58,813 bases of DNA, taken from the NCBI GenBank assembly GCA_947649125.1, contig CANSQL010000008.1:1-58813 (forward strand), in the 5' to 3' direction. How positions within the stretch are numbered: the first letter of the stretch is position 1; every line of letters starts with the position of its first letter. The DNA comes from an uncultured Erysipelotrichaceae bacterium (GTDB lineage: Bacteria; Bacillota_I; Bacilli_A; Erysipelotrichales; Erysipelotrichaceae). The notes under the pieces were generated by a model. The model saw only the letters and a program-made list of their open reading frames with translations, was not told the origin of the DNA and searched no databases. Shown in pieces: positions 1-58,813 of this stretch. The position numbers were made by a program, and so were the translations under genes.

Positions 1-46
1 CGCCTTTGTGGACTTCCACCACAGAATACGGGCATGCCCGTCATAC
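1..46. other. Window edge, no gene seen
   Basis: No coding region is supported here. The stretch contains a 14-bp perfect palindrome (ACGGGCATGCCCGT, 28-41) and a short GTGG/CCAC inverted repeat near 8-20. These could be the end of a neighbouring transcript outside the window. Confidence 0.3.
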
Positions 47-71
47 AAGAAAACAGCAGTAGCTCTGCTGC
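47..71 (-). terminator. Intrinsic terminator of the murF-ddl-alr operon
   Basis: Read on the minus strand, a CAGCAG/CTGCTG stem (65-70 with 54-59) and 5-nt loop directly follow the alr stop codon. The run TTTTCTT comes after it. It is well placed to end the operon. Confidence 0.7.
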
Positions 72-1222
72 TATTTATAAATGCGCGGCACACGAGCACT
101 GAGCCAGCATAAAGCCTCATTATTGATCGTATGAGCACAGCGTGACAGTTCATCCACCGGCAACAATACCCCATGATCATAGCCGAACAGCACGACCTCA
201 TCACCGCTCTTTACCTCATTAAGCGCACTGACATCTACCATCATCTGATCCATACAAATATTGCCGATAATTTCACAACGTACTCCGTGTACCAGCACCT
301 GCATGCCTTGATTGGAAACGATGCGCGGATAGCCGTCCGCATAGCCGCAGCTTACCGTCGCTATTTTCATGCGCTTTGAAGCGGTATAATTGCGGCCGTA
401 GCTTACACAACAGCCCTTCTCTACCTCACGCACATAGGAAATATTTGCCTTCCATGTCATGATCGGACGAAAGTTCGGCTTTTGATTGGTGATGATTGAA
501 TCATCTGCGGTTACACCGAGATGCAAAAGGCCCGGTCTGACATAATCATAGGAAAGCTGCGGATAATTCATGATTCCGTAGCTGTTTTGTAAATGGGTAA
601 TGCCCGGATCGATTCCGCTTTCCTTCAGCTCTGTAAGCACCTGATCAAAATAAGCGATTTGATGCTTCGTAAAGGCTAGATCATCACTGTTATTTAAGCT
701 GTCACTGACTGAAAAATGCGAAAAAATTCCTTCGGTTTGAATCTGCGGCAATTGATACATTGCCTTCACCGTATCGATGTCCCATTTTTCTTTTTTACAT
801 GAAACACCGAGTCTTGTCATTCCCGTATCCACCTTAATATGGGCATGAATCAATACATTTGCCTGCAGCGCATAGGCAGATAATTCCTGTGCGTACTCAT
901 AGGAAATCAGCGTTTGAATCATATTGTATTCATGCAGGTAATGAAAATGGATGCTCGGAGTATAGCCGAGAATCAACACGGGCTCCTCAATGCCGGCCTT
1001 TCTCAAATTTAATGCTTCATCAACGCTTGATACCGCAAAAAAATCAACCCCGCATGCCTTTAAAGCCTTAGCTACGGCAACATCTCCGTGTCCGTACGCA
1101 TTTGCCTTCACAACACCCATGATTTTTGTGGTCGAGGGAATCATTTTACGAATCTCAGCTACATTATGCTTGATATAGCCAAGCTCTACCTCTGCCCAAC
1201 ACCGACTGCTTGAATCCAACAT
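71..1222 (-). CDS. alr: Alanine racemase
   Basis: PLP-dependent enzyme that interconverts L- and D-alanine for peptidoglycan. The 383-residue length is normal for the family. The PLP-lysine motif VVKANAYGHG is at the N-terminus (Lys39), the catalytic-tyrosine region VSYGRNYTA is in the second half, and the ICMDQMMVDVS motif is near the C-terminus. It is the last gene of murF-ddl-alr, 34 nt after ddl, so D-Ala supply is linked to ligation and UDP-MurNAc-pentapeptide formation. It lacks the membrane domain of VanT-type serine racemases. Because the neighbouring ligase resembles VanC/VanG, some activity on serine cannot be excluded from sequence. Confidence 0.95.
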   Translation of the reverse strand: MLDSSSRCWAEVELGYIKHNVAEIRKMIPSTTKIMGVVKANAYGHGDVAVAKALKACGVDFFAVSSVDEALNLRKAGIEEPVLILGYTPSIHFHYLHEYNMIQTLISYEYAQELSAYALQANVLIHAHIKVDTGMTRLGVSCKKEKWDIDTVKAMYQLPQIQTEGIFSHFSVSDSLNNSDDLAFTKHQIAYFDQVLTELKESGIDPGITHLQNSYGIMNYPQLSYDYVRPGLLHLGVTADDSIITNQKPNFRPIMTWKANISYVREVEKGCCVSYGRNYTASKRMKIATVSCGYADGYPRIVSNQGMQVLVHGVRCEIIGNICMDQMMVDVSALNEVKSGDEVVLFGYDHGVLLPVDELSRCAHTINNEALCWLSARVPRIYK

Positions 1223-1256
1223 AATACTTTCACCTCTTTATCTAAAGTATATGCGC

Positions 1257-2321
1257 TTACTCCATCGCTAAATCAATCAAGCGATCGATCAAATCCGGAA
1301 ATGCGATTCCCGCTTCCTTCATCATGGTCGGATAACGACTTGTCGCAGTAAAGCCCGGAATCGTATTCAATTCATTGAATACGATCGTATGTTCCTTTGT
1401 GACAAACATATCTACTCTTGTCATACCCTTACAATTCATTGCGCGATAGGCGCGCTTCGCTAACTGCTGCGCTTCTTGAAACAATTCCTTTGAGATTCGT
1501 GCCGGACAATAAATTGCCGAATCACGCATCTCATATTTGCCCTCATAATCAAAAAGTTCCTGACCGATTTCAATTTCATCCACACTGCCGACAAAAAGCT
1601 CATCGTTTCCCATAACGGCACAGCCGATTTCAAAGCCTTCGATCGTAGCCTCTAAAATCACCTTGCCCTTGCCGTCATGATAAAATGCGTCCTTTAATGC
1701 GACTGTGAATTCGTCAAAATCATGCACCTTATGAACCCCGAAGCTGCTGCCGGCGTTGCATGCCTTAAGAAAGAAAGGCACCTTCAGCTTATCTGCTGCT
1801 TCTTGATACAACGCTTTTTCATCGGTTACGCTTTGTTCATATACAGCCATATACGGCGCACAAGGGACATTTGCACGCTCACAAACGATATGCGTCATTT
1901 CCTTGTCCATACAAATCGCTGAGCTCATATGGCCGCAGCCGACATACGGTATCTGCATCAGCTCCAGCATTCCCTGCAGCGTTCCGTCCTCACCGTTTTT
2001 GCCGTGAAGCACCGGAAAAACACAGTCAATTTCCATCGGCTCATTGACTTTATCCTCATGCAGGATAAAAAAGCCGTGATGCTTATCGGTACAGGCAAGG
2101 CCGATCGGCTGATTATCGGGATGCGAAAGCCAGTGATCGTGCTCCAAATCATCGATTGAGCCATGATATAAGAACCAATCGCCTTCCTTTGAAATACCGA
2201 TCGTGTGAAGCTCATAGCGTTCGCGATTGATCTGTCTTAATAAAGACGCTGTACTATGTAATGACACCGGATATTCGCTTGATTTACCGCCGAATATCAC
2301 TGCGAGTTTTATTTTTTTCAT
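1257..2321 (-). CDS. ddl: D-alanine--D-alanine (or D-serine) ligase, VanC/VanG-like
   Basis: ATP-grasp ligase that makes the D-Ala-D-X dipeptide for the pentapeptide stem; 354 residues. The N-terminal substrate motif is GGKSSEYPVSLHS (Glu16), followed by VLHGKNGEDGTLQG, the omega-loop FDYEGKY and the C-terminal metal-binding FNELNTIPGFT. From memory, the E-Y-x-V-S-L start, PYVGC, CMDK and SRYPTMMKEAGI stretches resemble VanC/VanG D-Ala:D-Ser ligases more than ordinary Ddl, but I could not run an alignment. It lies 9 nt after murF and before alr, a housekeeping position. D-Ala-D-Ala activity is the safe call; D-Ala-D-Ser is an open possibility. Confidence 0.88.
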   Translation of the reverse strand: MKKIKLAVIFGGKSSEYPVSLHSTASLLRQINRERYELHTIGISKEGDWFLYHGSIDDLEHDHWLSHPDNQPIGLACTDKHHGFFILHEDKVNEPMEIDCVFPVLHGKNGEDGTLQGMLELMQIPYVGCGHMSSAICMDKEMTHIVCERANVPCAPYMAVYEQSVTDEKALYQEAADKLKVPFFLKACNAGSSFGVHKVHDFDEFTVALKDAFYHDGKGKVILEATIEGFEIGCAVMGNDELFVGSVDEIEIGQELFDYEGKYEMRDSAIYCPARISKELFQEAQQLAKRAYRAMNCKGMTRVDMFVTKEHTIVFNELNTIPGFTATSRYPTMMKEAGIAFPDLIDRLIDLAME

Positions 2322-2330
2322 GTTCTACCT

Positions 2331-3707
2331 CTATTCCTGTATCAAGGCATCTACGACCTCATCCATTTTCATACTGCGACTGCCCTTGATCAATATCATA
2401 CATTCCTTGTGTCGATACGGCAATAAATACGCAATCAGCTTTGCCTTATCCGCAAAGTGCTGAACCCGCTTAATGCCTTGATTCAATGCTCCCTGAGCGA
2501 TATATGCCCCCATATCTCCGTAGGTAAGCACCTCGGCAACCTCATAATCTGCCGTTTGTTTACCGAGCTGATAATGCAGCATATCACTGTTCTCACCTAA
2601 GTCCAGCATATCGGCAAGAACCGCAAGCTTATAAGGGACCTCAAAGGAAGCAAGTGTTTCCAGTGCCGCAGCACTGCTTTGCGGATTGGATTTATAGGAA
2701 TCATTTAAAATAAGTGCTTTATTTGCGCGCATCAATTCATTGCGCATGCCGGTTTTTTCAATCGTATTTAAACCGAACTGGATATCCATATCGGAAAGCT
2801 GTAAGGCTCGTGCCGCAATCAATGCGCCGATTGCATTCACTGCCTGATGCTTACCGAGCATATCCATCGTAAAGTGTGCTTCCTCCTCATTCACAGCGAA
2901 GGTAATGCCGTTTTCCGTTTGTTTCACATAGGATAAATAAAAATCATTCTCCTCTTGTTCACCGAAGGTTTTAATGCGAATATCACCGCTGATTGCTTCC
3001 TTCGTAACCGCATCACGCAGCAGCTTTTGATCACCGTTATAGATCAGCATACCGAACGGTGCAAGACCATGCGTAATTTCAAGCTTTGCCTTTGCGATAT
3101 TCTCCTGTGTCTTCAGATTTTCCAAATGAGCCGTACCGACATTTGTAATGATCGCAATATCGGGACAAACCATTTTCGCTAAAAAATCGATTTCATTCAG
3201 ATTTTCCATACCCATCTCAATCACGGCGACCTGCGTATTCTCACTCATGGATAAAAGCGTCAGCGGTACTCCGACTTCATTATTATAATTACCTAAGGTT
3301 TTCTGTGTCACATAGCGCTGTGACAGCATTCCCGCCAAAATATCCTTCGTGCTCGTCTTTCCGTTGCTGCCGGTAATTCCGACAACCTTCATCGAAAGCT
3401 GACGTCGATAAACACTGGCCAACTGCTGCAATGCCTTTAAGGTATCCTCAACCAAAATCACCGTGATGTTTTCCGGAGGAAACGGTTCATCCTTATTCCA
3501 AAGCGTTGCCGCAGCCCCCTTTTGAATCGCCTGCTGCACAAACTCATGTCCGTTATTATTTGCGCCCTTCAGCGGTATATATAAATTCCCTTCTACCACC
3601 TTACGCGAATCTATACAAACACCGCATACACGCTTTTGAATATCATCATTTTCGATATAATCGGCATCCAGCATTCGAATTATGCCGTCTACGGAACGAA
3701 GTATCAT
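2331..3707 (-). CDS. murF: UDP-N-acetylmuramoyl-tripeptide--D-alanyl-D-alanine ligase
   Basis: Cytoplasmic Mur ligase that adds the D-Ala-D-Ala dipeptide to UDP-MurNAc-tripeptide. At 458 residues it has the usual length. It shows the N-terminal uridine-binding region (VCIDSRKVVEGNLYIPLKG), the ATP P-loop ITGSNGKTSTKD, the central NEVGVPLTLL stretch and the C-terminal ligase domain with LNDSYKSNP. It is the first gene of a murF-ddl-alr operon whose enzymes act in consecutive steps. An extended -10 (TGCTATAAT) lies upstream. Confidence 0.95.
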   Translation of the reverse strand: MILRSVDGIIRMLDADYIENDDIQKRVCGVCIDSRKVVEGNLYIPLKGANNNGHEFVQQAIQKGAAATLWNKDEPFPPENITVILVEDTLKALQQLASVYRRQLSMKVVGITGSNGKTSTKDILAGMLSQRYVTQKTLGNYNNEVGVPLTLLSMSENTQVAVIEMGMENLNEIDFLAKMVCPDIAIITNVGTAHLENLKTQENIAKAKLEITHGLAPFGMLIYNGDQKLLRDAVTKEAISGDIRIKTFGEQEENDFYLSYVKQTENGITFAVNEEEAHFTMDMLGKHQAVNAIGALIAARALQLSDMDIQFGLNTIEKTGMRNELMRANKALILNDSYKSNPQSSAAALETLASFEVPYKLAVLADMLDLGENSDMLHYQLGKQTADYEVAEVLTYGDMGAYIAQGALNQGIKRVQHFADKAKLIAYLLPYRHKECMILIKGSRSMKMDEVVDALIQE

Positions 3708-3741
3708 ACGCTACATCCTCTCATGTTTCAATTTCTTATTT

Positions 3742-3749
3742 ATTATAGC
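3742..3749 (-). promoter_or_regulatory. Probable extended -10 promoter of murF operon
   Basis: On the minus strand TGC-TATAAT (TATAAT at 3742-3747) lies about 35 nt before the murF start. No good -35 is seen, which is compatible with an extended -10 promoter. Confidence 0.5.
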
Positions 3750-3791
3750 ACAACTTTTCATACTTTTTTCGCAGGACCGTAAAGTTTTTCA

Positions 3792-4787
3792 TTATTTACT
3801 TGTAATGCGATGAATATTCTTTAAGCGAATTGAAATCATTCCTTCCTCCTCATTGATAATTTCTACATAATCCGTTGTCTGCATAAAATCAATCGGAATA
3901 ATAAGCTCGATTCCCTTATCCGTTTTAATACGCTGTACGCGATCCGCCTTATTCACCGTTACATGCTCAATCGGGATTGCCGCTTCAATGCCTTCCTCTT
4001 TCAACTCTTGTGTAAAACGCTTTTTCGCCAACGGCTGTGCTTCAAAGACCATAGCGGCAATTTCCTCAGGCTTTAACGGCTCTTCCTGTTCCAGTTGTTC
4101 CTTAATGACCTGCTTCATCTTACCCTTCACATCAACACTTTCCAACTGATATTCATCGATTAAATCGTCACAGACCTTGTTCATCGTATGAATGGCCTCA
4201 CGATAGGATGCAGGCGCATTCAAATGAAAGATGACATCATTATAAAAACAGCATTTCTTCGCTTCGATTTCCACCTTTGTCTCAATCGTACTGACCTCTA
4301 AATCACTGACACAGATAAAAAAGGCTGCATCTTTTTTCAGCATTGAAGGAGACAGGGTGATACAATTTTCAATCGTTACTGCGGTCGTTTCGCCCGTTTG
4401 CGAAAGCTGATGCGTATAAGCAATCGAATGGCTGTTATCCAAGCCGACGATATAACGCTGTCCCTCATATACAAGCTCAGCCATCAACATATCACCGGAA
4501 TGATATTGTGCGAATTTACGCTTCGCATGAAAAATATGCGTCGTAAGCCGATGTGATAGTTCGATAAAGCTGATTTCCTGATTCTTCCATTCTTGAAGCA
4601 GCGCTGTCAGCTCCTCTTTTTCCTGAATCCTTCCGGTCTTTTTCTGCGGACTTGTGAAAAGTCGGCTGATTTTATGTTCCAGCATATCATTGACCTCATC
4701 ACTTAAGCTCATGCAGGCATCACTTAAAATCAATCGATCGCTCGAAGGCTCCATAATATGCGTAATTACTTTATCAATTGTAAGCAT
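3792..4787 (-). CDS. Nucleoid-associated protein NdpA/YejK-like
   Basis: 331 residues starting at MLTIDKVITHIM. The start is set by AGGGAGG five bases before the ATG; a longer frame to 4862 would run through a hairpin. The N-terminal IDKVITHIM, the FxxGDMLMAELVYEGQ region and the C-terminal PIDFMQTTDYVEI stretch look like the 37-kDa nucleoid-associated protein family (PF04245). Members bind DNA in E. coli, but their role in Firmicutes is poorly known. It sits alone between the deacetylase gene and murF on the same strand. The family call is from pattern recognition. Confidence 0.7.
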   Translation of the reverse strand: MLTIDKVITHIMEPSSDRLILSDACMSLSDEVNDMLEHKISRLFTSPQKKTGRIQEKEELTALLQEWKNQEISFIELSHRLTTHIFHAKRKFAQYHSGDMLMAELVYEGQRYIVGLDNSHSIAYTHQLSQTGETTAVTIENCITLSPSMLKKDAAFFICVSDLEVSTIETKVEIEAKKCCFYNDVIFHLNAPASYREAIHTMNKVCDDLIDEYQLESVDVKGKMKQVIKEQLEQEEPLKPEEIAAMVFEAQPLAKKRFTQELKEEGIEAAIPIEHVTVNKADRVQRIKTDKGIELIIPIDFMQTTDYVEIINEEEGMISIRLKNIHRITSK

Positions 4788-4835
4788 CGTATTCCTCCCT
4801 TTTGCTTCACCATTATAAACTATTTCCGCATAATT

Positions 4836-4870
4836 TAACAGCGTTGATTGAATTTCAACCAACGCTGTAC
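4836..4870 (-). terminator. Hairpin downstream of the deacetylase gene
   Basis: A 9-bp perfect inverted repeat (ACAGCGTTG/CAACGCTGT) with a 13-nt loop follows the deacetylase stop. The following T-run is weak (TTAAATTAT), so it may be an inefficient terminator. Confidence 0.5.
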
Positions 4871-4878
4871 ATTACGTA

Positions 4879-6201
4879 TTACATGATTTTCCCTGCATCA
4901 TTTTTTCCGTATTCATATAATTCCGATATCGTGACAAGCTGATAGCCCATTTCCTGCAGCTTCGGAATCAATATAATCGCCGCCTCTGCCGTAGAAGCAT
5001 AAAGATCGTGCATTAATATGATATCGCCGTCCTTGACCTCCTTCACCACCTTATTAACGATCGTTTCCGCATTGCGCGAGCGCCAATCCTCGCTGTCGAT
5101 CGTCCAAGTCACAAGCTTTTTGCCCTGTGCACACTCCATGACTGTTTCATTTTTTGAGCCGTAGGGCGGTCGAATGATTTTCGGATAGCGATTGGTAACA
5201 CTGAATATCGATTCCTGTGTAGCACTGATTTCCTCCTCGATATTTGCCTTAGATAATGTCGTCAACTGCTTATGCGAAAATGTATGATTGCCGATTTCAT
5301 TGCCCTCTAAGATCATGCGCTGAAGCAGCTGTGGAAAATCATCGGCACGTGAGCCTAACACAAAGAAGGTAGCCGAAGCCTGATGCTCCTTTAAGCAATC
5401 AAGAATCGCACTTGTATATTTTAACGTCGGTCCGTCATCAAACGTCAATGCGACCATCGGCTTATCCTTGTCAAGCTGCTTCACCGGCTCATTCAAGACA
5501 TCCTCATAAGGCACAACAACGCTTTCCTCTTCCTGTTCCATCGAAATATGATCCTTCATCTCCTCATAGGATACCTCGACATAAGCACTTCGATCCAGTA
5601 CCGTATGCGCATCAAAATAAAAAACCATTTCTTTTTTACGCAGAATCAAGCGATCAAAATTATGGGCGGAAGCAGCGGTATGAATCACAAACGATTTTGT
5701 GTTGCATTCCTTCGGATATTGCGCCTTCAGCTTAGTCTGAATGATTTCACTGAGCTTTTCGGTAGCTTCTTGATCGAATAAATCCTCATAAGTCATAAAG
5801 TGTTCCTTTTTTAAATCATAGATCATCGTTTCAATCACTTCACTTTGTTTTCGATGATTGATAAAAATATCAAGCTTGATTGAAATATAGCGATCATCTT
5901 TAATATAAGACTGGTAATCAACATTTAATTCCGCTCTGTTTGTTTCAGAATCAAACGGTTGCGAAGTAAAATCACGCTTATAATGCGCAAGCGTTTGGTT
6001 TATCCTTTCATCCACATCCTTGATATTTGTTTTCGGATAAATCAGATTTATCACATACGTATCCTCATATTCTTTTTCATGTACACTTTCACCGAATTCA
6101 TGATGAACGCTTTGATGACTGCCGCTGATCACACTTGTTTTGGCACAGGCACAGAAAAGACAAGCTGATAAAACAATAATAAAAGCACTTTTTTTTCTCA
6201 T
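4879..6201 (-). CDS. Polysaccharide deacetylase lipoprotein (NodB domain)
   Basis: 440-residue exported protein predicted to remove acetyl groups from a cell-surface glycan, possibly peptidoglycan. The N-terminus is a short lipoprotein-type signal ending in a Cys-rich CLFCAC box. Residues about 40-230 form an N-terminal module of the kind seen in PdaC-like proteins (DUF4163/DUF3298 type). The NodB catalytic domain follows, with TFDDGP (Asp255/Asp256), the metal site NHTFSH (His306, His310), RPPYG, WTIDSEDW and the late ILMHD motif. All expected catalytic residues are present. It is divergent from typA. The substrate is inferred from the family only. Confidence 0.9.
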   Translation of the reverse strand: MRKKSAFIIVLSACLFCACAKTSVISGSHQSVHHEFGESVHEKEYEDTYVINLIYPKTNIKDVDERINQTLAHYKRDFTSQPFDSETNRAELNVDYQSYIKDDRYISIKLDIFINHRKQSEVIETMIYDLKKEHFMTYEDLFDQEATEKLSEIIQTKLKAQYPKECNTKSFVIHTAASAHNFDRLILRKKEMVFYFDAHTVLDRSAYVEVSYEEMKDHISMEQEEESVVVPYEDVLNEPVKQLDKDKPMVALTFDDGPTLKYTSAILDCLKEHQASATFFVLGSRADDFPQLLQRMILEGNEIGNHTFSHKQLTTLSKANIEEEISATQESIFSVTNRYPKIIRPPYGSKNETVMECAQGKKLVTWTIDSEDWRSRNAETIVNKVVKEVKDGDIILMHDLYASTAEAAIILIPKLQEMGYQLVTISELYEYGKNDAGKIM

Positions 6202-6247
6202 GGTATCACCTTTTTCGTTCTATTATATGGGAATCAATGAAATAAAC

Positions 6248-6286
6248 ATGCTTATTTTTGATGAAAAAAATTGTATTTATAAGCAT
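6248..6286. repeat. Inverted repeat in the typA leader
   Basis: ATGCTTAT (6248-6255) and ATAAGCAT (6279-6286) form an 8-bp inverted repeat with a 23-nt AT-rich loop, upstream of typA. It could be a leader structure or chance in AT-rich DNA. Confidence 0.3.
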
Positions 6287-6328
6287 TTCGGTATATCATA
6301 TAGGTTGAATTTGAAAGTAGGAATGTTT

Positions 6329-8170
6329 ATGGAAAAAGAAAAAATGATAAATATAGCTGTGATTGCCCATGTTGATGCAGGTAAATCAACACTGGTCGAT
6401 GCGTTTTTAAGACAGAGTGATGTATTTCGTTCCAATGAAAAGGTCGTGGATTGTATTATGGATTCCAACGATCAGGAACGAGAGCGCGGAATTACGATTT
6501 ACTCTAAAAACTGCAGTGTCATTCATGACGGTGTGAAAATCAATATTGTCGATACTCCGGGACATGCGGATTTCTCCAGTGAGGTAGAGCGAATTATTCG
6601 TACCGTTGATACGGTAATACTGCTTGTGGATTCCAGTGAAGGACCGATGCCGCAGACGCGCTTTGTCTTAAGCAAAAGCTTAGAGCTCGGATTAAAGCCG
6701 ATTTTATTGATTAATAAAATCGATAAGAAGGATCAAAGAGCACAAGAGGTTGTCGATGAGGTATATGAGCTGTTTTTAGACTTAAATGCGAATGATGAAC
6801 AGTTGGATTTCCCGATTTTATACGGAATCGCGCGTGAAGGTATCGTACAGTATGATATGGATACCCCGAGTGATTCGATTGAACCGCTGTTTAAAACGAT
6901 TTTGAAGCATTGCGAGGTATATCCGGATAAGGACAAGGAGCCGCTGCAGCTGCAGATTTCGGCACTGGCTTATGATGATTATATCGGACGATTGGGAATC
7001 GGAAGATTATATCAAGGCATTTTAAAGCCGCAGATGCAGGTGCTTGTATGCGATGACAACGGACATGAGCGTGTGAAGCAGACCTCACAGATTTTTGTCT
7101 ATCGCGGACTTTCCCGTGTATCTGTAGAGGAAGCACACAGCGGTGATATCGTTGTCGTAGCGGGTATTGCCGATATTTCAATCGGAGAAACACTTTGTTT
7201 AAAGGATCAGCCGCTGCCGATGGCAAGCATTGCGATCGAGGAGCCGACCTTAAGTATGAATTTCTTAGTTAATAAATCGCCGTTTGCGGGCTTAAGCGGT
7301 AAGTTTGTGACATCACGCAATATCAAGGAACGCTTAGAGAAGGAATTAGAAGTCAATGTCGGCTTAAAGGTCGAGGCAACCGACAGTGCCGACTGCTTTA
7401 AGGTCAGCGGACGCGGTGAGCTGCATATTTCGGTATTGATTGAGGAAATGCGCCGCGAGGGATATGAACTGGCCGTTTCCAAGCCGGAGGTCATTCTCCA
7501 TAAGGATGAAAATGATAAGACGGTAGAGCCGATCGAGGAGGTCATTGCGCTTGTACCGGAAGAATACAGCGGTACGGTAATCAATAAGCTCAATTTACGC
7601 AAGGGTACCATGATCGATATGAATGAGGAAGGCGGTTATTGTCGCATCGTATATGAAGCGCCGACCCGCGGTCTGTTGGGCTATCGAAGCGAATTTATCA
7701 ATGATACAAGAGGTGAAGGAACGCTTGTCCGCCGCATTGCCGGATATACGCCTTATAAAGGAGAAATCCCGCAGCGTGCCAACGGCGCCATGATTTCCAC
7801 CGAAACAGGCAAGGCCATGACCTATGCGCTGTGGAATCTGCAGGAGCGCGGCATGTTGTTTATCCATCCTCAAACAGAGGTATATGAGGGTATGATCATC
7901 GGAGAATCCGCACGCAACATTGATTTAGATGTCAATCCGCTGAAAAACAAAAAGCTGACCGCAATTCGCTCCAGCGGCAATGATGAAGCGATGCGCTTAA
8001 CTCCGCCGCGAGAAATGACGCTTGAGGAAGCACTGGAGTGGATCAATGACGATGAGCTTGTTGAAATCACACCGGATATGATTCGCCTGCGTAAAAAGGG
8101 CTTAAAGCCTCAGGAGCGCCGTCAGTATTATCGTGAAAAAATGAACGCAGATACACCGATCGAGGAATAA
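6329..8170 (+). CDS. typA: Ribosome-associated translational GTPase TypA/BipA
   Basis: 613-residue GTPase of the EF-G family that acts in 50S ribosome assembly and stress adaptation. The start [11 protein letters not shown] is chosen because AGGA lies 6 nt upstream; the open frame extends back to 6140 but that part is antisense to the deacetylase gene. Seen in order: G1 AHVDAGKST, switch I with RERGIT, G3 DTPGHADF, G4 NKID, domain II, then the V-like domains and the C-terminal domain typical of TypA ([36 protein letters not shown]). Divergent from the deacetylase lipoprotein gene. A terminator follows. Confidence 0.97.
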
Positions 8171-8173
8171 TTC

Positions 8174-8214
8174 TAAAGGCTCAGCGAGTTTATCGTTAAG
8201 CCTTTTCTTTTGAT
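8174..8214 (+). terminator. Intrinsic terminator of typA
   Basis: AAGGCT...AGCCTT stem with additional inner pairing around the loop, followed by TTTTCTTTT just after the typA stop. Confidence 0.75.
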
Positions 8215-8229
8215 GCACCGTAAAAAAGC

Positions 8230-8258
8230 TTGCACAATCGTATTGTTTGATGTATCAT
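8230..8258 (+). promoter_or_regulatory. Promoter of the trpS T-box leader
   Basis: TTGCAC (8230-8235), a 17-nt spacer, then TATCAT (8253-8258). It is placed just ahead of the T-box leader. Confidence 0.6.
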
Positions 8259-8264
8259 AATAAA

Positions 8265-8478
8265 GTAAATATGCGTTTGATAAAGGATAAGTAGCGGAAT
8301 CAAGCTTCCTTTACAGAGAGATTGACATCAGCTGAGAGTCATTCAAAGCAATTCCGATGAATTGGACCTTTAAAGCATGGCATTGCCCGGCAGCACCGTT
8401 ATCGCTGAGAGCTGTTTTTACAGAAAGCCGGGTGGCACCACGTATCAAATACGTCCCAGTAAGGGGCGTTTTTTTATT
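8265..8478 (+). promoter_or_regulatory. Tryptophan T-box riboswitch
   Basis: The leader carries the T-box core GGGTGGCACCACG (8430-8442) followed by a terminator stem ACGTCCC/GGGGCGT (8451-8469) and a T-run. In the 5' part, GAATTGGACC contains the candidate specifier codon TGG (8363-8365), which matches the downstream tryptophanyl-tRNA synthetase. Uncharged tRNA-Trp should stabilise the antiterminator and allow trpS expression. The exact 5' end is estimated from the promoter. Confidence 0.93.
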
Positions 8479-8494
8479 TCAAAGGAGGAAGCAT

Positions 8495-9487
8495 ATGAAA
8501 AGAATGTTAAGCGGCATCAAGCCGACAGGCAGACTTACACTTGGAAATTATATCGGCGCAATTCGCCAGTTTCTGGAATATCAAAACGATTACGAGTTGT
8601 TTATTTTTATCGCCAATATGCACGCGATTACCGTTCCTATCGATCCTAAGGAGCTGAAACAAAACACCAAGGATTTGATTGCGTTATATATGGCATGCGG
8701 TCTTGATTCTGAAAAAACAACACTGTTTCTGCAGTCGGATCTGCCGCAGCATACGGAATTAGGATGGATTTTGACATGTCATTCCTATATGGGTGAATTA
8801 CAGCGAATGACCCAATATAAGGATAAATGCGCTAAACAGGAAAGCGGCATCACTGCCGGTCTGTTTACTTATCCGGCATTAATGGCAGCCGATATTTTAA
8901 TGTATGATGCCGATTATGTACCGGTAGGAGTCGACCAGAAGCAGCACGTTGAATTGGCTCGTAATTTAGCCGAGCGCTTCAATCATCGCTACGGTGACAG
9001 CTTTGTCGTGCCGGAACCGATCGTACCTAAGGTAGGCGCTAAAATCATGTCCCTGCAGAATCCGACTAAGAAAATGAGTAAATCCGAGGAAAATCCTAAG
9101 GGAACGATTGATTTGTTGGATGAACCGAGCGTTGCCCGCAAAAAAATCATGTCCGCCGTAACGGATTCCTTAGGCATCATTCAATATGATCCGGAAAATC
9201 AACCCGGACTCGCCAATCTTTTAACGATTTTATCTTCCTTAAGCAACGAGCCGATTGATTCTATCGTAAATCGTTTTCAAGGCAAGGGCTACGGTGATCT
9301 GAAAAAAGAGGTCGCTGAGGCCGTATATAACTTCTTAAGTGAGCTTCAGGCAAAATATCGTGAAATCATCGCAAGCGGCAAAATCGATGAAATCATACAG
9401 GCAGGCAATGAAAAAGCCGGTAAAATTGCCTATAAAAAGGTCGCTAAGATCAAGCGCAAGCTGGGGTTAAGTATTCAAAAGCGTTAA
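8495..9487 (+). CDS. trpS: Tryptophanyl-tRNA synthetase
   Basis: 330-residue class I aminoacyl-tRNA synthetase that charges tRNA-Trp. It starts at MKRMLSGIKPTGRLTLGNYIG, with AAAGGAGGAA four to five bases upstream; the frame continues further back only through the T-box. The TxGN version of the HIGH motif is at the N-terminus and the KMSKSEENP loop is at about residues 190-200. Length is standard. It is controlled by the tryptophan T-box just upstream and is the only gene of its transcript, since terminator-like hairpins follow. Confidence 0.97.
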   Translation: MKRMLSGIKPTGRLTLGNYIGAIRQFLEYQNDYELFIFIANMHAITVPIDPKELKQNTKDLIALYMACGLDSEKTTLFLQSDLPQHTELGWILTCHSYMGELQRMTQYKDKCAKQESGITAGLFTYPALMAADILMYDADYVPVGVDQKQHVELARNLAERFNHRYGDSFVVPEPIVPKVGAKIMSLQNPTKKMSKSEENPKGTIDLLDEPSVARKKIMSAVTDSLGIIQYDPENQPGLANLLTILSSLSNEPIDSIVNRFQGKGYGDLKKEVAEAVYNFLSELQAKYREIIASGKIDEIIQAGNEKAGKIAYKKVAKIKRKLGLSIQKR

Positions 9488-9507
9488 AGCCGGGTGAAAT
9501 TAAATCG

Positions 9508-9586
9508 GAAGTTGTCTGACTTCCCTTTATCAATACTATATTAAAAAAGGCATCGGATATCATTTTGGTTATCCTTTGCCTTTTCA
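9508..9586 (+). terminator. Two hairpins after trpS
   Basis: First hairpin: GGAAGT/ACTTCC at 9508-9525. Second: AAAGGCA..GGATA paired with TATCC..TGCCTTT, followed by TTTTC, around 9544-9585. The second looks like the main terminator and may also serve the convergent gene. Confidence 0.6.
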
Positions 9587-9611
9587 TTTATGCCGATACT
9601 TTGAAATCTGA

Positions 9612-10166
9612 CTATTCTATCTGTAAGGTACCGTTCTCATGAGCGACATTCTTACCGTCTTTTGATGATACTACTTCAATATGATAGTGAATTTTATGAT
9701 CCTCACCTTTCTTCATCTTTTCTAACTGCAACTTATAATCCGCCAGCATACCCTTATCTGTAATCATTTCTGAATCAATGGGCGCATCGATAACTAAATC
9801 CTCATTAATATTCCAATCAAATTTATCAACCACAAGATACGGTTCATCGTATTGCAGATTATATAAGCTGATTGTTACTGTATATGATGAGGAATATAGT
9901 TCTGTACTGTTGTAAGCTTTACCTTTCTCATTCAAATAGATTTTAGTTTTTAAATGATCGTCATCGTACACCAAAGGATCCATATGAATAAATTCTGAAT
10001 CAATATTCAATTCCTTTTCATATACACTATTAATTTCCGTTTTCGGCTTTATTATTACCGGTGCTGTTTTATTTCCCATCTGATCGGATACATAAAAACC
10101 GATAAATCCCCCGATCATAAATGTACCTATCAGCGAAATTATAAGAATACTTTTGTTTTTTTTCAT
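9612..10166 (-). CDS. Membrane-anchored protein of unknown function, tandem paralogue A
   Basis: 184 residues from MKKNKSILIISL; the second ATG is chosen because AGGGG is too close to the first. A single N-terminal hydrophobic segment (about residues 6-26) is a signal anchor, followed by an extracellular domain. That domain shares a clear core with the next gene: ELNID, DPLVYDD-HLKTK, TEL, WNI, ITDK and LE-MKKGE-H. I do not recognise a family. The beta-rich pattern with conserved acidic residues suggests a small immunoglobulin-like or carbohydrate-binding fold, which is only a guess. It lies 114 nt downstream of its paralogue and is probably co-transcribed. Confidence 0.75.
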   Translation of the reverse strand: MKKNKSILIISLIGTFMIGGFIGFYVSDQMGNKTAPVIIKPKTEINSVYEKELNIDSEFIHMDPLVYDDDHLKTKIYLNEKGKAYNSTELYSSSYTVTISLYNLQYDEPYLVVDKFDWNINEDLVIDAPIDSEMITDKGMLADYKLQLEKMKKGEDHKIHYHIEVVSSKDGKNVAHENGTLQIE

Positions 10167-10280
10167 AACCATATCCCCTTTCTATGGTAAAGGATATCAT
10201 TCTAAAGCGTTATTTTATTTAACATTAACAAGATAAGCTTTATTTCATGCTTCATTACGGCTTATTTATAAAACAGCTCT

Positions 10281-10817
10281 CTATTTTTCATGTAATCCTC
10301 CGAGGTAACCAGCGATTCTATTACCGTCAGCCTTTGAATACACTTCAATGCGGTAGGTGATTTCGTGTTCCTCACCCTTTTTCATAGCTTCTAACTGTTT
10401 ATTAAAGTCTTTCTGCATATCTTTATCAGTGATTTTGTTTAAATCAAGAGCCGCATCAATATCTAAAATATCTTCAATATTCCAGTTTATATCATCCAAA
10501 GTAAGATATGGATTTTCAAATTGATTGTTGATCAAGCTGATTTTTATCGTATATTGGGTTGAAAATAACTCAGTGGCATTATATATTGAACCCTTGTCAT
10601 TCAATTGAACCTTAGTTTTTAAATGACTGTCATCATATACCAAAGGGTCTACCTCTAAAAAATCAGGATCAATATTCAATTCTTTTTTAGGAATATCAAC
10701 CGTTTCAATGACAGGTTCTTTGTTTGAACTGCTTTCAGATAATAAATAACCGCCGAGACTGCCGATAATAAATGTAGAAACAAATAAGATCATTGTCCGT
10801 TGTATCTGCTTCGTCAT
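10281..10817 (-). CDS. Membrane-anchored protein of unknown function, tandem paralogue B
   Basis: 178 residues with an N-terminal membrane anchor (residues about 8-26, RTMILFVSTFIIGSLGGYLL) and an extracellular part beginning near PKKELNIDPDFLEVDPLVYDD. By eye roughly half of the soluble-domain residues match the downstream paralogue, so this is a local duplication. A near-consensus promoter lies immediately upstream and probably drives both genes. No catalytic motif is visible and there are no cysteines. Function unknown. Confidence 0.75.
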   Translation of the reverse strand: MTKQIQRTMILFVSTFIIGSLGGYLLSESSSNKEPVIETVDIPKKELNIDPDFLEVDPLVYDDSHLKTKVQLNDKGSIYNATELFSTQYTIKISLINNQFENPYLTLDDINWNIEDILDIDAALDLNKITDKDMQKDFNKQLEAMKKGEEHEITYRIEVYSKADGNRIAGYLGGLHEK

Positions 10818-10867
10818 AAGGAAAGCCTCCTTCCAAGCACTGTTATGAAACCGCTTTCTTTAATTAA

Positions 10868-10896
10868 AGTATACATATGAAATACTTAAATGTCAA
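10868..10896 (-). promoter_or_regulatory. Strong sigma-A promoter for the paralogue pair
   Basis: On the minus strand TTGACA (10891-10896), a 17-nt spacer and TATACT (10868-10873). It lies about 50 nt before the start of the 10817 gene and is one of the best promoter matches in the window. Confidence 0.75.
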
Positions 10897-10915
10897 TCAA
10901 TATAACATTTATCGC

Positions 10916-10945
10916 AAAAAAAGTACACCGAAATGTACTTTTTTG
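10916..10945. terminator. Bidirectional intrinsic terminator
   Basis: AAAAAAGTACA/TGTACTTTTTT with a 6-nt loop. It ends the minus-strand zinc-ribbon gene at 10951 and separates it from the promoter of the paralogue pair. Confidence 0.8.
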
Positions 10946-10950
10946 TTAAA

Positions 10951-11346
10951 TCATGTGCGACGATCAAAACGATGTCTGCATTTGGCGCATGTGATTGTGA
11001 TTTCACCCCTGCCCTTCGGTACTCTTAAGCGCTGCTTACAATTCGGGCATGTAAAATAACGATGGGTACGAAAATCACGAAGCCGCTCTTTTTTATCCTT
11101 CAGCCAACGCTTTACCGGTCGATAATACTTCAGAAACAATTCATTTTCTGCCCTTCTTTTACTGAAATTTTTAGAAAAGATTCTAAAATAACAGGCTACC
11201 AATACGATGATATAAATATAAATCATATAGGGAAAGCGCAGAAACAGATTTAAAACGGTCAAAAAGATATATACACCTAACAGAAACATGCTCAACTGAT
11301 CGACACCGTAACGTCCGTACAGCAAGCGCTGCAGCCATTGTCTCAT
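10951..11346 (-). CDS. Small membrane protein with C-terminal zinc ribbon
   Basis: 131 residues. Two hydrophobic segments (about residues 18-36 and 38-56) are followed by a basic stretch (KRWLKDKKERLRDFRTHR) and a C-terminal four-cysteine ribbon, CPNCKQRLRVPKG...CAKCRHRF. The RVPKG turn between the Cys pairs resembles zinc-ribbon proteins seen next to membrane segments in many Firmicutes. It lies 65 nt downstream of clpB on the same strand, so it may be read through under heat-shock control. Function unknown. Confidence 0.8.
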   Translation of the reverse strand: MRQWLQRLLYGRYGVDQLSMFLLGVYIFLTVLNLFLRFPYMIYIYIIVLVACYFRIFSKNFSKRRAENELFLKYYRPVKRWLKDKKERLRDFRTHRYFTCPNCKQRLRVPKGRGEITITCAKCRHRFDRRT

Positions 11347-11411
11347 AACCTCATCTCCAATCGCTGTTATTATAGCACAGTTGCGTGCAGAAAGAAATGA
11401 ATGCCCTCACG

Positions 11412-13973
11412 CTAATCAACGTCATGCAGAATCAATGCTTCATATTCGCCGTTGCGATAATGAAGCGATATGCGATCGCCCTTACCAGCATTTCCTTCAA
11501 TGATTTTATGCGCTATTACATTCTCAATCGTTCTTTGAATATAACGCTTCATCGGACGAGCACCGTAAACAGGATCGACCCCCTGCTCGGCAATCGCAGC
11601 ATACACTGCATCGTCCACGAAAAGCTGCATATCCTTTTGTGCCAAGCGCTCACTCAACTCATTCATAAACTTATGAGCAATTTTTTGCAGCACATCATCG
11701 CTCAATGAATTAAATACGATGATTTCATCGATGCGGTTGACGAGTTCCGGCTTAAAGAATTGCTTGACCGCCTGCATATAGCTCGCTTCTCTTGTTTCCT
11801 CGGCATCAAAGGCATACTGTGAGCCAAGATTGCTTGTCATGATCAACAGCGTATTTTTAAAGTCTACGGTTACACCCTTGGAGTCGGTAATTCTGCCGTC
11901 ATCTAAAATCTGCAGCAATACATTGAATACATCGGGATGTGCCTTTTCCACCTCATCAAATAGTACGATGGAATACGGATTGCGGCGTACCGCTTCACTC
12001 AGCTGACCGCCTTCCTCATAGCCGACATAGCCCGGAGGAGCACCGATCAAGCGTGAAACACTGTGCTTTTCCATATATTCACTCATATCAATGCGAATGA
12101 TATGACTTTCGCTGTCAAACAGCTGTTGCGCCAAAGCCTTTGCGACCTCGGTTTTTCCGACACCTGTGGGTCCTAAAAACAGAAAGCTGCCGATCGGACG
12201 ATTCTCATCCTGTATCTGTGCCTTGGAGCGCAAAATCGCATCACTGACTAAAGCTAAGGCATGATCCTGTCCGACCACACGCTTACCTAACGCCTCTTTC
12301 AGCTGTAACAGCTTCGCTCGCTCACTTTCCACCAAGCGACTCACTTCAACTCCGCTCCAACGGGAAACGATTTTGGCGATGACCTCTTCGTTCACTGTTT
12401 CCTGAATCAAGGCATCCTCTCTTTCCTTTTCCTGTTGATTGGCTATCAGCTTCTGCAGGTGCGGGATCGTTTCATACTGTAAGCGTGCCGCATCCTCATA
12501 ACGTGCTTCATTTTGTGCCTGTTCCAAATCCAGCTTGGCCTTTTCCAGCTGTACCTTAGCGTTTTTGCCCGCCTCCAGTTCCGTTTTTTCATCCTCCCAC
12601 TTTGTATACAATTCATCCTTTTGCGTGTTCAATTCTACTAATTCCTTACGAATATCCTCACGTCTTTCAACTGCCTTTTTATCATTTTCCTGCTTCAATG
12701 CCGTTTCCTCGATCTGAAGCTGCATGATTTTACGCTGCAGCGCATCAAGCTCCTGCGGCATTGATTCCATTTCTACCCGAAGCGTCGCGCATGCTTCATC
12801 AATCAAATCGATTGCCTTATCGGGTAAAAAACGATCGGTAATATAGCGATTGGATAACACAGCCGCAGCGATGATCGATTCGTCAAGAATCTTTACGCCG
12901 TGATAGGATTCAAAGCGATCCTTCAAGCCGCGAAGAATGGAAATCGTATCCTCTACGGTCGGCTCCTTTACCATAACTCTTTGAAATCTGCGCTCTAAAG
13001 CTGCATCCTTTTCAATATACTGACGATATTCCTGAAAGGTCGTCGCACCGATACAGCGCAGTTCCCCTCTTGCCAACATCGGTTTCAACAGATTCGCCGC
13101 ATCCATAGAGCCTTCTGTTTTACCGGCACCGACCAAATTGTGCAGCTCATCAATAAACAGAATAATGCCGCCCTCTGCCTGCTTCACCTCATTTAAGATT
13201 GCCTTTAAGCGCTCCTCAAATTCACCGCGATATTTTGCCCCCGCAATCAAAGCACCCATATCCAATTCAATTAAACGCTTTTCCTTTAAGGATTGCGGTA
13301 CATCGCCCTTCATAATACGCCAAGCGATTCCCTCAACAACAGCGGTCTTACCGACACCCGGCTCACCGATCAGCACCGGATTGTTTTTTGTCTTACGTGA
13401 TAAAATCTGAATCACACGACGAATTTCATCATCACGCCCGATGATCGGATCCACCTTGCCGCTTTTTACCTCCGCAACTAAATCACGGCCGTATTTGCTT
13501 AAGGCTTCGATATTGTTTTCAGCACTTGGACTGTCCATTTTCATCCCTCCTCTGCGTTTCAGTTCCTCTTCTTTACATTGTTCTTCCTTTAACTGAAATG
13601 CTTTTACAAGCTGTTTCGATATATACGATTTATTAAACATCAGCGCAATCCATACTGCCGCTGTACTCAGATATCCTTCATTTACGGATTCGCTCCATTT
13701 TTCTGCCTTCGCAAAGCTTTGAGCCGCTTCATTTGACAGCTGCGGATTCGCACTGCTGCTTACCGCAATATGTGCCATCTCACCTTGAATCATGCTGAGT
13801 GCCTGCTGCTTATCAAGCGCAAGGCGCTGATACAGACCGTCCAGCACATCATCCTCAAATATCGCCTGCAGTAAATGAATGGTATCTACGGTAGAATGAG
13901 AATGCTTCTGACTGATTTCCACCCCTCGCATGAGCAGCTTCTGCAGCTTTTCCGACATCTTTTCATAATTCAT
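11412..13973 (-). CDS. clpB: ATP-dependent chaperone ClpB
   Basis: 853-residue AAA+ disaggregase that works with DnaK/DnaJ/GrpE to rescue aggregated proteins. AGGAGG lies 7 nt before the ATG. The N-domain (residues about 1-140) is followed by AAA-1 with Walker [10 protein letters not shown] (Lys209), Walker [10 protein letters not shown], the coiled-coil M-domain (about 400-520), AAA-2 with GPTGVGKTE (Lys607) and the ClpB C-terminal domain. The M-domain distinguishes it from ClpC/ClpE. Two CIRCE elements overlap its promoter, so HrcA repression is strongly indicated. The hrcA-dnaK operon about 20 kb away carries the same arrangement. Confidence 0.97.
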
Positions 13974-13988
13974 ACTAAGACCTCCTTT

Positions 13989-14061
13989 TTAGCACTCTTG
14001 TTTATCGACTGCTAAATATAGTATAACACGTTTTTTAGCAGTGTCAACACCAGAGTGCTAA
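13989..14061 (-). promoter_or_regulatory. clpB promoter with two CIRCE operators
   Basis: Minus-strand promoter: -35 TTGACA (14042-14047), 16-nt spacer, -10 TATACT (14020-14025). One CIRCE-type repeat, TTAGCACTC-N9-GACTGCTAA, lies at 13989-14015 over the start of transcription. A second, TTAGCAGTG-N9-GAGTGCTAA, lies at 14035-14061 over the -35. Each half-site pair deviates slightly from the perfect CIRCE palindrome. Confidence 0.93.
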
Positions 14062-14140
14062 TTTTGTCATTCTTTTTTTAATGCTCTGTTATCAGTATGA
14101 ATAGCTTTTGATGCTTTTACTCTGAATCAGCCTTCTTAAA

Positions 14141-14168
14141 ATAAAAAAATCGCCCGGACTGTGACGAT
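14141..14168 (-). terminator. Terminator of the 14180-14677 gene
   Basis: Minus-strand stem ATCGTC/GGCGAT with an 8-nt loop, followed by TTTTTTTATTTT, just after the stop codon. Confidence 0.7.
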
Positions 14169-14179
14169 GATCGGAAGGC

Positions 14180-14677
14180 TTATCCTTCCTCTTTCAATGA
14201 TTTCGGCAGCTTCGAGCGATGCTGCAGATGAATACCGATATGACCGATTCCCAAGATAAGTGCTGCGATAAATAAAAACAGATTGCGTCCGTAAATCGCA
14301 AGCAATAAAAGGACGATAACAGGAAGCACGGCACCGGGAATCGGGATAAAAAACATATCGCCGTAAAAATCCTGCATCGTCTGTTCACTGTGAAAATAAC
14401 GAATCCAAAACCATTCATACAGCAGCATCAGCAGGAATGCAATAAGTAACAGTAAAGTGTTCATTGAAATTTCATTAATATTAAAATCATCAAACACCAA
14501 TACAAGACAAGTAACACTGACCTCACCGATACGCTCTAAGCAAAGCAAAAGCTTATTTTCATTTTTCACATAGCATTCGTAGTTTTTCGGTTGATGCTTG
14601 GTCCAAATGAAATTGGGAATCATCAGCATCAGTAAAAAGATTGCACCGATATAAGAAAAACCGAAATTAAAACTCAT
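14180..14677 (-). CDS. Multi-pass membrane protein of unknown function
   Basis: 165 residues with about five hydrophobic helices (near 6-25, 48-63, 72-95, 110-127 and 130-148) and short charged loops (WTKHQPKNYECYVKNENK; a basic tail HRSKLPKSLKEEG). I do not recognise a domain. It lies between the clpB promoter and the divergent gatZ-like gene and has its own terminator, so it is probably monocistronic. Confidence 0.7.
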   Translation of the reverse strand: MSFNFGFSYIGAIFLLMLMIPNFIWTKHQPKNYECYVKNENKLLLCLERIGEVSVTCLVLVFDDFNINEISMNTLLLLIAFLLMLLYEWFWIRYFHSEQTMQDFYGDMFFIPIPGAVLPVIVLLLLAIYGRNLFLFIAALILGIGHIGIHLQHRSKLPKSLKEEG

Positions 14678-14889
14678 GATATCATCTCTTTTCTATCAAC
14701 AATCGATAATTAACAATAAAGTCTTTTACACGCAGCTCCTTATTATCATACCTTTATTAAGCAAGCTCTTTTTTATTATAGCATATCGATCAGCAAAGCA
14801 GCTATCACTTTTCTGTTTGCATTTTTAAGCAAACTATTTACACAAAATAACAACCGTAAAATATCTGATTTTACTTTTATAAAGGGCAG

Positions 14890-14898
14890 TGTTATAAT
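14890..14898 (+). promoter_or_regulatory. Extended -10 promoter of gatZ-like gene
   Basis: TGT-TATAAT (TATAAT at 14893-14898) lies about 25 nt before the start codon; the -35 region is weak. The RBS AAGGAGG follows. Confidence 0.55.
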
Positions 14899-14923
14899 GA
14901 AGCTATCAAGGAGGACTATACAG

Positions 14924-16243
14924 ATGAATGTGAATCCATTAAAGCAAATTGTAACAAAACAGAAGCAAGGAGAAAGCGTTGGCATTTATTCCTGCTGCAG
15001 CGCCAATGAATATGTTATTGAGGCTGCCGTTGCCGCTGCGAAAAGAGATCATTCCTGCGTATTGATTGAGGCAACTGCGAATCAAGTAGACCAAAACGGC
15101 GGTTATACCGGAATGACACCGCAGAAATTCAAGGAGTTTGTATACGGTATTGCCGAAAAAGTCGGTTTTACTACCGATCGTATTTTCTTGGGCGGAGATC
15201 ATTTAGGACCGCTGACATTCGCTTCTATGAATGAAAAGGAAGCTATGGAAGCTTCCGAGGAGCTTGTACGTTGTTATGTAGCGGCAGGCTTTACGAAAAT
15301 CCATATCGATACAAGCATGAAGGTGGCAGACGATGATCCGAATACGCGCTTAAGCGATGAAGTGATCGCACGCCGCGGGGCTCGCTTGGCACGTGTTTGT
15401 GAGGATACCTATCAGGAGCTTGTAAAGCGTGAGCCGAACGCAATTCGCCCTGTTTATATCGTGGGCAGCGAGGTTCCGATTCCGGGCGGTGCCCAGGATC
15501 CGAATGCCGGTATGCAGGTAACTCGCGTTGAGGATTTCAAGGCAACAGTTGACGCTTTCCGCAAGGCATTTGAAAATGAGCATTTGGAAACGACTTGGGA
15601 GGATGTCATCGGTGTCGTAGTTCAACCGGGTGTTGAGGAAAAGGATGCCGGCTGTACGGAATATGACCGTGCGAAAGCGGCTGAGCTGATGGCTTCGATC
15701 AAGGATTTCCCTAACCTTGTATTTGAAGGTCATTCTACCGATTATCAGACGAAATATAAGCTTCGTGAATTGGTAGAGGACGGAGTCGGCATTTTAAAGG
15801 TCGGTCCTGGCATGACTTATGCGATGCGTGAAGCACTGTTCGCACTAAGCTATATGGAAGAAATGATGTTCCACGGTCGTGAGGACGAGGCAAGTCACTT
15901 TATCGAGGTATTGGAAAAAGCGATGATGGCTGAACCGAAAAACTGGCAGAAGCATTACCACGGTGATGACAATGAGCTTTGGTTCAAGCGTAAATTCTCC
16001 TTCTCCGATCGCAGCCGCTATTATATGCCGAATCCCGAAGTAGCTGCCGCAAAGGAAAAGCTGATTGCGAACTTACACAAGGAAGGCATTTCATTGGCTG
16101 CATTGTCTCAGTTTATGCCGATTCAGTATACAAAAGTACGTGAAGGTAAATTAGCGAACGATCCTGAAGCATTGATTTTAGATCGTATCACAAATACGAT
16201 TGATGAATATTTATTCGCATCTCATCAGGAAGCATTATTCTAA
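14924..16243 (+). CDS. D-tagatose-1,6-bisphosphate aldolase subunit GatZ/KbaZ-like
   Basis: 439 residues starting at MNVNPLKQIV, with AAGGAGG upstream. The whole chain looks like the GatZ/KbaZ family: SVGIYSCCSANEYVIEAA, EATANQVDQNGGYTGMTP, FLGGDHLGPL, KIHIDTSM, YIVGSEVPIPGG, FEGHSTDYQ and LKVGPGMTYAMREALF. In enterobacteria this subunit stabilises the class II aldolase GatY/KbaY. Here no gatY, phosphotransferase or galactitol gene is adjacent, so it stands alone with its own promoter and terminator. Some related proteins may be active aldolases or kinases by themselves, so the biochemical role here is uncertain. Confidence 0.85.
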   Translation: MNVNPLKQIVTKQKQGESVGIYSCCSANEYVIEAAVAAAKRDHSCVLIEATANQVDQNGGYTGMTPQKFKEFVYGIAEKVGFTTDRIFLGGDHLGPLTFASMNEKEAMEASEELVRCYVAAGFTKIHIDTSMKVADDDPNTRLSDEVIARRGARLARVCEDTYQELVKREPNAIRPVYIVGSEVPIPGGAQDPNAGMQVTRVEDFKATVDAFRKAFENEHLETTWEDVIGVVVQPGVEEKDAGCTEYDRAKAAELMASIKDFPNLVFEGHSTDYQTKYKLRELVEDGVGILKVGPGMTYAMREALFALSYMEEMMFHGREDEASHFIEVLEKAMMAEPKNWQKHYHGDDNELWFKRKFSFSDRSRYYMPNPEVAAAKEKLIANLHKEGISLAALSQFMPIQYTKVREGKLANDPEALILDRITNTIDEYLFASHQEALF

Positions 16244-16251
16244 TCACAAAA

Positions 16252-16286
16252 ACGAGTCTTTGACAAATAAAGACTCGTCTTTTTTA
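16252..16286 (+). terminator. Intrinsic terminator of the gatZ-like gene
   Basis: ACGAGTCTTT/AAAGACTCGT stem, 7-nt loop, then CTTTTTTATC. Confidence 0.88.
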
Positions 16287-16368
16287 TCTGCTTCATACAG
16301 TTAAATCACCGCTTTTGAAATCACACAATTAAACATATTGAATTGAAATTTTTACGATAGCGAAGCAG

Positions 16369-16486
16369 TATACTGTAGTCAGATAAGGAAATCCTTATCT
16401 AACTCCTTTCTTTCTAATTTTCATAACTATTTCTTTCCTTTAAAAAATATAGATGTGCATCCTACACATCTATATTTTTATTTTAT
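16369..16486 (+). ncRNA. Possible small RNA or orphan leader (speculative)
   Basis: Between the gatZ terminator and trxA there is no ORF. A TATACT -10-like box (16369-16374) is followed by an inverted repeat AGATAAGGA-AA-TCCTTATCT (16381-16400), a pyrimidine-rich stretch with CTCCTTTC, and the hairpin at 16449-16473 with a T-run. Together these could be a short plus-strand transcript of about 100 nt. There is no good -35, so this is only a candidate. Confidence 0.25.
16443..16486. terminator. Bidirectional terminator after trxA
   Basis: ATAGATGTG/CACATCTAT with a 7-nt loop. T-rich tracts lie on both sides (ATATTTTTATTTT on plus, ATTTTTTAAA on minus). Confidence 0.75.
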
Positions 16487-16794
16487 AGTAATGCTTCGAT
16501 ATTGGCCTGAAGCGCTGCCGCCGGCTGATAGCCCTGAAGCTGTTTTACCGCCTGTCCGTTTTTAAACAAAATCATTGTCGGTACCGACATAATGCCGAAG
16601 CGCATTGCCAAGTCTGAGCTTTCATCTACATCAACCTTTATGATACGTGGATTTCCGTTCCATTTTTGATCGAGCTCCTCTAATACGGGCCCCAGCATTT
16701 TACAGGGACCGCACCATGTTGCGAAAAAATCAACCAATACATTAGCTTCTTCACGGATAATCTGATCAAATTCTGTGCTGTTTACTACCTGCAT
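16483..16794 (-). CDS. trxA: Thioredoxin
   Basis: 103-residue cytoplasmic disulfide reductase with the active site WCGPCK (about residues 28-33), the VDVDES strand and the cis-proline motif SVPTMILFKNG. The start is set by AGGAGGTAATTAT-ATG. An extended -10 (TGGTATACT, 16823-16828) lies upstream and a bidirectional hairpin follows. It is downstream of, and co-directional with, a Cof-type phosphatase gene but has its own promoter. Confidence 0.96.
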   Translation of the reverse strand: MQVVNSTEFDQIIREEANVLVDFFATWCGPCKMLGPVLEELDQKWNGNPRIIKVDVDESSDLAMRFGIMSVPTMILFKNGQAVKQLQGYQPAAALQANIEALL

Positions 16795-16822
16795 ATAATT
16801 ACCTCCTGTTTCATTCTTTTAT

Positions 16823-16831
16823 AGTATACCA
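16823..16831 (-). promoter_or_regulatory. Extended -10 promoter of trxA
   Basis: Minus-strand TGG-TATACT (TATACT at 16823-16828), about 30 nt before the trxA start. No convincing -35. Confidence 0.5.
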
Positions 16832-16860
16832 CAATGATATGAAAAAGCATCTCATTTGCC

Positions 16861-17736
16861 CTAAATTGCCAAATATTTCATAAGCGTATTCGCGATTCCG
16901 TCATTTTCATTAGACGGACAAACGATATCTGCATAAGCCTTCACCTGCTCAAGGGCATTTTCCATCACAACGGCTGTACCTGCCGTTTTCAGCATCTCAA
17001 TATCATTTTCTCCGTCTCCGAAGGCTATGACATCAGCTGTATCAATATGCAGCTGTTCACAAAGCATGGTCAAGGCATTTCCCTTTGATACACCCTTTTC
17101 CATAATTTCCAGATATGCGGGACTTGTCAGACCGAGCCAATAATCCTGCCCCAGTGCTGCCTGAAGCTGCGACAGTTTTTCCCTCAATACAGCTGCCTCA
17201 TGAATAGCCGCTATCTTATTTAGGCCCTGTGGGTATTCCTCACCGCTTTGGATCATATATTGATTCGGATATCCCTCGCGATTATCAAAAACGATAGAAA
17301 AGGCTCCGGCAGTCCAAGGATAATCCTCGGGAAGCTGATGCTTACGACGATATTCCTGCTTCAGCGCGATCAGTGACTTAGGAATATAATCATACAGACT
17401 GTCATCACCCAAGCCCATGATTTCAACCTCAAACGGCTTTAACGCATTGAATATTTTTATCGCATCGGCTTTTTTCAACTCGTGATAGCGTGTTCTTTTA
17501 TCATTTGCCAAATCATAGACAGCCGTACCGTTTACCTCAATCAAATAACCGCCGTATTTCGGCATTTCTAATTCCTGTGCATACTGCATCAGCTTACGAT
17601 AGCTTCTGCCGCTCGCTAAAACAAGTCTTACTCCTTGTTTTTGTGCTTCTATTAATATATGCTTTGTTTTCGGTGATATCGTATTATCACTTTTCAACAA
17701 AGTACCGTCCATATCTGTCGCAATTAATTTTATCAT
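16861..17736 (-). CDS. Cof-type HAD-superfamily phosphatase
   Basis: 291-residue HAD hydrolase of the Cof/YidA type. Motif I is DMDGTLL (residues 8-14), motif II is LASGRSYRK, and a C2B cap insertion spans about residues 85-190. Motif III is the Lys of EKGVSKGNAL, and motif IV is AFGDGENDIEML near the C-terminus. Such enzymes dephosphorylate sugar phosphates or flavin/PLP derivatives; the substrate cannot be read from sequence. It is divergent from the YbaK-like gene and lies 66 nt upstream of trxA. Confidence 0.92.
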   Translation of the reverse strand: MIKLIATDMDGTLLKSDNTISPKTKHILIEAQKQGVRLVLASGRSYRKLMQYAQELEMPKYGGYLIEVNGTAVYDLANDKRTRYHELKKADAIKIFNALKPFEVEIMGLGDDSLYDYIPKSLIALKQEYRRKHQLPEDYPWTAGAFSIVFDNREGYPNQYMIQSGEEYPQGLNKIAAIHEAAVLREKLSQLQAALGQDYWLGLTSPAYLEIMEKGVSKGNALTMLCEQLHIDTADVIAFGDGENDIEMLKTAGTAVVMENALEQVKAYADIVCPSNENDGIANTLMKYLAI

Positions 17737-17821
17737 ATAAAATCCTCCGCTATGATTATACTTTAAATTCTGATTTTTAAAAAGACTTGCGCATCCTTTT
17801 TCTTTTTGTTATACTGTCGCT

Positions 17822-18307
17822 ATGAAAAAAACTGTTAAAACAAATGCGATGCGCATATTAGATCAAGCACATATTCCCTATGAGGTCTATACGTACCCTC
17901 ATGAAAATATGCCTGTAGACGGTATCCATGTAGCGAAACAGCTGAATGAGCCGGTACAATGTGTATTTAAAACACTGCTTACTGCGACAGCGGAGCATCA
18001 TTATTATGTATTCGTACTTCCGGTTCATTTAGAACTCGATTTAAAAAAATGCGCAAAGGCTGTCAATGAAAAACGAATCGAAATGCTGGCAATGAAAGAA
18101 CTGCAGGCAGTCAGCGGTTATATTCGCGGCGGCTGTTCCCCGGTCGGGATGAAAAAAAGCTTTCCTACCGTATTTCATGAAACAGCACTCAGCCATGATC
18201 TGATTTATGTGAGCGGCGGCAAGATCGGTTGTCAGATCGCATTCGATCCGAAGCAGATTATTGCATTTATTCATGCGAAAACGGCGGATATCGCAAAGGA
18301 GCCTTAG
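17822..18307 (+). CDS. ybaK: Cys-tRNA(Pro)/Cys-tRNA(Cys) deacylase, YbaK/EbsC family
   Basis: 161-residue editing-domain protein that hydrolyses mis-acylated Cys-tRNA(Pro). Features include the N-terminal AMRILDQAHIPYEVYTYPHE, VAKQLNEPVQCVFKTLLT with the conserved Lys, the LPVHLELDLKKCAKAV stretch, and GYIRGGCSPVGMKKSFPTVF, the hallmark G-G-x-S-P-x-G loop. Standard length. A TTA loop hairpin with a T-run overlaps its stop. It is convergent with the mreB paralogue. Confidence 0.92.
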   Translation: MKKTVKTNAMRILDQAHIPYEVYTYPHENMPVDGIHVAKQLNEPVQCVFKTLLTATAEHHYYVFVLPVHLELDLKKCAKAVNEKRIEMLAMKELQAVSGYIRGGCSPVGMKKSFPTVFHETALSHDLIYVSGGKIGCQIAFDPKQIIAFIHAKTADIAKEP

Positions 18308-18345
18308 GCTTCTTTTTTATTCGATAAAAAAAGCTGAAGCCTCCT
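18299..18345. terminator. Bidirectional terminator between ybaK and mreB
   Basis: GGAGCC/GGCTTC plus TTTTTT on plus. A larger AGGCTTC...GAAGCCT arm flanks TTTTTTAT/ATAAAAAA, giving a T-run on minus as well. It separates the convergent genes. Confidence 0.75.
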
Positions 18346-19319
18346 TACAGATTTTCCAGCATTTTCATACATCCGTCTACAACACAGTTTAACGGCTTTT
18401 CCGCTACATATACAGGGATTTTCAATTCCTGCTTCAGCAGCTCGTCAAAATCCTTCAGTAAAGCGCCTCCGCCCGTCAGCACAAGTCCGCGTGTCATGAT
18501 ATCGGCAGCTAATTCCGGCGGCGCAACGTCCAATACAGTTTTACATGCCTTGACGATTTCCATTAGGCTTCCTTCAATACATTGCGCAATCTCATTAGAG
18601 GTAACCTGTACCGAAACAGGCAGACCGCTTGTTAAATCTCGTCCGCTGACATTGACGGTAATGATGTCCTTTTCACGCTGTAAAGCACAGCCGATTTCGA
18701 TTTTCATCTTTTCGGCGCTCATTTCTCCGATAGAAAGCTTCTTTTCAATACGCATAAAATCGATAATATTTTTATTCAAACGATTTCCCGCTACCTTGAT
18801 CGATGCCGAGCATACGATATCACCGAGGGAAATTACCGCAACATCGGTAGTTCCGCCTCCCATATCCAAAACAAAGCTGGCCAACGGCTGTCCGATATCC
18901 AAGCCGGCACCGACTGCCGCAACCTTTGGTTCTTCTTCGATATACACCTTTTTCGCACCGGCATGATAGGCACAGTCTCTGATCGCATTTCGCTCAACGC
19001 TTGTGATATTGGTAGGACAGCAAATCAAAATCACGTTTCTTGTGAACATCTTTTTCAAGTTACACTTTTTAAAGAAATGTGCCAGCATCATATCAGTTGC
19101 CTCATAATCCGCGACAACACCGTCCTTTAACGGATAAATGGATACCATGTTTTTAGGAGTCTTGCCGACCATTTCCTTTGCCGCTTGTCCGGCCGCAATA
19201 CATTTTTTAGATTCCGTATCGATCGTAATTACGCTCGGTTCATTAACGATGACGCCTTCTCTTTCGGCACATATCAATAGATTCGTCGTACCCAAATCAA
19301 TTCCTATCTTTTTTACCAT
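18345..19319 (-). CDS. mreB: MreB-family actin-like cell-shape protein
   Basis: 324-residue bacterial actin that guides lateral wall synthesis. Shows phosphate-1 IGIDLGTTN (residues 5-13), the ERNAIRDCAYHAGAKKVYIEEEP connecting region, phosphate-2 LDMGGGTTDVAVISLG, the KIEIGCALQRE stretch and the adenosine motif VLTGGGALL. It carries EEEPKVAAVGAG where I recall MreB consensus having EEPMAAAIGAG, so this may be one of several MreB/Mbl paralogues. No mreC or mreD follows. It has its own extended -10 promoter and lies behind the pbp gene. Confidence 0.93.
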   Translation of the reverse strand: MVKKIGIDLGTTNLLICAEREGVIVNEPSVITIDTESKKCIAAGQAAKEMVGKTPKNMVSIYPLKDGVVADYEATDMMLAHFFKKCNLKKMFTRNVILICCPTNITSVERNAIRDCAYHAGAKKVYIEEEPKVAAVGAGLDIGQPLASFVLDMGGGTTDVAVISLGDIVCSASIKVAGNRLNKNIIDFMRIEKKLSIGEMSAEKMKIEIGCALQREKDIITVNVSGRDLTSGLPVSVQVTSNEIAQCIEGSLMEIVKACKTVLDVAPPELAADIMTRGLVLTGGGALLKDFDELLKQELKIPVYVAEKPLNCVVDGCMKMLENL

Positions 19320-19370
19320 GATTGATGCTCTCCTTACTATTACCTTATTATGTTTGCCATTTGTATGAAT

Positions 19371-19400
19371 ATTATAACACTAAGACTGAATCAAAGTCAT
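19371..19400 (-). promoter_or_regulatory. Promoter of mreB
   Basis: Minus-strand ATGACT (19395-19400), 18-nt spacer, then TATAAT (19371-19376) with an upstream TG (extended -10, TGTTATAAT). Confidence 0.6.
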
Positions 19401-19442
19401 TTTTATTTCCATAATTTTCATCATTGTCAAATGTGAAGGATA

Positions 19443-21626
19443 TTATTTTAAAGTTACCTTTATTTTGGAACTCTTATCTATTTTTAAACCGACCTTAACG
19501 CTTTGTTTTGTTACACTGCCGCTTCCTTCAACCGTGATCGGTATTTTAGTGATTTCGCCGTACTGCTTCACATCCTTTAAGGACCAGCCTGTCATATTCG
19601 GCATCGTTATATTGTTTCCGTCACTTAATAAAAATACATTCTGTTTCGTTGACACATTTTCCTGAGGTAACGGATACTGCCTGATAATGCTTGATCCGTC
19701 TCCGATTATCACCTTTTTTACCCCGTAGGACTTCAATTTTTCATTCACGTAATCTAATGAATGATTCACCAGTGACGGCATTTCATATTCCTGCCAGTTA
19801 TTGTAGGATTCATCGTTATCGGCAGAGCCTGCTTCTCCTTTGACCCCTGTAGCGATCAAGGCTTGGCGAAAAGCGTTTTGATAAGGACCGCCGGTATATG
19901 TCATATAATCACTACTTTCAAACACATAGTACATCATTACCTTAGGATCGTCATAAGGTGCAGCCCCCAAAAAGGAATTGGCATAAAGACCGCTTGTATA
20001 CTGACCGTTTGTCGCAATTTCGCCTGTTCCGGTCTTTCCGATTACTTCAACATCATCCATATGATATCGATTATATGCACCGCCCATATTAGGATCATTC
20101 ACGACTCGATACATCAAATCCTTCATTTTATCCGAGGTTTCCTTTGAAATCGGTGTTCCCACTACCTCAGGTGAATATTCCTCAATTACTTCACCGTTAT
20201 AGCTGTTCACAATTTTATCAATAAAATAAGGCTTCATCATTTTGCCGTCATTAAATAAAGCTGTATATGCCTGAACGATCTGCATTGCCGTAACACTGGA
20301 GCCTTGTCCGAAGCCTGTTGTCAGCTTTTCAATCGGCCATGTGAAGTTTTTCACACCTGTTGCTTCATTTTCAACGCCCACAAGCTTCACCGGCTGAAAA
20401 AAATGAAAACGCTCTAAATATTCTTCAAATATGTTTGTCGGTAAATACTTTGTCAACAGCTCACTGATTCCGACATTACTGGAACGCGCAAATCCTTCCT
20501 CAAAGGTGATGGTACCATAGTCTTTTTCCAAAGCATCTAAGATAACCTCCTGCGCTTGTGCCTTACTTGAAGCTCGATAAGCTTGTCCGTTTTCATCAAC
20601 GCCCATATAGAAGCGCCCGCTCTGATAAGTTTTACCTTCCGGATAATTCCCGGAATCAATCGCAGCCGCATAGGTGATAGACTTCATAATGGAGCCCGGC
20701 TCATATACGGAATCACTTAAAATATTCTGATAAGTTTTAATATCGCGCTGATTCAAGTCAAAGGTAGGATAAGCAGCATAACCCAGAATGCGGCCTGTTT
20801 CTACCTCCATGATTACTCCCCATGCGCGCTTCGCTTTGAAATCCTTCATCGTTGTCTCCAAGCATTTTTCAAGTGCGACCTGAACATTTTTATCCAGCGT
20901 TAAATAAACATCATTGCCGTCAACAGCCTGTGAGGTCACATGCTTGGTTCCCGGCAGCACCGTTCCGCTCGCTGAAGCACTGTAGCGTTCCTCACCGTCT
21001 TTTCCTTTCAAGTATTTATCCAGTGTATTTTCGATTCCCATTCGTCCCACAACACGCTGTTGTTCCTCATCGTATTGTGCATAACCGATCAAATAAGATG
21101 CAAACTTACCGTTCGGATAAAAGCGCTGACTCGATTTCGTAAACTCGATGCCGGGAAGCTCCAAAGCATCGATTGCCTCTTTTTGCGTCGTAGTCAGATT
21201 TTTGCCCTTTAATCCGAATTCGGTCTGATACATATTACCGGCCTGTGCAATTTCAAAATAATTCATCATTTCCTCAACACTCATTTTCAGCATCGGGGCG
21301 AGCTTTTCCGATGTCAGCTTCGCATCACTGACATATTCGGGAACATCACCGATACCGGTATGTGAGGGATCCAATATCGCATAGATCGTATAAGTATCCA
21401 CATCCTGCGCAACGATTTCCTTATTGCGGTCGTAAATAATACCGCGATTCGCACTGATGATTCTTGTGCGCTCTGCCGAACTGCTGTAGTCGGTCACAAC
21501 GGTCCCGCTGCGCATATGGGTCTTTGTCACCATCGTATAAATAACATTGGATATGATAAGACATGTAACCGCAATACAAATCATTGCGACTGTGGTCAAT
21601 GTCCGATTGGCTCGTTTTGGATTCAT
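19443..21626 (-). CDS. Class B penicillin-binding protein with PASTA domains (division transpeptidase)
   Basis: 727-residue septal or division transpeptidase of the PBP2x/PbpB/SpoVD type. It has a short cytoplasmic tail, one membrane anchor (about residues 12-32) and a PBP dimerisation domain (RGIIYDRNKEIVAQD). The transpeptidase domain carries SIMK (Ser312), S-S-N (382-384) and KTG (531-533). Two C-terminal PASTA modules follow (about 610-727; PSLVNHSLDYVNEKLKSYG and MPNMTGWSLKDVKQYG). RBS GAGGTGA precedes the start. It follows ftsL, from which it is separated by a terminator-like hairpin. Confidence 0.95.
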   Translation of the reverse strand: MNPKRANRTLTTVAMICIAVTCLIISNVIYTMVTKTHMRSGTVVTDYSSSAERTRIISANRGIIYDRNKEIVAQDVDTYTIYAILDPSHTGIGDVPEYVSDAKLTSEKLAPMLKMSVEEMMNYFEIAQAGNMYQTEFGLKGKNLTTTQKEAIDALELPGIEFTKSSQRFYPNGKFASYLIGYAQYDEEQQRVVGRMGIENTLDKYLKGKDGEERYSASASGTVLPGTKHVTSQAVDGNDVYLTLDKNVQVALEKCLETTMKDFKAKRAWGVIMEVETGRILGYAAYPTFDLNQRDIKTYQNILSDSVYEPGSIMKSITYAAAIDSGNYPEGKTYQSGRFYMGVDENGQAYRASSKAQAQEVILDALEKDYGTITFEEGFARSSNVGISELLTKYLPTNIFEEYLERFHFFQPVKLVGVENEATGVKNFTWPIEKLTTGFGQGSSVTAMQIVQAYTALFNDGKMMKPYFIDKIVNSYNGEVIEEYSPEVVGTPISKETSDKMKDLMYRVVNDPNMGGAYNRYHMDDVEVIGKTGTGEIATNGQYTSGLYANSFLGAAPYDDPKVMMYYVFESSDYMTYTGGPYQNAFRQALIATGVKGEAGSADNDESYNNWQEYEMPSLVNHSLDYVNEKLKSYGVKKVIIGDGSSIIRQYPLPQENVSTKQNVFLLSDGNNITMPNMTGWSLKDVKQYGEITKIPITVEGSGSVTKQSVKVGLKIDKSSKIKVTLK

Positions 21627-21680
21627 ACAGCGTCACCTCGTTCTTCTCATGTATCACTTCTGTATTTTCACTTATAAGCG

Positions 21681-21703
21681 AAAAAAGGAAACCATTGTTT
21701 CCT
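21681..21703 (-). terminator. Intrinsic terminator between ftsL and the PBP gene
   Basis: Minus-strand AGGAAAC/GTTTCCT perfect 7-bp stem with a 4-nt loop, directly followed by TTTTTCGC. It sits inside the mraZ-rsmH-ftsL-pbp cluster and may reduce read-through into pbp. Confidence 0.65.
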
Positions 21704-21732
21704 GTCTTTTTCAAGCTGTATTCAAAGACTGC

Positions 21733-22029
21733 TTATTCACCGCTCAATATTTTCACATTCGATTGATTGGCCTTTATGCCTGCTTTTTCCGCTATACTTA
21801 CAATATAATCATAGTTAGATAATTGTTTTACGGCAGCTTCTAAATTCGCAACCTGTGCCTTTAAATCAGCTCGATTCGCTTCGACACTTTCTACCTTTGC
21901 CGAAAGAACATAATTATAGGATTTTAAAATCGTTACCGATCCCAAATACAAAATTGTTGAAAAGATGAAAAACAATGATGCCAATGCCTGTATTTTTAAT
22001 TTTCGTTTTTTTCTGATAATCTTTGCCAT
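21733..22029 (-). CDS. ftsL: Cell division protein FtsL-like
   Basis: 98-residue bitopic membrane protein. A basic N-terminus (MAKIIRKKRKLK) and one transmembrane segment (about 14-36) are followed by an extracellular coiled coil (AKVESVEANRADLKAQVANLEAAVKQL). The assignment rests on this architecture and on its position three bases after rsmH and before the division transpeptidase, the standard place of ftsL. FtsL partners DivIC/FtsB and the transpeptidase in the divisome. Sequence similarity in this family is always low. Confidence 0.85.
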   Translation of the reverse strand: MAKIIRKKRKLKIQALASLFFIFSTILYLGSVTILKSYNYVLSAKVESVEANRADLKAQVANLEAAVKQLSNYDYIVSIAEKAGIKANQSNVKILSGE

Positions 22030-22032
22030 ATA

Positions 22033-22962
22033 TTATATCCTTTCTATTGTTCTCAGCTTTGCCGAATGAGAACGGTTATTTTCATCAAGCTCTGTATTTT
22101 CAGCCGTAATCGGCTTTTTATGTACAAGACGATAATCGCTTGTCGGTATTTCATCGGGTAATAACGGTATGCGCTTATCAAGGTTCGGTACGCTGCTTGC
22201 GCTAACAAACGCCTCCTTCACCATTCGATCCTCTAAGGAATGAAACGATATGACGCAAAAGCGTCCGTTTGGCTTCAGCAGTGACAGGCCGTCATTTAAC
22301 GCCTGCTTCAATTCACCGAGCTCATCATTTACAGCAATGCGAATTGCCTGAAACACCTTTTTGGCCGGATGTCCTTTTTTATTCAATACCTTTTGCGGCA
22401 ATGCGGATTTGATTACATCAACAAGCTGCAGGGTCGTTTCAATCGGTTCAATCAAGCGCTGTCTTTCAATTGCACGAGCTATTTGTTTGGCAAATTTTTC
22501 TTCACCGTAGCGATAGAATATTGTTACGAGCTGTTCATAGCTCCATGTATTGACAATTTCAGCCGCATTCAGTGCCTGTTCCTGATCCATACGCATATCA
22601 AGCGGTGCATCAAAACGATAGGAAAAACCGCGCTGTGCTTCATCAAACTGCGGTGATGAAACTCCGAGGTCCAGTAAAATACCGTCAACTTTATCGATTC
22701 CGCAACGGTTCATCATCTGCTTCATATTTGAAAAATTCGCATGAATACAAGTGTAGCTATCGGATATTTCACTTAAGCGCTGTTTCGATTCAATGATTGC
22801 AGTTGCATCACGATCAAAGGCAAACAGATGCCCGCCCTTTAACCGCTTTAGAATTTCACTGCTGTGACCGCCTCGTCCCAGTGTGCCGTCAATATAGATA
22901 CCGTCAGGCTGAATGTTCAGCATTTCAATGCTTTCCTTCAGCAGTACACTGTAGTGCTTCAT
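22033..22962 (-). CDS. rsmH: 16S rRNA m4C1402 methyltransferase RsmH
   Basis: 309-residue SAM-dependent methyltransferase that modifies C1402 in the decoding centre. Motifs include HYSVLLKESIEML, the SAM loop DGTLGRGGHS, FDRDATAI, GILLDLGVSSPQFDEAQRGFSYRFDAPLDMRM, IRIAVNDELGEL and VISFHSLEDRMVK. Length is normal. It overlaps the mraZ stop by 4 nt (ATGA), as in most Firmicutes, indicating translational coupling. Confidence 0.97.
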   Translation of the reverse strand: MKHYSVLLKESIEMLNIQPDGIYIDGTLGRGGHSSEILKRLKGGHLFAFDRDATAIIESKQRLSEISDSYTCIHANFSNMKQMMNRCGIDKVDGILLDLGVSSPQFDEAQRGFSYRFDAPLDMRMDQEQALNAAEIVNTWSYEQLVTIFYRYGEEKFAKQIARAIERQRLIEPIETTLQLVDVIKSALPQKVLNKKGHPAKKVFQAIRIAVNDELGELKQALNDGLSLLKPNGRFCVISFHSLEDRMVKEAFVSASSVPNLDKRIPLLPDEIPTSDYRLVHKKPITAENTELDENNRSHSAKLRTIERI

Positions 22963-23390
22963 AGCATAAAGTCCGTTAGGTTCTCGGCAATATCCTCAAA
23001 GCTTTCATTCGCCTGAGCATCCACCGCATCCCATTTTTCCTTTGCCCATATTTCGATATGATTGGCCGCACCGATGATCATACATTCCTTTTTCAGCTCC
23101 GCAACGCTGATAAGTGATGAAGGCAAAAGCACACGTCCCTGTGAATCGATTTCACATTCGGCCGCCTTGCTTGTCATCATACGCACAAACATACGTGCAT
23201 CCTTTTTGGTAGTCGGCAGCTTTAACAGCTGTTCATAAATGATTTCCCATTGTTGCTTCGTATACGCATTTAAGCAGCCGTCAAGTCCTCTCGTAATGAT
23301 AATCTTCATATCGAGCTCTTCTCGGAATTTAGCCGGGATGATCATACGCCCTTTTTTATCAATATTATGTGCGTATTCGCCCATGAACAT
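22959..23390 (-). CDS. mraZ: Transcriptional regulator MraZ
   Basis: 143 residues, the typical length, starting at MFMGEYAHNIDKKGRM. Of three closely spaced ATGs, the one at 23390 has the best spacing (8 nt) from GGAGG. It has two SpoVT/AbrB-like double-psi folds: NIDKKGRMIIPAKFRE at the N-terminus and EIDSQGRVLLPSSL in the second half. MraZ represses the division/cell-wall operon it heads by binding tandem repeats near its own promoter. Four such repeats are visible just upstream. Confidence 0.95.
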   Translation of the reverse strand: MFMGEYAHNIDKKGRMIIPAKFREELDMKIIITRGLDGCLNAYTKQQWEIIYEQLLKLPTTKKDARMFVRMMTSKAAECEIDSQGRVLLPSSLISVAELKKECMIIGAANHIEIWAKEKWDAVDAQANESFEDIAENLTDFML

Positions 23391-23398
23391 TACCATCA

Positions 23399-23438
23399 CC
23401 TCCACTTTCCGCCACTTTATGGTACTATCCACCACTAT
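23399..23438 (-). promoter_or_regulatory. MraZ operator: four tandem 10-bp repeats
   Basis: Read on the minus strand, the repeats in order are ATAGTGGTGG, ATAGTACCAT, AAAGTGGCGG and AAAGTGGAGG, with an exact 10-bp period and the second unit degenerate. They run from the -10 box to the Shine-Dalgarno of mraZ. This matches the known AAAGTG-type MraZ box pattern, with the last unit also providing the RBS. Confidence 0.88.
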
Positions 23439-23465
23439 TATAACTTTTTTTGGGGTATTTGTATA
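23437..23465 (-). promoter_or_regulatory. Promoter of the mraZ operon
   Basis: Minus-strand TATACA (23460-23465), 17-nt spacer, TATAAT (23437-23442). The -10 touches the first MraZ repeat. Confidence 0.75.
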
Positions 23466-23751
23466 GGAAAACTTTACTTTTTTATTTTCCAATTTTTGGT
23501 TCTGTTCTACAGTTTTTTATCAGATATTCAGAGTCATCTCCTTGTATGACAAAAAAGCACAGCAAAACACACAATAACAATGTGTTTATGTAGATTTATT
23601 TGCTGATTAGCTTTTTATATAAATACTCTTATTTTTTCTGTTTGTATGTGAAGGTTGAGCGGATAGCGGTAATAGCGCTATACTTCTTGTCTATGAGAAT
23701 GATGAGTATCCCGAAGCTCACATATCAATAGATATGATAAGGATTCAGAAA
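23466..23751. other. Intergenic region upstream of mraZ, no gene seen
   Basis: AT-rich stretch between the mraZ promoter and the isochorismatase gene. I see only a small inverted repeat (AACACA/TGTGTT near 23565-23590) and no supported ORF. Confidence 0.4.
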
Positions 23752-23780
23752 TAAAAAAAACACAGCTTCTGTGTATTTTA
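23752..23780 (-). terminator. Terminator of the isochorismatase-like gene
   Basis: Minus-strand ACACAG-AAG-CTGTGT followed by TTTTTTTTATTTC, about 95 nt after the stop. Confidence 0.75.
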
Positions 23781-23872
23781 CCTTACACATCACTGAGCTA
23801 TGCTTTAATTACCTTTCATTTCAAATCGTTAAATATTCTTTTTTTGTTCATTTAAATTACATCATATCACTG

Positions 23873-24358
23873 TTACAGATCACATAACTTCATCAGCCTA
23901 CAGCCCTTGCTTTCATAATAACGAAGCATTTCAGGTATTTTTTTCTTATCATAGCTGGTAATACAATCCGTTAACACCGTTACCTTATAATTTGCTTTCG
24001 CCAGATTATATACACTTGATTTAATACACGCAACCGCATCACCGCCGACGATAAAAAATTCATCGATCCTGTTTTCATTGATGAAATCTGTGAAATCTTC
24101 ACTTGTCAAAATATTCCCTTTTGATTTCGTAAAAATATGATCGGAAGCTAAATGTAGATCCGATGCCAATTCAGACCCGTGAGTATTCGGTTTAAAGGTC
24201 CTTGTTCCCGGTGATAAATTAAAATGCTTCATGTATATGACATAAATATCGTTTTCTGATGCCCAAGCGACAGAAGCATTTATATTATCGATGATCTCCT
24301 TATAATTCTTTGTCATATCGTTTTGAATATCGATTACTGCTAAAGCTTTATTCTGCAT
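23873..24358 (-). CDS. Isochorismatase/nicotinamidase-family cysteine hydrolase
   Basis: 161 residues. The catalytic triad of the family appears as Asp10 (AVIDIQNDM), Lys78 (IFTKSKGN) and Cys111 (VGGDAVACIKSS), and the fold shows the usual alternating beta/alpha pattern. Members hydrolyse amide or enol-ether bonds (nicotinamide, isochorismate, N-carbamoyl compounds); the substrate is unknown here. It is divergent from a WYL-domain regulator 98 nt away, which is the likely controller. It has its own terminator. Confidence 0.87.
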   Translation of the reverse strand: MQNKALAVIDIQNDMTKNYKEIIDNINASVAWASENDIYVIYMKHFNLSPGTRTFKPNTHGSELASDLHLASDHIFTKSKGNILTSEDFTDFINENRIDEFFIVGGDAVACIKSSVYNLAKANYKVTVLTDCITSYDKKKIPEMLRYYESKGCRLMKLCDL

Positions 24359-24456
24359 AATACTCGCTCCTTTTTGAACAGTATATCATACGATTGTTGA
24401 CACCATTATAGCAACAATATATAATAAAACAAAAAAATAGGAAAAGAGGAAGCAAA

Positions 24457-25389
24457 ATGAAAATCGACAGGCTTATGAGCATTGTTTTGGTTCTCCTTGA
24501 TAAGAAGCGGGTCAGTGCTCAGGAATTAGCCGATATGTTTGAGGTATCGCTGCGCACCGTTTACAGAGACATCGATGCGATTGATTTGGCCGGTATACCC
24601 ATACGCTCGATACCGGGGGTCAACGGCGGATTTGAGATCATGCCGAAATATAAGCTTGATAACAAGGTGTTTACGACTTCAGACCTTGCGGCGATTCTGA
24701 CGGGACTTTCCGGGCTATCCGATATGCTTCGAGGTGATGAGCTGTTAAATGCAATTACGAAGGTCAAAAGCTTTATCCCTGCCGAAAAAACAAAAGAAAT
24801 CGAGCTTAAGATCAATCAAATTCACATCGACTTAAGTGAATGGATGGGAAACAGTCATATTCAGCCGTATTTAGAGACGATAAAAAAAGCCCTGCAGGAA
24901 AACAAGCTGCTTATCTTTAATTATATCGCTCATCATGGGAAACAGAGTCAACGCATCGTAGAGCCGTATCAACTTGTATTGAAAAGCAGTCATTGGTATC
25001 TGCATGGCTATTGTCGGCAGCGAAATGATTTTCGTTTATTCAGATTATCTCGTATGTCAAGCCTGCAGCTGCAAGAGGAAAGCTTTCTGTCTCGAAATCA
25101 TCAAAAGCCGCAGTTAGCGTTTTCTGATGCTTTGGCCGAAATACAGACAATGATAACGATACGCATTCATCGCTCTATTATGGATCGAGTGCTTGATTAT
25201 TGTACATTTGAAAGCTTTTCAGCGGACGGCGATGAGCATTACCTTGTTCAATTTCCGTTTGTAGAGAATGAATATCATTATGACATCCTTTTGGGCTTCG
25301 GAAATAAATGCGAATGCTTGAAACCGTTAAGAATCCGTAATGAATTAATACGCAGAATACAGGAAACAGCCGCTGTTTATGAAGACTGA
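24457..25389 (+). CDS. WYL-domain transcriptional regulator (YafY/DeoR-like)
   Basis: 310 residues. The N-terminal winged helix HTH_11 (residues about 1-58) reads MKIDRLMSIVLVLLDKKRVSAQELADMFEVSLRTVYRDIDAI. The middle part is helical and the WYL domain follows from about 145 (NYIAHHGKQSQRIVEPYQLVLKSSHWYLHGYC, then FRLFRLSRMSSL), with a C-terminal WCX-type extension. Such regulators sense small ligands or nucleic acids. RBS GAGGAAGC. Divergent from the cysteine hydrolase gene, which it may regulate. Confidence 0.9.
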   Translation: MKIDRLMSIVLVLLDKKRVSAQELADMFEVSLRTVYRDIDAIDLAGIPIRSIPGVNGGFEIMPKYKLDNKVFTTSDLAAILTGLSGLSDMLRGDELLNAITKVKSFIPAEKTKEIELKINQIHIDLSEWMGNSHIQPYLETIKKALQENKLLIFNYIAHHGKQSQRIVEPYQLVLKSSHWYLHGYCRQRNDFRLFRLSRMSSLQLQEESFLSRNHQKPQLAFSDALAEIQTMITIRIHRSIMDRVLDYCTFESFSADGDEHYLVQFPFVENEYHYDILLGFGNKCECLKPLRIRNELIRRIQETAAVYED

Positions 25390-25445
25390 AACACTGTATG
25401 AGTCCCAACTTGCGCCGATTTTTCTGCTATGATTCAGATATCCTT

Positions 25446-25494
25446 TAAAAACAGCTATAAACGGCGCAGTGCCGCAATCAAGGCTGTTTTTTTA
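25446..25494. terminator. Bidirectional terminator overlapping the dapH 3' end
   Basis: AAAAACAGC...GCTGTTTTTTT outer stem with an inner CGGC/GCCG hairpin. It lies partly inside the last codons of dapH and serves the convergent WYL regulator and dap transcripts. Confidence 0.65.
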
Positions 25495-26147
25495 CGTGAA
25501 TCACTGTCGGGAATCTTTACTTGTTTAGCCGGAACGCCGGCAACGATCGTATTTGGCTCCACATCCTCTATAACAACTGCCCCAGCCGCAACAATCGCTC
25601 CCGACTTGACCCGTACTCCTTCAATAATCACCGCATTCGCACCGATCATCACATCATCCTCGATAATCACCGGAACAGCACTCGACGGCTCAATAACTCC
25701 CGCAAGTACAGCTCCCGCACCGATATGACAGCGTTTACCGACGATTGCTCTGCCTCCGAGCACTGCCCCCATATCGATCATTGTTTCCGCTCCGATCACA
25801 GCACCGATATTAATGATCGCTCCCATCATGATCACTGCTTGTTCACCGATTTCCACTTGATCGCGAATGATCGCTCCTGGTTCGATTCGTGCCGACAGAG
25901 TTTTGATATCTAACAGCGGCAAGGCTGAATTGCGGCAGCTTTGTTCAATCACCACATCGATAATATCCGCTTGATGCTGATGCAGTACGGGTTTGATATC
26001 CTCATAATCACCGAAAACGATTTGATCGAAGCAGCCGAACACCTTCGCATTGGGAAAAGAAAGCGACACTTTACTTTTTATATAGGCCTTCACCGGTGTT
26101 TTTTTCGGCGCATCATGTATCGCTTTAATAATTTCTTTCGCATCCAT
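25455..26147 (-). CDS. dapH: 2,3,4,5-tetrahydropyridine-2,6-dicarboxylate N-acetyltransferase
   Basis: 230-residue left-handed beta-helix acetyltransferase of the acetylated lysine/DAP branch. The N-terminal helical part (MDAKEIIKAIHDAPKKTPVKAYI) and the ARIEPGAIIRDQVEIG start of hexapeptide repeats are typical of DapH. The repeats run to about residue 215, with GANAVIIEGVRVKSGAIVAAGAVV near the end. RBS GAGGAGA. The start lies inside the end of dapB (23-nt overlap), so the two are translationally coupled. It is last in dapF-dapB-dapH. Confidence 0.95.
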   Translation of the reverse strand: MDAKEIIKAIHDAPKKTPVKAYIKSKVSLSFPNAKVFGCFDQIVFGDYEDIKPVLHQHQADIIDVVIEQSCRNSALPLLDIKTLSARIEPGAIIRDQVEIGEQAVIMMGAIINIGAVIGAETMIDMGAVLGGRAIVGKRCHIGAGAVLAGVIEPSSAVPVIIEDDVMIGANAVIIEGVRVKSGAIVAAGAVVIEDVEPNTIVAGVPAKQVKIPDSDSRKKTALIAALRRL

Positions 26148-26874
26148 ACAGATTCTCCTCTATCATTTCCTCTAAGCTGTAAAAGCCGTTTTCTTGTTGG
26201 AGTAGCCATCGTGCTGCTTTTAACGCACCGTTGACAAATATTTGACGGCTGAGCGCGGTATGCTTGATTTCCAGCTTTTCATCGTCACCTAAATACAGCA
26301 CACTATGCTCACCGGCACTGCTTCCCCCGCGCAGAGAATGGACTCCGATTTCCCTACCGCGCACTCCGACCATTCCGTTTCGCACCATATTCACTTTAAA
26401 TTCCTGCTTGGGATCAAGTGCTTCAAGCAGTATTTTAGCAGTTCCGCTCGGTGCATCCTGTTTTTGATTATGATGCAGCTCCACGATTTCCATATCAAAA
26501 TCATCCTTCAAGACAGGGGTTATCTCTTTGAGTATTTTCAGCATCAATGCCATTCCCAGTGAATAATTAACCGCATACATCACACGGGTACTTTTTTTAA
26601 GACTTTTCATTTGATCGTATTGCGCCGCTGAAAGTCCGGTCGTTCCCGACAGCAATGCACAGCCGCTGTATTTCACAAAACGACTTACGATTCCGAAATA
26701 ATCCGGATGTGAAAAATCCAGCATCAGCTCTATCGGCTGCTTGAGATGATAAAGCTCATGCTCATTATAAGGATTGACGATCATTACGATTTCCATATCC
26801 CGACATTTCCTGATGCTTTGTTGCAGCAATTTACCCATTTGTCCGTATCCGCAAAGCACAACATGTATCATCAT
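26125..26874 (-). CDS. dapB: 4-hydroxy-tetrahydrodipicolinate reductase
   Basis: 249-residue NAD(P)H-dependent reductase of the DAP pathway. It shows the Rossmann GYGQMGK near the N-terminus, DFSHP, SGTTGL, the YSLGMALM stretch and the active-site signature ELHHNQKQDAPSGTA. Length is usual for Firmicutes. RBS AAGGAAG. It lies 32 nt after dapF and overlaps dapH. Confidence 0.96.
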   Translation of the reverse strand: MMIHVVLCGYGQMGKLLQQSIRKCRDMEIVMIVNPYNEHELYHLKQPIELMLDFSHPDYFGIVSRFVKYSGCALLSGTTGLSAAQYDQMKSLKKSTRVMYAVNYSLGMALMLKILKEITPVLKDDFDMEIVELHHNQKQDAPSGTAKILLEALDPKQEFKVNMVRNGMVGVRGREIGVHSLRGGSSAGEHSVLYLGDDEKLEIKHTALSRQIFVNGALKAARWLLQQENGFYSLEEMIEENLYGCERNY

Positions 26875-26906
26875 TATCAGCTTCCTTTATGATTCTGTTA
26901 TTCGCT

Positions 26907-27773
26907 TTATCTCTTTAGCTTATGCGTTTTGCTTTCACGGCATGACTGATTAAGTAACGCTTTTGCCGGCTGCGCATCCGCAATTTTATCAGCACCGCCG
27001 CTCATGATCAGCTGCTCATCTTCGGTAATCTGAATTCTCAAAGTCCCCTTTTTCAGATGTACACAGACATCACGCTCGACTTTGTTTGCCAGCCATGCCA
27101 CCCATACTGCCGCACAGCAACCGCTTCCGCAGGCAAGTGTCATCCCGACACCGCGCTCATAGGTCGTAACGCGAATATTGCTCTTATCTGTTATCTCAAC
27201 AAAATCAACATTTGTCTTAGCTGAAAACAGCGGATGCTCATGAACTGCCGCTCCGATTTCCGCAAATGAATAACAGTCATTTTTATCAACGAATATTACC
27301 GTATGAATCGTTGTCATAAATACCGATGTAATCAACAGTGTTCGATCTTGTATTTGCAGCGGATAATCCTTAATCAGCTGATGATTTCTTATCTGCATCT
27401 GTTCACATTGAAAGTATGCTTTTCCCATATTCACCGACACATAAAACGGCTCCAAACAGTGAACATGAAGCTGCTTTGGCCCTGCTGCCGTTTGTACCTT
27501 GAACTCATTTCCGTAAACAAGCTGTCGATCAAGCGCATATTTCGCAAAACAGCGAATTCCGTTGCCGCACATCGGCGCAAAGGAGCCGTCGCTGTTGTAG
27601 ATTTCCATTGTTAAAGGATCGCTTTGTACAAAAATTATGCCGTCAGCACCGATTCCCGTATGACGATCACACAATACCATACTCATATGCTTTTTTTGTG
27701 CTTCGCTGTAACAAACATCCTCTGTCAACAGAAAATCATTTCCGCAGCCATGATATTTACTGACTGTAAGCAT
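26907..27773 (-). CDS. dapF: Diaminopimelate epimerase
   Basis: 288 residues from MLTVSKYHGCGNDFLL; this start is preferred over an ATG four codons earlier because GGGTGA lies 4-5 nt upstream. It converts LL-DAP to meso-DAP with two cysteines, seen in CGNGIRCF and ACGSGCCAA, one in each half of the two-domain fold. It heads the dapF-dapB-dapH operon and is divergent from the M20 deacetylase. No dapA or aminotransferase is adjacent, and I found no lysine riboswitch in the short upstream region. Confidence 0.95.
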   Translation of the reverse strand: MLTVSKYHGCGNDFLLTEDVCYSEAQKKHMSMVLCDRHTGIGADGIIFVQSDPLTMEIYNSDGSFAPMCGNGIRCFAKYALDRQLVYGNEFKVQTAAGPKQLHVHCLEPFYVSVNMGKAYFQCEQMQIRNHQLIKDYPLQIQDRTLLITSVFMTTIHTVIFVDKNDCYSFAEIGAAVHEHPLFSAKTNVDFVEITDKSNIRVTTYERGVGMTLACGSGCCAAVWVAWLANKVERDVCVHLKKGTLRIQITEDEQLIMSGGADKIADAQPAKALLNQSCRESKTHKLKR

Positions 27774-27931
27774 ATTATCACCCATATTCTTTGTATCGTA
27801 TTACTACAGTGTATGTAACGCTGTTTTCAATTATGCGATAAGCAGACGATTCATGAAAAGCTGTTCATAAGCAAGCAATTTCTCAGATGAAATTCATACA
27901 CTGTATCAGAAAAGAGGTTATAAGGACTCCT

Positions 27932-29026
27932 ATGGAACAAATACAACGCATACGAAGACAGCTGCATCAAATACCGGAGCTTGATAAGCAGCTGCCGAAA
28001 ACCATCGCTTATATCAAGCAAATACTCTCATCACTGAACTGCACGGTATTTCAACCGATTCCCGGTGCGGTTTGCGCCTATTTCGATTTTCACAAGACCA
28101 CGACACTTGCCTTTCGCAGCGATATGGACGCTTTAGCTATTCAGGAACAAAATGATGTCAGCTATCGATCGACACATAAGGGGCAAATGCACGCATGCGG
28201 ACATGATGCACATATGGCAATTCTGTTGACCTTCGCAAAGCACTTACACGCAATATCCGATTGTAAGCATAATGTATTGTTGATATTTCAACCGGCAGAG
28301 GAAACAACGGGAGGTGCCAAAGATATTGTTGATACAGAACTGTTTACCCGCTATCATGTAAACGCACTGTTTGCGCTCCATGTGATGCCGAAACAAAAAA
28401 AAGGGTCGATTGCCTCTAAAAGCGGTTATTTGATGGCAAAATCGGCGCAGATAACACTAAAAATCAAGGGGCGCTCTGCCCATGTCGCACACTTTCATGA
28501 GGGTAAGGATGCACTCTATGCAGCACTATGCTTTGTACAGCGAATATATGCAATCAGTGAACAACATAAAAAAGAAGCTCATTTATTAAAATTCGGAGTA
28601 TGCAACAGCGGTCAGGTTTGTAATGCGATCAGTGATCATACATTGTTGAAAGGTACACTTCGTGTATACAGTGATGACAGCTTTCATTACTTTCATGATC
28701 GACTGAATGAATTATGTGAACAGCTGCAGAAGGAAAGCGGCTGTGAATTTCAGCTTTCCTTGTCCGAAGGCTATCCTGCGCTTGTGAATGATAACGAGCT
28801 GTTTGAAAAAAGTAAAGAATTACTGAAGGATATGAACGTACTGACAAAAGCCGATCTTTTAACAGAGGATTTCGCATATTACGGTAAGGTCGTCAAAAGC
28901 ATGTTTTTTTACTTGGGCATCGGTGATGTATCACCCTTACACAGTGATACGTTTGATTTTGACGATTCCTGTCTCACAAAGGGGGTAAGCACATTTATTC
29001 AGTTGTTGGATATTGAAATCACATAA
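27932..29026 (+). CDS. M20-family amidohydrolase, probable N-acetyl-diaminopimelate deacetylase
   Basis: 364 residues from MEQIQRIRRQLHQIPELDKQLP, start set by AAGGA and 5-nt spacing; the frame extends 15 codons further back without an RBS. Metal ligands are seen in ACGHDAHM, the QPAEETTGGA stretch with the catalytic Glu, and LLTEDFAYYG. The dimerisation domain lies in the middle. Divergent dapF-dapB-dapH strongly suggests removal of the N-acetyl group in the DapH pathway. General amidohydrolases of this family look alike, so the substrate rests on context. Confidence 0.85.
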   Translation: MEQIQRIRRQLHQIPELDKQLPKTIAYIKQILSSLNCTVFQPIPGAVCAYFDFHKTTTLAFRSDMDALAIQEQNDVSYRSTHKGQMHACGHDAHMAILLTFAKHLHAISDCKHNVLLIFQPAEETTGGAKDIVDTELFTRYHVNALFALHVMPKQKKGSIASKSGYLMAKSAQITLKIKGRSAHVAHFHEGKDALYAALCFVQRIYAISEQHKKEAHLLKFGVCNSGQVCNAISDHTLLKGTLRVYSDDSFHYFHDRLNELCEQLQKESGCEFQLSLSEGYPALVNDNELFEKSKELLKDMNVLTKADLLTEDFAYYGKVVKSMFFYLGIGDVSPLHSDTFDFDDSCLTKGVSTFIQLLDIEIT

Positions 29027-29058
29027 AAAAATCATCCGCAGATGACCTTTTATTTCCT
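29025..29058. terminator. Bidirectional terminator between the M20 gene and ispD
   Basis: TCATC-CGCA-GATGA hairpin flanked by CCTTTTATTT on plus and TTTTTTTATG on minus, between convergent genes. Confidence 0.7.
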
Positions 29059-29694
29059 ATATAAATCCTCTTTTGTCGTAAGTTTGGCATTCTCATAACT
29101 GCCGATAATAACATGCACATCACAATTACCGAACATTTCCGCAATTTGCGCATCATCGGTTGCGCTGACATTATTTGATCTTGCCACTTCATAAGCACTT
29201 TTAATCAGTGACAGCGAAAAAGCCTGCGGAGTCTGCGCCTGCATCAGCTCCTCGCGAGGATAAGTTTCCACGATTTTACCGTCCCTTACTCTTTTGATCG
29301 TATCCTTTACCGGTACACATAACAGACATGCTTCATGGCTTCGCATCCCCTCTAAAAGCTCATCGAGACTTTGTTTTGAAAGCCATGGCCGTGCACCGTC
29401 ATGAATCAATACGATTTCCTCATTTACTGCCTTCAGACCGTTATAAACCGATTCCTGTCTTGTTGCACCGCCGATGACAAATGTGATATCATCTGAAAAC
29501 AATGCCTTCATCGCTTCCCTATCACTCTCATTGATGACAATAATGATTTGCCGACAGCGCTTGTCTTGTTGAAAGACAGCCGCTGTTTTTTCTATTACCG
29601 TTTGGGAATCGCTTAACGAATATAAAAGCTTATTATAGCCTAAGCCCATGCGTGAACCGCTGCCTGCCGCAACGATCAAAGCTGTATAAAACAT
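29050..29694 (-). CDS. ispD: 2-C-methyl-D-erythritol 4-phosphate cytidylyltransferase
   Basis: 214 residues; transfers CMP to MEP in non-mevalonate isoprenoid synthesis. Shows IVAAGSGSRMG (CTP loop), the ATRQESVYNGL signature with Arg/Ser, LIHDGARP, VPVKDTIKRV, AQTPQAF and ATDDAQIAE. These distinguish it from TarI reasonably well, although TarI-type CDP-ribitol enzymes are close relatives. It lies downstream of the dnaJ terminator, without ispF next to it. Confidence 0.88.
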   Translation of the reverse strand: MFYTALIVAAGSGSRMGLGYNKLLYSLSDSQTVIEKTAAVFQQDKRCRQIIIVINESDREAMKALFSDDITFVIGGATRQESVYNGLKAVNEEIVLIHDGARPWLSKQSLDELLEGMRSHEACLLCVPVKDTIKRVRDGKIVETYPREELMQAQTPQAFSLSLIKSAYEVARSNNVSATDDAQIAEMFGNCDVHVIIGSYENAKLTTKEDLYRK

Positions 29695-29764
29695 AATATC
29701 ACTTCACCTTCCGATAAATTGTATCATATTTTTACTCATATGGATATGTTCCATCAGTATTAAC

Positions 29765-29795
29765 AGAAAAAAGCCGATGCCGCCATCGACTTTAT
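29765..29795 (-). terminator. Intrinsic terminator of the hrcA-dnaJ operon
   Basis: Minus-strand AAGTCGATG/CATCGGCTT stem, 4-nt loop, then TTTTTC. It overlaps the dnaJ stop codon. Confidence 0.8.
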
Positions 29796-30895
29796 TTGAA
29801 CGCTTTTTTAAATTTATCAAACGGAGAATCATGAGTCTTTTTATTACGGATTTTTTCATAAAGTTCCTTTTCGTCACGAGTGATTTTCGTCGGAATTTCA
29901 ATCGTAACCTCTACAAATTGATCTCCTTGAGCACCGCGTTGTGATTTCACACCCTTGCCGCGTAAGCGAAATTGATGTCCGTATTGGGTACCGGCAGGAA
30001 TCGTCAGTTCCACATCACCGTAGACGGTAGGAACATCCACCTTACAACCAAGTGTCGCATCAAGCGCACTGATCGGAATACTGATTCTGATATCATTGCC
30101 GTCACGCACAAAGGTCTTATGACGACTGACAAGAATCTCTATATACAAATCACCGTTAGAGCCGCCGTTGATTCCGCGCTCCCCCTTATTCGGCACGCGC
30201 ACCTGCTGGCCCGATTGGATACCGGCAGGAATTTTGATATTCAGCTTAACTCGTCTGTGCTCATAACCGCGGCCATGACATTTATCGCATTTTTTGGAAA
30301 TGGTTTTACCGCTTCCGCGACAGTCCGGACAAACGCTTTGACTCTGGAAAATACCGAACGGTGTACGCTGTTGGGAAGTGACCTTACCGCTGCCGCCGCA
30401 GGTAGAACAGGTATGGATATCGCTTTTGGAATAAGCGCCGCTGCCGCCGCAGGCCGTACACTGTTCATCTACATCGATTGCGATTTCCTCCTCTTTGCCG
30501 AAAATCGCATCCATAAAATCAATGCGCATCTGCATAAAGCGATCGTTTCCCTTGCGCGGTCCACTGCTTTGACGCGCACGTCCGCCACCGCCGAAGCCGC
30601 CGCCGAAAAAGGAACCGAAAATATCGCCGAAATCCTCAAATCCGCCGAAGCCACCGCCGCCGAAATTCGCACCGTCCATTCCCGCATGTCCGAATTGATC
30701 GTAGGTTGCTTTTTTCTGCGGATCGGACAATACCTCGTAGGCCTCATTGACCTCCTTGAATTTTTCCTCTGCTCCGCTTTCCTTATTGACATCGGGGTGA
30801 TACTGTTTAGCCATCCTTCGATAAGCTTTTTTTATTTCATCGTCACTGGCACCCTTGCTGAGCCCCAGAACCTCATAATAATCACGTTTACTCAT
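29792..30895 (-). CDS. dnaJ: Chaperone DnaJ
   Basis: 367-residue type I Hsp40 co-chaperone of DnaK. The start [11 protein letters not shown] is chosen because AAGGTGG ends 5 nt before it. Shows the J domain with YHPDVNK, a Gly/Phe-rich region (about residues 70-105), and four CxxCxGxG zinc motifs ([32 protein letters not shown]). The C-terminal beta domains follow. Last gene of hrcA-grpE-dnaK-dnaJ; a stable hairpin lies in the 169-nt gap after dnaK. Confidence 0.97.
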
Positions 30896-31030
30896 TGTGA
30901 CCACCTTCCTGATTCAGTGTGATTCAGCTATAAATGAAGCCTTTTGAAGCAGACGTAAGCTTACATCCCTTATCAATTTAAATCCCAATCATAGCCTTAT
31001 CCGAATTGCACTCTATTAATACAGACGAAA

Positions 31031-31058
31031 CAGACGAGCTTATGTTAAGCATCGTCTG
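31031..31058 (-). other. Stem-loop between dnaK and dnaJ
   Basis: CAGACGA-GCTTA / TAAGC-TCGTCTG with one bulged base and a 3-nt loop (about 12 bp). The T-run after it is weak, so it may be an mRNA-processing or stabilising hairpin or a leaky terminator between dnaK and dnaJ. Confidence 0.6.
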
Positions 31059-31064
31059 ATCCGA

Positions 31065-32876
<1,812 letters not shown>

Positions 32877-33482
32877 TTATTCACTTACTTTAACAAGTGT
32901 CGCACGTAATACGCGATCCTTTAACATATAACCCTTTTGAAGTACCTCAATTACGATGCCGCTTTCAACACCTTCCCTTTTTTCCTGCATCAACGCATTA
33001 TGGAAATTAGGATCAAACGGCTTGTCTAAGGCTTCAATTTCACAAACGCCTTCTTTTTCCAGCACTGATTTCAGCTGAGTATAGATCATTTCAAAGCCCT
33101 TTACATAATTCTTAAGGTTTTGATCGTCCACCTTGACATCAAGTGCGCGCTCTAAGGAATCTAAAACCGGCAGAACCTCTGAGGCAAAGCTTTGGATGCG
33201 ATATTTGCGCACATTATCAGCCTCTGCCTGTAATCGCTTTTTCATATTGTCAGCATCTGCATATGCTTTAAAATAAGCATTTTTACTGACAGCCAGTTCT
33301 TCCTTTAAGGCAACGATTTCAGCCTCAAGCTCCTGCAGCTTTTTCTTCTTTGCCGCCTTTGGCTTTGCCTGTATAGTTTTTTCTTTATCCGCTGTCTGCT
33401 GCTCATCTGTTTTTATTGCCTCTGCTTCCTTACCTTCCTGCTTTACTTCTTTTTCATCCTGCTTCATTTCATTCTCCTGCAT
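32877..33482 (-). CDS. grpE: Nucleotide exchange factor GrpE
   Basis: 201 residues. A charged, low-complexity N-terminus (rich in Lys, Glu and Gln, residues 1-50) leads into a long coiled coil and the GrpE beta-domain, with MKKRLQAEADNVRKYRIQSFASEVLPVLDSLERAL and the C-terminal VIEVLQKGYMLKDRVLRATLVKVSE. It releases ADP from DnaK. It lies 9 nt after hrcA in the heat-shock operon. Confidence 0.96.
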   Translation of the reverse strand: MQENEMKQDEKEVKQEGKEAEAIKTDEQQTADKEKTIQAKPKAAKKKKLQELEAEIVALKEELAVSKNAYFKAYADADNMKKRLQAEADNVRKYRIQSFASEVLPVLDSLERALDVKVDDQNLKNYVKGFEMIYTQLKSVLEKEGVCEIEALDKPFDPNFHNALMQEKREGVESGIVIEVLQKGYMLKDRVLRATLVKVSE

Positions 33483-33491
33483 AAGTACCTC

Positions 33492-34517
33492 CTATTCTTC
33501 GTACTCATCGCGATACATCTCCTCGATGACTCTGCTCATATATTCCATTAAGGCAACCACACGATTGTACTGCATCCTTGTCGGACCGACAATCATCAGC
33601 TGACCTTCTTCCTCACTGTTTAATTTAAATTTGCTGGCTACCACCGCAACATTATTCATATGCAGCACCTGATTGGAGCTGTCCTCACCGATACAGACCA
33701 TCAAGTCGCCTTCATGATTTGCCAGCTCGCGCCACACACTGGAATCCTCCAACATACTCATCAGCTGCTTCAGCTTTTCGATATCGGCAAACTCAGGCTG
33801 ATACAGCATATTGCTTTGACCGCTGTAATACACATTGTCGCTCGCAAAACGGACAAACGCATTCACAAAGGCTTGGAACAGCACCTCATGGCGTGTAATA
33901 TGCGCCTCTAACAGCGGCTGGATCTCCTGCATTCGCTCAACGACGCTGCTGATCGGTGTACCGCTCAGTTTTTCATTGAGAATTACGCAGCAGTTTTGAA
34001 TGTCCTCGACACTCACCTTTTCGTCGAATTGGAAGGTCTTATTTTCCGTATGTCCGTGATCAGTCACAAAGATTGCCACTGCACTGCGCTCACTGATCGG
34101 AATCAGCTGTACATGCTGAAGTCGCTGACATTTCGAATCAGGCCCCAATACCACTGAGGTAAGATTCGTCATATCGGATAGAATATCACAGCTTTTCTTT
34201 ACGATTTCATCCAATGAATAATGTCTTTCCTTAAAGACCTTCTGCAGGGAATTCTTGACCCCTTCATCCAATTCCTTTTCCATTAGGTTTTCAACATAGA
34301 AGCGATATCCCGCCGAGCTCGGTATACGCCCGGAGGAGGTATGTGTTTTTTCCAACAGTCCCTCAGCCTCTAAAGCAGCCATTTCATTGCGAATTGTCGC
34401 AGAGGAGCACGGAAAATCCAACAGCGCCATCAGTGTTTTGGAGCCGACCGGTTCAGCCGTTCGTGTAAATTCATCAACTATCGTTTTAAAGATTACGATC
34501 TGACGATTAGTCAGCAT
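33492..34517 (-). CDS. hrcA: Heat-inducible transcription repressor HrcA
   Basis: 341 residues from MLTNRQIVIFKTIVDEFTRTAEPVGSKTL; AGAGG is 8 nt before this ATG, so the upstream GTG is rejected. The N-terminal winged helix (SSATIRNEMAALEAEGLLEKTHTSSGRIPS) is diagnostic, followed by the GAF-like and C-terminal domains (VVGPTRMQYNRVVALMEY-like end). HrcA binds CIRCE operators; two overlap its own promoter and two overlap clpB. First gene of hrcA-grpE-dnaK-dnaJ. Confidence 0.97.
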   Translation of the reverse strand: MLTNRQIVIFKTIVDEFTRTAEPVGSKTLMALLDFPCSSATIRNEMAALEAEGLLEKTHTSSGRIPSSAGYRFYVENLMEKELDEGVKNSLQKVFKERHYSLDEIVKKSCDILSDMTNLTSVVLGPDSKCQRLQHVQLIPISERSAVAIFVTDHGHTENKTFQFDEKVSVEDIQNCCVILNEKLSGTPISSVVERMQEIQPLLEAHITRHEVLFQAFVNAFVRFASDNVYYSGQSNMLYQPEFADIEKLKQLMSMLEDSSVWRELANHEGDLMVCIGEDSSNQVLHMNNVAVVASKFKLNSEEEGQLMIVGPTRMQYNRVVALMEYMSRVIEEMYRDEYEE

Positions 34518-34532
34518 CTTCAACACCTCTTT

Positions 34533-34604
34533 CTAGCACTCTTGTTCTATGTCTGCTAATAGTATATTCTTTTTCTTTAGCACAGTCAACCCCCAGAGTG
34601 CTAA
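34533..34604 (-). promoter_or_regulatory. hrcA operon promoter with two CIRCE-type operators
   Basis: Minus-strand -35 TTGACT (34584-34589), 17-nt spacer, -10 TATACT (34561-34566). CIRCE copy 1, CTAGCACTC-N9-GTCTGCTAA, lies at 34533-34559. Copy 2, TTAGCACAG-N10-GAGTGCTAA, lies at 34577-34604 and has one extra spacer base. The layout mirrors the clpB promoter. Confidence 0.9.
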
Positions 34605-35170
34605 TTTTTTATTTTTTATATACTTTCTTGTTGAATACGCACGTTTTAAGTTTCCTATTTTAAACGGAGCACGGCAACACTCTATCAACTGCGATTCCTT
34701 TTTCCGCCTGCACACATGCCTTTCAACTTACTTTCACACAGACTTGATTCCTTATATATAAAGCTGTATATATAAATTCCGTTCCATATATTATTATGTC
34801 CCTCACAGGAGTCCCCTTATACGATGAAAGACAAAACAAACTAAATCAATGAAAAGCACTCTGCCTGAATGTCTTTTTTCAATCCTTGCCCTGTGTTCTC
34901 GTGCTATATGTCATACCTGTTGCTTGAATTAGGCGAAATCAGGGTTTTTTCATAACCATTATGGTTTTATTCATACAATTTACCCTTTTAGAAATACACT
35001 CTTTATACAATCATTGTATTTTCTTAGTTTCATACCGTATAATCCACCCCTAAGCTTAATGAAACACCCTTGTAAAGGTGAGTTTTCACTGCCGCTGTTT
35101 ATGAAAAAAAGAATGAAAATAACTCATCAGAAAGAAAATTTAATGAAAATAAAATGTATGAAAAAGAAAA
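34605..35170 (+). other. AT-rich non-coding region before the opp operon
   Basis: About 570 bases with no supported gene; a short frame at 35014-35265 has low-complexity Met/Lys-rich translation and no RBS. It holds a TTATATATA/TATATATAA inverted repeat (about 34752-34775) and scattered weak hairpins. Confidence 0.5.
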
Positions 35171-35175
35171 AAGTG

Positions 35176-35204
35176 TTGAAAAATTCCTCAAAAAATTGTA
35201 TCCT
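35176..35204 (+). promoter_or_regulatory. Probable opp operon promoter
   Basis: TTGAAA (35176-35181), 17-nt spacer, TATCCT (35199-35204), placing the transcript start near 35211, about 135 nt before oppB. Confidence 0.5.
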
Positions 35205-35232
35205 TATATATATGTTCCTTAATAACAGCTTG

Positions 35233-35306
35233 TATTTAGCCGATAGAGAGCTAAATATACATTAGGAAAGCATACCTATGATTCAAATCATAGAGCTGCT
35301 GCAGCT
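35233..35306 (+). promoter_or_regulatory. Structured 5' leader of opp: consecutive inverted repeats
   Basis: Three inverted repeats follow the promoter: TATTTAGC/GCTAAATA (35233-35257, 9-nt loop), CTATGATT-CA-AATCATAG (35276-35293) and AGCTGC-T-GCAGCT (about 35293-35305). They could be operators or leader hairpins. No known riboswitch class is recognised. Confidence 0.45.
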
Positions 35307-35347
35307 GAATAAGTGAACAGGAAAGAAAAAGGAAAGGTGAAATAAAC

Positions 35348-36271
35348 ATGTTTAAATACGTATTCAAACGTGTTATGGTTGGATTAGTTACCTTGTTTCT
35401 GTTGGCAAGTGCTACATTCTTCCTGATGAAATTTACTCCCGGTTCTCCTATTTCTTCTGAAAGATTGAAAACCGAAGAAGCCAGAAAGGCAGCCATAGAG
35501 AAATATCATTTGGATAAATCGATACCTGAGCAGTATGCGATCTATATCGGCGGTGTGCTTCATGGTGATCTGGGAGAAAGTATGACCTCAACAACAAAGG
35601 GACAGCAGGCAACCGATTTGATCAGCAGATCATTTCCGGTTACTGCACGACTGGGTACCGTTGCTTTTGTGATTGCGCTTGTAGGCGGTATCGGCCTTGG
35701 AACAGCGGCGGCATTATCAAAACGCAAATGGATCAATAACCTTTGTATGTTTGTCGCAACGATCGGTGTATCGGTACCATCCTTCTTATTGGCATTATTA
35801 ATGATTATCGTGTTCGGTGTATACCTGCGTATTCTGCCGTTTATCGGCTTGAAATCGCCGATTCACTACATCATGCCGGCAACGACACTGGCGCTGTATC
35901 CGATTGCCACGATTGCCCGCTTGACACGAAGCAGTATGCTGGAGGTCATGAAGCAGGATTACATTATCTTGGCAAGATCAAAGGGTACCCCGTATAAAAA
36001 GGTAGTAATGAAGCACGCGCTTAAAAACGCAATGCTTCCGGTAATCACCTATGCAGGCCCGATGTTTGCATTTATGCTTACGGGAAGCTTCGTCATTGAA
36101 AGTGTATTCTCAATCCCGGGTATCGGACAGCTTATGGTCTCAAGTATTCAAAATCGTGACTACAGTATGATTATGGCTGTTACCATATTCCTCGGAGCAT
36201 TGGTAATCACCTTCAATATTTTAGCAGATATTGTATCAGCGGCAATCGATCCGCGTATTAAATTGAAATAG
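35348..36271 (+). CDS. oppB: Oligopeptide ABC transporter permease OppB
   Basis: 307-residue inner-membrane permease with about six transmembrane helices (first at residues 10-28). The EAA loop near residues 205-225 (DYIILARSKGTPYKKVVMKHALKNAMLPV) docks the ATPases. RBS AAAGGTGA precedes the ATG. First gene of oppBCDFA, behind a structured leader. Confidence 0.95.
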   Translation: MFKYVFKRVMVGLVTLFLLASATFFLMKFTPGSPISSERLKTEEARKAAIEKYHLDKSIPEQYAIYIGGVLHGDLGESMTSTTKGQQATDLISRSFPVTARLGTVAFVIALVGGIGLGTAAALSKRKWINNLCMFVATIGVSVPSFLLALLMIIVFGVYLRILPFIGLKSPIHYIMPATTLALYPIATIARLTRSSMLEVMKQDYIILARSKGTPYKKVVMKHALKNAMLPVITYAGPMFAFMLTGSFVIESVFSIPGIGQLMVSSIQNRDYSMIMAVTIFLGALVITFNILADIVSAAIDPRIKLK

Positions 36272-36282
36272 GAGGTTGCATT

Positions 36283-37218
36283 ATGGAAGAGAACAAAGTA
36301 TCCGATATCACGCTGTCTCCTGAATTATTTGAAAAGCTTGATGATAGCGAAAAGAATGCAGAAAAAATTGCATACGAAAGTTCAACCTATCTGCAGGATG
36401 CGTGGAAACGCTTTAAACAAAACAAATTAGCACTGATCGGCTTGATATTCCTGCTGATCATGCTTGTATTATCTATTATTGTCCCCATCATATCCCCATA
36501 TACCTATGACGGACAGGATTTGACGCTGCAGCATGCGGGCTCCAGTCTGCAACATTTGATGGGAACCGATAAATTCGGACGCGATATGCTTGTACGTATT
36601 ATGTGCGGCGGTCGTATTTCACTTGCCGTAGGCTTTGCGGCAGCGGCGATTTCGCTTGTTGTCGGTGTCGTTTACGGCGCCATCAGCGGTTATTTGGGCG
36701 GGAAGGTCGATATGGTGATGATGCGAATCGTCGATGCCATGTATTCAATTCCCGATATGTTGTATGTCATCATGGTCGTAGTTGCGATGGGCGCTAATTT
36801 CGTTTCCATTATGATCGGTGTTTGTCTGACGTTCTGGATGGATATGGCACGACAGGTAAGAACGCAGGTCATGACCTTAAAAGAACAGGAATTTTCTTTG
36901 GCGGCATTTGTATTAGGTGCCGGAAAATCACGTATTTTATTTAAGCATTTGATTATCAACAGTATGGGACCGATTATCGTAACCGTAACCATGATCGTTC
37001 CGCGTGCTATATTCTATGAAGCGTTCTTAAGCTTCCTCGGTATCGGTATTGCGGCGCCTCAAGCATCTTGGGGCACATTGGCAAATGACGCAAAGGGTCT
37101 TGTCAGCACCTATCCGATGGAAGTCATCTGGCCCGTATTGGCAATTTGCTTAACGATGCTGTCATTGAATTTTATCGGCGACGGATTAGGGGATGCCCTT
37201 GATCCGAAGAAAAAGTAG
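36283..37218 (+). CDS. oppC: Oligopeptide ABC transporter permease OppC
   Basis: 311 residues. The N-terminal OppC_N region contains SSTYLQDAWKRFKQNKLALIGLIFLL, with an additional about 35-residue hydrophilic extension. Then GTDKFGRDMLVRIMCGGRISL and an EAA-type loop (EFSLAAFVLGAGKSRILFKHLIINSMGP). About six membrane helices. AGGAGGT RBS; 11 nt after oppB. Confidence 0.95.
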   Translation: MEENKVSDITLSPELFEKLDDSEKNAEKIAYESSTYLQDAWKRFKQNKLALIGLIFLLIMLVLSIIVPIISPYTYDGQDLTLQHAGSSLQHLMGTDKFGRDMLVRIMCGGRISLAVGFAAAAISLVVGVVYGAISGYLGGKVDMVMMRIVDAMYSIPDMLYVIMVVVAMGANFVSIMIGVCLTFWMDMARQVRTQVMTLKEQEFSLAAFVLGAGKSRILFKHLIINSMGPIIVTVTMIVPRAIFYEAFLSFLGIGIAAPQASWGTLANDAKGLVSTYPMEVIWPVLAICLTMLSLNFIGDGLGDALDPKKK

Positions 37219-37230
37219 GAGGTGCGCTTT

Positions 37231-38241
37231 ATGAGTATGTTAGAAATCAAAAACCTTTCTACGGAATTTACGACAGATAACGGTATCGTTCGAGCCGTTC
37301 GCGATGTATCATTACACTTAGATAAAGGTGAAGTGCTCGGCATCGTAGGCGAATCGGGCTCGGGAAAAAGTCAAACGATGTTTTCTACGATGGGCCTGTT
37401 GAGTGCCAACGGTAAGGTAGTAAACGGTGAGATTTGGTTAAACGGAAAAAACATTTCCCCATTAGCCTTTAAGGATTCACGCGAATATGAAAAAACAATG
37501 GATAATATTCGCGGCAATGATATGGCAATGATCTTTCAGGATCCGATGACCTTTTTAAATCCCGTGTTGCGTATTGAAACACAGCTGATTGAGCCGATTT
37601 TAAATCATCATCCTGATATGGACAAAAAAGAAGCGATAGCTAAGGCCATCGAATTGATGCGCAAGGTCGGTATTCCTTCTCCGGAAAACAGAATCCGACA
37701 ATATCCGTTCCAATTCTCAGGCGGTATGCGCCAGCGTATCATTATTGCGATTGCGCTTGCCTGTGATCCGAAGGTGATTATCGCGGATGAGCCGACAACG
37801 GCATTAGACGTTACGATTCAGGCTCAGGTATTAGAACTGATCAACAATTTAAAAGATGAAATAGATTCCAGTATTATTATGATTACCCATGACTTGGGTG
37901 TTGTCGCTTCCATTTGCGATCGCATCGCCATTATGTACGGCGGTAAAATCGTCGAAACAGGAACAACGGATGAAATTTTCTATGAACCGAAGCATCCGTA
38001 TACAAAGGGACTGCTTTCCTGTATCTCCAACCCGGAAGAAACAGAGCGCAAGGAGCTTCATCCGATTCCCGGCTCCCCGCCTGATTTGTTGAACATTGCC
38101 GAGGGCTGTCCGTTTGCGGATCGCTGTGAAGATGCGATGAAGGTCTGTAAGCTGAAAATGCCGGAATGCACGACCTTCAGTGATACGCATGTATGCTCCT
38201 GCTGGCTGCAGCATCCGATGGCAAAAGGAAAGGGTGAGTAA
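37231..38241 (+). CDS. oppD: Oligopeptide ABC transporter ATP-binding protein OppD
   Basis: 336 residues from MSMLEIKNLSTEF; AGGAGG ends 8 nt before this ATG. Shows Walker A GESGSGKSQT, the signature FSGGMRQR, Walker B VIIADEPTTALD and the switch His (MITHDLG). The C-terminal oligo_HPY extension with a Cys cluster (CPFADRCEDAMKVCKLKMPEC) binds an Fe-S cluster in some relatives. Follows oppC directly. Confidence 0.95.
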   Translation: MSMLEIKNLSTEFTTDNGIVRAVRDVSLHLDKGEVLGIVGESGSGKSQTMFSTMGLLSANGKVVNGEIWLNGKNISPLAFKDSREYEKTMDNIRGNDMAMIFQDPMTFLNPVLRIETQLIEPILNHHPDMDKKEAIAKAIELMRKVGIPSPENRIRQYPFQFSGGMRQRIIIAIALACDPKVIIADEPTTALDVTIQAQVLELINNLKDEIDSSIIMITHDLGVVASICDRIAIMYGGKIVETGTTDEIFYEPKHPYTKGLLSCISNPEETERKELHPIPGSPPDLLNIAEGCPFADRCEDAMKVCKLKMPECTTFSDTHVCSCWLQHPMAKGKGE

Positions 38242-38242
38242 T

Positions 38243-39214
38243 ATGAGTAATCCAATTCTGAAAGTTACCGACTTAAAGGTCCACTTCCCTGTTGCCGGCG
38301 GCGTATTCAGCAAAAAACAGGTGGTAAAGGCTGTAGACGGCTTAAACTTTGAAATAATGCCGGGTGAAACATTTGGTCTTGTCGGTGAAAGCGGGTGCGG
38401 TAAAAGTACGACCGGACGCGCCATCGTAAAGATATATAACCCTACCGAGGGTAAAGTAGAATTTGACGGTGAAGATATCACCAAGATCAAGGGCAAGGAA
38501 TTATCACAATTCCGTAAAAATGTCCAAATGATCTTCCAAGACCCCTATGCGAGTTTAAATCCTCGTATGACTGTCGGTGAAATTATCCGAGAACCTATGG
38601 ATATTCACAATATATATTCAACGAAAAAGGAGCGCGAAAACCGTGTTCGTGAGCTGCTTGAAATCGTTGGATTAAAGCCTGACCATATTCGTCGTTATCC
38701 GCATGAATTCTCAGGTGGACAAAGACAGCGTATCGGCATTGCCAGAACGCTTGCTTTAAATCCTAAATTTATCGTATGCGACGAACCGATTTCGGCATTG
38801 GATGTTTCTATTCAGGCACAGGTTATCAACCTGCTTGAAAACATTCAAAAGAAAATGGACATTTCCTATTTATTTATCGCTCATGATTTGAGTATGGTAA
38901 AGCACATCTCAGATCGAATCGGCGTTATGTATTTAGGAAATATGGTCGAAATAGGAGAAGCAGATGATGTTTACAACACTCCGCTTCATCCTTACACACA
39001 AGCACTTTTATCAGCGGTGCCTATTCCTGATCCAAAAGTAGCTCGACAAAAGAAACGTATCGTTTTAGAAGGCGAATTGCCGAGTCCGATCGATCCGCCG
39101 AGCGGCTGTGTATTCCGCACTCGTTGTCCGAATGCGACAGAACGCTGTGCGAAAGAAAAGCCGAAGGCAGTTAAGGTCGGAAATCGATCCGTAGCTTGTT
39201 TTCTATATGAATAG
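38243..39214 (+). CDS. oppF: Oligopeptide ABC transporter ATP-binding protein OppF
   Basis: 323 residues from MSNPILKVTDLKVHFP. Walker A GESGCGKSTTGRAI, signature FSGGQRQRIGIARTL, Walker B FIVCDEPISALD, switch IAHDLSMV and the C-terminal Cys motif GCVFRTRCPNATERCAKEKP. Its start follows the oppD stop by one base, so the two are coupled. Confidence 0.95.
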   Translation: MSNPILKVTDLKVHFPVAGGVFSKKQVVKAVDGLNFEIMPGETFGLVGESGCGKSTTGRAIVKIYNPTEGKVEFDGEDITKIKGKELSQFRKNVQMIFQDPYASLNPRMTVGEIIREPMDIHNIYSTKKERENRVRELLEIVGLKPDHIRRYPHEFSGGQRQRIGIARTLALNPKFIVCDEPISALDVSIQAQVINLLENIQKKMDISYLFIAHDLSMVKHISDRIGVMYLGNMVEIGEADDVYNTPLHPYTQALLSAVPIPDPKVARQKKRIVLEGELPSPIDPPSGCVFRTRCPNATERCAKEKPKAVKVGNRSVACFLYE

Positions 39215-39235
39215 GCAGAAAAGGAGAAAAAGAAC

Positions 39236-40879
39236 ATGAAAAAATTATTTACATTGGCTGTTTGCTGTCTTGTTGTTCTTGCCGGATGCGGCGGTAACGA
39301 AGGCGGAAGCAGCGACGGAGTTCTGAGAGTTGGTGTCGGCGGTGACATTTCACAGCTTGACCCGGCAACTGCAGATGACTCTATCACGGCTAACATCTTA
39401 AACCAGACATATGAAGGCTTATATACTCTGGATACAGATGGAAATGCAGTACCAAACCTAGCGACTGAGGATGCAAAGGTATCTGAAGACGGTTTAACTT
39501 ACACGGTAACCCTAAAAGATGGAATCAAATGGAGTGACGGCCAGGATTTGAAGGCTGAAGACTTCGTTTACGCATGGAAGCGTGCCGCTGCCATCGGTAA
39601 TGCGGATGCTTATTATTCTCAGTTTATTACTGAAAATATCAAAGGCGCTGTTGAAAGCGGAAAAATTGAAGATATGACTGAATTCGGTGCAGTCGCAAAA
39701 GATGACAAAACAATTGAAATCACTTTGAAAAAAAGAACTCCGTATTTCCAGGCATTACTGACAAATACAGTATTCTATCCGCTTCGTAAGGACTTCGTAG
39801 AAGCTGACGGCGCTGACTATAAGAGCAGCAAGTGGAGCAGCAATCCCGAAGCACCGGTATTGAGCGCATTCAAATTCTCATCTATCAATATTAAGGATGA
39901 AGTTGTATTGGCTAAGAACGAAAGCTATTATGATGCCGATAAAGTAAAATTAAACGGTGTAAGCTTCAAGGTTATGCCTGATATGGATTCTGAAACAAAC
40001 GCATTCAAAACAGGCGATTTGGATTTCGCTACATCTGTAAATCGTGAAACTGCTTTGCAGGGTGATTTAAAAGACAATGTATATGTTATCGATCCGTTTG
40101 TATGTAACTACTTCATGCTTGTAAACGCAGGTAATGAAAATGACGGTTCCAGCGATGCATTAAAAGCATTAAAAGACCCTGAAATCCGTAAAGCAATTTC
40201 TATGGGTATCGATCGTGCCGCAATCCTTCAGATTTTAGGCTACGGTGATTTAGCTTATGAGCTTCACGGCTTAATTCCTAAGGGAATTCCGGGTGCTTCC
40301 AAAGATTTCCGTGAGGAAGCTGATGAATCAAATAAATTGGCTGTTACAGATGTAGAAGCTGCTAAAAAAATCATGGAATCAAAGGGCTACAGCGCAAGCA
40401 AGATGTTAAAGGTTGCTTACAGCTACAATGACAATCAGATGCACAAGGATGTTGCGCAGTCTATGCAGGCATCTTTGAAAAACATTTATATCGATCTTGA
40501 ATTAACTCCGACTGAAAAGGAAGCATTCTTCGATGATCGTGATAAAGGTAAATTCGAGCTTGCACGTCATGCGATGACAGCGGACTTTATCGATCCAATG
40601 GCCTACTTGTCCATGTATTATAATGATCCGGGTTCCGCTAAAGCCGGTAACACTGCAGATGATAAGAAATATGAGGAATTGGTTGACAAGGCCAACGCAT
40701 TAGACGGCAATGATCGTATCAATGCACTTCATGAAGCTGAGAAATATCTGATTCAGGAACAAAACTATATCATCCCGTTATTCGGATATTCTGAGCCTTA
40801 TCTGTTGAACTCTGCCGTTAAGGGAATCACTTCTTCCCCGGAAGGTCACTACAGACTGCATAACGCATATTTTGAATAA
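39236..40879 (+). CDS. oppA: Peptide-binding lipoprotein OppA (SBP family 5)
   Basis: 547 residues. Lipoprotein signal MKKLFTLAVCCLVVLAGC with lipobox VLAGC (Cys18), then a Gly/Ser linker and the SBP_bac_5 fold (LDPATADDSITANILNQTYEGLY, DGLTYTVTLKDGIKWSDG, EDFVYAWKRA, ISMGIDRAAIL). Anchored outside the cell, it delivers oligopeptides to OppBC. It lies last among the opp genes and is followed by two strong hairpins. Confidence 0.96.
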   Translation: MKKLFTLAVCCLVVLAGCGGNEGGSSDGVLRVGVGGDISQLDPATADDSITANILNQTYEGLYTLDTDGNAVPNLATEDAKVSEDGLTYTVTLKDGIKWSDGQDLKAEDFVYAWKRAAAIGNADAYYSQFITENIKGAVESGKIEDMTEFGAVAKDDKTIEITLKKRTPYFQALLTNTVFYPLRKDFVEADGADYKSSKWSSNPEAPVLSAFKFSSINIKDEVVLAKNESYYDADKVKLNGVSFKVMPDMDSETNAFKTGDLDFATSVNRETALQGDLKDNVYVIDPFVCNYFMLVNAGNENDGSSDALKALKDPEIRKAISMGIDRAAILQILGYGDLAYELHGLIPKGIPGASKDFREEADESNKLAVTDVEAAKKIMESKGYSASKMLKVAYSYNDNQMHKDVAQSMQASLKNIYIDLELTPTEKEAFFDDRDKGKFELARHAMTADFIDPMAYLSMYYNDPGSAKAGNTADDKKYEELVDKANALDGNDRINALHEAEKYLIQEQNYIIPLFGYSEPYLLNSAVKGITSSPEGHYRLHNAYFE

Positions 40880-40889
40880 AATTCCTATT

Positions 40890-40911
40890 CTCATTCTCTT
40901 ATGAGAATGAG
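40890..40911 (+). other. Perfect stem-loop after oppA
   Basis: CTCATTCTC-TTAT-GAGAATGAG, a 9-bp perfect stem without a T-run. Probably a 3'-end stabiliser of the abundant oppA message. Confidence 0.6.
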
Positions 40912-40928
40912 GATATGGAACAGAGAAT

Positions 40929-40970
40929 ACACAACGATTTTCATCAGAGAATCTGTTGTGTTTCTTTGTT
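40929..40970 (+). terminator. Terminator-like hairpin after oppA
   Basis: ACACAAC-GATT / AATC-(T bulge)-GTTGTGT, about 11 bp, followed by TTCTTTGTTTC. It could partly end transcription before the M24 peptidase gene. I found no clear separate promoter for the downstream genes. Confidence 0.6.
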
Positions 40971-40993
40971 TCATATCAAAGGAGGAATCAAGC

Positions 40994-42208
40994 ATGTTTC
41001 AAATAAAATCAATTAAGGAACAATATGAGCTGAAGGATAAAATTTTAAAGGAAAGACTGGAACAGCTGTTGCCGAAAATCATGTGTAGCAGCAAGGCGGA
41101 CGCTTGGGTCATTGCCTGTAAGGAGTATCATGAGGATTTACTGTTTCCCCTGCTTGTTCCTGCATCCTATCTCACAGCACGCAGAGTTACCATGCTCGTC
41201 TTTATTAAGCAGCAGGAACAAATCAGAAGATTCTCATTGAGTCTGCCTGATGAGGACTTAGAAAAATACTATGAACCTTATTGGGATTATCAAAATGAAA
41301 CACAAAGTGAAGCCTTAAATCGTCTGTTTGATGAATTTGATGTGCAGCATATCGCATGGAATACCTCAGAGGACAGTGCCTTTGCGGACGGCTTAAGCGC
41401 AGGACTTTATAAGCAGTACACAAGAGAGCTGAAGCCCTGTTACACGAAGCGCTTTATCGAGGATAAGCTGTTGGCAATGAAGCTGATGGAAATACGCACA
41501 GAAACCGAAAAAACGCTTTATCCGCATGTATTGGAAGCCGCTTTTACAGTAATCGAGGATACCTTTTCTAAGCATACGATCGTACCCGGAGTTACAACAT
41601 GTGCCGATTTGGAATGGCATATGATGCAGAAGGTTCAGGATATGGGCTTGGTTTATTGGTTTTCGCCAACGATTGACCTGCAAAGAGAAGGACAGGGACC
41701 GCGTTATTACGGCGTGATTGAAAAAGGCGATTTATTACATTGTGACTTCGGAATCCGCTATATGAATCTTTGTACCGATACACAGCGCAATGCCTATGTA
41801 GCCAAAGATGATGAAACAGATATCCCCGAAAAAATAAAGAAGGGCTTTGCGATAAACAATCGTTTTCAAGATATCGTTCGAGAAAGTTTTCAGTTGAACA
41901 TGACCGGAAATCAGGTCTTCAGCAAAGCGATTGCACAGGCAAAAAAAGAAGGTATACGCCCATGTCTGTATTCTCATCCGTGTAATGTATACGGTCACGG
42001 TCCGGGAACACTGATCGGCTTATATACCAAGCAGGAGGAAATACCGATTCGCGGTGATATCCGCTTGGATTATGATACCGTATTCGCATTGGAGCTGAAT
42101 ATTCAATACGAGGATATGACCTTCTACAGTGAGGAAACCGTATTGTTTGATGAAAACGGCGTACATTTCCTGTACCCGGGCAGAGATCAAATCTATTTTA
42201 TAAAATAA
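40994..42208 (+). CDS. M24-family metallopeptidase (Xaa-Pro-dipeptidase-like), copy 1
   Basis: 404 residues from MFQIKSIKEQYELKDKIL, start set by GGAGGAATCAAGC-ATG. The N-terminal half is a creatinase-N-like domain. The C-terminal pita-bread domain shows the five metal ligands: Asp in HCDFG, Asp in CTDTQ, His in GHGPG, Glu in LELN and Glu in YSEET. Such enzymes cleave X-Pro dipeptides or related bonds after uptake. It lies 114 nt after oppA, is paralogous to the gene at 42796, and the pair flanks a guanylate-kinase homologue. Confidence 0.88.
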   Translation: MFQIKSIKEQYELKDKILKERLEQLLPKIMCSSKADAWVIACKEYHEDLLFPLLVPASYLTARRVTMLVFIKQQEQIRRFSLSLPDEDLEKYYEPYWDYQNETQSEALNRLFDEFDVQHIAWNTSEDSAFADGLSAGLYKQYTRELKPCYTKRFIEDKLLAMKLMEIRTETEKTLYPHVLEAAFTVIEDTFSKHTIVPGVTTCADLEWHMMQKVQDMGLVYWFSPTIDLQREGQGPRYYGVIEKGDLLHCDFGIRYMNLCTDTQRNAYVAKDDETDIPEKIKKGFAINNRFQDIVRESFQLNMTGNQVFSKAIAQAKKEGIRPCLYSHPCNVYGHGPGTLIGLYTKQEEIPIRGDIRLDYDTVFALELNIQYEDMTFYSEETVLFDENGVHFLYPGRDQIYFIK

Positions 42209-42224
42209 ATCAAAGGAGAAAATT

Positions 42225-42791
42225 ATGAAAAAAGGAATTTTATTGATTTTAACAGGTGCCAGCAGTGTCGGCAAAGGCGATATTCGTGACTTATTAATGG
42301 CAGATCAAGAGCTTCATCTGTTTTATTCCATCTCTATGACAACGCGTCCGCAAAGAGAAAATGAGGTTGACGGCAAGGATTATTATTTCGTAGATTATGA
42401 AGCCTTTGCGCAAGCCGTAAAAAACAAGGAGCTGTTGGAGTTTGCTGAATTTGACGGCTATTACTACGGTACTCCGCGCAAGCAAATTGACTTTCTGTTG
42501 AATTCGGGAAAAAATGTATTGATTGAAGTAGAAGCACAGGGTGTCGGACAAATCAAGCTGAAACATCCGGAGGCTGTTTCCGTATTTGTTATGCCGGAGA
42601 GTATTGAGGAATTAGAAAAACAGATTCGCAAGCGCTATAATGATGAAGCAAGCGCTATGCGTCGTATTTCCAAGGCAAGTGTGGAAATGGAGCTCGCACC
42701 TTTGTTTGTTCATCAAGTAAAAAATACAGACCCGATGCAGGCCAAGGAACAAATCAAAGCATTCGTAACAGAAGCAATGGAAAAGGAGTAA
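42225..42791 (+). CDS. Guanylate kinase-like protein with altered P-loop
   Basis: 188 residues. The GMP-binding part is recognisable: TTRPQRENEVDGKDYYFV, EFAEFDGYYYGTP and an AQGVGQIK stretch where Gmk has DxQGA. The P-loop is GASSVGKGD (Gly11-Asp19): the lysine remains, but the final Thr/Ser of the usual GVGKGT or GAGKSS is Asp. The lid region is shorter than in ordinary Gmk. RBS AAAGGAGA. It is tightly packed between two M24 peptidases (17-nt and 4-nt gaps). It could be a diverged kinase with another substrate, a non-catalytic nucleotide sensor, or a working guanylate kinase. Confidence 0.8.
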   Translation: MKKGILLILTGASSVGKGDIRDLLMADQELHLFYSISMTTRPQRENEVDGKDYYFVDYEAFAQAVKNKELLEFAEFDGYYYGTPRKQIDFLLNSGKNVLIEVEAQGVGQIKLKHPEAVSVFVMPESIEELEKQIRKRYNDEASAMRRISKASVEMELAPLFVHQVKNTDPMQAKEQIKAFVTEAMEKE

Positions 42792-42795
42792 GCAT

Positions 42796-44097
42796 ATGCT
42801 GTTAAAAGAAAAAATACTTCCCTATCGTCAACAAACAGAGCTGTTGGATCGCTGGCTGAAAAAGCGATTAGATACTGTGATTCCGATGATACTGAATCGT
42901 TGGGATCAAGATATGTGGATCGTGGCATGTGAGGAATATAATGAGGATCCGGTATTTCATTCAATGACTCCCTGCGCAATGATAACCGCCCGCAGAATTA
43001 CAATTCTTGTATTCTGTCGTACTGAAAACGGTGTCGAAAGATTCTCATTGGCTCGTCCGAATATCGGATTAGATGATTACTATGAATCGATTTGGACCAA
43101 AGCAACCGGACAGGATTGGAACGTACAAAGCACAAGTGCGTATCAAAGCCCTAAGAAAGAAACACAAATGGAATGCCTGAAGCGTTTGATTGAAATCAAA
43201 AAGCCTAAAAGCATTGCGTTGAATGTATCCGATTCAGTTGCATTCGGTGATGGTATCAGTCATCGATTCTATGAACAAATAAGTACGATTGCGAAACAAC
43301 TGAATGTTCCGATCGTACACGGTGATAAGCTGTGCATCAGCTGGCTGGAAACGAGAATCGATGAGGAACTGGCATCCTATCACGGTATCGTTGAAATCGC
43401 ACATAAGATTATTGACGAGGCTTTTTCCTCTGAGGTCATCTTGCCCGGTGTAACGACAAATCTGGATGTGAAATTCTGGATGATGCAGAAGGTAATCGAT
43501 TTAGGCTTAACTCCTTGGTTTGATTTTGAGGTTTCAATCAAGCGTGAAGGCAAACTGGAATATGAAAGTGAAGAAATGACGATCCTGCCGGGAGACTTTT
43601 TACACTGTGATATCGGTTTAAAATATTTAGAGCTTTGTACAGATACACAGGAAAACGCTTATGTTCTAAAGGTAGAGGAAACAGATGTACCTGCCGGGCT
43701 AAAGGAAGGAATGCGTATCGTCAATCGCCTGCAGGATATCGTAATGGAGAATTTCAAGGAAGGACGAAGCGGTAATGAAATACTACGGTTGTCACGTGAA
43801 CAGGCACAGGCAGAAGGAATTCGTCCGTGCATCTATACCCATCCGATCGGCTATCACGGACACGGTGCCGGTCCGACCATCGGTCTTTGGGATATGCAGC
43901 AGGGCGTAAGCGGTCTTTCGGGAAGCTATCCTTTGTTTTCCGACACATTATATTCCTTGGAGCTGAATGCGACGATCAATCTTCCGGAATGGAACGACGA
44001 TGCTTTCGTATTCCCGATTGAAACGGATATCATCTTTACGAAAGGAAAGGCTGTTTTCGCTGACAAGCGACAGACAGAGTTTCATTTAATTCGATAG
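42796..44097 (+). CDS. M24-family metallopeptidase (Xaa-Pro-dipeptidase-like), copy 2
   Basis: 433 residues, paralogous to the gene at 40994 over the whole length (shared VACxEYxEDxxF, ITARRxTxLVF, FxHCDxGxxYxxLCTDTQxNAYV). Metal ligands are HCDIG, CTDTQ, GHGAG, SLELN and PIETDI. The middle carries an additional ~30-residue segment (WTKATGQDWNVQSTSAYQ). It starts 4 nt after the kinase-like gene, RBS AAAAGGAGTAAGC. The retained ligands argue both copies are active, probably with different peptide preferences. Confidence 0.88.
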   Translation: MLLKEKILPYRQQTELLDRWLKKRLDTVIPMILNRWDQDMWIVACEEYNEDPVFHSMTPCAMITARRITILVFCRTENGVERFSLARPNIGLDDYYESIWTKATGQDWNVQSTSAYQSPKKETQMECLKRLIEIKKPKSIALNVSDSVAFGDGISHRFYEQISTIAKQLNVPIVHGDKLCISWLETRIDEELASYHGIVEIAHKIIDEAFSSEVILPGVTTNLDVKFWMMQKVIDLGLTPWFDFEVSIKREGKLEYESEEMTILPGDFLHCDIGLKYLELCTDTQENAYVLKVEETDVPAGLKEGMRIVNRLQDIVMENFKEGRSGNEILRLSREQAQAEGIRPCIYTHPIGYHGHGAGPTIGLWDMQQGVSGLSGSYPLFSDTLYSLELNATINLPEWNDDAFVFPIETDIIFTKGKAVFADKRQTEFHLIR

Positions 44098-44098
44098 T

Positions 44099-44989
44099 AT
44101 GAAAGAGAATATCATAAAAGGCGCTCTTTACCTATTAGCTGCATCCTTTCTTTTCTCAAGCATGCAGTCTGCCTCTAAAGCGCTGTATTATATCTCCAGC
44201 TTTGAGCGCACATTCTACTTTTCAGCCGTTGCAGCAGTACTGTTTTTCCTTGTATGCCGATATCGCAAGGAACCGCTCAGCGGCAAACGTCCCGATCTGT
44301 TGTTCCTTCGCTCATTCTTCGGCTTTGTGTCAACGATTTTCCTGTTTCTGTCTTCAACAAAGGATTTCCCTATCGCCAATGTTTCCCTGTTAAGCTCAAC
44401 TTCGACGATTTTTGCCTTATTGGCCGCCTGCATTTGGCTGAAGGAAAAAATGAGCAAAGGACAGGTTGTCGCATTGATTTTAGCTTTTATCGGTGTAGTA
44501 GCCATTCTGCAGCCGAGTGCGATGGGAATTGAATTATCGGCGGTTTACGGTCTTATGGGCGGTATGCTTGCGGGAATGGCTTATACGGTAGTAAGACGCT
44601 TAAAGGATGATGCTTCTCCTTATACGATGACCTTTTATTTCATGGCCTTTTCAACCTTGGCTTCCCTGCCGATCGTGATTTATCAAGGCTTTACGCCGCT
44701 TCATTTCAAAGAGATTGCACTGTTGGTATTTATGGGGCTGTGTATGTCTGTTGCCCAGTTGTTGTTAAGCTATGCCTATCAGTATGCACCCTCTACTAAA
44801 ATCAGTGTTTATCTGTATTCACAGAATTTGTTTGCGTTTTTGATCGGAATCGTGGTTTTCCATGAAATGCCTGATTTCATATCGATATGCGGCGGGCTTA
44901 TTCTCATTGCTGCGGGTATCTTAAACTTCTATATTACAATGCGCGCAGATGCAGACGCAAAGGATGTAAGCGCAAAGGAGCAGTCCTAA
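44099..44989 (+). CDS. EamA/DMT-superfamily transporter
   Basis: 296 residues with about ten hydrophobic helices in two EamA repeats (residues about 8-140 and 150-285). Typical features are FYFSAVAAVLFFLV, LRSFFGFVSTIFLFLSS, a conserved SLLSSTSTIFALLAACIWLKEK helix and the second-half LSYAYQYAPSTKISVYLYSQ. Starts one base after the M24 stop. Members export amino acids, nucleotides or metabolites. Its position suggests export or exchange of a product of the peptidases. Confidence 0.88.
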   Translation: MKENIIKGALYLLAASFLFSSMQSASKALYYISSFERTFYFSAVAAVLFFLVCRYRKEPLSGKRPDLLFLRSFFGFVSTIFLFLSSTKDFPIANVSLLSSTSTIFALLAACIWLKEKMSKGQVVALILAFIGVVAILQPSAMGIELSAVYGLMGGMLAGMAYTVVRRLKDDASPYTMTFYFMAFSTLASLPIVIYQGFTPLHFKEIALLVFMGLCMSVAQLLLSYAYQYAPSTKISVYLYSQNLFAFLIGIVVFHEMPDFISICGGLILIAAGILNFYITMRADADAKDVSAKEQS

Positions 44990-45069
44990 TGTTCCATTTG
45001 TTTGAGCTTTAAGACTTCTTATATCATCGATACTATCAGCCTGATCCTAACGATTGACTAATAATTGAT

Positions 45070-45100
45070 TTCTAAAGTACCCGTCGGGTACTTTTTCTTT
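45070..45100 (+). terminator. Terminator of the opp-M24-DMT region
   Basis: AAAGTACCC-GTC-GGGTACTTT followed by TTCTTTCG; no further gene reads through on plus. Confidence 0.85.
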
Positions 45101-45144
45101 CGTGTGAAATATTTAGGTACAATCACTTGATATTACAACTATAT

Positions 45145-45240
45145 ATGAGTATAATTGTAAAAAATCAAACAGAAACAAGAGATATTGAATGGGAACATGG
45201 TACCCTTGGCTGCTTATTTAAAGAATATACAAAAAACTGA
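45145..45240 (+). pseudogene. 31-codon ORF, possible cupin-type remnant
   Basis: A complete short frame encodes a 31-residue peptide starting MSIIVKNQTETRDIEWEHG and ending KEYTKN. The opening vaguely resembles the N-terminus of cupin-domain proteins. There is no clear RBS, and the end runs into a terminator stem. It may be a decayed gene fragment or chance. Confidence 0.2.
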
Positions 45241-45259
45241 GGTATAAGCTCAGTTTTTT
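45231..45259. terminator. Bidirectional terminator downstream of pepF
   Basis: AAAAAACTGAG-GTATAAG-CTCAGTTTTTT. T-runs are present in both directions. Confidence 0.8.
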
Positions 45260-45354
45260 GTATTCATATTACCTTAACTAATTTAAAACATCTAAATAAG
45301 TAAAATAGATATTGTAACTATGCTTCATTTCTTAACAAAACTTTAAAACTGCCG

Positions 45355-47130
45355 TTACAACAATTCCTTTGTCAACTCCAGGAATTCATCAATTCGCACC
45401 TTACATGTCGCAAGACTTTCCTCCCAAAAGGATCGCTGCCGCAGGTCAATTCCGACCATAGCAGCCACATCCTCTACATGAGATACCGTCGTTGCCTTCA
45501 GCATCGCACGATATTTATCGACGAAGGCTTCCCCTTCTTTTTCATAGCGTGCTACAAGGCCTCGGGCAAACAGTCCACCGAACGCATAAGGAAAATTATA
45601 AAAGCTCAACGATGCCGAATAGTAGTGAGATTTATTGATCCACATATACGGATGCAGGCAGTTATGATCCAATGCATCACCATAAGCCTCCTGCTGAGCC
45701 TTTCGCATCATATCACACAGCTCTCCCGCAAACATAAACGAATTTTTACGCTTTTCAAACACATTGCTTTCAAAGGTATAACGAGAATAAATATCACAAA
45801 TAATCTGTGTGAGGTCCTGAAGCTGCTTTTCAATCAAAATAAGACGCTGAAGCGGGTCGCTTTCTTCCGTAATTGCGGCATTCATTATAATATTCTCATT
45901 AAAGGTAGAGGCAGTTTCGGCAACCGGCATTGAGTAATCGGTATTTAAAATCCGATGGTCCTCGATCATCATGCCGTGATATGCGTGCCCCAGTTCATGA
46001 GCCAAGGTTACGATATCGCCGAGCTCCCCGTCATAATTGGTTAAAACACGACTTTGTTTGATAAACGGCAGATTCGCACAGAACGCTCCTCCTACCTTTC
46101 CCTTACGCGGATAAAAATCAATCCATTCGCACGCAAAGGCAGTCTCAATCATCGCTGTCAAATCCTTTGCGAAGGGCGCAAAATGCTTCACTAAATACGC
46201 TTTCGCTTCCTCTACAGTATACTTTTCAGCAGCCTTTTGCGTTATATTCAAAGGCGCAAACAAATCATACCACGGTAATCCGTCTTTATGCCCCAACAGC
46301 TCTGCCTTACGCTTTAGATAGCTATGAAACATCGGCAGTGCAGCGGTAATTGCCTCCATCATAGCCTCCAGTGTTTTTCGCTCCATGCGTGAGTAATAGA
46401 GCGTCATATCCAAAGGAGATTTGAATCCGCGCAAATTACATATCGTATTCACCTGTGATTTGATATTATTCAGCGCAAACGCAACACTTTCCGAAATCGG
46501 CGCATAGGCCTTTGACTCAGCCTCATAAGCTGCCTTTCTAACCTCAGGATCATTATCATAAGCAAGATTTCGAACCTCACTTAACGTAAGTGTTTTATTC
46601 TGATAAGCTACCTCAAGTGTACTTGTTAAGTATTCCTGCAGATTGGACCAAGCATCACCGGCGGAAATATTTAATTTTGATATTACCGCTTCTACATCAT
46701 CGGATAATCGATATTTTCCATCCTGCTTCGTTTCTTTTAATAAATATTCATATTCCTTTAAATACTCACTTTGTTGAATCACTTTATCGATATCGTCACA
46801 AGCCTGAATAAAGCCATCCATCTGTGCCAGTGCCTTTGTACCCTCACTGGCCGTTTGATTCAGCTGACCTAAAAGAGCCACCGTTTGAGCATCGCTTGTA
46901 TCTGTTGACTGTCTTAAGGACAAATAGCTTCCAAGCTTCCCGCTGCATAACGCAAGCTGTTCCTGTTTTTTCAAAATCTCGGTGAGGCTTTTAAGCTCAT
47001 CCTCATGGGACAAGTGTTTCAGCGTTTCATTCAAATCGTTAATCAGTTGTTGTAAGCCTTGCATATCCTTTGTAAAGTTTGGATCGTCATAGCCTGTATA
47101 TAAGGCATCTAAGGACCATGTTTCCTTCAT
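45355..47130 (-). CDS. pepF: Oligoendopeptidase F (M3B)
   Basis: 591 residues from MKETWSLDALYTGY; GGTGG is 5 nt upstream, so the ATG nine codons earlier is rejected. It is a cytoplasmic zinc peptidase that degrades oligopeptides of about 7-17 residues. HELGH in TLAHELGHAYHG is the catalytic motif, with the third ligand in ETASTFNE. The N-terminal PepF domain (about residues 110-180) and the C-terminal substrate cleft (SFYNFPYAFGG) are typical. An extended -10 (TATAAT, 47164-47169) lies upstream. It complements the nearby opp importer and M24 peptidases. Confidence 0.95.
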   Translation of the reverse strand: MKETWSLDALYTGYDDPNFTKDMQGLQQLINDLNETLKHLSHEDELKSLTEILKKQEQLALCSGKLGSYLSLRQSTDTSDAQTVALLGQLNQTASEGTKALAQMDGFIQACDDIDKVIQQSEYLKEYEYLLKETKQDGKYRLSDDVEAVISKLNISAGDAWSNLQEYLTSTLEVAYQNKTLTLSEVRNLAYDNDPEVRKAAYEAESKAYAPISESVAFALNNIKSQVNTICNLRGFKSPLDMTLYYSRMERKTLEAMMEAITAALPMFHSYLKRKAELLGHKDGLPWYDLFAPLNITQKAAEKYTVEEAKAYLVKHFAPFAKDLTAMIETAFACEWIDFYPRKGKVGGAFCANLPFIKQSRVLTNYDGELGDIVTLAHELGHAYHGMMIEDHRILNTDYSMPVAETASTFNENIIMNAAITEESDPLQRLILIEKQLQDLTQIICDIYSRYTFESNVFEKRKNSFMFAGELCDMMRKAQQEAYGDALDHNCLHPYMWINKSHYYSASLSFYNFPYAFGGLFARGLVARYEKEGEAFVDKYRAMLKATTVSHVEDVAAMVGIDLRQRSFWEESLATCKVRIDEFLELTKELL

Positions 47131-47163
47131 AGTTCCACCCGCTTTCTTAATTAGCATACCCTT

Positions 47164-47171
47164 ATTATAGC
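47164..47171 (-). promoter_or_regulatory. Extended -10 promoter of pepF
   Basis: Minus-strand TGC-TATAAT (TATAAT at 47164-47169) about 35 nt before the start codon; weak -35. Confidence 0.5.
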
Positions 47172-47329
47172 ATAATTCTCATGGCTATAGACAAAATTGC
47201 GTGTTTTAAGTAAATACTGCTGATGACTCGTATCGAATACGATTATCGTGCATCATTGATGAATAATTGATCGTTTCAACACAGAAGTGCTTCGCCTCTC
47301 CCATGCATAGACCGGCTGTCAAAAAAAAC

Positions 47330-47402
47330 ATTTAGATAAACTTCAAAATGTTTTGACATTTCTTTTTTTATGATTATAATATATTTAGATGATTATCTAA
47401 AT
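47330..47402 (+). promoter_or_regulatory. sdpR promoter and palindromic operator
   Basis: TTGACA (47353-47358), 16-nt spacer, TATAAT (47375-47380). An inverted repeat ATTTAGAT-GATT-ATCTAAAT (47383-47402) covers the start of transcription, and a further half-site ATTTAGAT lies upstream of the -35 (47330-47337). It is a likely binding site of the ArsR-type repressor encoded next. Confidence 0.8.
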
Positions 47403-47424
47403 GAATCATTGAAAGGAGATAAAC

Positions 47425-47709
47425 GTGTCTATTCAAGTAACCTTTCATGCGTTGAGCGATCCCACACGCAGAGCGATTCTTGCCCTGCTTCAAAGCGGTC
47501 CGCTGAATGCCCAACAGATCGTCGACCAATTTGATATTACGAATGCGACTGTTTCCCATCATTTATCCATATTGAAAAAGGCCGGATTGATTATTGATGA
47601 TAAACAAGGGAAATATATTTATTATGAGTTAAATACATCGGTACTGGATGAAATTATCGGTTGGTTTTCATCCTTGACCGGAAAGAAAGAGGAACACAAT
47701 GAAAAATAG
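47425..47709 (+). CDS. sdpR: ArsR-family autorepressor, SdpR-like
   Basis: 94 residues with a GTG start behind GAAAGGAGAT. The whole chain is an HTH_5 winged helix: HALSDPTRRAILALLQSGPL, then the recognition region ITNATVSHHLSILKKAGLI and the wing GKYIYYELN. It lacks metal-binding Cys motifs. In B. subtilis SdpR represses sdpRI until SdpI sequesters it upon toxin binding. Here it overlaps an sdpI-like gene by 11 nt, supporting the same pairing. Confidence 0.9.
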   Translation: MSIQVTFHALSDPTRRAILALLQSGPLNAQQIVDQFDITNATVSHHLSILKKAGLIIDDKQGKYIYYELNTSVLDEIIGWFSSLTGKKEEHNEK

Positions 47710-48355
47710 ATATCGGTATATGATGGTTATCATGGTTTTAGTAACAATGCTGAGTGCACTCTATACGTATACACAAGTGAATGATGAAATCGCTGTCCAT
47801 TGGGGTGTGAACGGTGAAGCAGACGGCTACGCACCTAAGCAGCTTCTGCTGCTGTTTCCGTTTCTGATACCGGCTCTTGATTACTTGCTTAAGCTTTTGT
47901 TTCGTTTAGAACCACGCAAACGAAATATGCAGAAATCCTCGGCAGGATACGCTGTGATTCGCTTAGTGATCGGTGCAATCCTATGTGTCTGTACGATATT
48001 CACATGCCTGGAGGCATTGTATCCGAAAGCGATAAGTATCAATATCGTCGCTCCCTTTATGGTGGGAATCATGATTATGATTATCGGCAATGTCCTTCCT
48101 AAAATTCATTCGAATTATATCATCGGTATACGGAATCCATGGACGCTTGAAAATGAGGATATATGGCGTAAAACACAGCGTTTGAGCGGTAGGTTATGGT
48201 TCGGCGGCGGAGCATTGATCTGTATGCTCGCTCTTGTTTTACCGGATTGGTATCACATTCTGCTGATTATCATTATATTCGTGATGATTCTGTTACCGAA
48301 TCTGTATGCTTTTTATTTATATCAACAAATGCGAAAGGAGAAAGCACATGATTGA
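47699..48355 (+). CDS. sdpI: SdpI-like membrane protein (DUF1648/SdpI)
   Basis: 218 residues with six to seven membrane helices. The N-terminal DUF1648 motif is VNDEIAVHWGVNGEADGY. The SdpI signature is GNVLPKIHSNYIIGIRNPWTLENEDIWRKTQRLSGRLW. In B. subtilis the homologue gives immunity to the SdpC toxin and acts as a receptor that draws SdpR to the membrane. No sdpC is in the window, so it may respond to another membrane-active peptide. Overlaps the ATPase gene by 8 nt. Confidence 0.9.
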   Translation: MKNRYRYMMVIMVLVTMLSALYTYTQVNDEIAVHWGVNGEADGYAPKQLLLLFPFLIPALDYLLKLLFRLEPRKRNMQKSSAGYAVIRLVIGAILCVCTIFTCLEALYPKAISINIVAPFMVGIMIMIIGNVLPKIHSNYIIGIRNPWTLENEDIWRKTQRLSGRLWFGGGALICMLALVLPDWYHILLIIIIFVMILLPNLYAFYLYQQMRKEKAHD

Positions 48356-49073
48356 AATCAAGCACGTCACAAAAATATTCGGAGGTACAAAGAAAGCGGT
48401 TGATGATATATCATTAACAATTAACGACGGTGAAATCGTCGGCTTTATCGGTGAAAACGGTGCCGGTAAAACTACTACGATCAAAATGATAACCGGTATA
48501 TTAAATCCCGATGAAGGTGAAATAGCAATCAATCATATATCGATTGCGAAGGAACCGTTGAAGGCAAAGAAGGAAATCGGATTTGTGCCGGATCAGGCAG
48601 ATATCTTTTTACGCTTAAAGGGAATTGAATACTTAAATTTTATGGCTGATATGTATGAGGTCAAGCAAGAAATGCGCTTACAACGTATTCAAGAGCTGGC
48701 TGAATTATTTTCGATGGAAAATGCGCTGAATGATAAAATATTATCTTATTCTCACGGTATGAGGCAAAAAATCGTAATTATGGGAGTGCTGATCAGCGAT
48801 CCGAAAGTGTGGATTTTAGATGAACCGTTGACCGGTTTAGATCCGCAATCTGCCTTTCGCTTAAAGGAGCGAATGAGAGAGCATGCACAGCGCGGCAACA
48901 GTGTATTCTTTTCCACTCATGTGTTAGAGGTTGCTGAAAAGCTCTGCGATAAGGTCGCAATCATTCATAAGGGCAGCATTCTCTTTTTCGGAACGCTTGA
49001 GGCACTTCAAGCTCAGCATCCGAGCTGTGAATCCTTGGAAGCACTGTTTTTAGAGGTAATTCAAAATGCGTAA
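48348..49073 (+). CDS. ABC transporter ATP-binding protein
   Basis: 241 residues from MIEIKHVTKIFGG. Walker A GENGAGKTTT (about residues 36-45), signature YSHGMRQK, Walker B VWILDEPLTGLDP and switch-type STHVLEVAE. It is a single-domain exporter type that pairs with the following permease. Translationally coupled on both sides (8-nt overlaps), so it belongs to the sdpR-sdpI transcript. Confidence 0.93.
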   Translation: MIEIKHVTKIFGGTKKAVDDISLTINDGEIVGFIGENGAGKTTTIKMITGILNPDEGEIAINHISIAKEPLKAKKEIGFVPDQADIFLRLKGIEYLNFMADMYEVKQEMRLQRIQELAELFSMENALNDKILSYSHGMRQKIVIMGVLISDPKVWILDEPLTGLDPQSAFRLKERMREHAQRGNSVFFSTHVLEVAEKLCDKVAIIHKGSILFFGTLEALQAQHPSCESLEALFLEVIQNA

Positions 49074-50703
49074 ATATCTTTCCTTAACTAAAACACTGGT
49101 TAAAAGCGGATTTTCACTTGAAGACGGTAAGGCTCGCAAGCTTTATCGTATCCTGCTGTACGTTATCCTGTTGGTTTCGTTTTTGCCTACCTTAGGCGGT
49201 ATTTATTTCTTGATTGATGCAGCCTTACCGCTGTATACACAAATCGATCAAACAGCGTCATTAATGGGAAGCATCTTATTTTTGGTTTGTTCTACAACTT
49301 TCCTCTTATCGCTGTTTATCATACCGAGCGTCTTTTATTTCAGTAATGATATTGATTTACTGCTGGCACTGCCCTTAAAGGGTGAGCATATCATTGCGGC
49401 TAAATTTACGGTATGCGTCATTTACGAATATCTGTTCGCTTTTGCGCTGTTAATACCCGCGACAGCAGCTTATATTCATGTATGCGGATTTTCGCTTTCT
49501 CTTTGCGTATTCGCATTACTGACAGCACTTCTGATACCGATATTTCCGCTTACGATATCGACCGCACTGACGATAATGATCATGCGCTTTATGCCGTTTT
49601 TCAAAAATAAGGATCACTTTCATTTCATCTCCGGTATTTTATTGGTCGCAGTAGGAATTTCATTATCAATAGCGATGAATTCCATGCAAACCGGTGAGGA
49701 AGGTGAATTGCTGAATTTATTAATGAGCGGAAACAATTCACTTTTAACGCTGTTTATGAAGCTCTTTCCGATTATCCCCTATTTCTCTTACGCAATCGTA
49801 CAAGGAAGCATCATCGATTTTATGATTGGTGTCGGAATATGCATCATTGCTTTAATGATTTTATTAAGCATCGGAAAGCTATGGTACTTCAAGGGAGCGA
49901 TCGGAAACAGTGAGTCCGGATCCAAACAGAAAAAGCTCACAGAGCTGTCACACAGGAACATGAAGCAGACAAATAAAGTTATTGCTTATTTAAAAAAGGA
50001 ATGGCGCTTACTGCTTCGTACACCTGCTTTTGCGACCAACTGTATCGGCTCTACGGTGATATTTCCGATTCTCTTGTTGTTTATGACTATGTTCAATCAG
50101 GATCAAAAAGTAATGTTTTCTATGATAAGCTCCATTCAAAGTGATTCAAGCTTTGTGTATTATGTAATTATGTTTGGATTAGGTAGCGGTTTGTTTATCG
50201 GCTCAGTGAATATGGTTTCCGCAACTGCAGTTTCTCGTGAGGGAAGCAATTATATCGTGATGAAATACTTGCCGATATCATATCGTGATCAAATTCATGC
50301 GAAGCTGTTATTGGGAATTATTTTAGGTATTATCGGTAATCTTTTGACTGTTATTGCACTTATGTGTGCTCTTTCGTTTGATTGGTATTACTATATCATA
50401 CTGTTTCTCTGTATGTGTATCAGTACAATTTTATCTAATGAAATTTGTATCATCGTGGACATGTACAAGCCGAAGCTTGTTTGGGAACAGGAGGCATCGG
50501 CAGTCAAACAAAATTTCAGTTCCTTTTTTGCGACAATGATCATGCTTGGATTATGTGCCTGTCTCATTTTTATCGCAATTATAATACCGAATGAATATTT
50601 GATTTTAACCAGCTTATGTTTCCTTGTCTTATGTACGATCGCAAGTATTCTGGGATATTGGCTCAGCGGAAATCTTGCACAGCATGCAATCAATAAACTA
50701 TAG
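49066..50703 (+). CDS. ABC transporter permease (ABC_tran_2-type exporter)
   Basis: 545 residues with about twelve to thirteen hydrophobic helices in two halves, separated by a cytoplasmic stretch (about 280-315, KQKKLTELSHRNMKQTNKVIAYLKKEWRLL). The size and the LLLALPLKGEHIIAAKF element fit the large putative exporter permeases grouped as PF16949. It overlaps the ATPase gene. The substrate is unknown; the SdpR/SdpI context suggests a membrane-active peptide or lipid. Confidence 0.85.
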   Translation: MRKYLSLTKTLVKSGFSLEDGKARKLYRILLYVILLVSFLPTLGGIYFLIDAALPLYTQIDQTASLMGSILFLVCSTTFLLSLFIIPSVFYFSNDIDLLLALPLKGEHIIAAKFTVCVIYEYLFAFALLIPATAAYIHVCGFSLSLCVFALLTALLIPIFPLTISTALTIMIMRFMPFFKNKDHFHFISGILLVAVGISLSIAMNSMQTGEEGELLNLLMSGNNSLLTLFMKLFPIIPYFSYAIVQGSIIDFMIGVGICIIALMILLSIGKLWYFKGAIGNSESGSKQKKLTELSHRNMKQTNKVIAYLKKEWRLLLRTPAFATNCIGSTVIFPILLLFMTMFNQDQKVMFSMISSIQSDSSFVYYVIMFGLGSGLFIGSVNMVSATAVSREGSNYIVMKYLPISYRDQIHAKLLLGIILGIIGNLLTVIALMCALSFDWYYYIILFLCMCISTILSNEICIIVDMYKPKLVWEQEASAVKQNFSSFFATMIMLGLCACLIFIAIIIPNEYLILTSLCFLVLCTIASILGYWLSGNLAQHAINKL

Positions 50704-50711
50704 GTGATACT

Positions 50712-51257
50712 ATGAAAATACTTTATTACAACACAAGCTATGAAAGCTTTCAGCAAATTTCCGCACTATTGAATACAATAAATATTCCTGTCGTATGGAT
50801 TCAACAAAACCAAGGTTATCTGACGATTGATGATTTAATTAAACAAGCACCAATTATAGCTGAGCCTTGTACTCTGCCGGATATTTCAGTGATGATTTTC
50901 CATGAAATGAGCGATGAACAAATCAACGAGGTAATAGCATTATTGAAGCAGCATGGAATTACGATACCGTATAAATGTATCGTAACAAAGCATAATCAAA
51001 CATGGCGCTTCGTTAAGCTATTTCAAGAGCTGATAGAGGAACATGAATATTTCAACACTTATGAGCAGTTAAAGCAATGTATTGCACAGGTCAGCGAGTT
51101 ACATGAGGCTGACTACTGTGAGGATTCATGGAAGCAATATGAGACAGCTTTTATGATTGGTTACTTCCTGCTTCAAAAACAAAGCTCTGTCGACGAGTTA
51201 AAAAGTGCTGTTCAAGCAATCAACACTGCGAAAGCAAAGCTATCTAAAAAAGGATAG
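50712..51257 (+). CDS. DUF3783-like protein with FIVAR-like C-terminus
   Basis: 181 residues, no signal or membrane segment. The N-terminal part (KILYYNTSYE...MIFHEMSDEQINEVIALLKQHGITIPYKCIVTKHNQTW) fits the DUF3783 pattern seen in Firmicutes. Residues about 134-178 (YCEDSWKQYETAFMIGYF, then SSVDELKSAVQAINTAKAKL) follow the FIVAR motif spacing of the surface protein at 54307, which is odd for a cytosolic protein. RBS AGGTGAT, 8 nt after the permease gene. A terminator follows, so it is the last gene of the sdp-ABC operon. Function unknown. Confidence 0.7.
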   Translation: MKILYYNTSYESFQQISALLNTINIPVVWIQQNQGYLTIDDLIKQAPIIAEPCTLPDISVMIFHEMSDEQINEVIALLKQHGITIPYKCIVTKHNQTWRFVKLFQELIEEHEYFNTYEQLKQCIAQVSELHEADYCEDSWKQYETAFMIGYFLLQKQSSVDELKSAVQAINTAKAKLSKKG

Positions 51258-51264
51258 AATATGT

Positions 51265-51293
51265 AAAAGTGACCTTTCTAGGTCACTTTTTTG
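51265..51293 (+). terminator. Terminator of the sdp-ABC operon
   Basis: AAAAGTGACCT-TTCT-AGGTCACTTTTTTG, an 11-bp stem followed by a T-run. The AAAA on the other side could also serve the convergent feo transcript. Confidence 0.9.
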
Positions 51294-51363
51294 ATTTAGT
51301 ATATAATCAACGACAGCTTCATTCCAATCGATTCAACAACATATACTTTTACATCCACATAAA

Positions 51364-51525
51364 TCACGATTCAATTTGATTATGGTAGCGTTCATAGAGA
51401 GAAGGCCCCTTTTTACAAGCACTGCAGCTGCTGCAGGTTCCGTTACAGCCAAAGCTTCGCCGTAATGATTGAATTGACCTTGTGATAATCAGAAGCAATA
51501 TTATAAATATCAGGATGGTTGACAT
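51364..51525 (-). CDS. FeoB-associated Cys-rich membrane protein
   Basis: 53 residues from MSTILIFIILLLIITRSI; RBS AGGTGA. One membrane helix is followed by a Cys cluster (CNGTCSSCSACKK) typical of the small FeoB-associated proteins found next to feoB in Firmicutes. It overlaps the end of feoB by 16 nt, so it is coupled. A role in iron delivery or FeoB function is inferred from position only. Confidence 0.85.
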   Translation of the reverse strand: MSTILIFIILLLIITRSIQSLRRSFGCNGTCSSCSACKKGPSLYERYHNQIES

Positions 51526-53651
51526 TGACTCACCTGCTTTCCTGAGGCATATGTGCCTTTCGGGCGCATCAGCATATATCCACTGCCTAATAAAGCCAAG
51601 CAAGCGAGCGCCGTCATCAGTGTAAAGCTACTGCCGTCTATCCAAATCCAAATCTGATAAGTGATGAAAGAAACCGTATATGCCAATATACATTGATAAA
51701 GAATTGCGAATATTGTCCACTTACGATGATTCATTTCACGCTTGATTGCGCCGATGGCCGCAAAGCACGGAGCACACAATAAATTGAATATCATAAAGGA
51801 ATACGCAGATGCCATGGTAAAGCTCGCGGCTAAGCTTCCCCATATTTCAGCACCATCTTCGGCAACCTCTCCATACCCATATAAAATCCCAAAGGTCGAT
51901 ACGACATTTTCCTTTGCGACTAATCCGGATATTGCCGCAACTGCACTTTCCCAGTTCCCCCAGCCAAGCGGTACAAACAGAAAGGACAACGCAGAGCCAA
52001 GTGCAGCTAAAAAGCTTTGATCCAATTCATCGCTCTCCAACATTTGTATGCCGCCGTTCACGATACCGAAGCTTGATAAAAGCCATATCAAAATCGTAGA
52101 TAACAAAATAATCGAGCCGGCCTTTTTAATAAAGCTGAAGCCACGCTCCCACATACTGCGAAGTACATTATCAAGCTTAGGCATATGATAAGTGGGAAGC
52201 TCCATTAAAAACGGTGCGGAATCGCCTGCAAACAAGTTTGTTTTCTTTAACATGATACCGGAAAGAATCACAGCCGCAATACCGATAAAATATGCGGAGG
52301 GGCTTACCCACCAAGCATCTTGGAATAAGGCTCCCGCAATGAGCGCAATAATCGGAAGCTTTGCGCTGCACGGAATAAAAGAAGTCGTTATTACCGTCAT
52401 TCTGCGATCCGCTTCATTCTCAATCGTTCTGCTTGCCATGATGCCCGGAACACTGCAACCGGTACCGATCAGCATCGGAATAAAGGACTTACCCGATAAA
52501 CCGAATTTACGAAAGATACGATCTAAAATAAAGGCAATTCGTGCCATATAACCGATTTCCTCTAACAACGCTAAAAAGAGAAATAAGACAAGCATTTGCG
52601 GTACAAAGCCAAGCACAGCGCCGACACCGGCCACAATACCGTCAATAATTAATGACATCAGCCAATCGGCACAATGTACGGAAACCAAAAGACTCTCAAT
52701 AAAGGGCGGAATTAGTTCCGTAAACAATACATCATTGACCCAATCAGTAGCTATCCCACCGATTCCTGTCACTGCCATATAATAAATAAAGGTCATAATT
52801 GCCGCAAATATCGGAAGTGCCAACAACCGATTTGTCACAATACGATCGATTCGATCTGATACACTGATATCATTGTTTGATTTATGATAAGTTTTGGATA
52901 AAACATCAGTGATATATTCATATCGAGCACCTGTGATGATACTTTCACAATCATCATCAAAAGCTATTTCCAATCGTTCTCTGATTTCATTGATACGCTC
53001 ATATTGTTTTTCATTCAATATCTGCTGATTAATCAAATCTTCTTCATTTTCCAAATATTTGATTGCATACCAATTTTGTTCAATCGGCTTATAACAATCA
53101 CTGATCACATCCTTCACCTGTGCAATCGAAGTCATAATATTACCCTGATAAATATTAGAATAAGCAGGAAATGATGATTTATCAAGCTGTAATACCTCAC
53201 TGATCAGCTGATCCAACCCTTCATTTTTTAATGCGGATACTTTTACAATCGGACACTCCAGAAGTTTTGATAAGCTTTCAACATTGATTTGATTTTCCTT
53301 TAATAAATCGCTCATATTCAGTGCTATCACGATCGGTATTCCGATTTCCCTAAGCTGTGTCGTTAGATAAAGGCTTCGCTCTAAATTCGTAGCGTCAAGC
53401 AGATTAATAACAACATCAGGACGCTCATTGATTAAAAAATCACGTGCCGCAAGCTCATCTAATGAATACGGTGAAAGAGAATAAATACCGGGCAGATCGA
53501 TAATCTGAATGTCCTTGTTTGACTTTAAAAAGCCTGTCTTTTTCTCCACTGTTACTCCCGGCCAATTTCCTACCGATTGATTACTGCCTGTTAAGGCATT
53601 AAACATTGTTGTTTTTCCGCAATTCGGATTTCCCGCTAACGCAATTCTCAT
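51510..53651 (-). CDS. feoB: Ferrous iron transporter B
   Basis: 713-residue Fe(II) importer. The N-terminal G domain shows G1 GNPNCGKTT (residues 7-15), G2 GVTVEKK, G3 DLPG, G4 NMSD and G5 SALKNEG. The helical GDI-like spacer runs to about residue 270. The membrane part contains two Gate modules, with GCSVPGIMASRT and CSAKLPIIALIAGA as the pore Cys motifs. RBS AGGAGGT; a metalloregulator-type palindrome lies at 53665-53680 just upstream. Confidence 0.97.
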   Translation of the reverse strand: MRIALAGNPNCGKTTMFNALTGSNQSVGNWPGVTVEKKTGFLKSNKDIQIIDLPGIYSLSPYSLDELAARDFLINERPDVVINLLDATNLERSLYLTTQLREIGIPIVIALNMSDLLKENQINVESLSKLLECPIVKVSALKNEGLDQLISEVLQLDKSSFPAYSNIYQGNIMTSIAQVKDVISDCYKPIEQNWYAIKYLENEEDLINQQILNEKQYERINEIRERLEIAFDDDCESIITGARYEYITDVLSKTYHKSNNDISVSDRIDRIVTNRLLALPIFAAIMTFIYYMAVTGIGGIATDWVNDVLFTELIPPFIESLLVSVHCADWLMSLIIDGIVAGVGAVLGFVPQMLVLFLFLALLEEIGYMARIAFILDRIFRKFGLSGKSFIPMLIGTGCSVPGIMASRTIENEADRRMTVITTSFIPCSAKLPIIALIAGALFQDAWWVSPSAYFIGIAAVILSGIMLKKTNLFAGDSAPFLMELPTYHMPKLDNVLRSMWERGFSFIKKAGSIILLSTILIWLLSSFGIVNGGIQMLESDELDQSFLAALGSALSFLFVPLGWGNWESAVAAISGLVAKENVVSTFGILYGYGEVAEDGAEIWGSLAASFTMASAYSFMIFNLLCAPCFAAIGAIKREMNHRKWTIFAILYQCILAYTVSFITYQIWIWIDGSSFTLMTALACLALLGSGYMLMRPKGTYASGKQVSQCQPS

Positions 53652-53664
53652 GATTTACCTCCTT

Positions 53665-53680
53665 GTTAGCTTATGCTAAC
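53665..53680 (-). promoter_or_regulatory. Metalloregulator-type palindrome before feoB
   Basis: GTTAGCTTATGCTAAC, near-perfect palindrome immediately upstream of the feoB RBS, of the same type as the two sites at the feoA promoter. Confidence 0.8.
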
Positions 53681-53700
53681 TTAATTGCTAAAAAAATTTG

Positions 53701-53925
53701 TTATATCACTTCAACATTAATAACGGCAGCATCTTTTTTTCGTATTGATAACTCATATCCGCGCACATGCAGCTCCACCGGATCACCTAAAGGGGCTGCC
53801 TTTTTCATCACTACGACAGCATTTCTCGTAAATCCCATTTCCATTAGTCTTCTTTTGGCTGCTGCTGCGGCTGAAATACTTGTAACCCTAGCGCTTTGAC
53901 CCCGTTTCAATTCATTTAACTTCAT
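53701..53925 (-). CDS. feoA: FeoA domain protein (second copy)
   Basis: 74-residue SH3-like protein (MKLNELKRGQSARVTSI, KRRLMEMGFTRNAVV, DPVELHVRGYELSIRKKDAAVI). FeoA modulates FeoB in the cytoplasm. It overlaps the first feoA stop by 4 nt (ATGA), indicating coupling; feoB follows after 49 nt. Confidence 0.93.
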   Translation of the reverse strand: MKLNELKRGQSARVTSISAAAAAKRRLMEMGFTRNAVVVMKKAAPLGDPVELHVRGYELSIRKKDAAVINVEVI

Positions 53926-54149
53926 TCTGATACCTCCTGTTTTACTATGATACGATTACCTAACGATTTATCTAAAGCAATGCGTGTATCCTTGATCATT
54001 GCGATCAAGTTGCCGTTGATCTCACTCACAAGTGCACATTCCGCACCTGATACAAATCCCAAACTCGCTAAGCGTAAACGGATTTCATCACGTCCGATGA
54101 TTTTATATACTGTAAGCTTTGTTCCCTTAGCTGCCATTGAAAGTGTCAT
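53922..54149 (-). CDS. feoA: FeoA domain protein (first copy)
   Basis: 75 residues from MTLSMAAKGTKLTVYKI; AGGAGG is 6 nt upstream, so the longer frame to 54176 is rejected. FeoA-like SH3 fold (IIGRDEIRLRLASLGFVSGAECALVSEINGNLIAMIKDTRIALDKSLGNRIIV). It heads the feo operon and is only distantly similar to the second FeoA. Confidence 0.93.
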   Translation of the reverse strand: MTLSMAAKGTKLTVYKIIGRDEIRLRLASLGFVSGAECALVSEINGNLIAMIKDTRIALDKSLGNRIIVKQEVSE

Positions 54150-54168
54150 AGATAACCTCCTCACCGCA

Positions 54169-54224
54169 GTTAGCATGCGCTAACTCAACACAAATATATT
54201 AGCATACGCTAACTTTTTTGTCAA
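54169..54224 (-). promoter_or_regulatory. feoA promoter with two metalloregulator palindromes
   Basis: Minus-strand -35 TTGACA (54219-54224), 17-nt spacer, -10 TAATAT (54196-54201). One palindrome, GTTAGCGTATGCTAA (54199-54213), lies between -35 and -10. A second, perfect one, GTTAGCGCATGCTAAC (54169-54184), lies downstream near the RBS. The pattern fits a DtxR/MntR-type or Fur-like iron repressor. Confidence 0.85.
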
Positions 54225-54243
54225 CACTTTTTTATTTGCAAAA

Positions 54244-54276
54244 GAAAAAGACAGAGAACTCGAAGGCTCTCTGCCT
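54244..54276 (-). terminator. Terminator of the large glycosidase gene
   Basis: Minus-strand GGCAGAGAG...TTCTCTGTC stem followed by TTTTTCTTTT, just after the stop. Confidence 0.75.
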
Positions 54277-54306
54277 ATTTGCAGTTTTGTGTAAGCTTTG
54301 ATTGTA

Positions 54307-57300
54307 TTAGTCTGATTCTTTTCTCAGCAAGCTGTTTGATTTCTTCATCGTAAACAGTAGCAGCATACCAAGCATAACATTTAAGAATCCGCTCATATCA
54401 ACCGTAGAACTTGTAGTTGCAGTATTTACAATCGGATTGTCGCTTGATACGATTGCATAATAGGAATTGTGATTAGTAGTAAACGTAATATAACCGTTTT
54501 CTACTTTAGACGGAACTGTTGTTGCCTTTCCGTCATCGGTAATATATACAATGCCTAAATAACGCTTAGCCAATAATTCATCATCAAGCTTAATCTTAAT
54601 TGTAAAGCTTCCGCTCGGAACATATTGTGCTCCCTTACGCAGCATATAAATATCATATATTTTTTCAATATTATATTTAGATACATCATGTTTATTTTTA
54701 ATCTTTTGAATGATTTCAGCTTTCGCTTCCTTAGCTAGCGCTTCTACAATCAACTGAACATCCTCATGAAATTTACCGATAATCGTTACTTCATTCTTAT
54801 TGTTATGGATTTGATTCACGTAACCCGGTTTCATGGGTTCATTAGGTTTGATTGGATTATCCGGCAAAGGATTAGGCTTCGGATTAGGATCGGTAGAATC
54901 AACCTTTACAAGCTCTTTTATCGCATTCTCTAATACATGGCGCGCAGCATCTACATCTTCCTGTGTTGCATCTGCATCTGCTTCTACTTCCTTTGCAGCC
55001 TTCAATGCCGCTTCCAACACTTTCCAGCTTTCTGCCGTATACTGATTCTCTGCTAATGCTTCCGCTTTTTTGATATCTGCAGTTAAATCACCCTTATATA
55101 CTTCATCCGGTAGCGATGGGTCCACCTTTTCCAAGCCATCTACAGCCGCCTCTAACGCTTCATATGCTTCATCAACCTTATCTTGAGTCGCATCCGCATC
55201 TGCTTCTACAGCCTTTGCAACCTTCAGTGCTGCTGCCAATTCCTTCCAGCTGTCCGCAGTATAGTGGTCCTCTGTTAAGGCTTCTGCCTTATGAATTGCG
55301 GCAGTTAAATCACCCTTATATACTTCATCCGGAAGGGATGGATCCACCTTTTTCAAGCCGGCTACAGCTTCCTCTAACGCTTCATATGCTTCATCAACCT
55401 TATCTTGAGTCGCATCCATATCTGCTTCTACATCCTTTGCGACCTTCAGTGCTGCTGCCAATTCCTTCCAGCTATCCGCAGTATAGTGATCCTCTGTTAA
55501 AGCTTCTGCCTTATGAATTGAAGCAATCAATCTATCCTTATCTACTTTAACAGCCTTGACTAATGCTTCACGTGCCGCCTTCAATGAGGTGTATGCTTCA
55601 TTAACCTCATCCTGTGTTGCGTCCACATCATCGTTTACCGTTTGTGCAGCAGTTAAAGCACTTTCCAAATCTGCCCAGCTGTCTGCTGTATAGTCTTTTT
55701 CCGTCAATTTCTCTGCCTTTTCAATCTCTGCTTCCAAAAGGCTCTTATCAACTACAACCTGTGTTGCGGCATATTCTCTGGCAAGTTCTGTCACCTTATC
55801 ATACATTCTGTCCGTTTCTGAATGTACGAGCATTCTTTGAACCTCATCGGCATAGGTTGCACTTCCGTTATGAGTACCTTTAGTAGGTAGCTTCATTGAT
55901 TTTGTCAGTGTTGTTATTTCCGTTTTATACTCATCGCTTTGTTCCATCAAATACTTCGCCTTCGCAACATCACGCATACCCTGCTTCAACATTTCATATC
56001 TCGGAGTGCTGTAGAAGGAAGCGTTATAATCAGCATCTATTTGATCACGTTCTACCGGATACACATACCATCCGTCACCCGGCTCCCAATAACGATAGCT
56101 GGCGTCACCATGCATATCATATACATAATTATCCCATGCCCAGCGCATAAAGCCATCGGTTCCTAAGGTCATTGTATACCAAATAGTCCAATAATTATCA
56201 CCCGGATCACTAATCATAAAGTTTGTAGGATAGTCACCTGTACAGGAATAGAAGGTAGTAGTTAAGCCTAACTCTCTTCTGTGATCTGACAACTGATTCA
56301 TCTGCGTCTGACTCGTTACATTACCTAGGTTGATTGAAATATCATCAACTCGATCGGTTAATGAATACTGATCCGGAGCCGCATAGTTTAATGCTGATGA
56401 AATTTTAAAGCTGTTGCCCTCAGAATCCGTTACAGATTCAATGGTGTTGACTGCAGCCGTTAAATCATCTAATTCACGTTCATCCATTGAAATATAGGTG
56501 ATATCAAACCAGCCTTTTTCTTTAGAGTGTTTCATGAAATCTGTTAAGAATGCAGACCACGCCGCATCACCGGCTGTCGTACCCGCTTTTAATACTTCAG
56601 TTTTATAAGCAGATGTAGCCTCATCATAATACTTGATTTGATTTCCCCAAGGAACGATACTGAAGCATTTAATTTTACCGATACCGTTTACCGGATCAAT
56701 AACTCCGGAATCGATCATGAAATTAATCCATTTATCATACCAGTCATAATTGAATTCCCATGTACCGTCACTTTTCTTTGTCCATTTAATCATAGACGGA
56801 TCATTATAATAAGACTGGTGACCCCAAGCTTCCTCCACGATGTTCGCAACAATATCATGACCGCCGTTATCCGCATATTCCTTTACGGACTCACGTAACA
56901 GATTAAAGTGCTGTTCAGTGAAATAGAAAGCATCATTAGAATCATTTGAAATACCGCCACTCGGAGTAGAGCCTAAGCCTAAATAATAATTCGCAACCGC
57001 AAACGGATGTTGCCAAATCTGTAATTCCGTCTTTTCGTTTTCCGGCTGAACAAGATTCAAAACTTCGATTTCATATGTTAATTCAATCGGATTCGCAAGT
57101 TCATCTGCGGTAACGGTAATTTTTCCCGTATAGTTACCCGGCACTGTTGCTTGAGGAACATTCATACTTACCCATGCGAAATTTGCGGTATTCTTTGCGG
57201 CATCATGCGCACCGCCCTTATGAATCACATCAGGGAAATCTAATACGGTTCCTGCCAAGTTTCTTCCATCGTTCGCTTTGACATTTTTCAGCCATTTAAT

Positions 57301-58719
57301 ATCTATATTATCAGCAGCAATTTTATTGCCGTTATTATCGGTAAAATCAGAAGCTGTAATATTGATATTATGCACATTGGCTTTTGCTAAAATATTAAGC
57401 TTTGAATTTAAGATGTCGCCCTTCCAAGCAACACCGCTCCAATTTCTAACGATTTCAGCTGCTAACAGATCATCAAAATCACGTTGCGTCTCCAACAGCT
57501 TTTCGTTGCCTACGGAAACATTTAAGTCTTTAATAGCAGGATCAACATTGACCGTAACAGAAACAGAAATAGCAGTATCTTTTACCGTCGCAGTAACCTG
57601 CGTTTGTGACTTCGTTTTACTGATTGCGGTAATATTTCCGTCAGCATCGATAGTAGCCACGGAAGAATCAGCACTGGAGTAAACAATTTCAGGTTCTTCA
57701 TTAAACCAAGGCTCATAAGAAATTGCCGGGAATTCAGCCGTTTGATTGATTCCTAAATCAATATCATCTGTATCCGCAAATATTCTTGTAATCGGCATGT
57801 CTTCATGATAAACCTTTAAATAATCTATCTGAAGGGCAGAGCCTGATTTCAGTTCAACCTTTAATGTATGCTCTTTGTTATCTAATTCAGAGGATTCAAA
57901 CAGCATTTGCTGATGCTGGGCACTGCCTGTAGTTGTCGCATCTGCAGTACCTACCTCTGCACCGTCTACACTGATTTTATACACACCGTGTCCGCTGTTC
58001 TTAGAACCGATAAGCTGAAATTTAGTTCCTACGAAGCGCATTTCAAAATAGCCGTCACTTGTGTAGTGCTCATATCCGTCATGAAAATATTCAGGATAAT
58101 AAGAATTGCCTCCGCCCCATGTTCCGGTATATTTGATCTTAAATAACTCATCGGTTTCGGTTGCCATCACATCCTCAATTACAGTAAAGCCGGTATCAGA
58201 GTTGCCGAAAACCTTTGCATAAACGAATTGTACACCATAGGTAGTACCGCTGCCTGTAGAAGCAGAATTTCGTTTATCTAATACAGTTACCTTCGCAGTA
58301 TGATCTCCCGGGCTCAATTCGGCACTCTCATACAACTTCACATTAGTTTGCGTTGTGCTCGCATAAGCATCATGCTCTGTCGCCGTTCCGCCATCAATCG
58401 CAACACTGAACATTGCATGATCGGCAGCCTTTTTCCCGTATAATTCCAGTTTTGTACCATTAAATGTTATATCAATGGTAGCGCCTGCCGAATTACTCCA
58501 ATGCTCTGTTACATCAGCAGAACTTCCGCCTGTCGTAGGCCAATAGTCCCAACCGCCGTTATTACTGTTACCGCTGGAATACACAAAGCGTGCATCATTA
58601 TCATCAATGATTTCGCCTTCATCAGCTGCTTTAATTTCTATGACTTGATTCATCGTAATCACTGAAACAAAGCAGCATGCAGCTAACAACAGTTTAGTAA
58701 ATTTTTGTATCGCTTTCAT
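54307..58719 (-). CDS. Secreted GH123/DUF4091-like glycosidase with FIVAR repeats
   Basis: 1470 residues. Signal peptide 1-31 (cleavage near IKA-AD). Two related beta-sandwich modules at about 35-170 and 175-307 share the F-x-GTK-hydrophobic-GxK pattern and may bind glycans. A Big_2 module spans about 308-392. A beta-domain leads into a TIM-barrel-like catalytic part (about 395-960). YISMDERE has adjacent Asp746-Glu747, the acid pair expected for GH123 substrate-assisted N-acetylgalactosaminidases; DUF4091 enzymes are related. Four FIVAR repeats (989-1272), a Pro-rich linker, a C-terminal beta-domain and a membrane segment with basic tail follow. No LPXTG is visible. RBS AGGAGGA. Likely cell-surface action on host glycans. 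Confidence 0.88.
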   Translation of the reverse strand: MKAIQKFTKLLLAACCFVSVITMNQVIEIKAADEGEIIDDNDARFVYSSGNSNNGGWDYWPTTGGSSADVTEHWSNSAGATIDITFNGTKLELYGKKAADHAMFSVAIDGGTATEHDAYASTTQTNVKLYESAELSPGDHTAKVTVLDKRNSASTGSGTTYGVQFVYAKVFGNSDTGFTVIEDVMATETDELFKIKYTGTWGGGNSYYPEYFHDGYEHYTSDGYFEMRFVGTKFQLIGSKNSGHGVYKISVDGAEVGTADATTTGSAQHQQMLFESSELDNKEHTLKVELKSGSALQIDYLKVYHEDMPITRIFADTDDIDLGINQTAEFPAISYEPWFNEEPEIVYSSADSSVATIDADGNITAISKTKSQTQVTATVKDTAISVSVTVNVDPAIKDLNVSVGNEKLLETQRDFDDLLAAEIVRNWSGVAWKGDILNSKLNILAKANVHNINITASDFTDNNGNKIAADNIDIKWLKNVKANDGRNLAGTVLDFPDVIHKGGAHDAAKNTANFAWVSMNVPQATVPGNYTGKITVTADELANPIELTYEIEVLNLVQPENEKTELQIWQHPFAVANYYLGLGSTPSGGISNDSNDAFYFTEQHFNLLRESVKEYADNGGHDIVANIVEEAWGHQSYYNDPSMIKWTKKSDGTWEFNYDWYDKWINFMIDSGVIDPVNGIGKIKCFSIVPWGNQIKYYDEATSAYKTEVLKAGTTAGDAAWSAFLTDFMKHSKEKGWFDITYISMDERELDDLTAAVNTIESVTDSEGNSFKISSALNYAAPDQYSLTDRVDDISINLGNVTSQTQMNQLSDHRRELGLTTTFYSCTGDYPTNFMISDPGDNYWTIWYTMTLGTDGFMRWAWDNYVYDMHGDASYRYWEPGDGWYVYPVERDQIDADYNASFYSTPRYEMLKQGMRDVAKAKYLMEQSDEYKTEITTLTKSMKLPTKGTHNGSATYADEVQRMLVHSETDRMYDKVTELAREYAATQVVVDKSLLEAEIEKAEKLTEKDYTADSWADLESALTAAQTVNDDVDATQDEVNEAYTSLKAAREALVKAVKVDKDRLIASIHKAEALTEDHYTADSWKELAAALKVAKDVEADMDATQDKVDEAYEALEEAVAGLKKVDPSLPDEVYKGDLTAAIHKAEALTEDHYTADSWKELAAALKVAKAVEADADATQDKVDEAYEALEAAVDGLEKVDPSLPDEVYKGDLTADIKKAEALAENQYTAESWKVLEAALKAAKEVEADADATQEDVDAARHVLENAIKELVKVDSTDPNPKPNPLPDNPIKPNEPMKPGYVNQIHNNKNEVTIIGKFHEDVQLIVEALAKEAKAEIIQKIKNKHDVSKYNIEKIYDIYMLRKGAQYVPSGSFTIKIKLDDELLAKRYLGIVYITDDGKATTVPSKVENGYITFTTNHNSYYAIVSSDNPIVNTATTSSTVDMSGFLNVMLGMLLLFTMKKSNSLLRKESD
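55090..55533 (-). repeat. Two 222-bp direct repeats within the FIVAR region
   Basis: Two near-identical 222-bp units (74 residues, each with YTADSWKELAAALKVAK and VDEAYEALE) lie head to tail, flanked by more diverged first and fourth copies. The phase is visible from the repeated block at 55081 and 55303. Recent in-frame expansion is likely. Confidence 0.85.
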
Positions 58720-58813
58720 CTTTGTCCTCCTATAAATTATAAATAATAATACAAGCCTCTAACCCTATGTCTGCAACACCTCACTTATATCTACAAATGT
58801 GTACTTTTGTAAA
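58720..58813. other. Upstream edge of the glycosidase gene
   Basis: The RBS AGGAGG lies at about 58726-58731. The remaining bases to the window end are AT-rich and probably carry the promoter, which I cannot define. Confidence 0.3.

Follow-up and report, generated by a model that had tools for sequence, protein, structure and literature searches.

The window, by which is meant the whole 58,813-nucleotide stretch of DNA that was analysed, derives from an Erysipelotrichaceae genome close to the mouse-gut isolates c-19 and A81, and contains at 54307..58719 an open reading frame that had earlier been described with no strand named. That frame proved to be real: it lies on the minus strand, starts with an ATG that follows a Shine-Dalgarno-like GGAGG by a few bases, and encodes 1470 amino acids. 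The upstream side of the gene is cut off by the end of the contig, and at locus L024 the genes upstream of it read as ABC-transporter-like; the genes downstream read as feoA/feoB-like and are unrelated. The features of the gene are as follows.

54307..58719, minus strand: complete coding sequence, 1470 aa
58627..58719, minus strand: putative signal peptide, residues 1-31 (judged by eye from a basic start, a hydrophobic core and an A-x-A-like end)
58195..58632, minus strand: N-terminal module 1, CE2_N/CBM35-like beta-sandwich, residues 30-175 (Pfam PF17996 and predicted fold)
57784..58194, minus strand: N-terminal module 2, residues 176-312 (repeat of module 1; the fold comparison covers it little)
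57550..57690, minus strand: Big_2-like Ig domain, residues 344-390 (Pfam, 1 bit below cut-off)
57109..57447, minus strand: GH123 N-terminal domain PF22680, residues 425-537 (E 1.9e-20)
55951..56928, minus strand: GH123 catalytic barrel PF13320, residues 598-923 (profile match)
56479..56484, minus strand: putative catalytic Asp746-Glu747 (alignment; mechanism as given in PMC11087588)
55561..55749, minus strand: FIVAR 1, residues 991-1053 (Pfam profile)
55354..55542, minus strand: FIVAR 2, residues 1060-1122 (Pfam profile)
55132..55317, minus strand: FIVAR 3, residues 1135-1196 (Pfam profile)
54910..55095, minus strand: FIVAR 4, residues 1209-1270 (Pfam profile)
54439..54834, minus strand: predicted ZU5/GAIN-like domain, residues 1296-1427 (predicted model and fold searches)
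54463..54471, minus strand: tripeptide H1417-N1418-S1419, lying between the two final strands (in register with the eukaryotic HF/S, SF/S and HL/S-T sites)
54418..54432, minus strand: variant sorting pentapeptide I1430-V-N-T-A1434 (alignment of paralog and ortholog tails)
54346..54396, minus strand: hydrophobic segment, residues 1442-1458, followed by the basic tail KKSNSLLRKESD (by eye)

The GH123 unit and its flanking modules

The assignment of the barrel to family GH123, made initially by the sequence-only reading, was upheld by profile PF13320 (E 6.7e-61; 206.9 bits against a curated cut-off of 23.1) and by a match to the solved enzyme CpNga123 (5fqe; E 5e-166) that aligns end to end with the window protein. 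A chance resemblance, or a better-fitting family, is ruled out by these profile and solved-relative matches, which lie far beyond chance; matches to the NCBIfam models LnbX, HypBA2 and ZmpB fall far below those models' own cut-offs and have their best stretches in the FIVAR region. The Asp746-Glu747 pair noted earlier is present within SMDERE and aligns to the DE of 5fqe, and all five of the substrate-binding residues of BvGH123 (W206, W253, Q256, W306 and W482) are kept, as W569, W632, Q635, W691 and W878. By the family mechanism and subsite assignments described in PMC11087588, the unit would remove terminal beta-GalNAc through substrate-assisted catalysis, with Asp746 positioning the acetamido group and Glu747 acting as acid/base. 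It is quite improbable that the unit instead works chiefly on beta-GlcNAc or on non-host GalNAc polymers: beta-HexNAc-ases are reported in that same source among relatives beyond classic GH123, but the end-to-end alignment here is with a beta-N-acetylgalactosaminidase and the GH123 subsite residues are retained. Judged from these residues and alignments, the enzyme very probably removes N-acetylgalactosamine from host glycans at the cell surface, and host mucin or glycolipid, the target suggested at the outset, is plausible.

The duplication of modules in front of the enzyme also held up, in that residues of about 30-175 and 176-312 share 31% identity over 93 amino acids (E 3e-11) and Pfam CE2_N matches two stretches of the N-terminal part. 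The predicted fold of module 1 superimposes on 3nqh with Z 15.9 (rmsd 2.0 over 121 residues), on the CE2 structure 2waa with Z 13.0, and on the CBM35 structure 2w47 with Z 11.4, and the two modules probably bind glycan. Behind the barrel there are exactly four FIVAR repeats, as first counted (95.8 bits with the Pfam profile), which would form the stalk of the surface enzyme.

The sorting signal and the sortases

The C-terminus does end in a hydrophobic segment and a basic tail, with PIVNTATTSS at the place of a sorting signal. The further claim, that the protein lacks a sortase motif and may use a non-standard anchor, is weakened and survives in one respect only: a literal LPXTG is absent from its tail, which reads PIVNTATT. 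Alignment of paralogs nonetheless reveals a variant sorting signal, and when the C-termini of surface proteins from the same genome were compared, all six with the closest form of the preceding domain were found to end in PIV[ND]T[AG]. The end cassette is common to the GH31, GH20, GH89, GH141-like and second-GH123 paralogs of that genome (a TAG within the match to the last of these, C17, is merely its stop codon). The tripartite signal of the window protein consists of a conserved Thr site, a hydrophobic segment and a basic tail; Thr followed by Ala (23 tails) or Gly (16 tails) precedes the hydrophobic segment, by eye, in 39 of 39 unique listed tails, and the tails of four orthologs carry AQTGD (L029), PNTGD (L030), PQTGD (L031) and LVDTG (L028).

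The genome encodes two sortases. One (C48) belongs to class B, scoring 182.4 bits with TIGR03064 against a cut-off of 153.75. The other (C7) has its best match in NF058671, 'class D, LPxTATN-specific', at 89 bits, below the cut-off of 140, and reaches 81.9 of 165 bits with the class D profile, again below cut-off; class D models are still its top-scoring ones, and its nearest solved structure is 2ln7. Across the genus, two sortases are found in each of six genomes out of seven, and one in the remaining genome, which is 66% complete.

Because the PIV[ND]T[AG] tails are shared, the orthologs carry the motifs given above and two sortases are present, an anchor of the sortase type with a variant motif appears more probable than some novel form of anchoring. 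A sortase would cut P-I-V-N-T-A-T between Thr and Ala, linking the protein to the wall, and the class D-like sortase would be the likelier of the two to process this tail. Val at the Pro place and Ala at the Gly place of the pentapeptide speak against such anchoring, as do the scores of C7 below the class D cut-offs. The same absence of Pro and Gly, together with the absence of the window tail from the matches to the Gram_pos_anchor profile, favors a protein that is no sortase substrate and is retained in some other way, for instance by a membrane anchor at its C-terminus; that alternative is rather improbable, given the Thr with Ala or Gly in every one of the listed tails, the near-canonical motifs in homologs, and the retention of both sortases across the genus. 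A search of the window genome with Gram_pos_anchor at a loose threshold was uninformative, since 13 of 14 control genomes also match.

The ZU5/GAIN-like domain and its H-x-S site

Between the FIVAR repeats and the tail lies a domain of approximately 130 amino acids that had been overlooked earlier. Its model has pLDDT above 90 over most of its length; ankyrin ZU5 chains fill the top seven rows of a Foldseek search with it (E 4e-4 to 1e-2), and VIA gives Z 8-9 with ankyrin ZU5, NLRP1/CARD8 FIIND and CD97 GAIN, the next unrelated fold being GH66 beta-domains at Z 7.6. The predicted model gives moderate support to a ZU5/GAIN-like unit. The domain has no Pfam model of its own. In 14 domain members, searching up to E 10 gave no match to Pfam ZU5, GPS or FIIND, a Pfam search over 10 relatives returned one FIIND match below cut-off (E 0.09) and none above, and profile searches of PDB sequences with A2 and A5 returned no ZU5/GAIN chain, only ribosomal uL23 and others. 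For A5, the window row was added and seven of 52 non-redundant rows were removed for lacking a standard H/S-x-S site or aligning poorly (L098, L172, L091, L046, L101, and the second copies in L094 and L084), a choice that tilts the profile towards Ser-bearing domains. The domain was matched in 40 of 392 genomes drawn from the window's phylum and in 139 of 391 in a class-level draw around an Oscillospiraceae genome (from which 80 regions besides the given loci were taken, among the matches listed), and its relatives, which have HFS, HLS or SFS at the site, are spread over Bacilli and Clostridia.

Set A contributed 82 unique domains out of 129 rows to the residue patterns, and set B, from fresh genomes, 117 out of 121; in each set one row has no residue at the Ser column. 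HFS, HNS, HLS and SFS prevail over the two sets; the window has HNS, with Asn1418 at P1, where relatives normally have Phe or Leu (110 of 111 Ser-bearing domains of set B). Where the His at -2 is lost, a His stands at about -27 in 18 of 29 set B domains, versus 7 of 82 otherwise; at exactly -27 the counts are 7/29 versus 4/82 (p 0.007, a value that, like the others for these patterns, takes account of identity filtering and ignores further relatedness). The swap recurs in these held-out genomes. Loss of the Ser is accompanied by loss of His(-2) in 12 of 12 domains, versus 40 of 187 elsewhere. The best tree implies 19 and 23 changes, with independent pairs on supported branches numbering only 1 and 2, too few for the tree to lend the swap significance.

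These patterns raise the possibility, a serious one on which the odds lean somewhat to the contrary, that the window's domain is a working autoprotease that cuts between Asn1418 and Ser1419. The protein would then hold to the wall only through the domain's last strand (from SYYAIV on), itself sortase-linked, and the enzyme would be bound non-covalently and could be shed. S1419 is of the nucleophile type and follows the putative scissile bond, and the model places H and S between its penultimate and final strands, the position of GPS and FIIND sites. VIA pairs CD97 540/541 (9mqr, 8ikj) with model 144/145, which fits the GPS Ser, presumably residue 531 (S438 of isoform 2, shifted by an isoform length that is assumed). 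It also pairs rat NLRP1 978 (7crw) with model 144, placing model S135 on S969, and rat NLRP1 is described as cut between F968 and S969 (PMC8081665). The prevailing tripeptides, the -2/-27 swap and the coupled loss of Ser and His(-2) point the same way, as does the joint retention of H and S in HNS copies. Against a cut stand the Asn at P1, the few independent pairs on the tree, the end point of CARD8 7jn7 (145 with 316), which misfits S297 by the arithmetic used for NLRP1, and the report that F296H abolishes or severely impairs CARD8 cleavage (PMC3210808).

Alternatively, and at close to even odds, the H-x-S site has a structural role, or is the remnant of an ancestral catalytic site that lost its activity in the HNS group, and the domain is a mere stalk or spacer before the wall. 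Ankyrins contain ZU5 domains that do not cleave, and Asn at P1, signs of decay in TNG, ING and RNG copies, and orthologs (L028-L031) that do without the domain would all fit an inactive site; the retention of H and S together in 35 of 35 HNS copies of set A, and the recurrence of the His swap in held-out genomes, would not.

Relation to known systems

Altogether, the window protein is taken, with a probability of a little under 0.8, to be a secreted, wall-displayed GH123 exo-beta-N-acetylgalactosaminidase with glycan-binding modules, a FIVAR stalk, a ZU5/GAIN-like domain and a variant sorting signal. Among GH123 enzymes it is unremarkable; its end cassette is not, and a domain resembling the self-cutters of animal adhesion receptors and inflammasomes may determine how tightly the enzyme stays on the cell. 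More tentatively, with the odds running against it, gut Bacillota would possess a very common extracellular autoprotease of GAIN/FIIND type, placed directly before sortase signals and severing surface enzymes from their own anchors, with the site altered to HN/S in the window's genus, where Asn might itself contribute to cleavage. If so, glycosidases and adhesins would be held by one beta strand and could be freed with denaturants or by force, which would make them the bacterial equivalent of the NTF/CTF organisation seen in adhesion GPCRs. Self-cleavage would mean that many gut bacterial surface enzymes are tethered non-covalently, would change how their release and wall proteomics are read, and would bear on a possible origin of the animal GAIN/FIIND autoproteases.

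CpNga123 (from Clostridium perfringens) and BvGH123 (5l7r) share with the window protein the GH123 catalytic and N-terminal domains, the DE pair and the subsite Trp and Gln residues, whereas the window protein is far larger, adding two carbohydrate-binding-like modules, four FIVARs, the ZU5/GAIN-like domain and the anchor. For the tail, the nearest parallels are in Bacillus anthracis, where class D SrtC is reported to cut LPNTA, and NSKTA, which has TA and no Pro, is given as a SrtB signal (PMC3208642). The class D substrates BasH and BasI (LPNTA) and the SrtB substrate BasL (NSKTA) have the Thr-Ala cut, hydrophobic segment and basic tail in common with the window protein, and sortases of class D-like and class B type are encoded in its genome too; the window protein differs in having Val in the Pro place and in a candidate sortase below the class D cut-off.

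The domain itself matches part of a known model, that of the GBS beta antigen BAC (NCBIfam NF038253), which 27 of 46 A5 members match, the window copy at its positions of about 948-1033; this is a whole-protein model, matched far below cut-off, in which the domain is not called ZU5/GAIN. Zhang et al. (2012; PMC3482391) had already predicted bacterial surface ZU5 autopeptidases, with ZU5 occurring alongside glycohydrolases in large surface proteins, as here; those described there have a C-terminal CxH thiol site and, in toxins, mostly an N-terminal placement, whereas the window domain has a Ser site, is C-terminal, and adjoins a sortase-type tail. The eukaryotic domains of PIDD (HF/S), CARD8 and NLRP1 (SF/S) and adhesion GPCRs (HL/S-T) resemble it in predicted fold and in having the site between the last two strands. 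The wider ZU5/FIIND/GAIN superfamily shows the tripeptides of the domain's relatives, and also the -2/-27 His swap, in that bacterial domains without His(-2) tend to have His at about -27, as in CARD8/NLRP1; the window domain departs from that superfamily in its HNS, its extracellular location beside a sorting signal, and the lack of a significant sequence match.

The GH123 enzyme and its surroundings

The genome containing the window comprises 2.4 Mb in 93 contigs, of which the window is contig C8. Homologs of the subject gene product in Bacterium c-19, Erysipelotrichales A81 (isolates that we take to originate from mouse gut) and an uncultured Erysipelotrichaceae bin are 90-93% identical in the best segment. 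The layout of gene and protein is as follows.

58719 to 54307, minus strand: subject gene, 1470 codons
N-terminus: signal peptide, assigned by eye
After the signal peptide: two related beta-sandwich modules (Pfam CE2_N), 31% identical to each other over 93 aa
Between these modules and the GH123 domains: Big_2, a weak match
Between Big_2 and the FIVAR repeats: GH123 N-terminal and catalytic domains
Between the catalytic and C-terminal domains: four FIVAR repeats
After the FIVAR repeats: 130-aa C-terminal domain
C-terminal end: hydrophobic segment and basic tail

The predicted fold of the N-terminal module lies nearest to a BT_2959 domain, CE2 and CBM35. A sequence-only reading had proposed a GH123-like glycosidase, and that identity was upheld: every sequence feature tested agrees with GH123 membership, because PF13320 scored 206.9 bits in the Pfam search (cut-off 23.1), the solved Clostridium perfringens enzyme 5fqe aligned to residues 399-985 (E 5e-166) with its catalytic pair on Asp746-Glu747, and W569, W632, Q635, W691 and W878 corresponded, counted by hand on the 5fqe alignment, to BvGH123 residues W206, W253, Q256, W306 and W482, as named in an excerpt of PMC11087588. 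We infer that the substrate would be GalNAc of a glycosphingolipid or mucin.

A second GH123 enzyme (contig C17, L067:4457-8368, minus strand) is approximately 30% identical and carries the same C-terminal domain, followed by IVDTAT. Elsewhere in the window, positions 50712-51257 (plus strand) encode a 181-aa protein in which DUF3783 is followed by a tail resembling FIVAR (E 7.6e-4, below the cut-off); it has no evident signal peptide. FIVAR modules otherwise belong to surface proteins. Ahead of the feoA/feoB-like genes stand TTAGC-N4-GCTAA palindromes (53650-54260), probably operators of a metal-responsive regulator.

A predicted ZU5/GAIN-like domain and its H-x-S site

The C-terminal domain (residues 1296-1427) received no name of its own from Pfam or NCBIfam searches. 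Its predicted model has a pLDDT of at least 90 in 110 of 186 residues, and in Foldseek, ankyrin ZU5 chains filled the first seven rows (E 4e-4 to 1e-2, probability 1.00). VIA gave Z scores of 8-9 with ankyrin ZU5, the FIIND of NLRP1 and of CARD8, CD97 GAIN and two axonemal entries, followed by GH66-type beta-domains at 7.6. Two of the residues that 14 members share without exception are H133 and S135 in model numbering (H1417 and S1419), positioned between the last two strands. Eukaryotic relatives are cut at the corresponding place, at HF/S in PIDD and SF/S in CARD8 and NLRP1 (PMC3210808), at HL/T or S in GAIN (PMC11697300) and at F968|S969 in rat NLRP1 (PMC8081665), as excerpts of these papers describe. 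By the end points of VIA rows, S135 falls on rat NLRP1 S969 and, under an isoform shift that we assume for CD97, on the GPS Ser of that protein; the same count does not work for the CARD8 row.

Profile A4 of the domain found matches in 40 of 392 genomes of a phylum draw, and site letters were readable in 84 of the 85 unique domains among the loci that followed (HNS 36, HFS 19, HLS 11, SFS 6, and twelve others once each). In this first survey, His stood 27 residues before the site Ser in 7 of 10 domains where position -2 was not His, as opposed to 10 of 67 otherwise; the same spacing separates CARD8 H270/S297 and NLRP1 H942/S969 and H1186/S1213, in excerpts of PMC3210808 and PMC8081665. The prediction of a His swap, with a tolerance of one residue, was fixed before genomes around an Oscillospiraceae genome were examined. 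There, profile A5 matched in 139 of 391 genomes, giving 117 unique domains (set B: HFS 71, SFS 15, HLS 10, GFS 7, 14 others).

His at -26 to -28 in set B, by residue at -2 (non-His versus His)
Unique domains: 18/29 versus 7/82, p 3e-8
At 60% identity: 14/23 versus 6/52
At 40% identity: 13/20 versus 5/37
Exact -27 alone, weaker: 7/29 versus 4/82, p 0.007

Across set B and the first set of domains (set A), His(-2) was lost in 12/12 domains that had lost Ser and in 40/187 otherwise. A catalytic His/Ser pair would be expected to give this pattern, which would be hard to explain if the domain were a spacer; a tree built with the trait columns removed contained many changes, with too few supported branches for a test. 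In some proteins (L093, L094, L084) the domain occurs as a tandem pair, and neither His nor Ser is left in the upstream copy (TNG, ING, SDG). Of 46 A5 members, 27 match NF038253, the model of the GBS IgA-binding protein BAC, with a best E of 4.7e-9, so the domain may also occur in surface proteins of streptococci.

At P1, before the putative cut, the window protein has Asn. Phe or Leu occupies P1 in 110 of 111 Ser-bearing domains of set B; Asn is found in none of those and in 35 of 76 in set A, confined, by loci, to the window's genus and genome G012. In CARD8, F296H leaves cleavage severely defective, according to an excerpt of PMC3210808. Because all 35 Asn-P1 domains nonetheless keep both H and S, the HNS group would either still cut in another way or be freshly dead, and self-cleavage of the window protein is put at rather less than an even chance (roughly 0.4).

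The tail and the sortases

The sequence-only reading had described the protein as lacking a sortase motif, a view that did not survive the comparison of C-termini that it proposed. The same domain and tail are common to six proteins of the genome. Apart from these, two of the six have GH123 domains and the others GH31, GH20, GH89/NAGLU and a GH141-like unit; more distant copies occur in further proteins. All 39 unique tails, chosen by the domain's last strand and not by tail sequence, have a Thr ahead of the hydrophobic segment, with Ala next in 23 and Gly in 16 (counted by eye). In orthologs that lack the domain, the ending is LVDTG (L028), AQTGD (L029), PNTGD (L030) or PQTGD (L031). For 67 of the 82 set A domains the end comes within 100 aa, in every case with a helix and a basic tail; set B has 42 of this kind among 117, and 65 there run off the fetched stretch.

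Two sortase genes are present in six of seven genomes of the genus, the window's included; the incomplete genome G001 has one. One sortase of the window's genome is class B, over the cut-off; for the other, class D models give the best matches, led by 'LPxTATN-specific' with a score under the cut-off, and its nearest solved chain is 2ln7 of Bacillus anthracis, an enzyme whose substrate motif is given as LPNTA in excerpts of PMC3208642 and PMC4498605. The window's NTAT agrees with the LPxTAT of the leading class D model. The tail is best read as the signal of a sortase anchor whose motif is a variant one.

Among related loci, contig C50 of the window's genome (L068:3815-6337, minus strand) encodes a surface protein with the cassette and a GH141-like unit, in which an in-frame stop separates a 475-aa from a 364-aa piece, and two adjoining surface proteins at L069:4010-14548 (plus strand; GH89 and a DUF218 protein) carry near-identical HFS-type C-terminal domains.

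Relation to described ZU5 domains

Searches of one literature collection for ZU5 with LPXTG and, judged by title, for GAIN with sortase and autoproteolysis with LPXTG, returned nothing on the domain beside a sortase signal; for ZU5 with glycoside hydrolases, the ZU5 text found, in excerpt, concerns apoptosis and bacterial conflict systems. Related ZU5 domains were described by Zhang et al. 2012 (PMC3482391, in part) from large surface proteins of bacteria that also contain glycohydrolases, with the proposal that the domains may process these proteins; the idea of such processing is therefore already in print. New here are the Ser-type site with its His swap, the position before sortase signals and the HNS form. 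As described there, the ZU5 domains of Zhang et al. have a C-terminal CxH thiol site, whereas the site of the present domain is of the Ser type.
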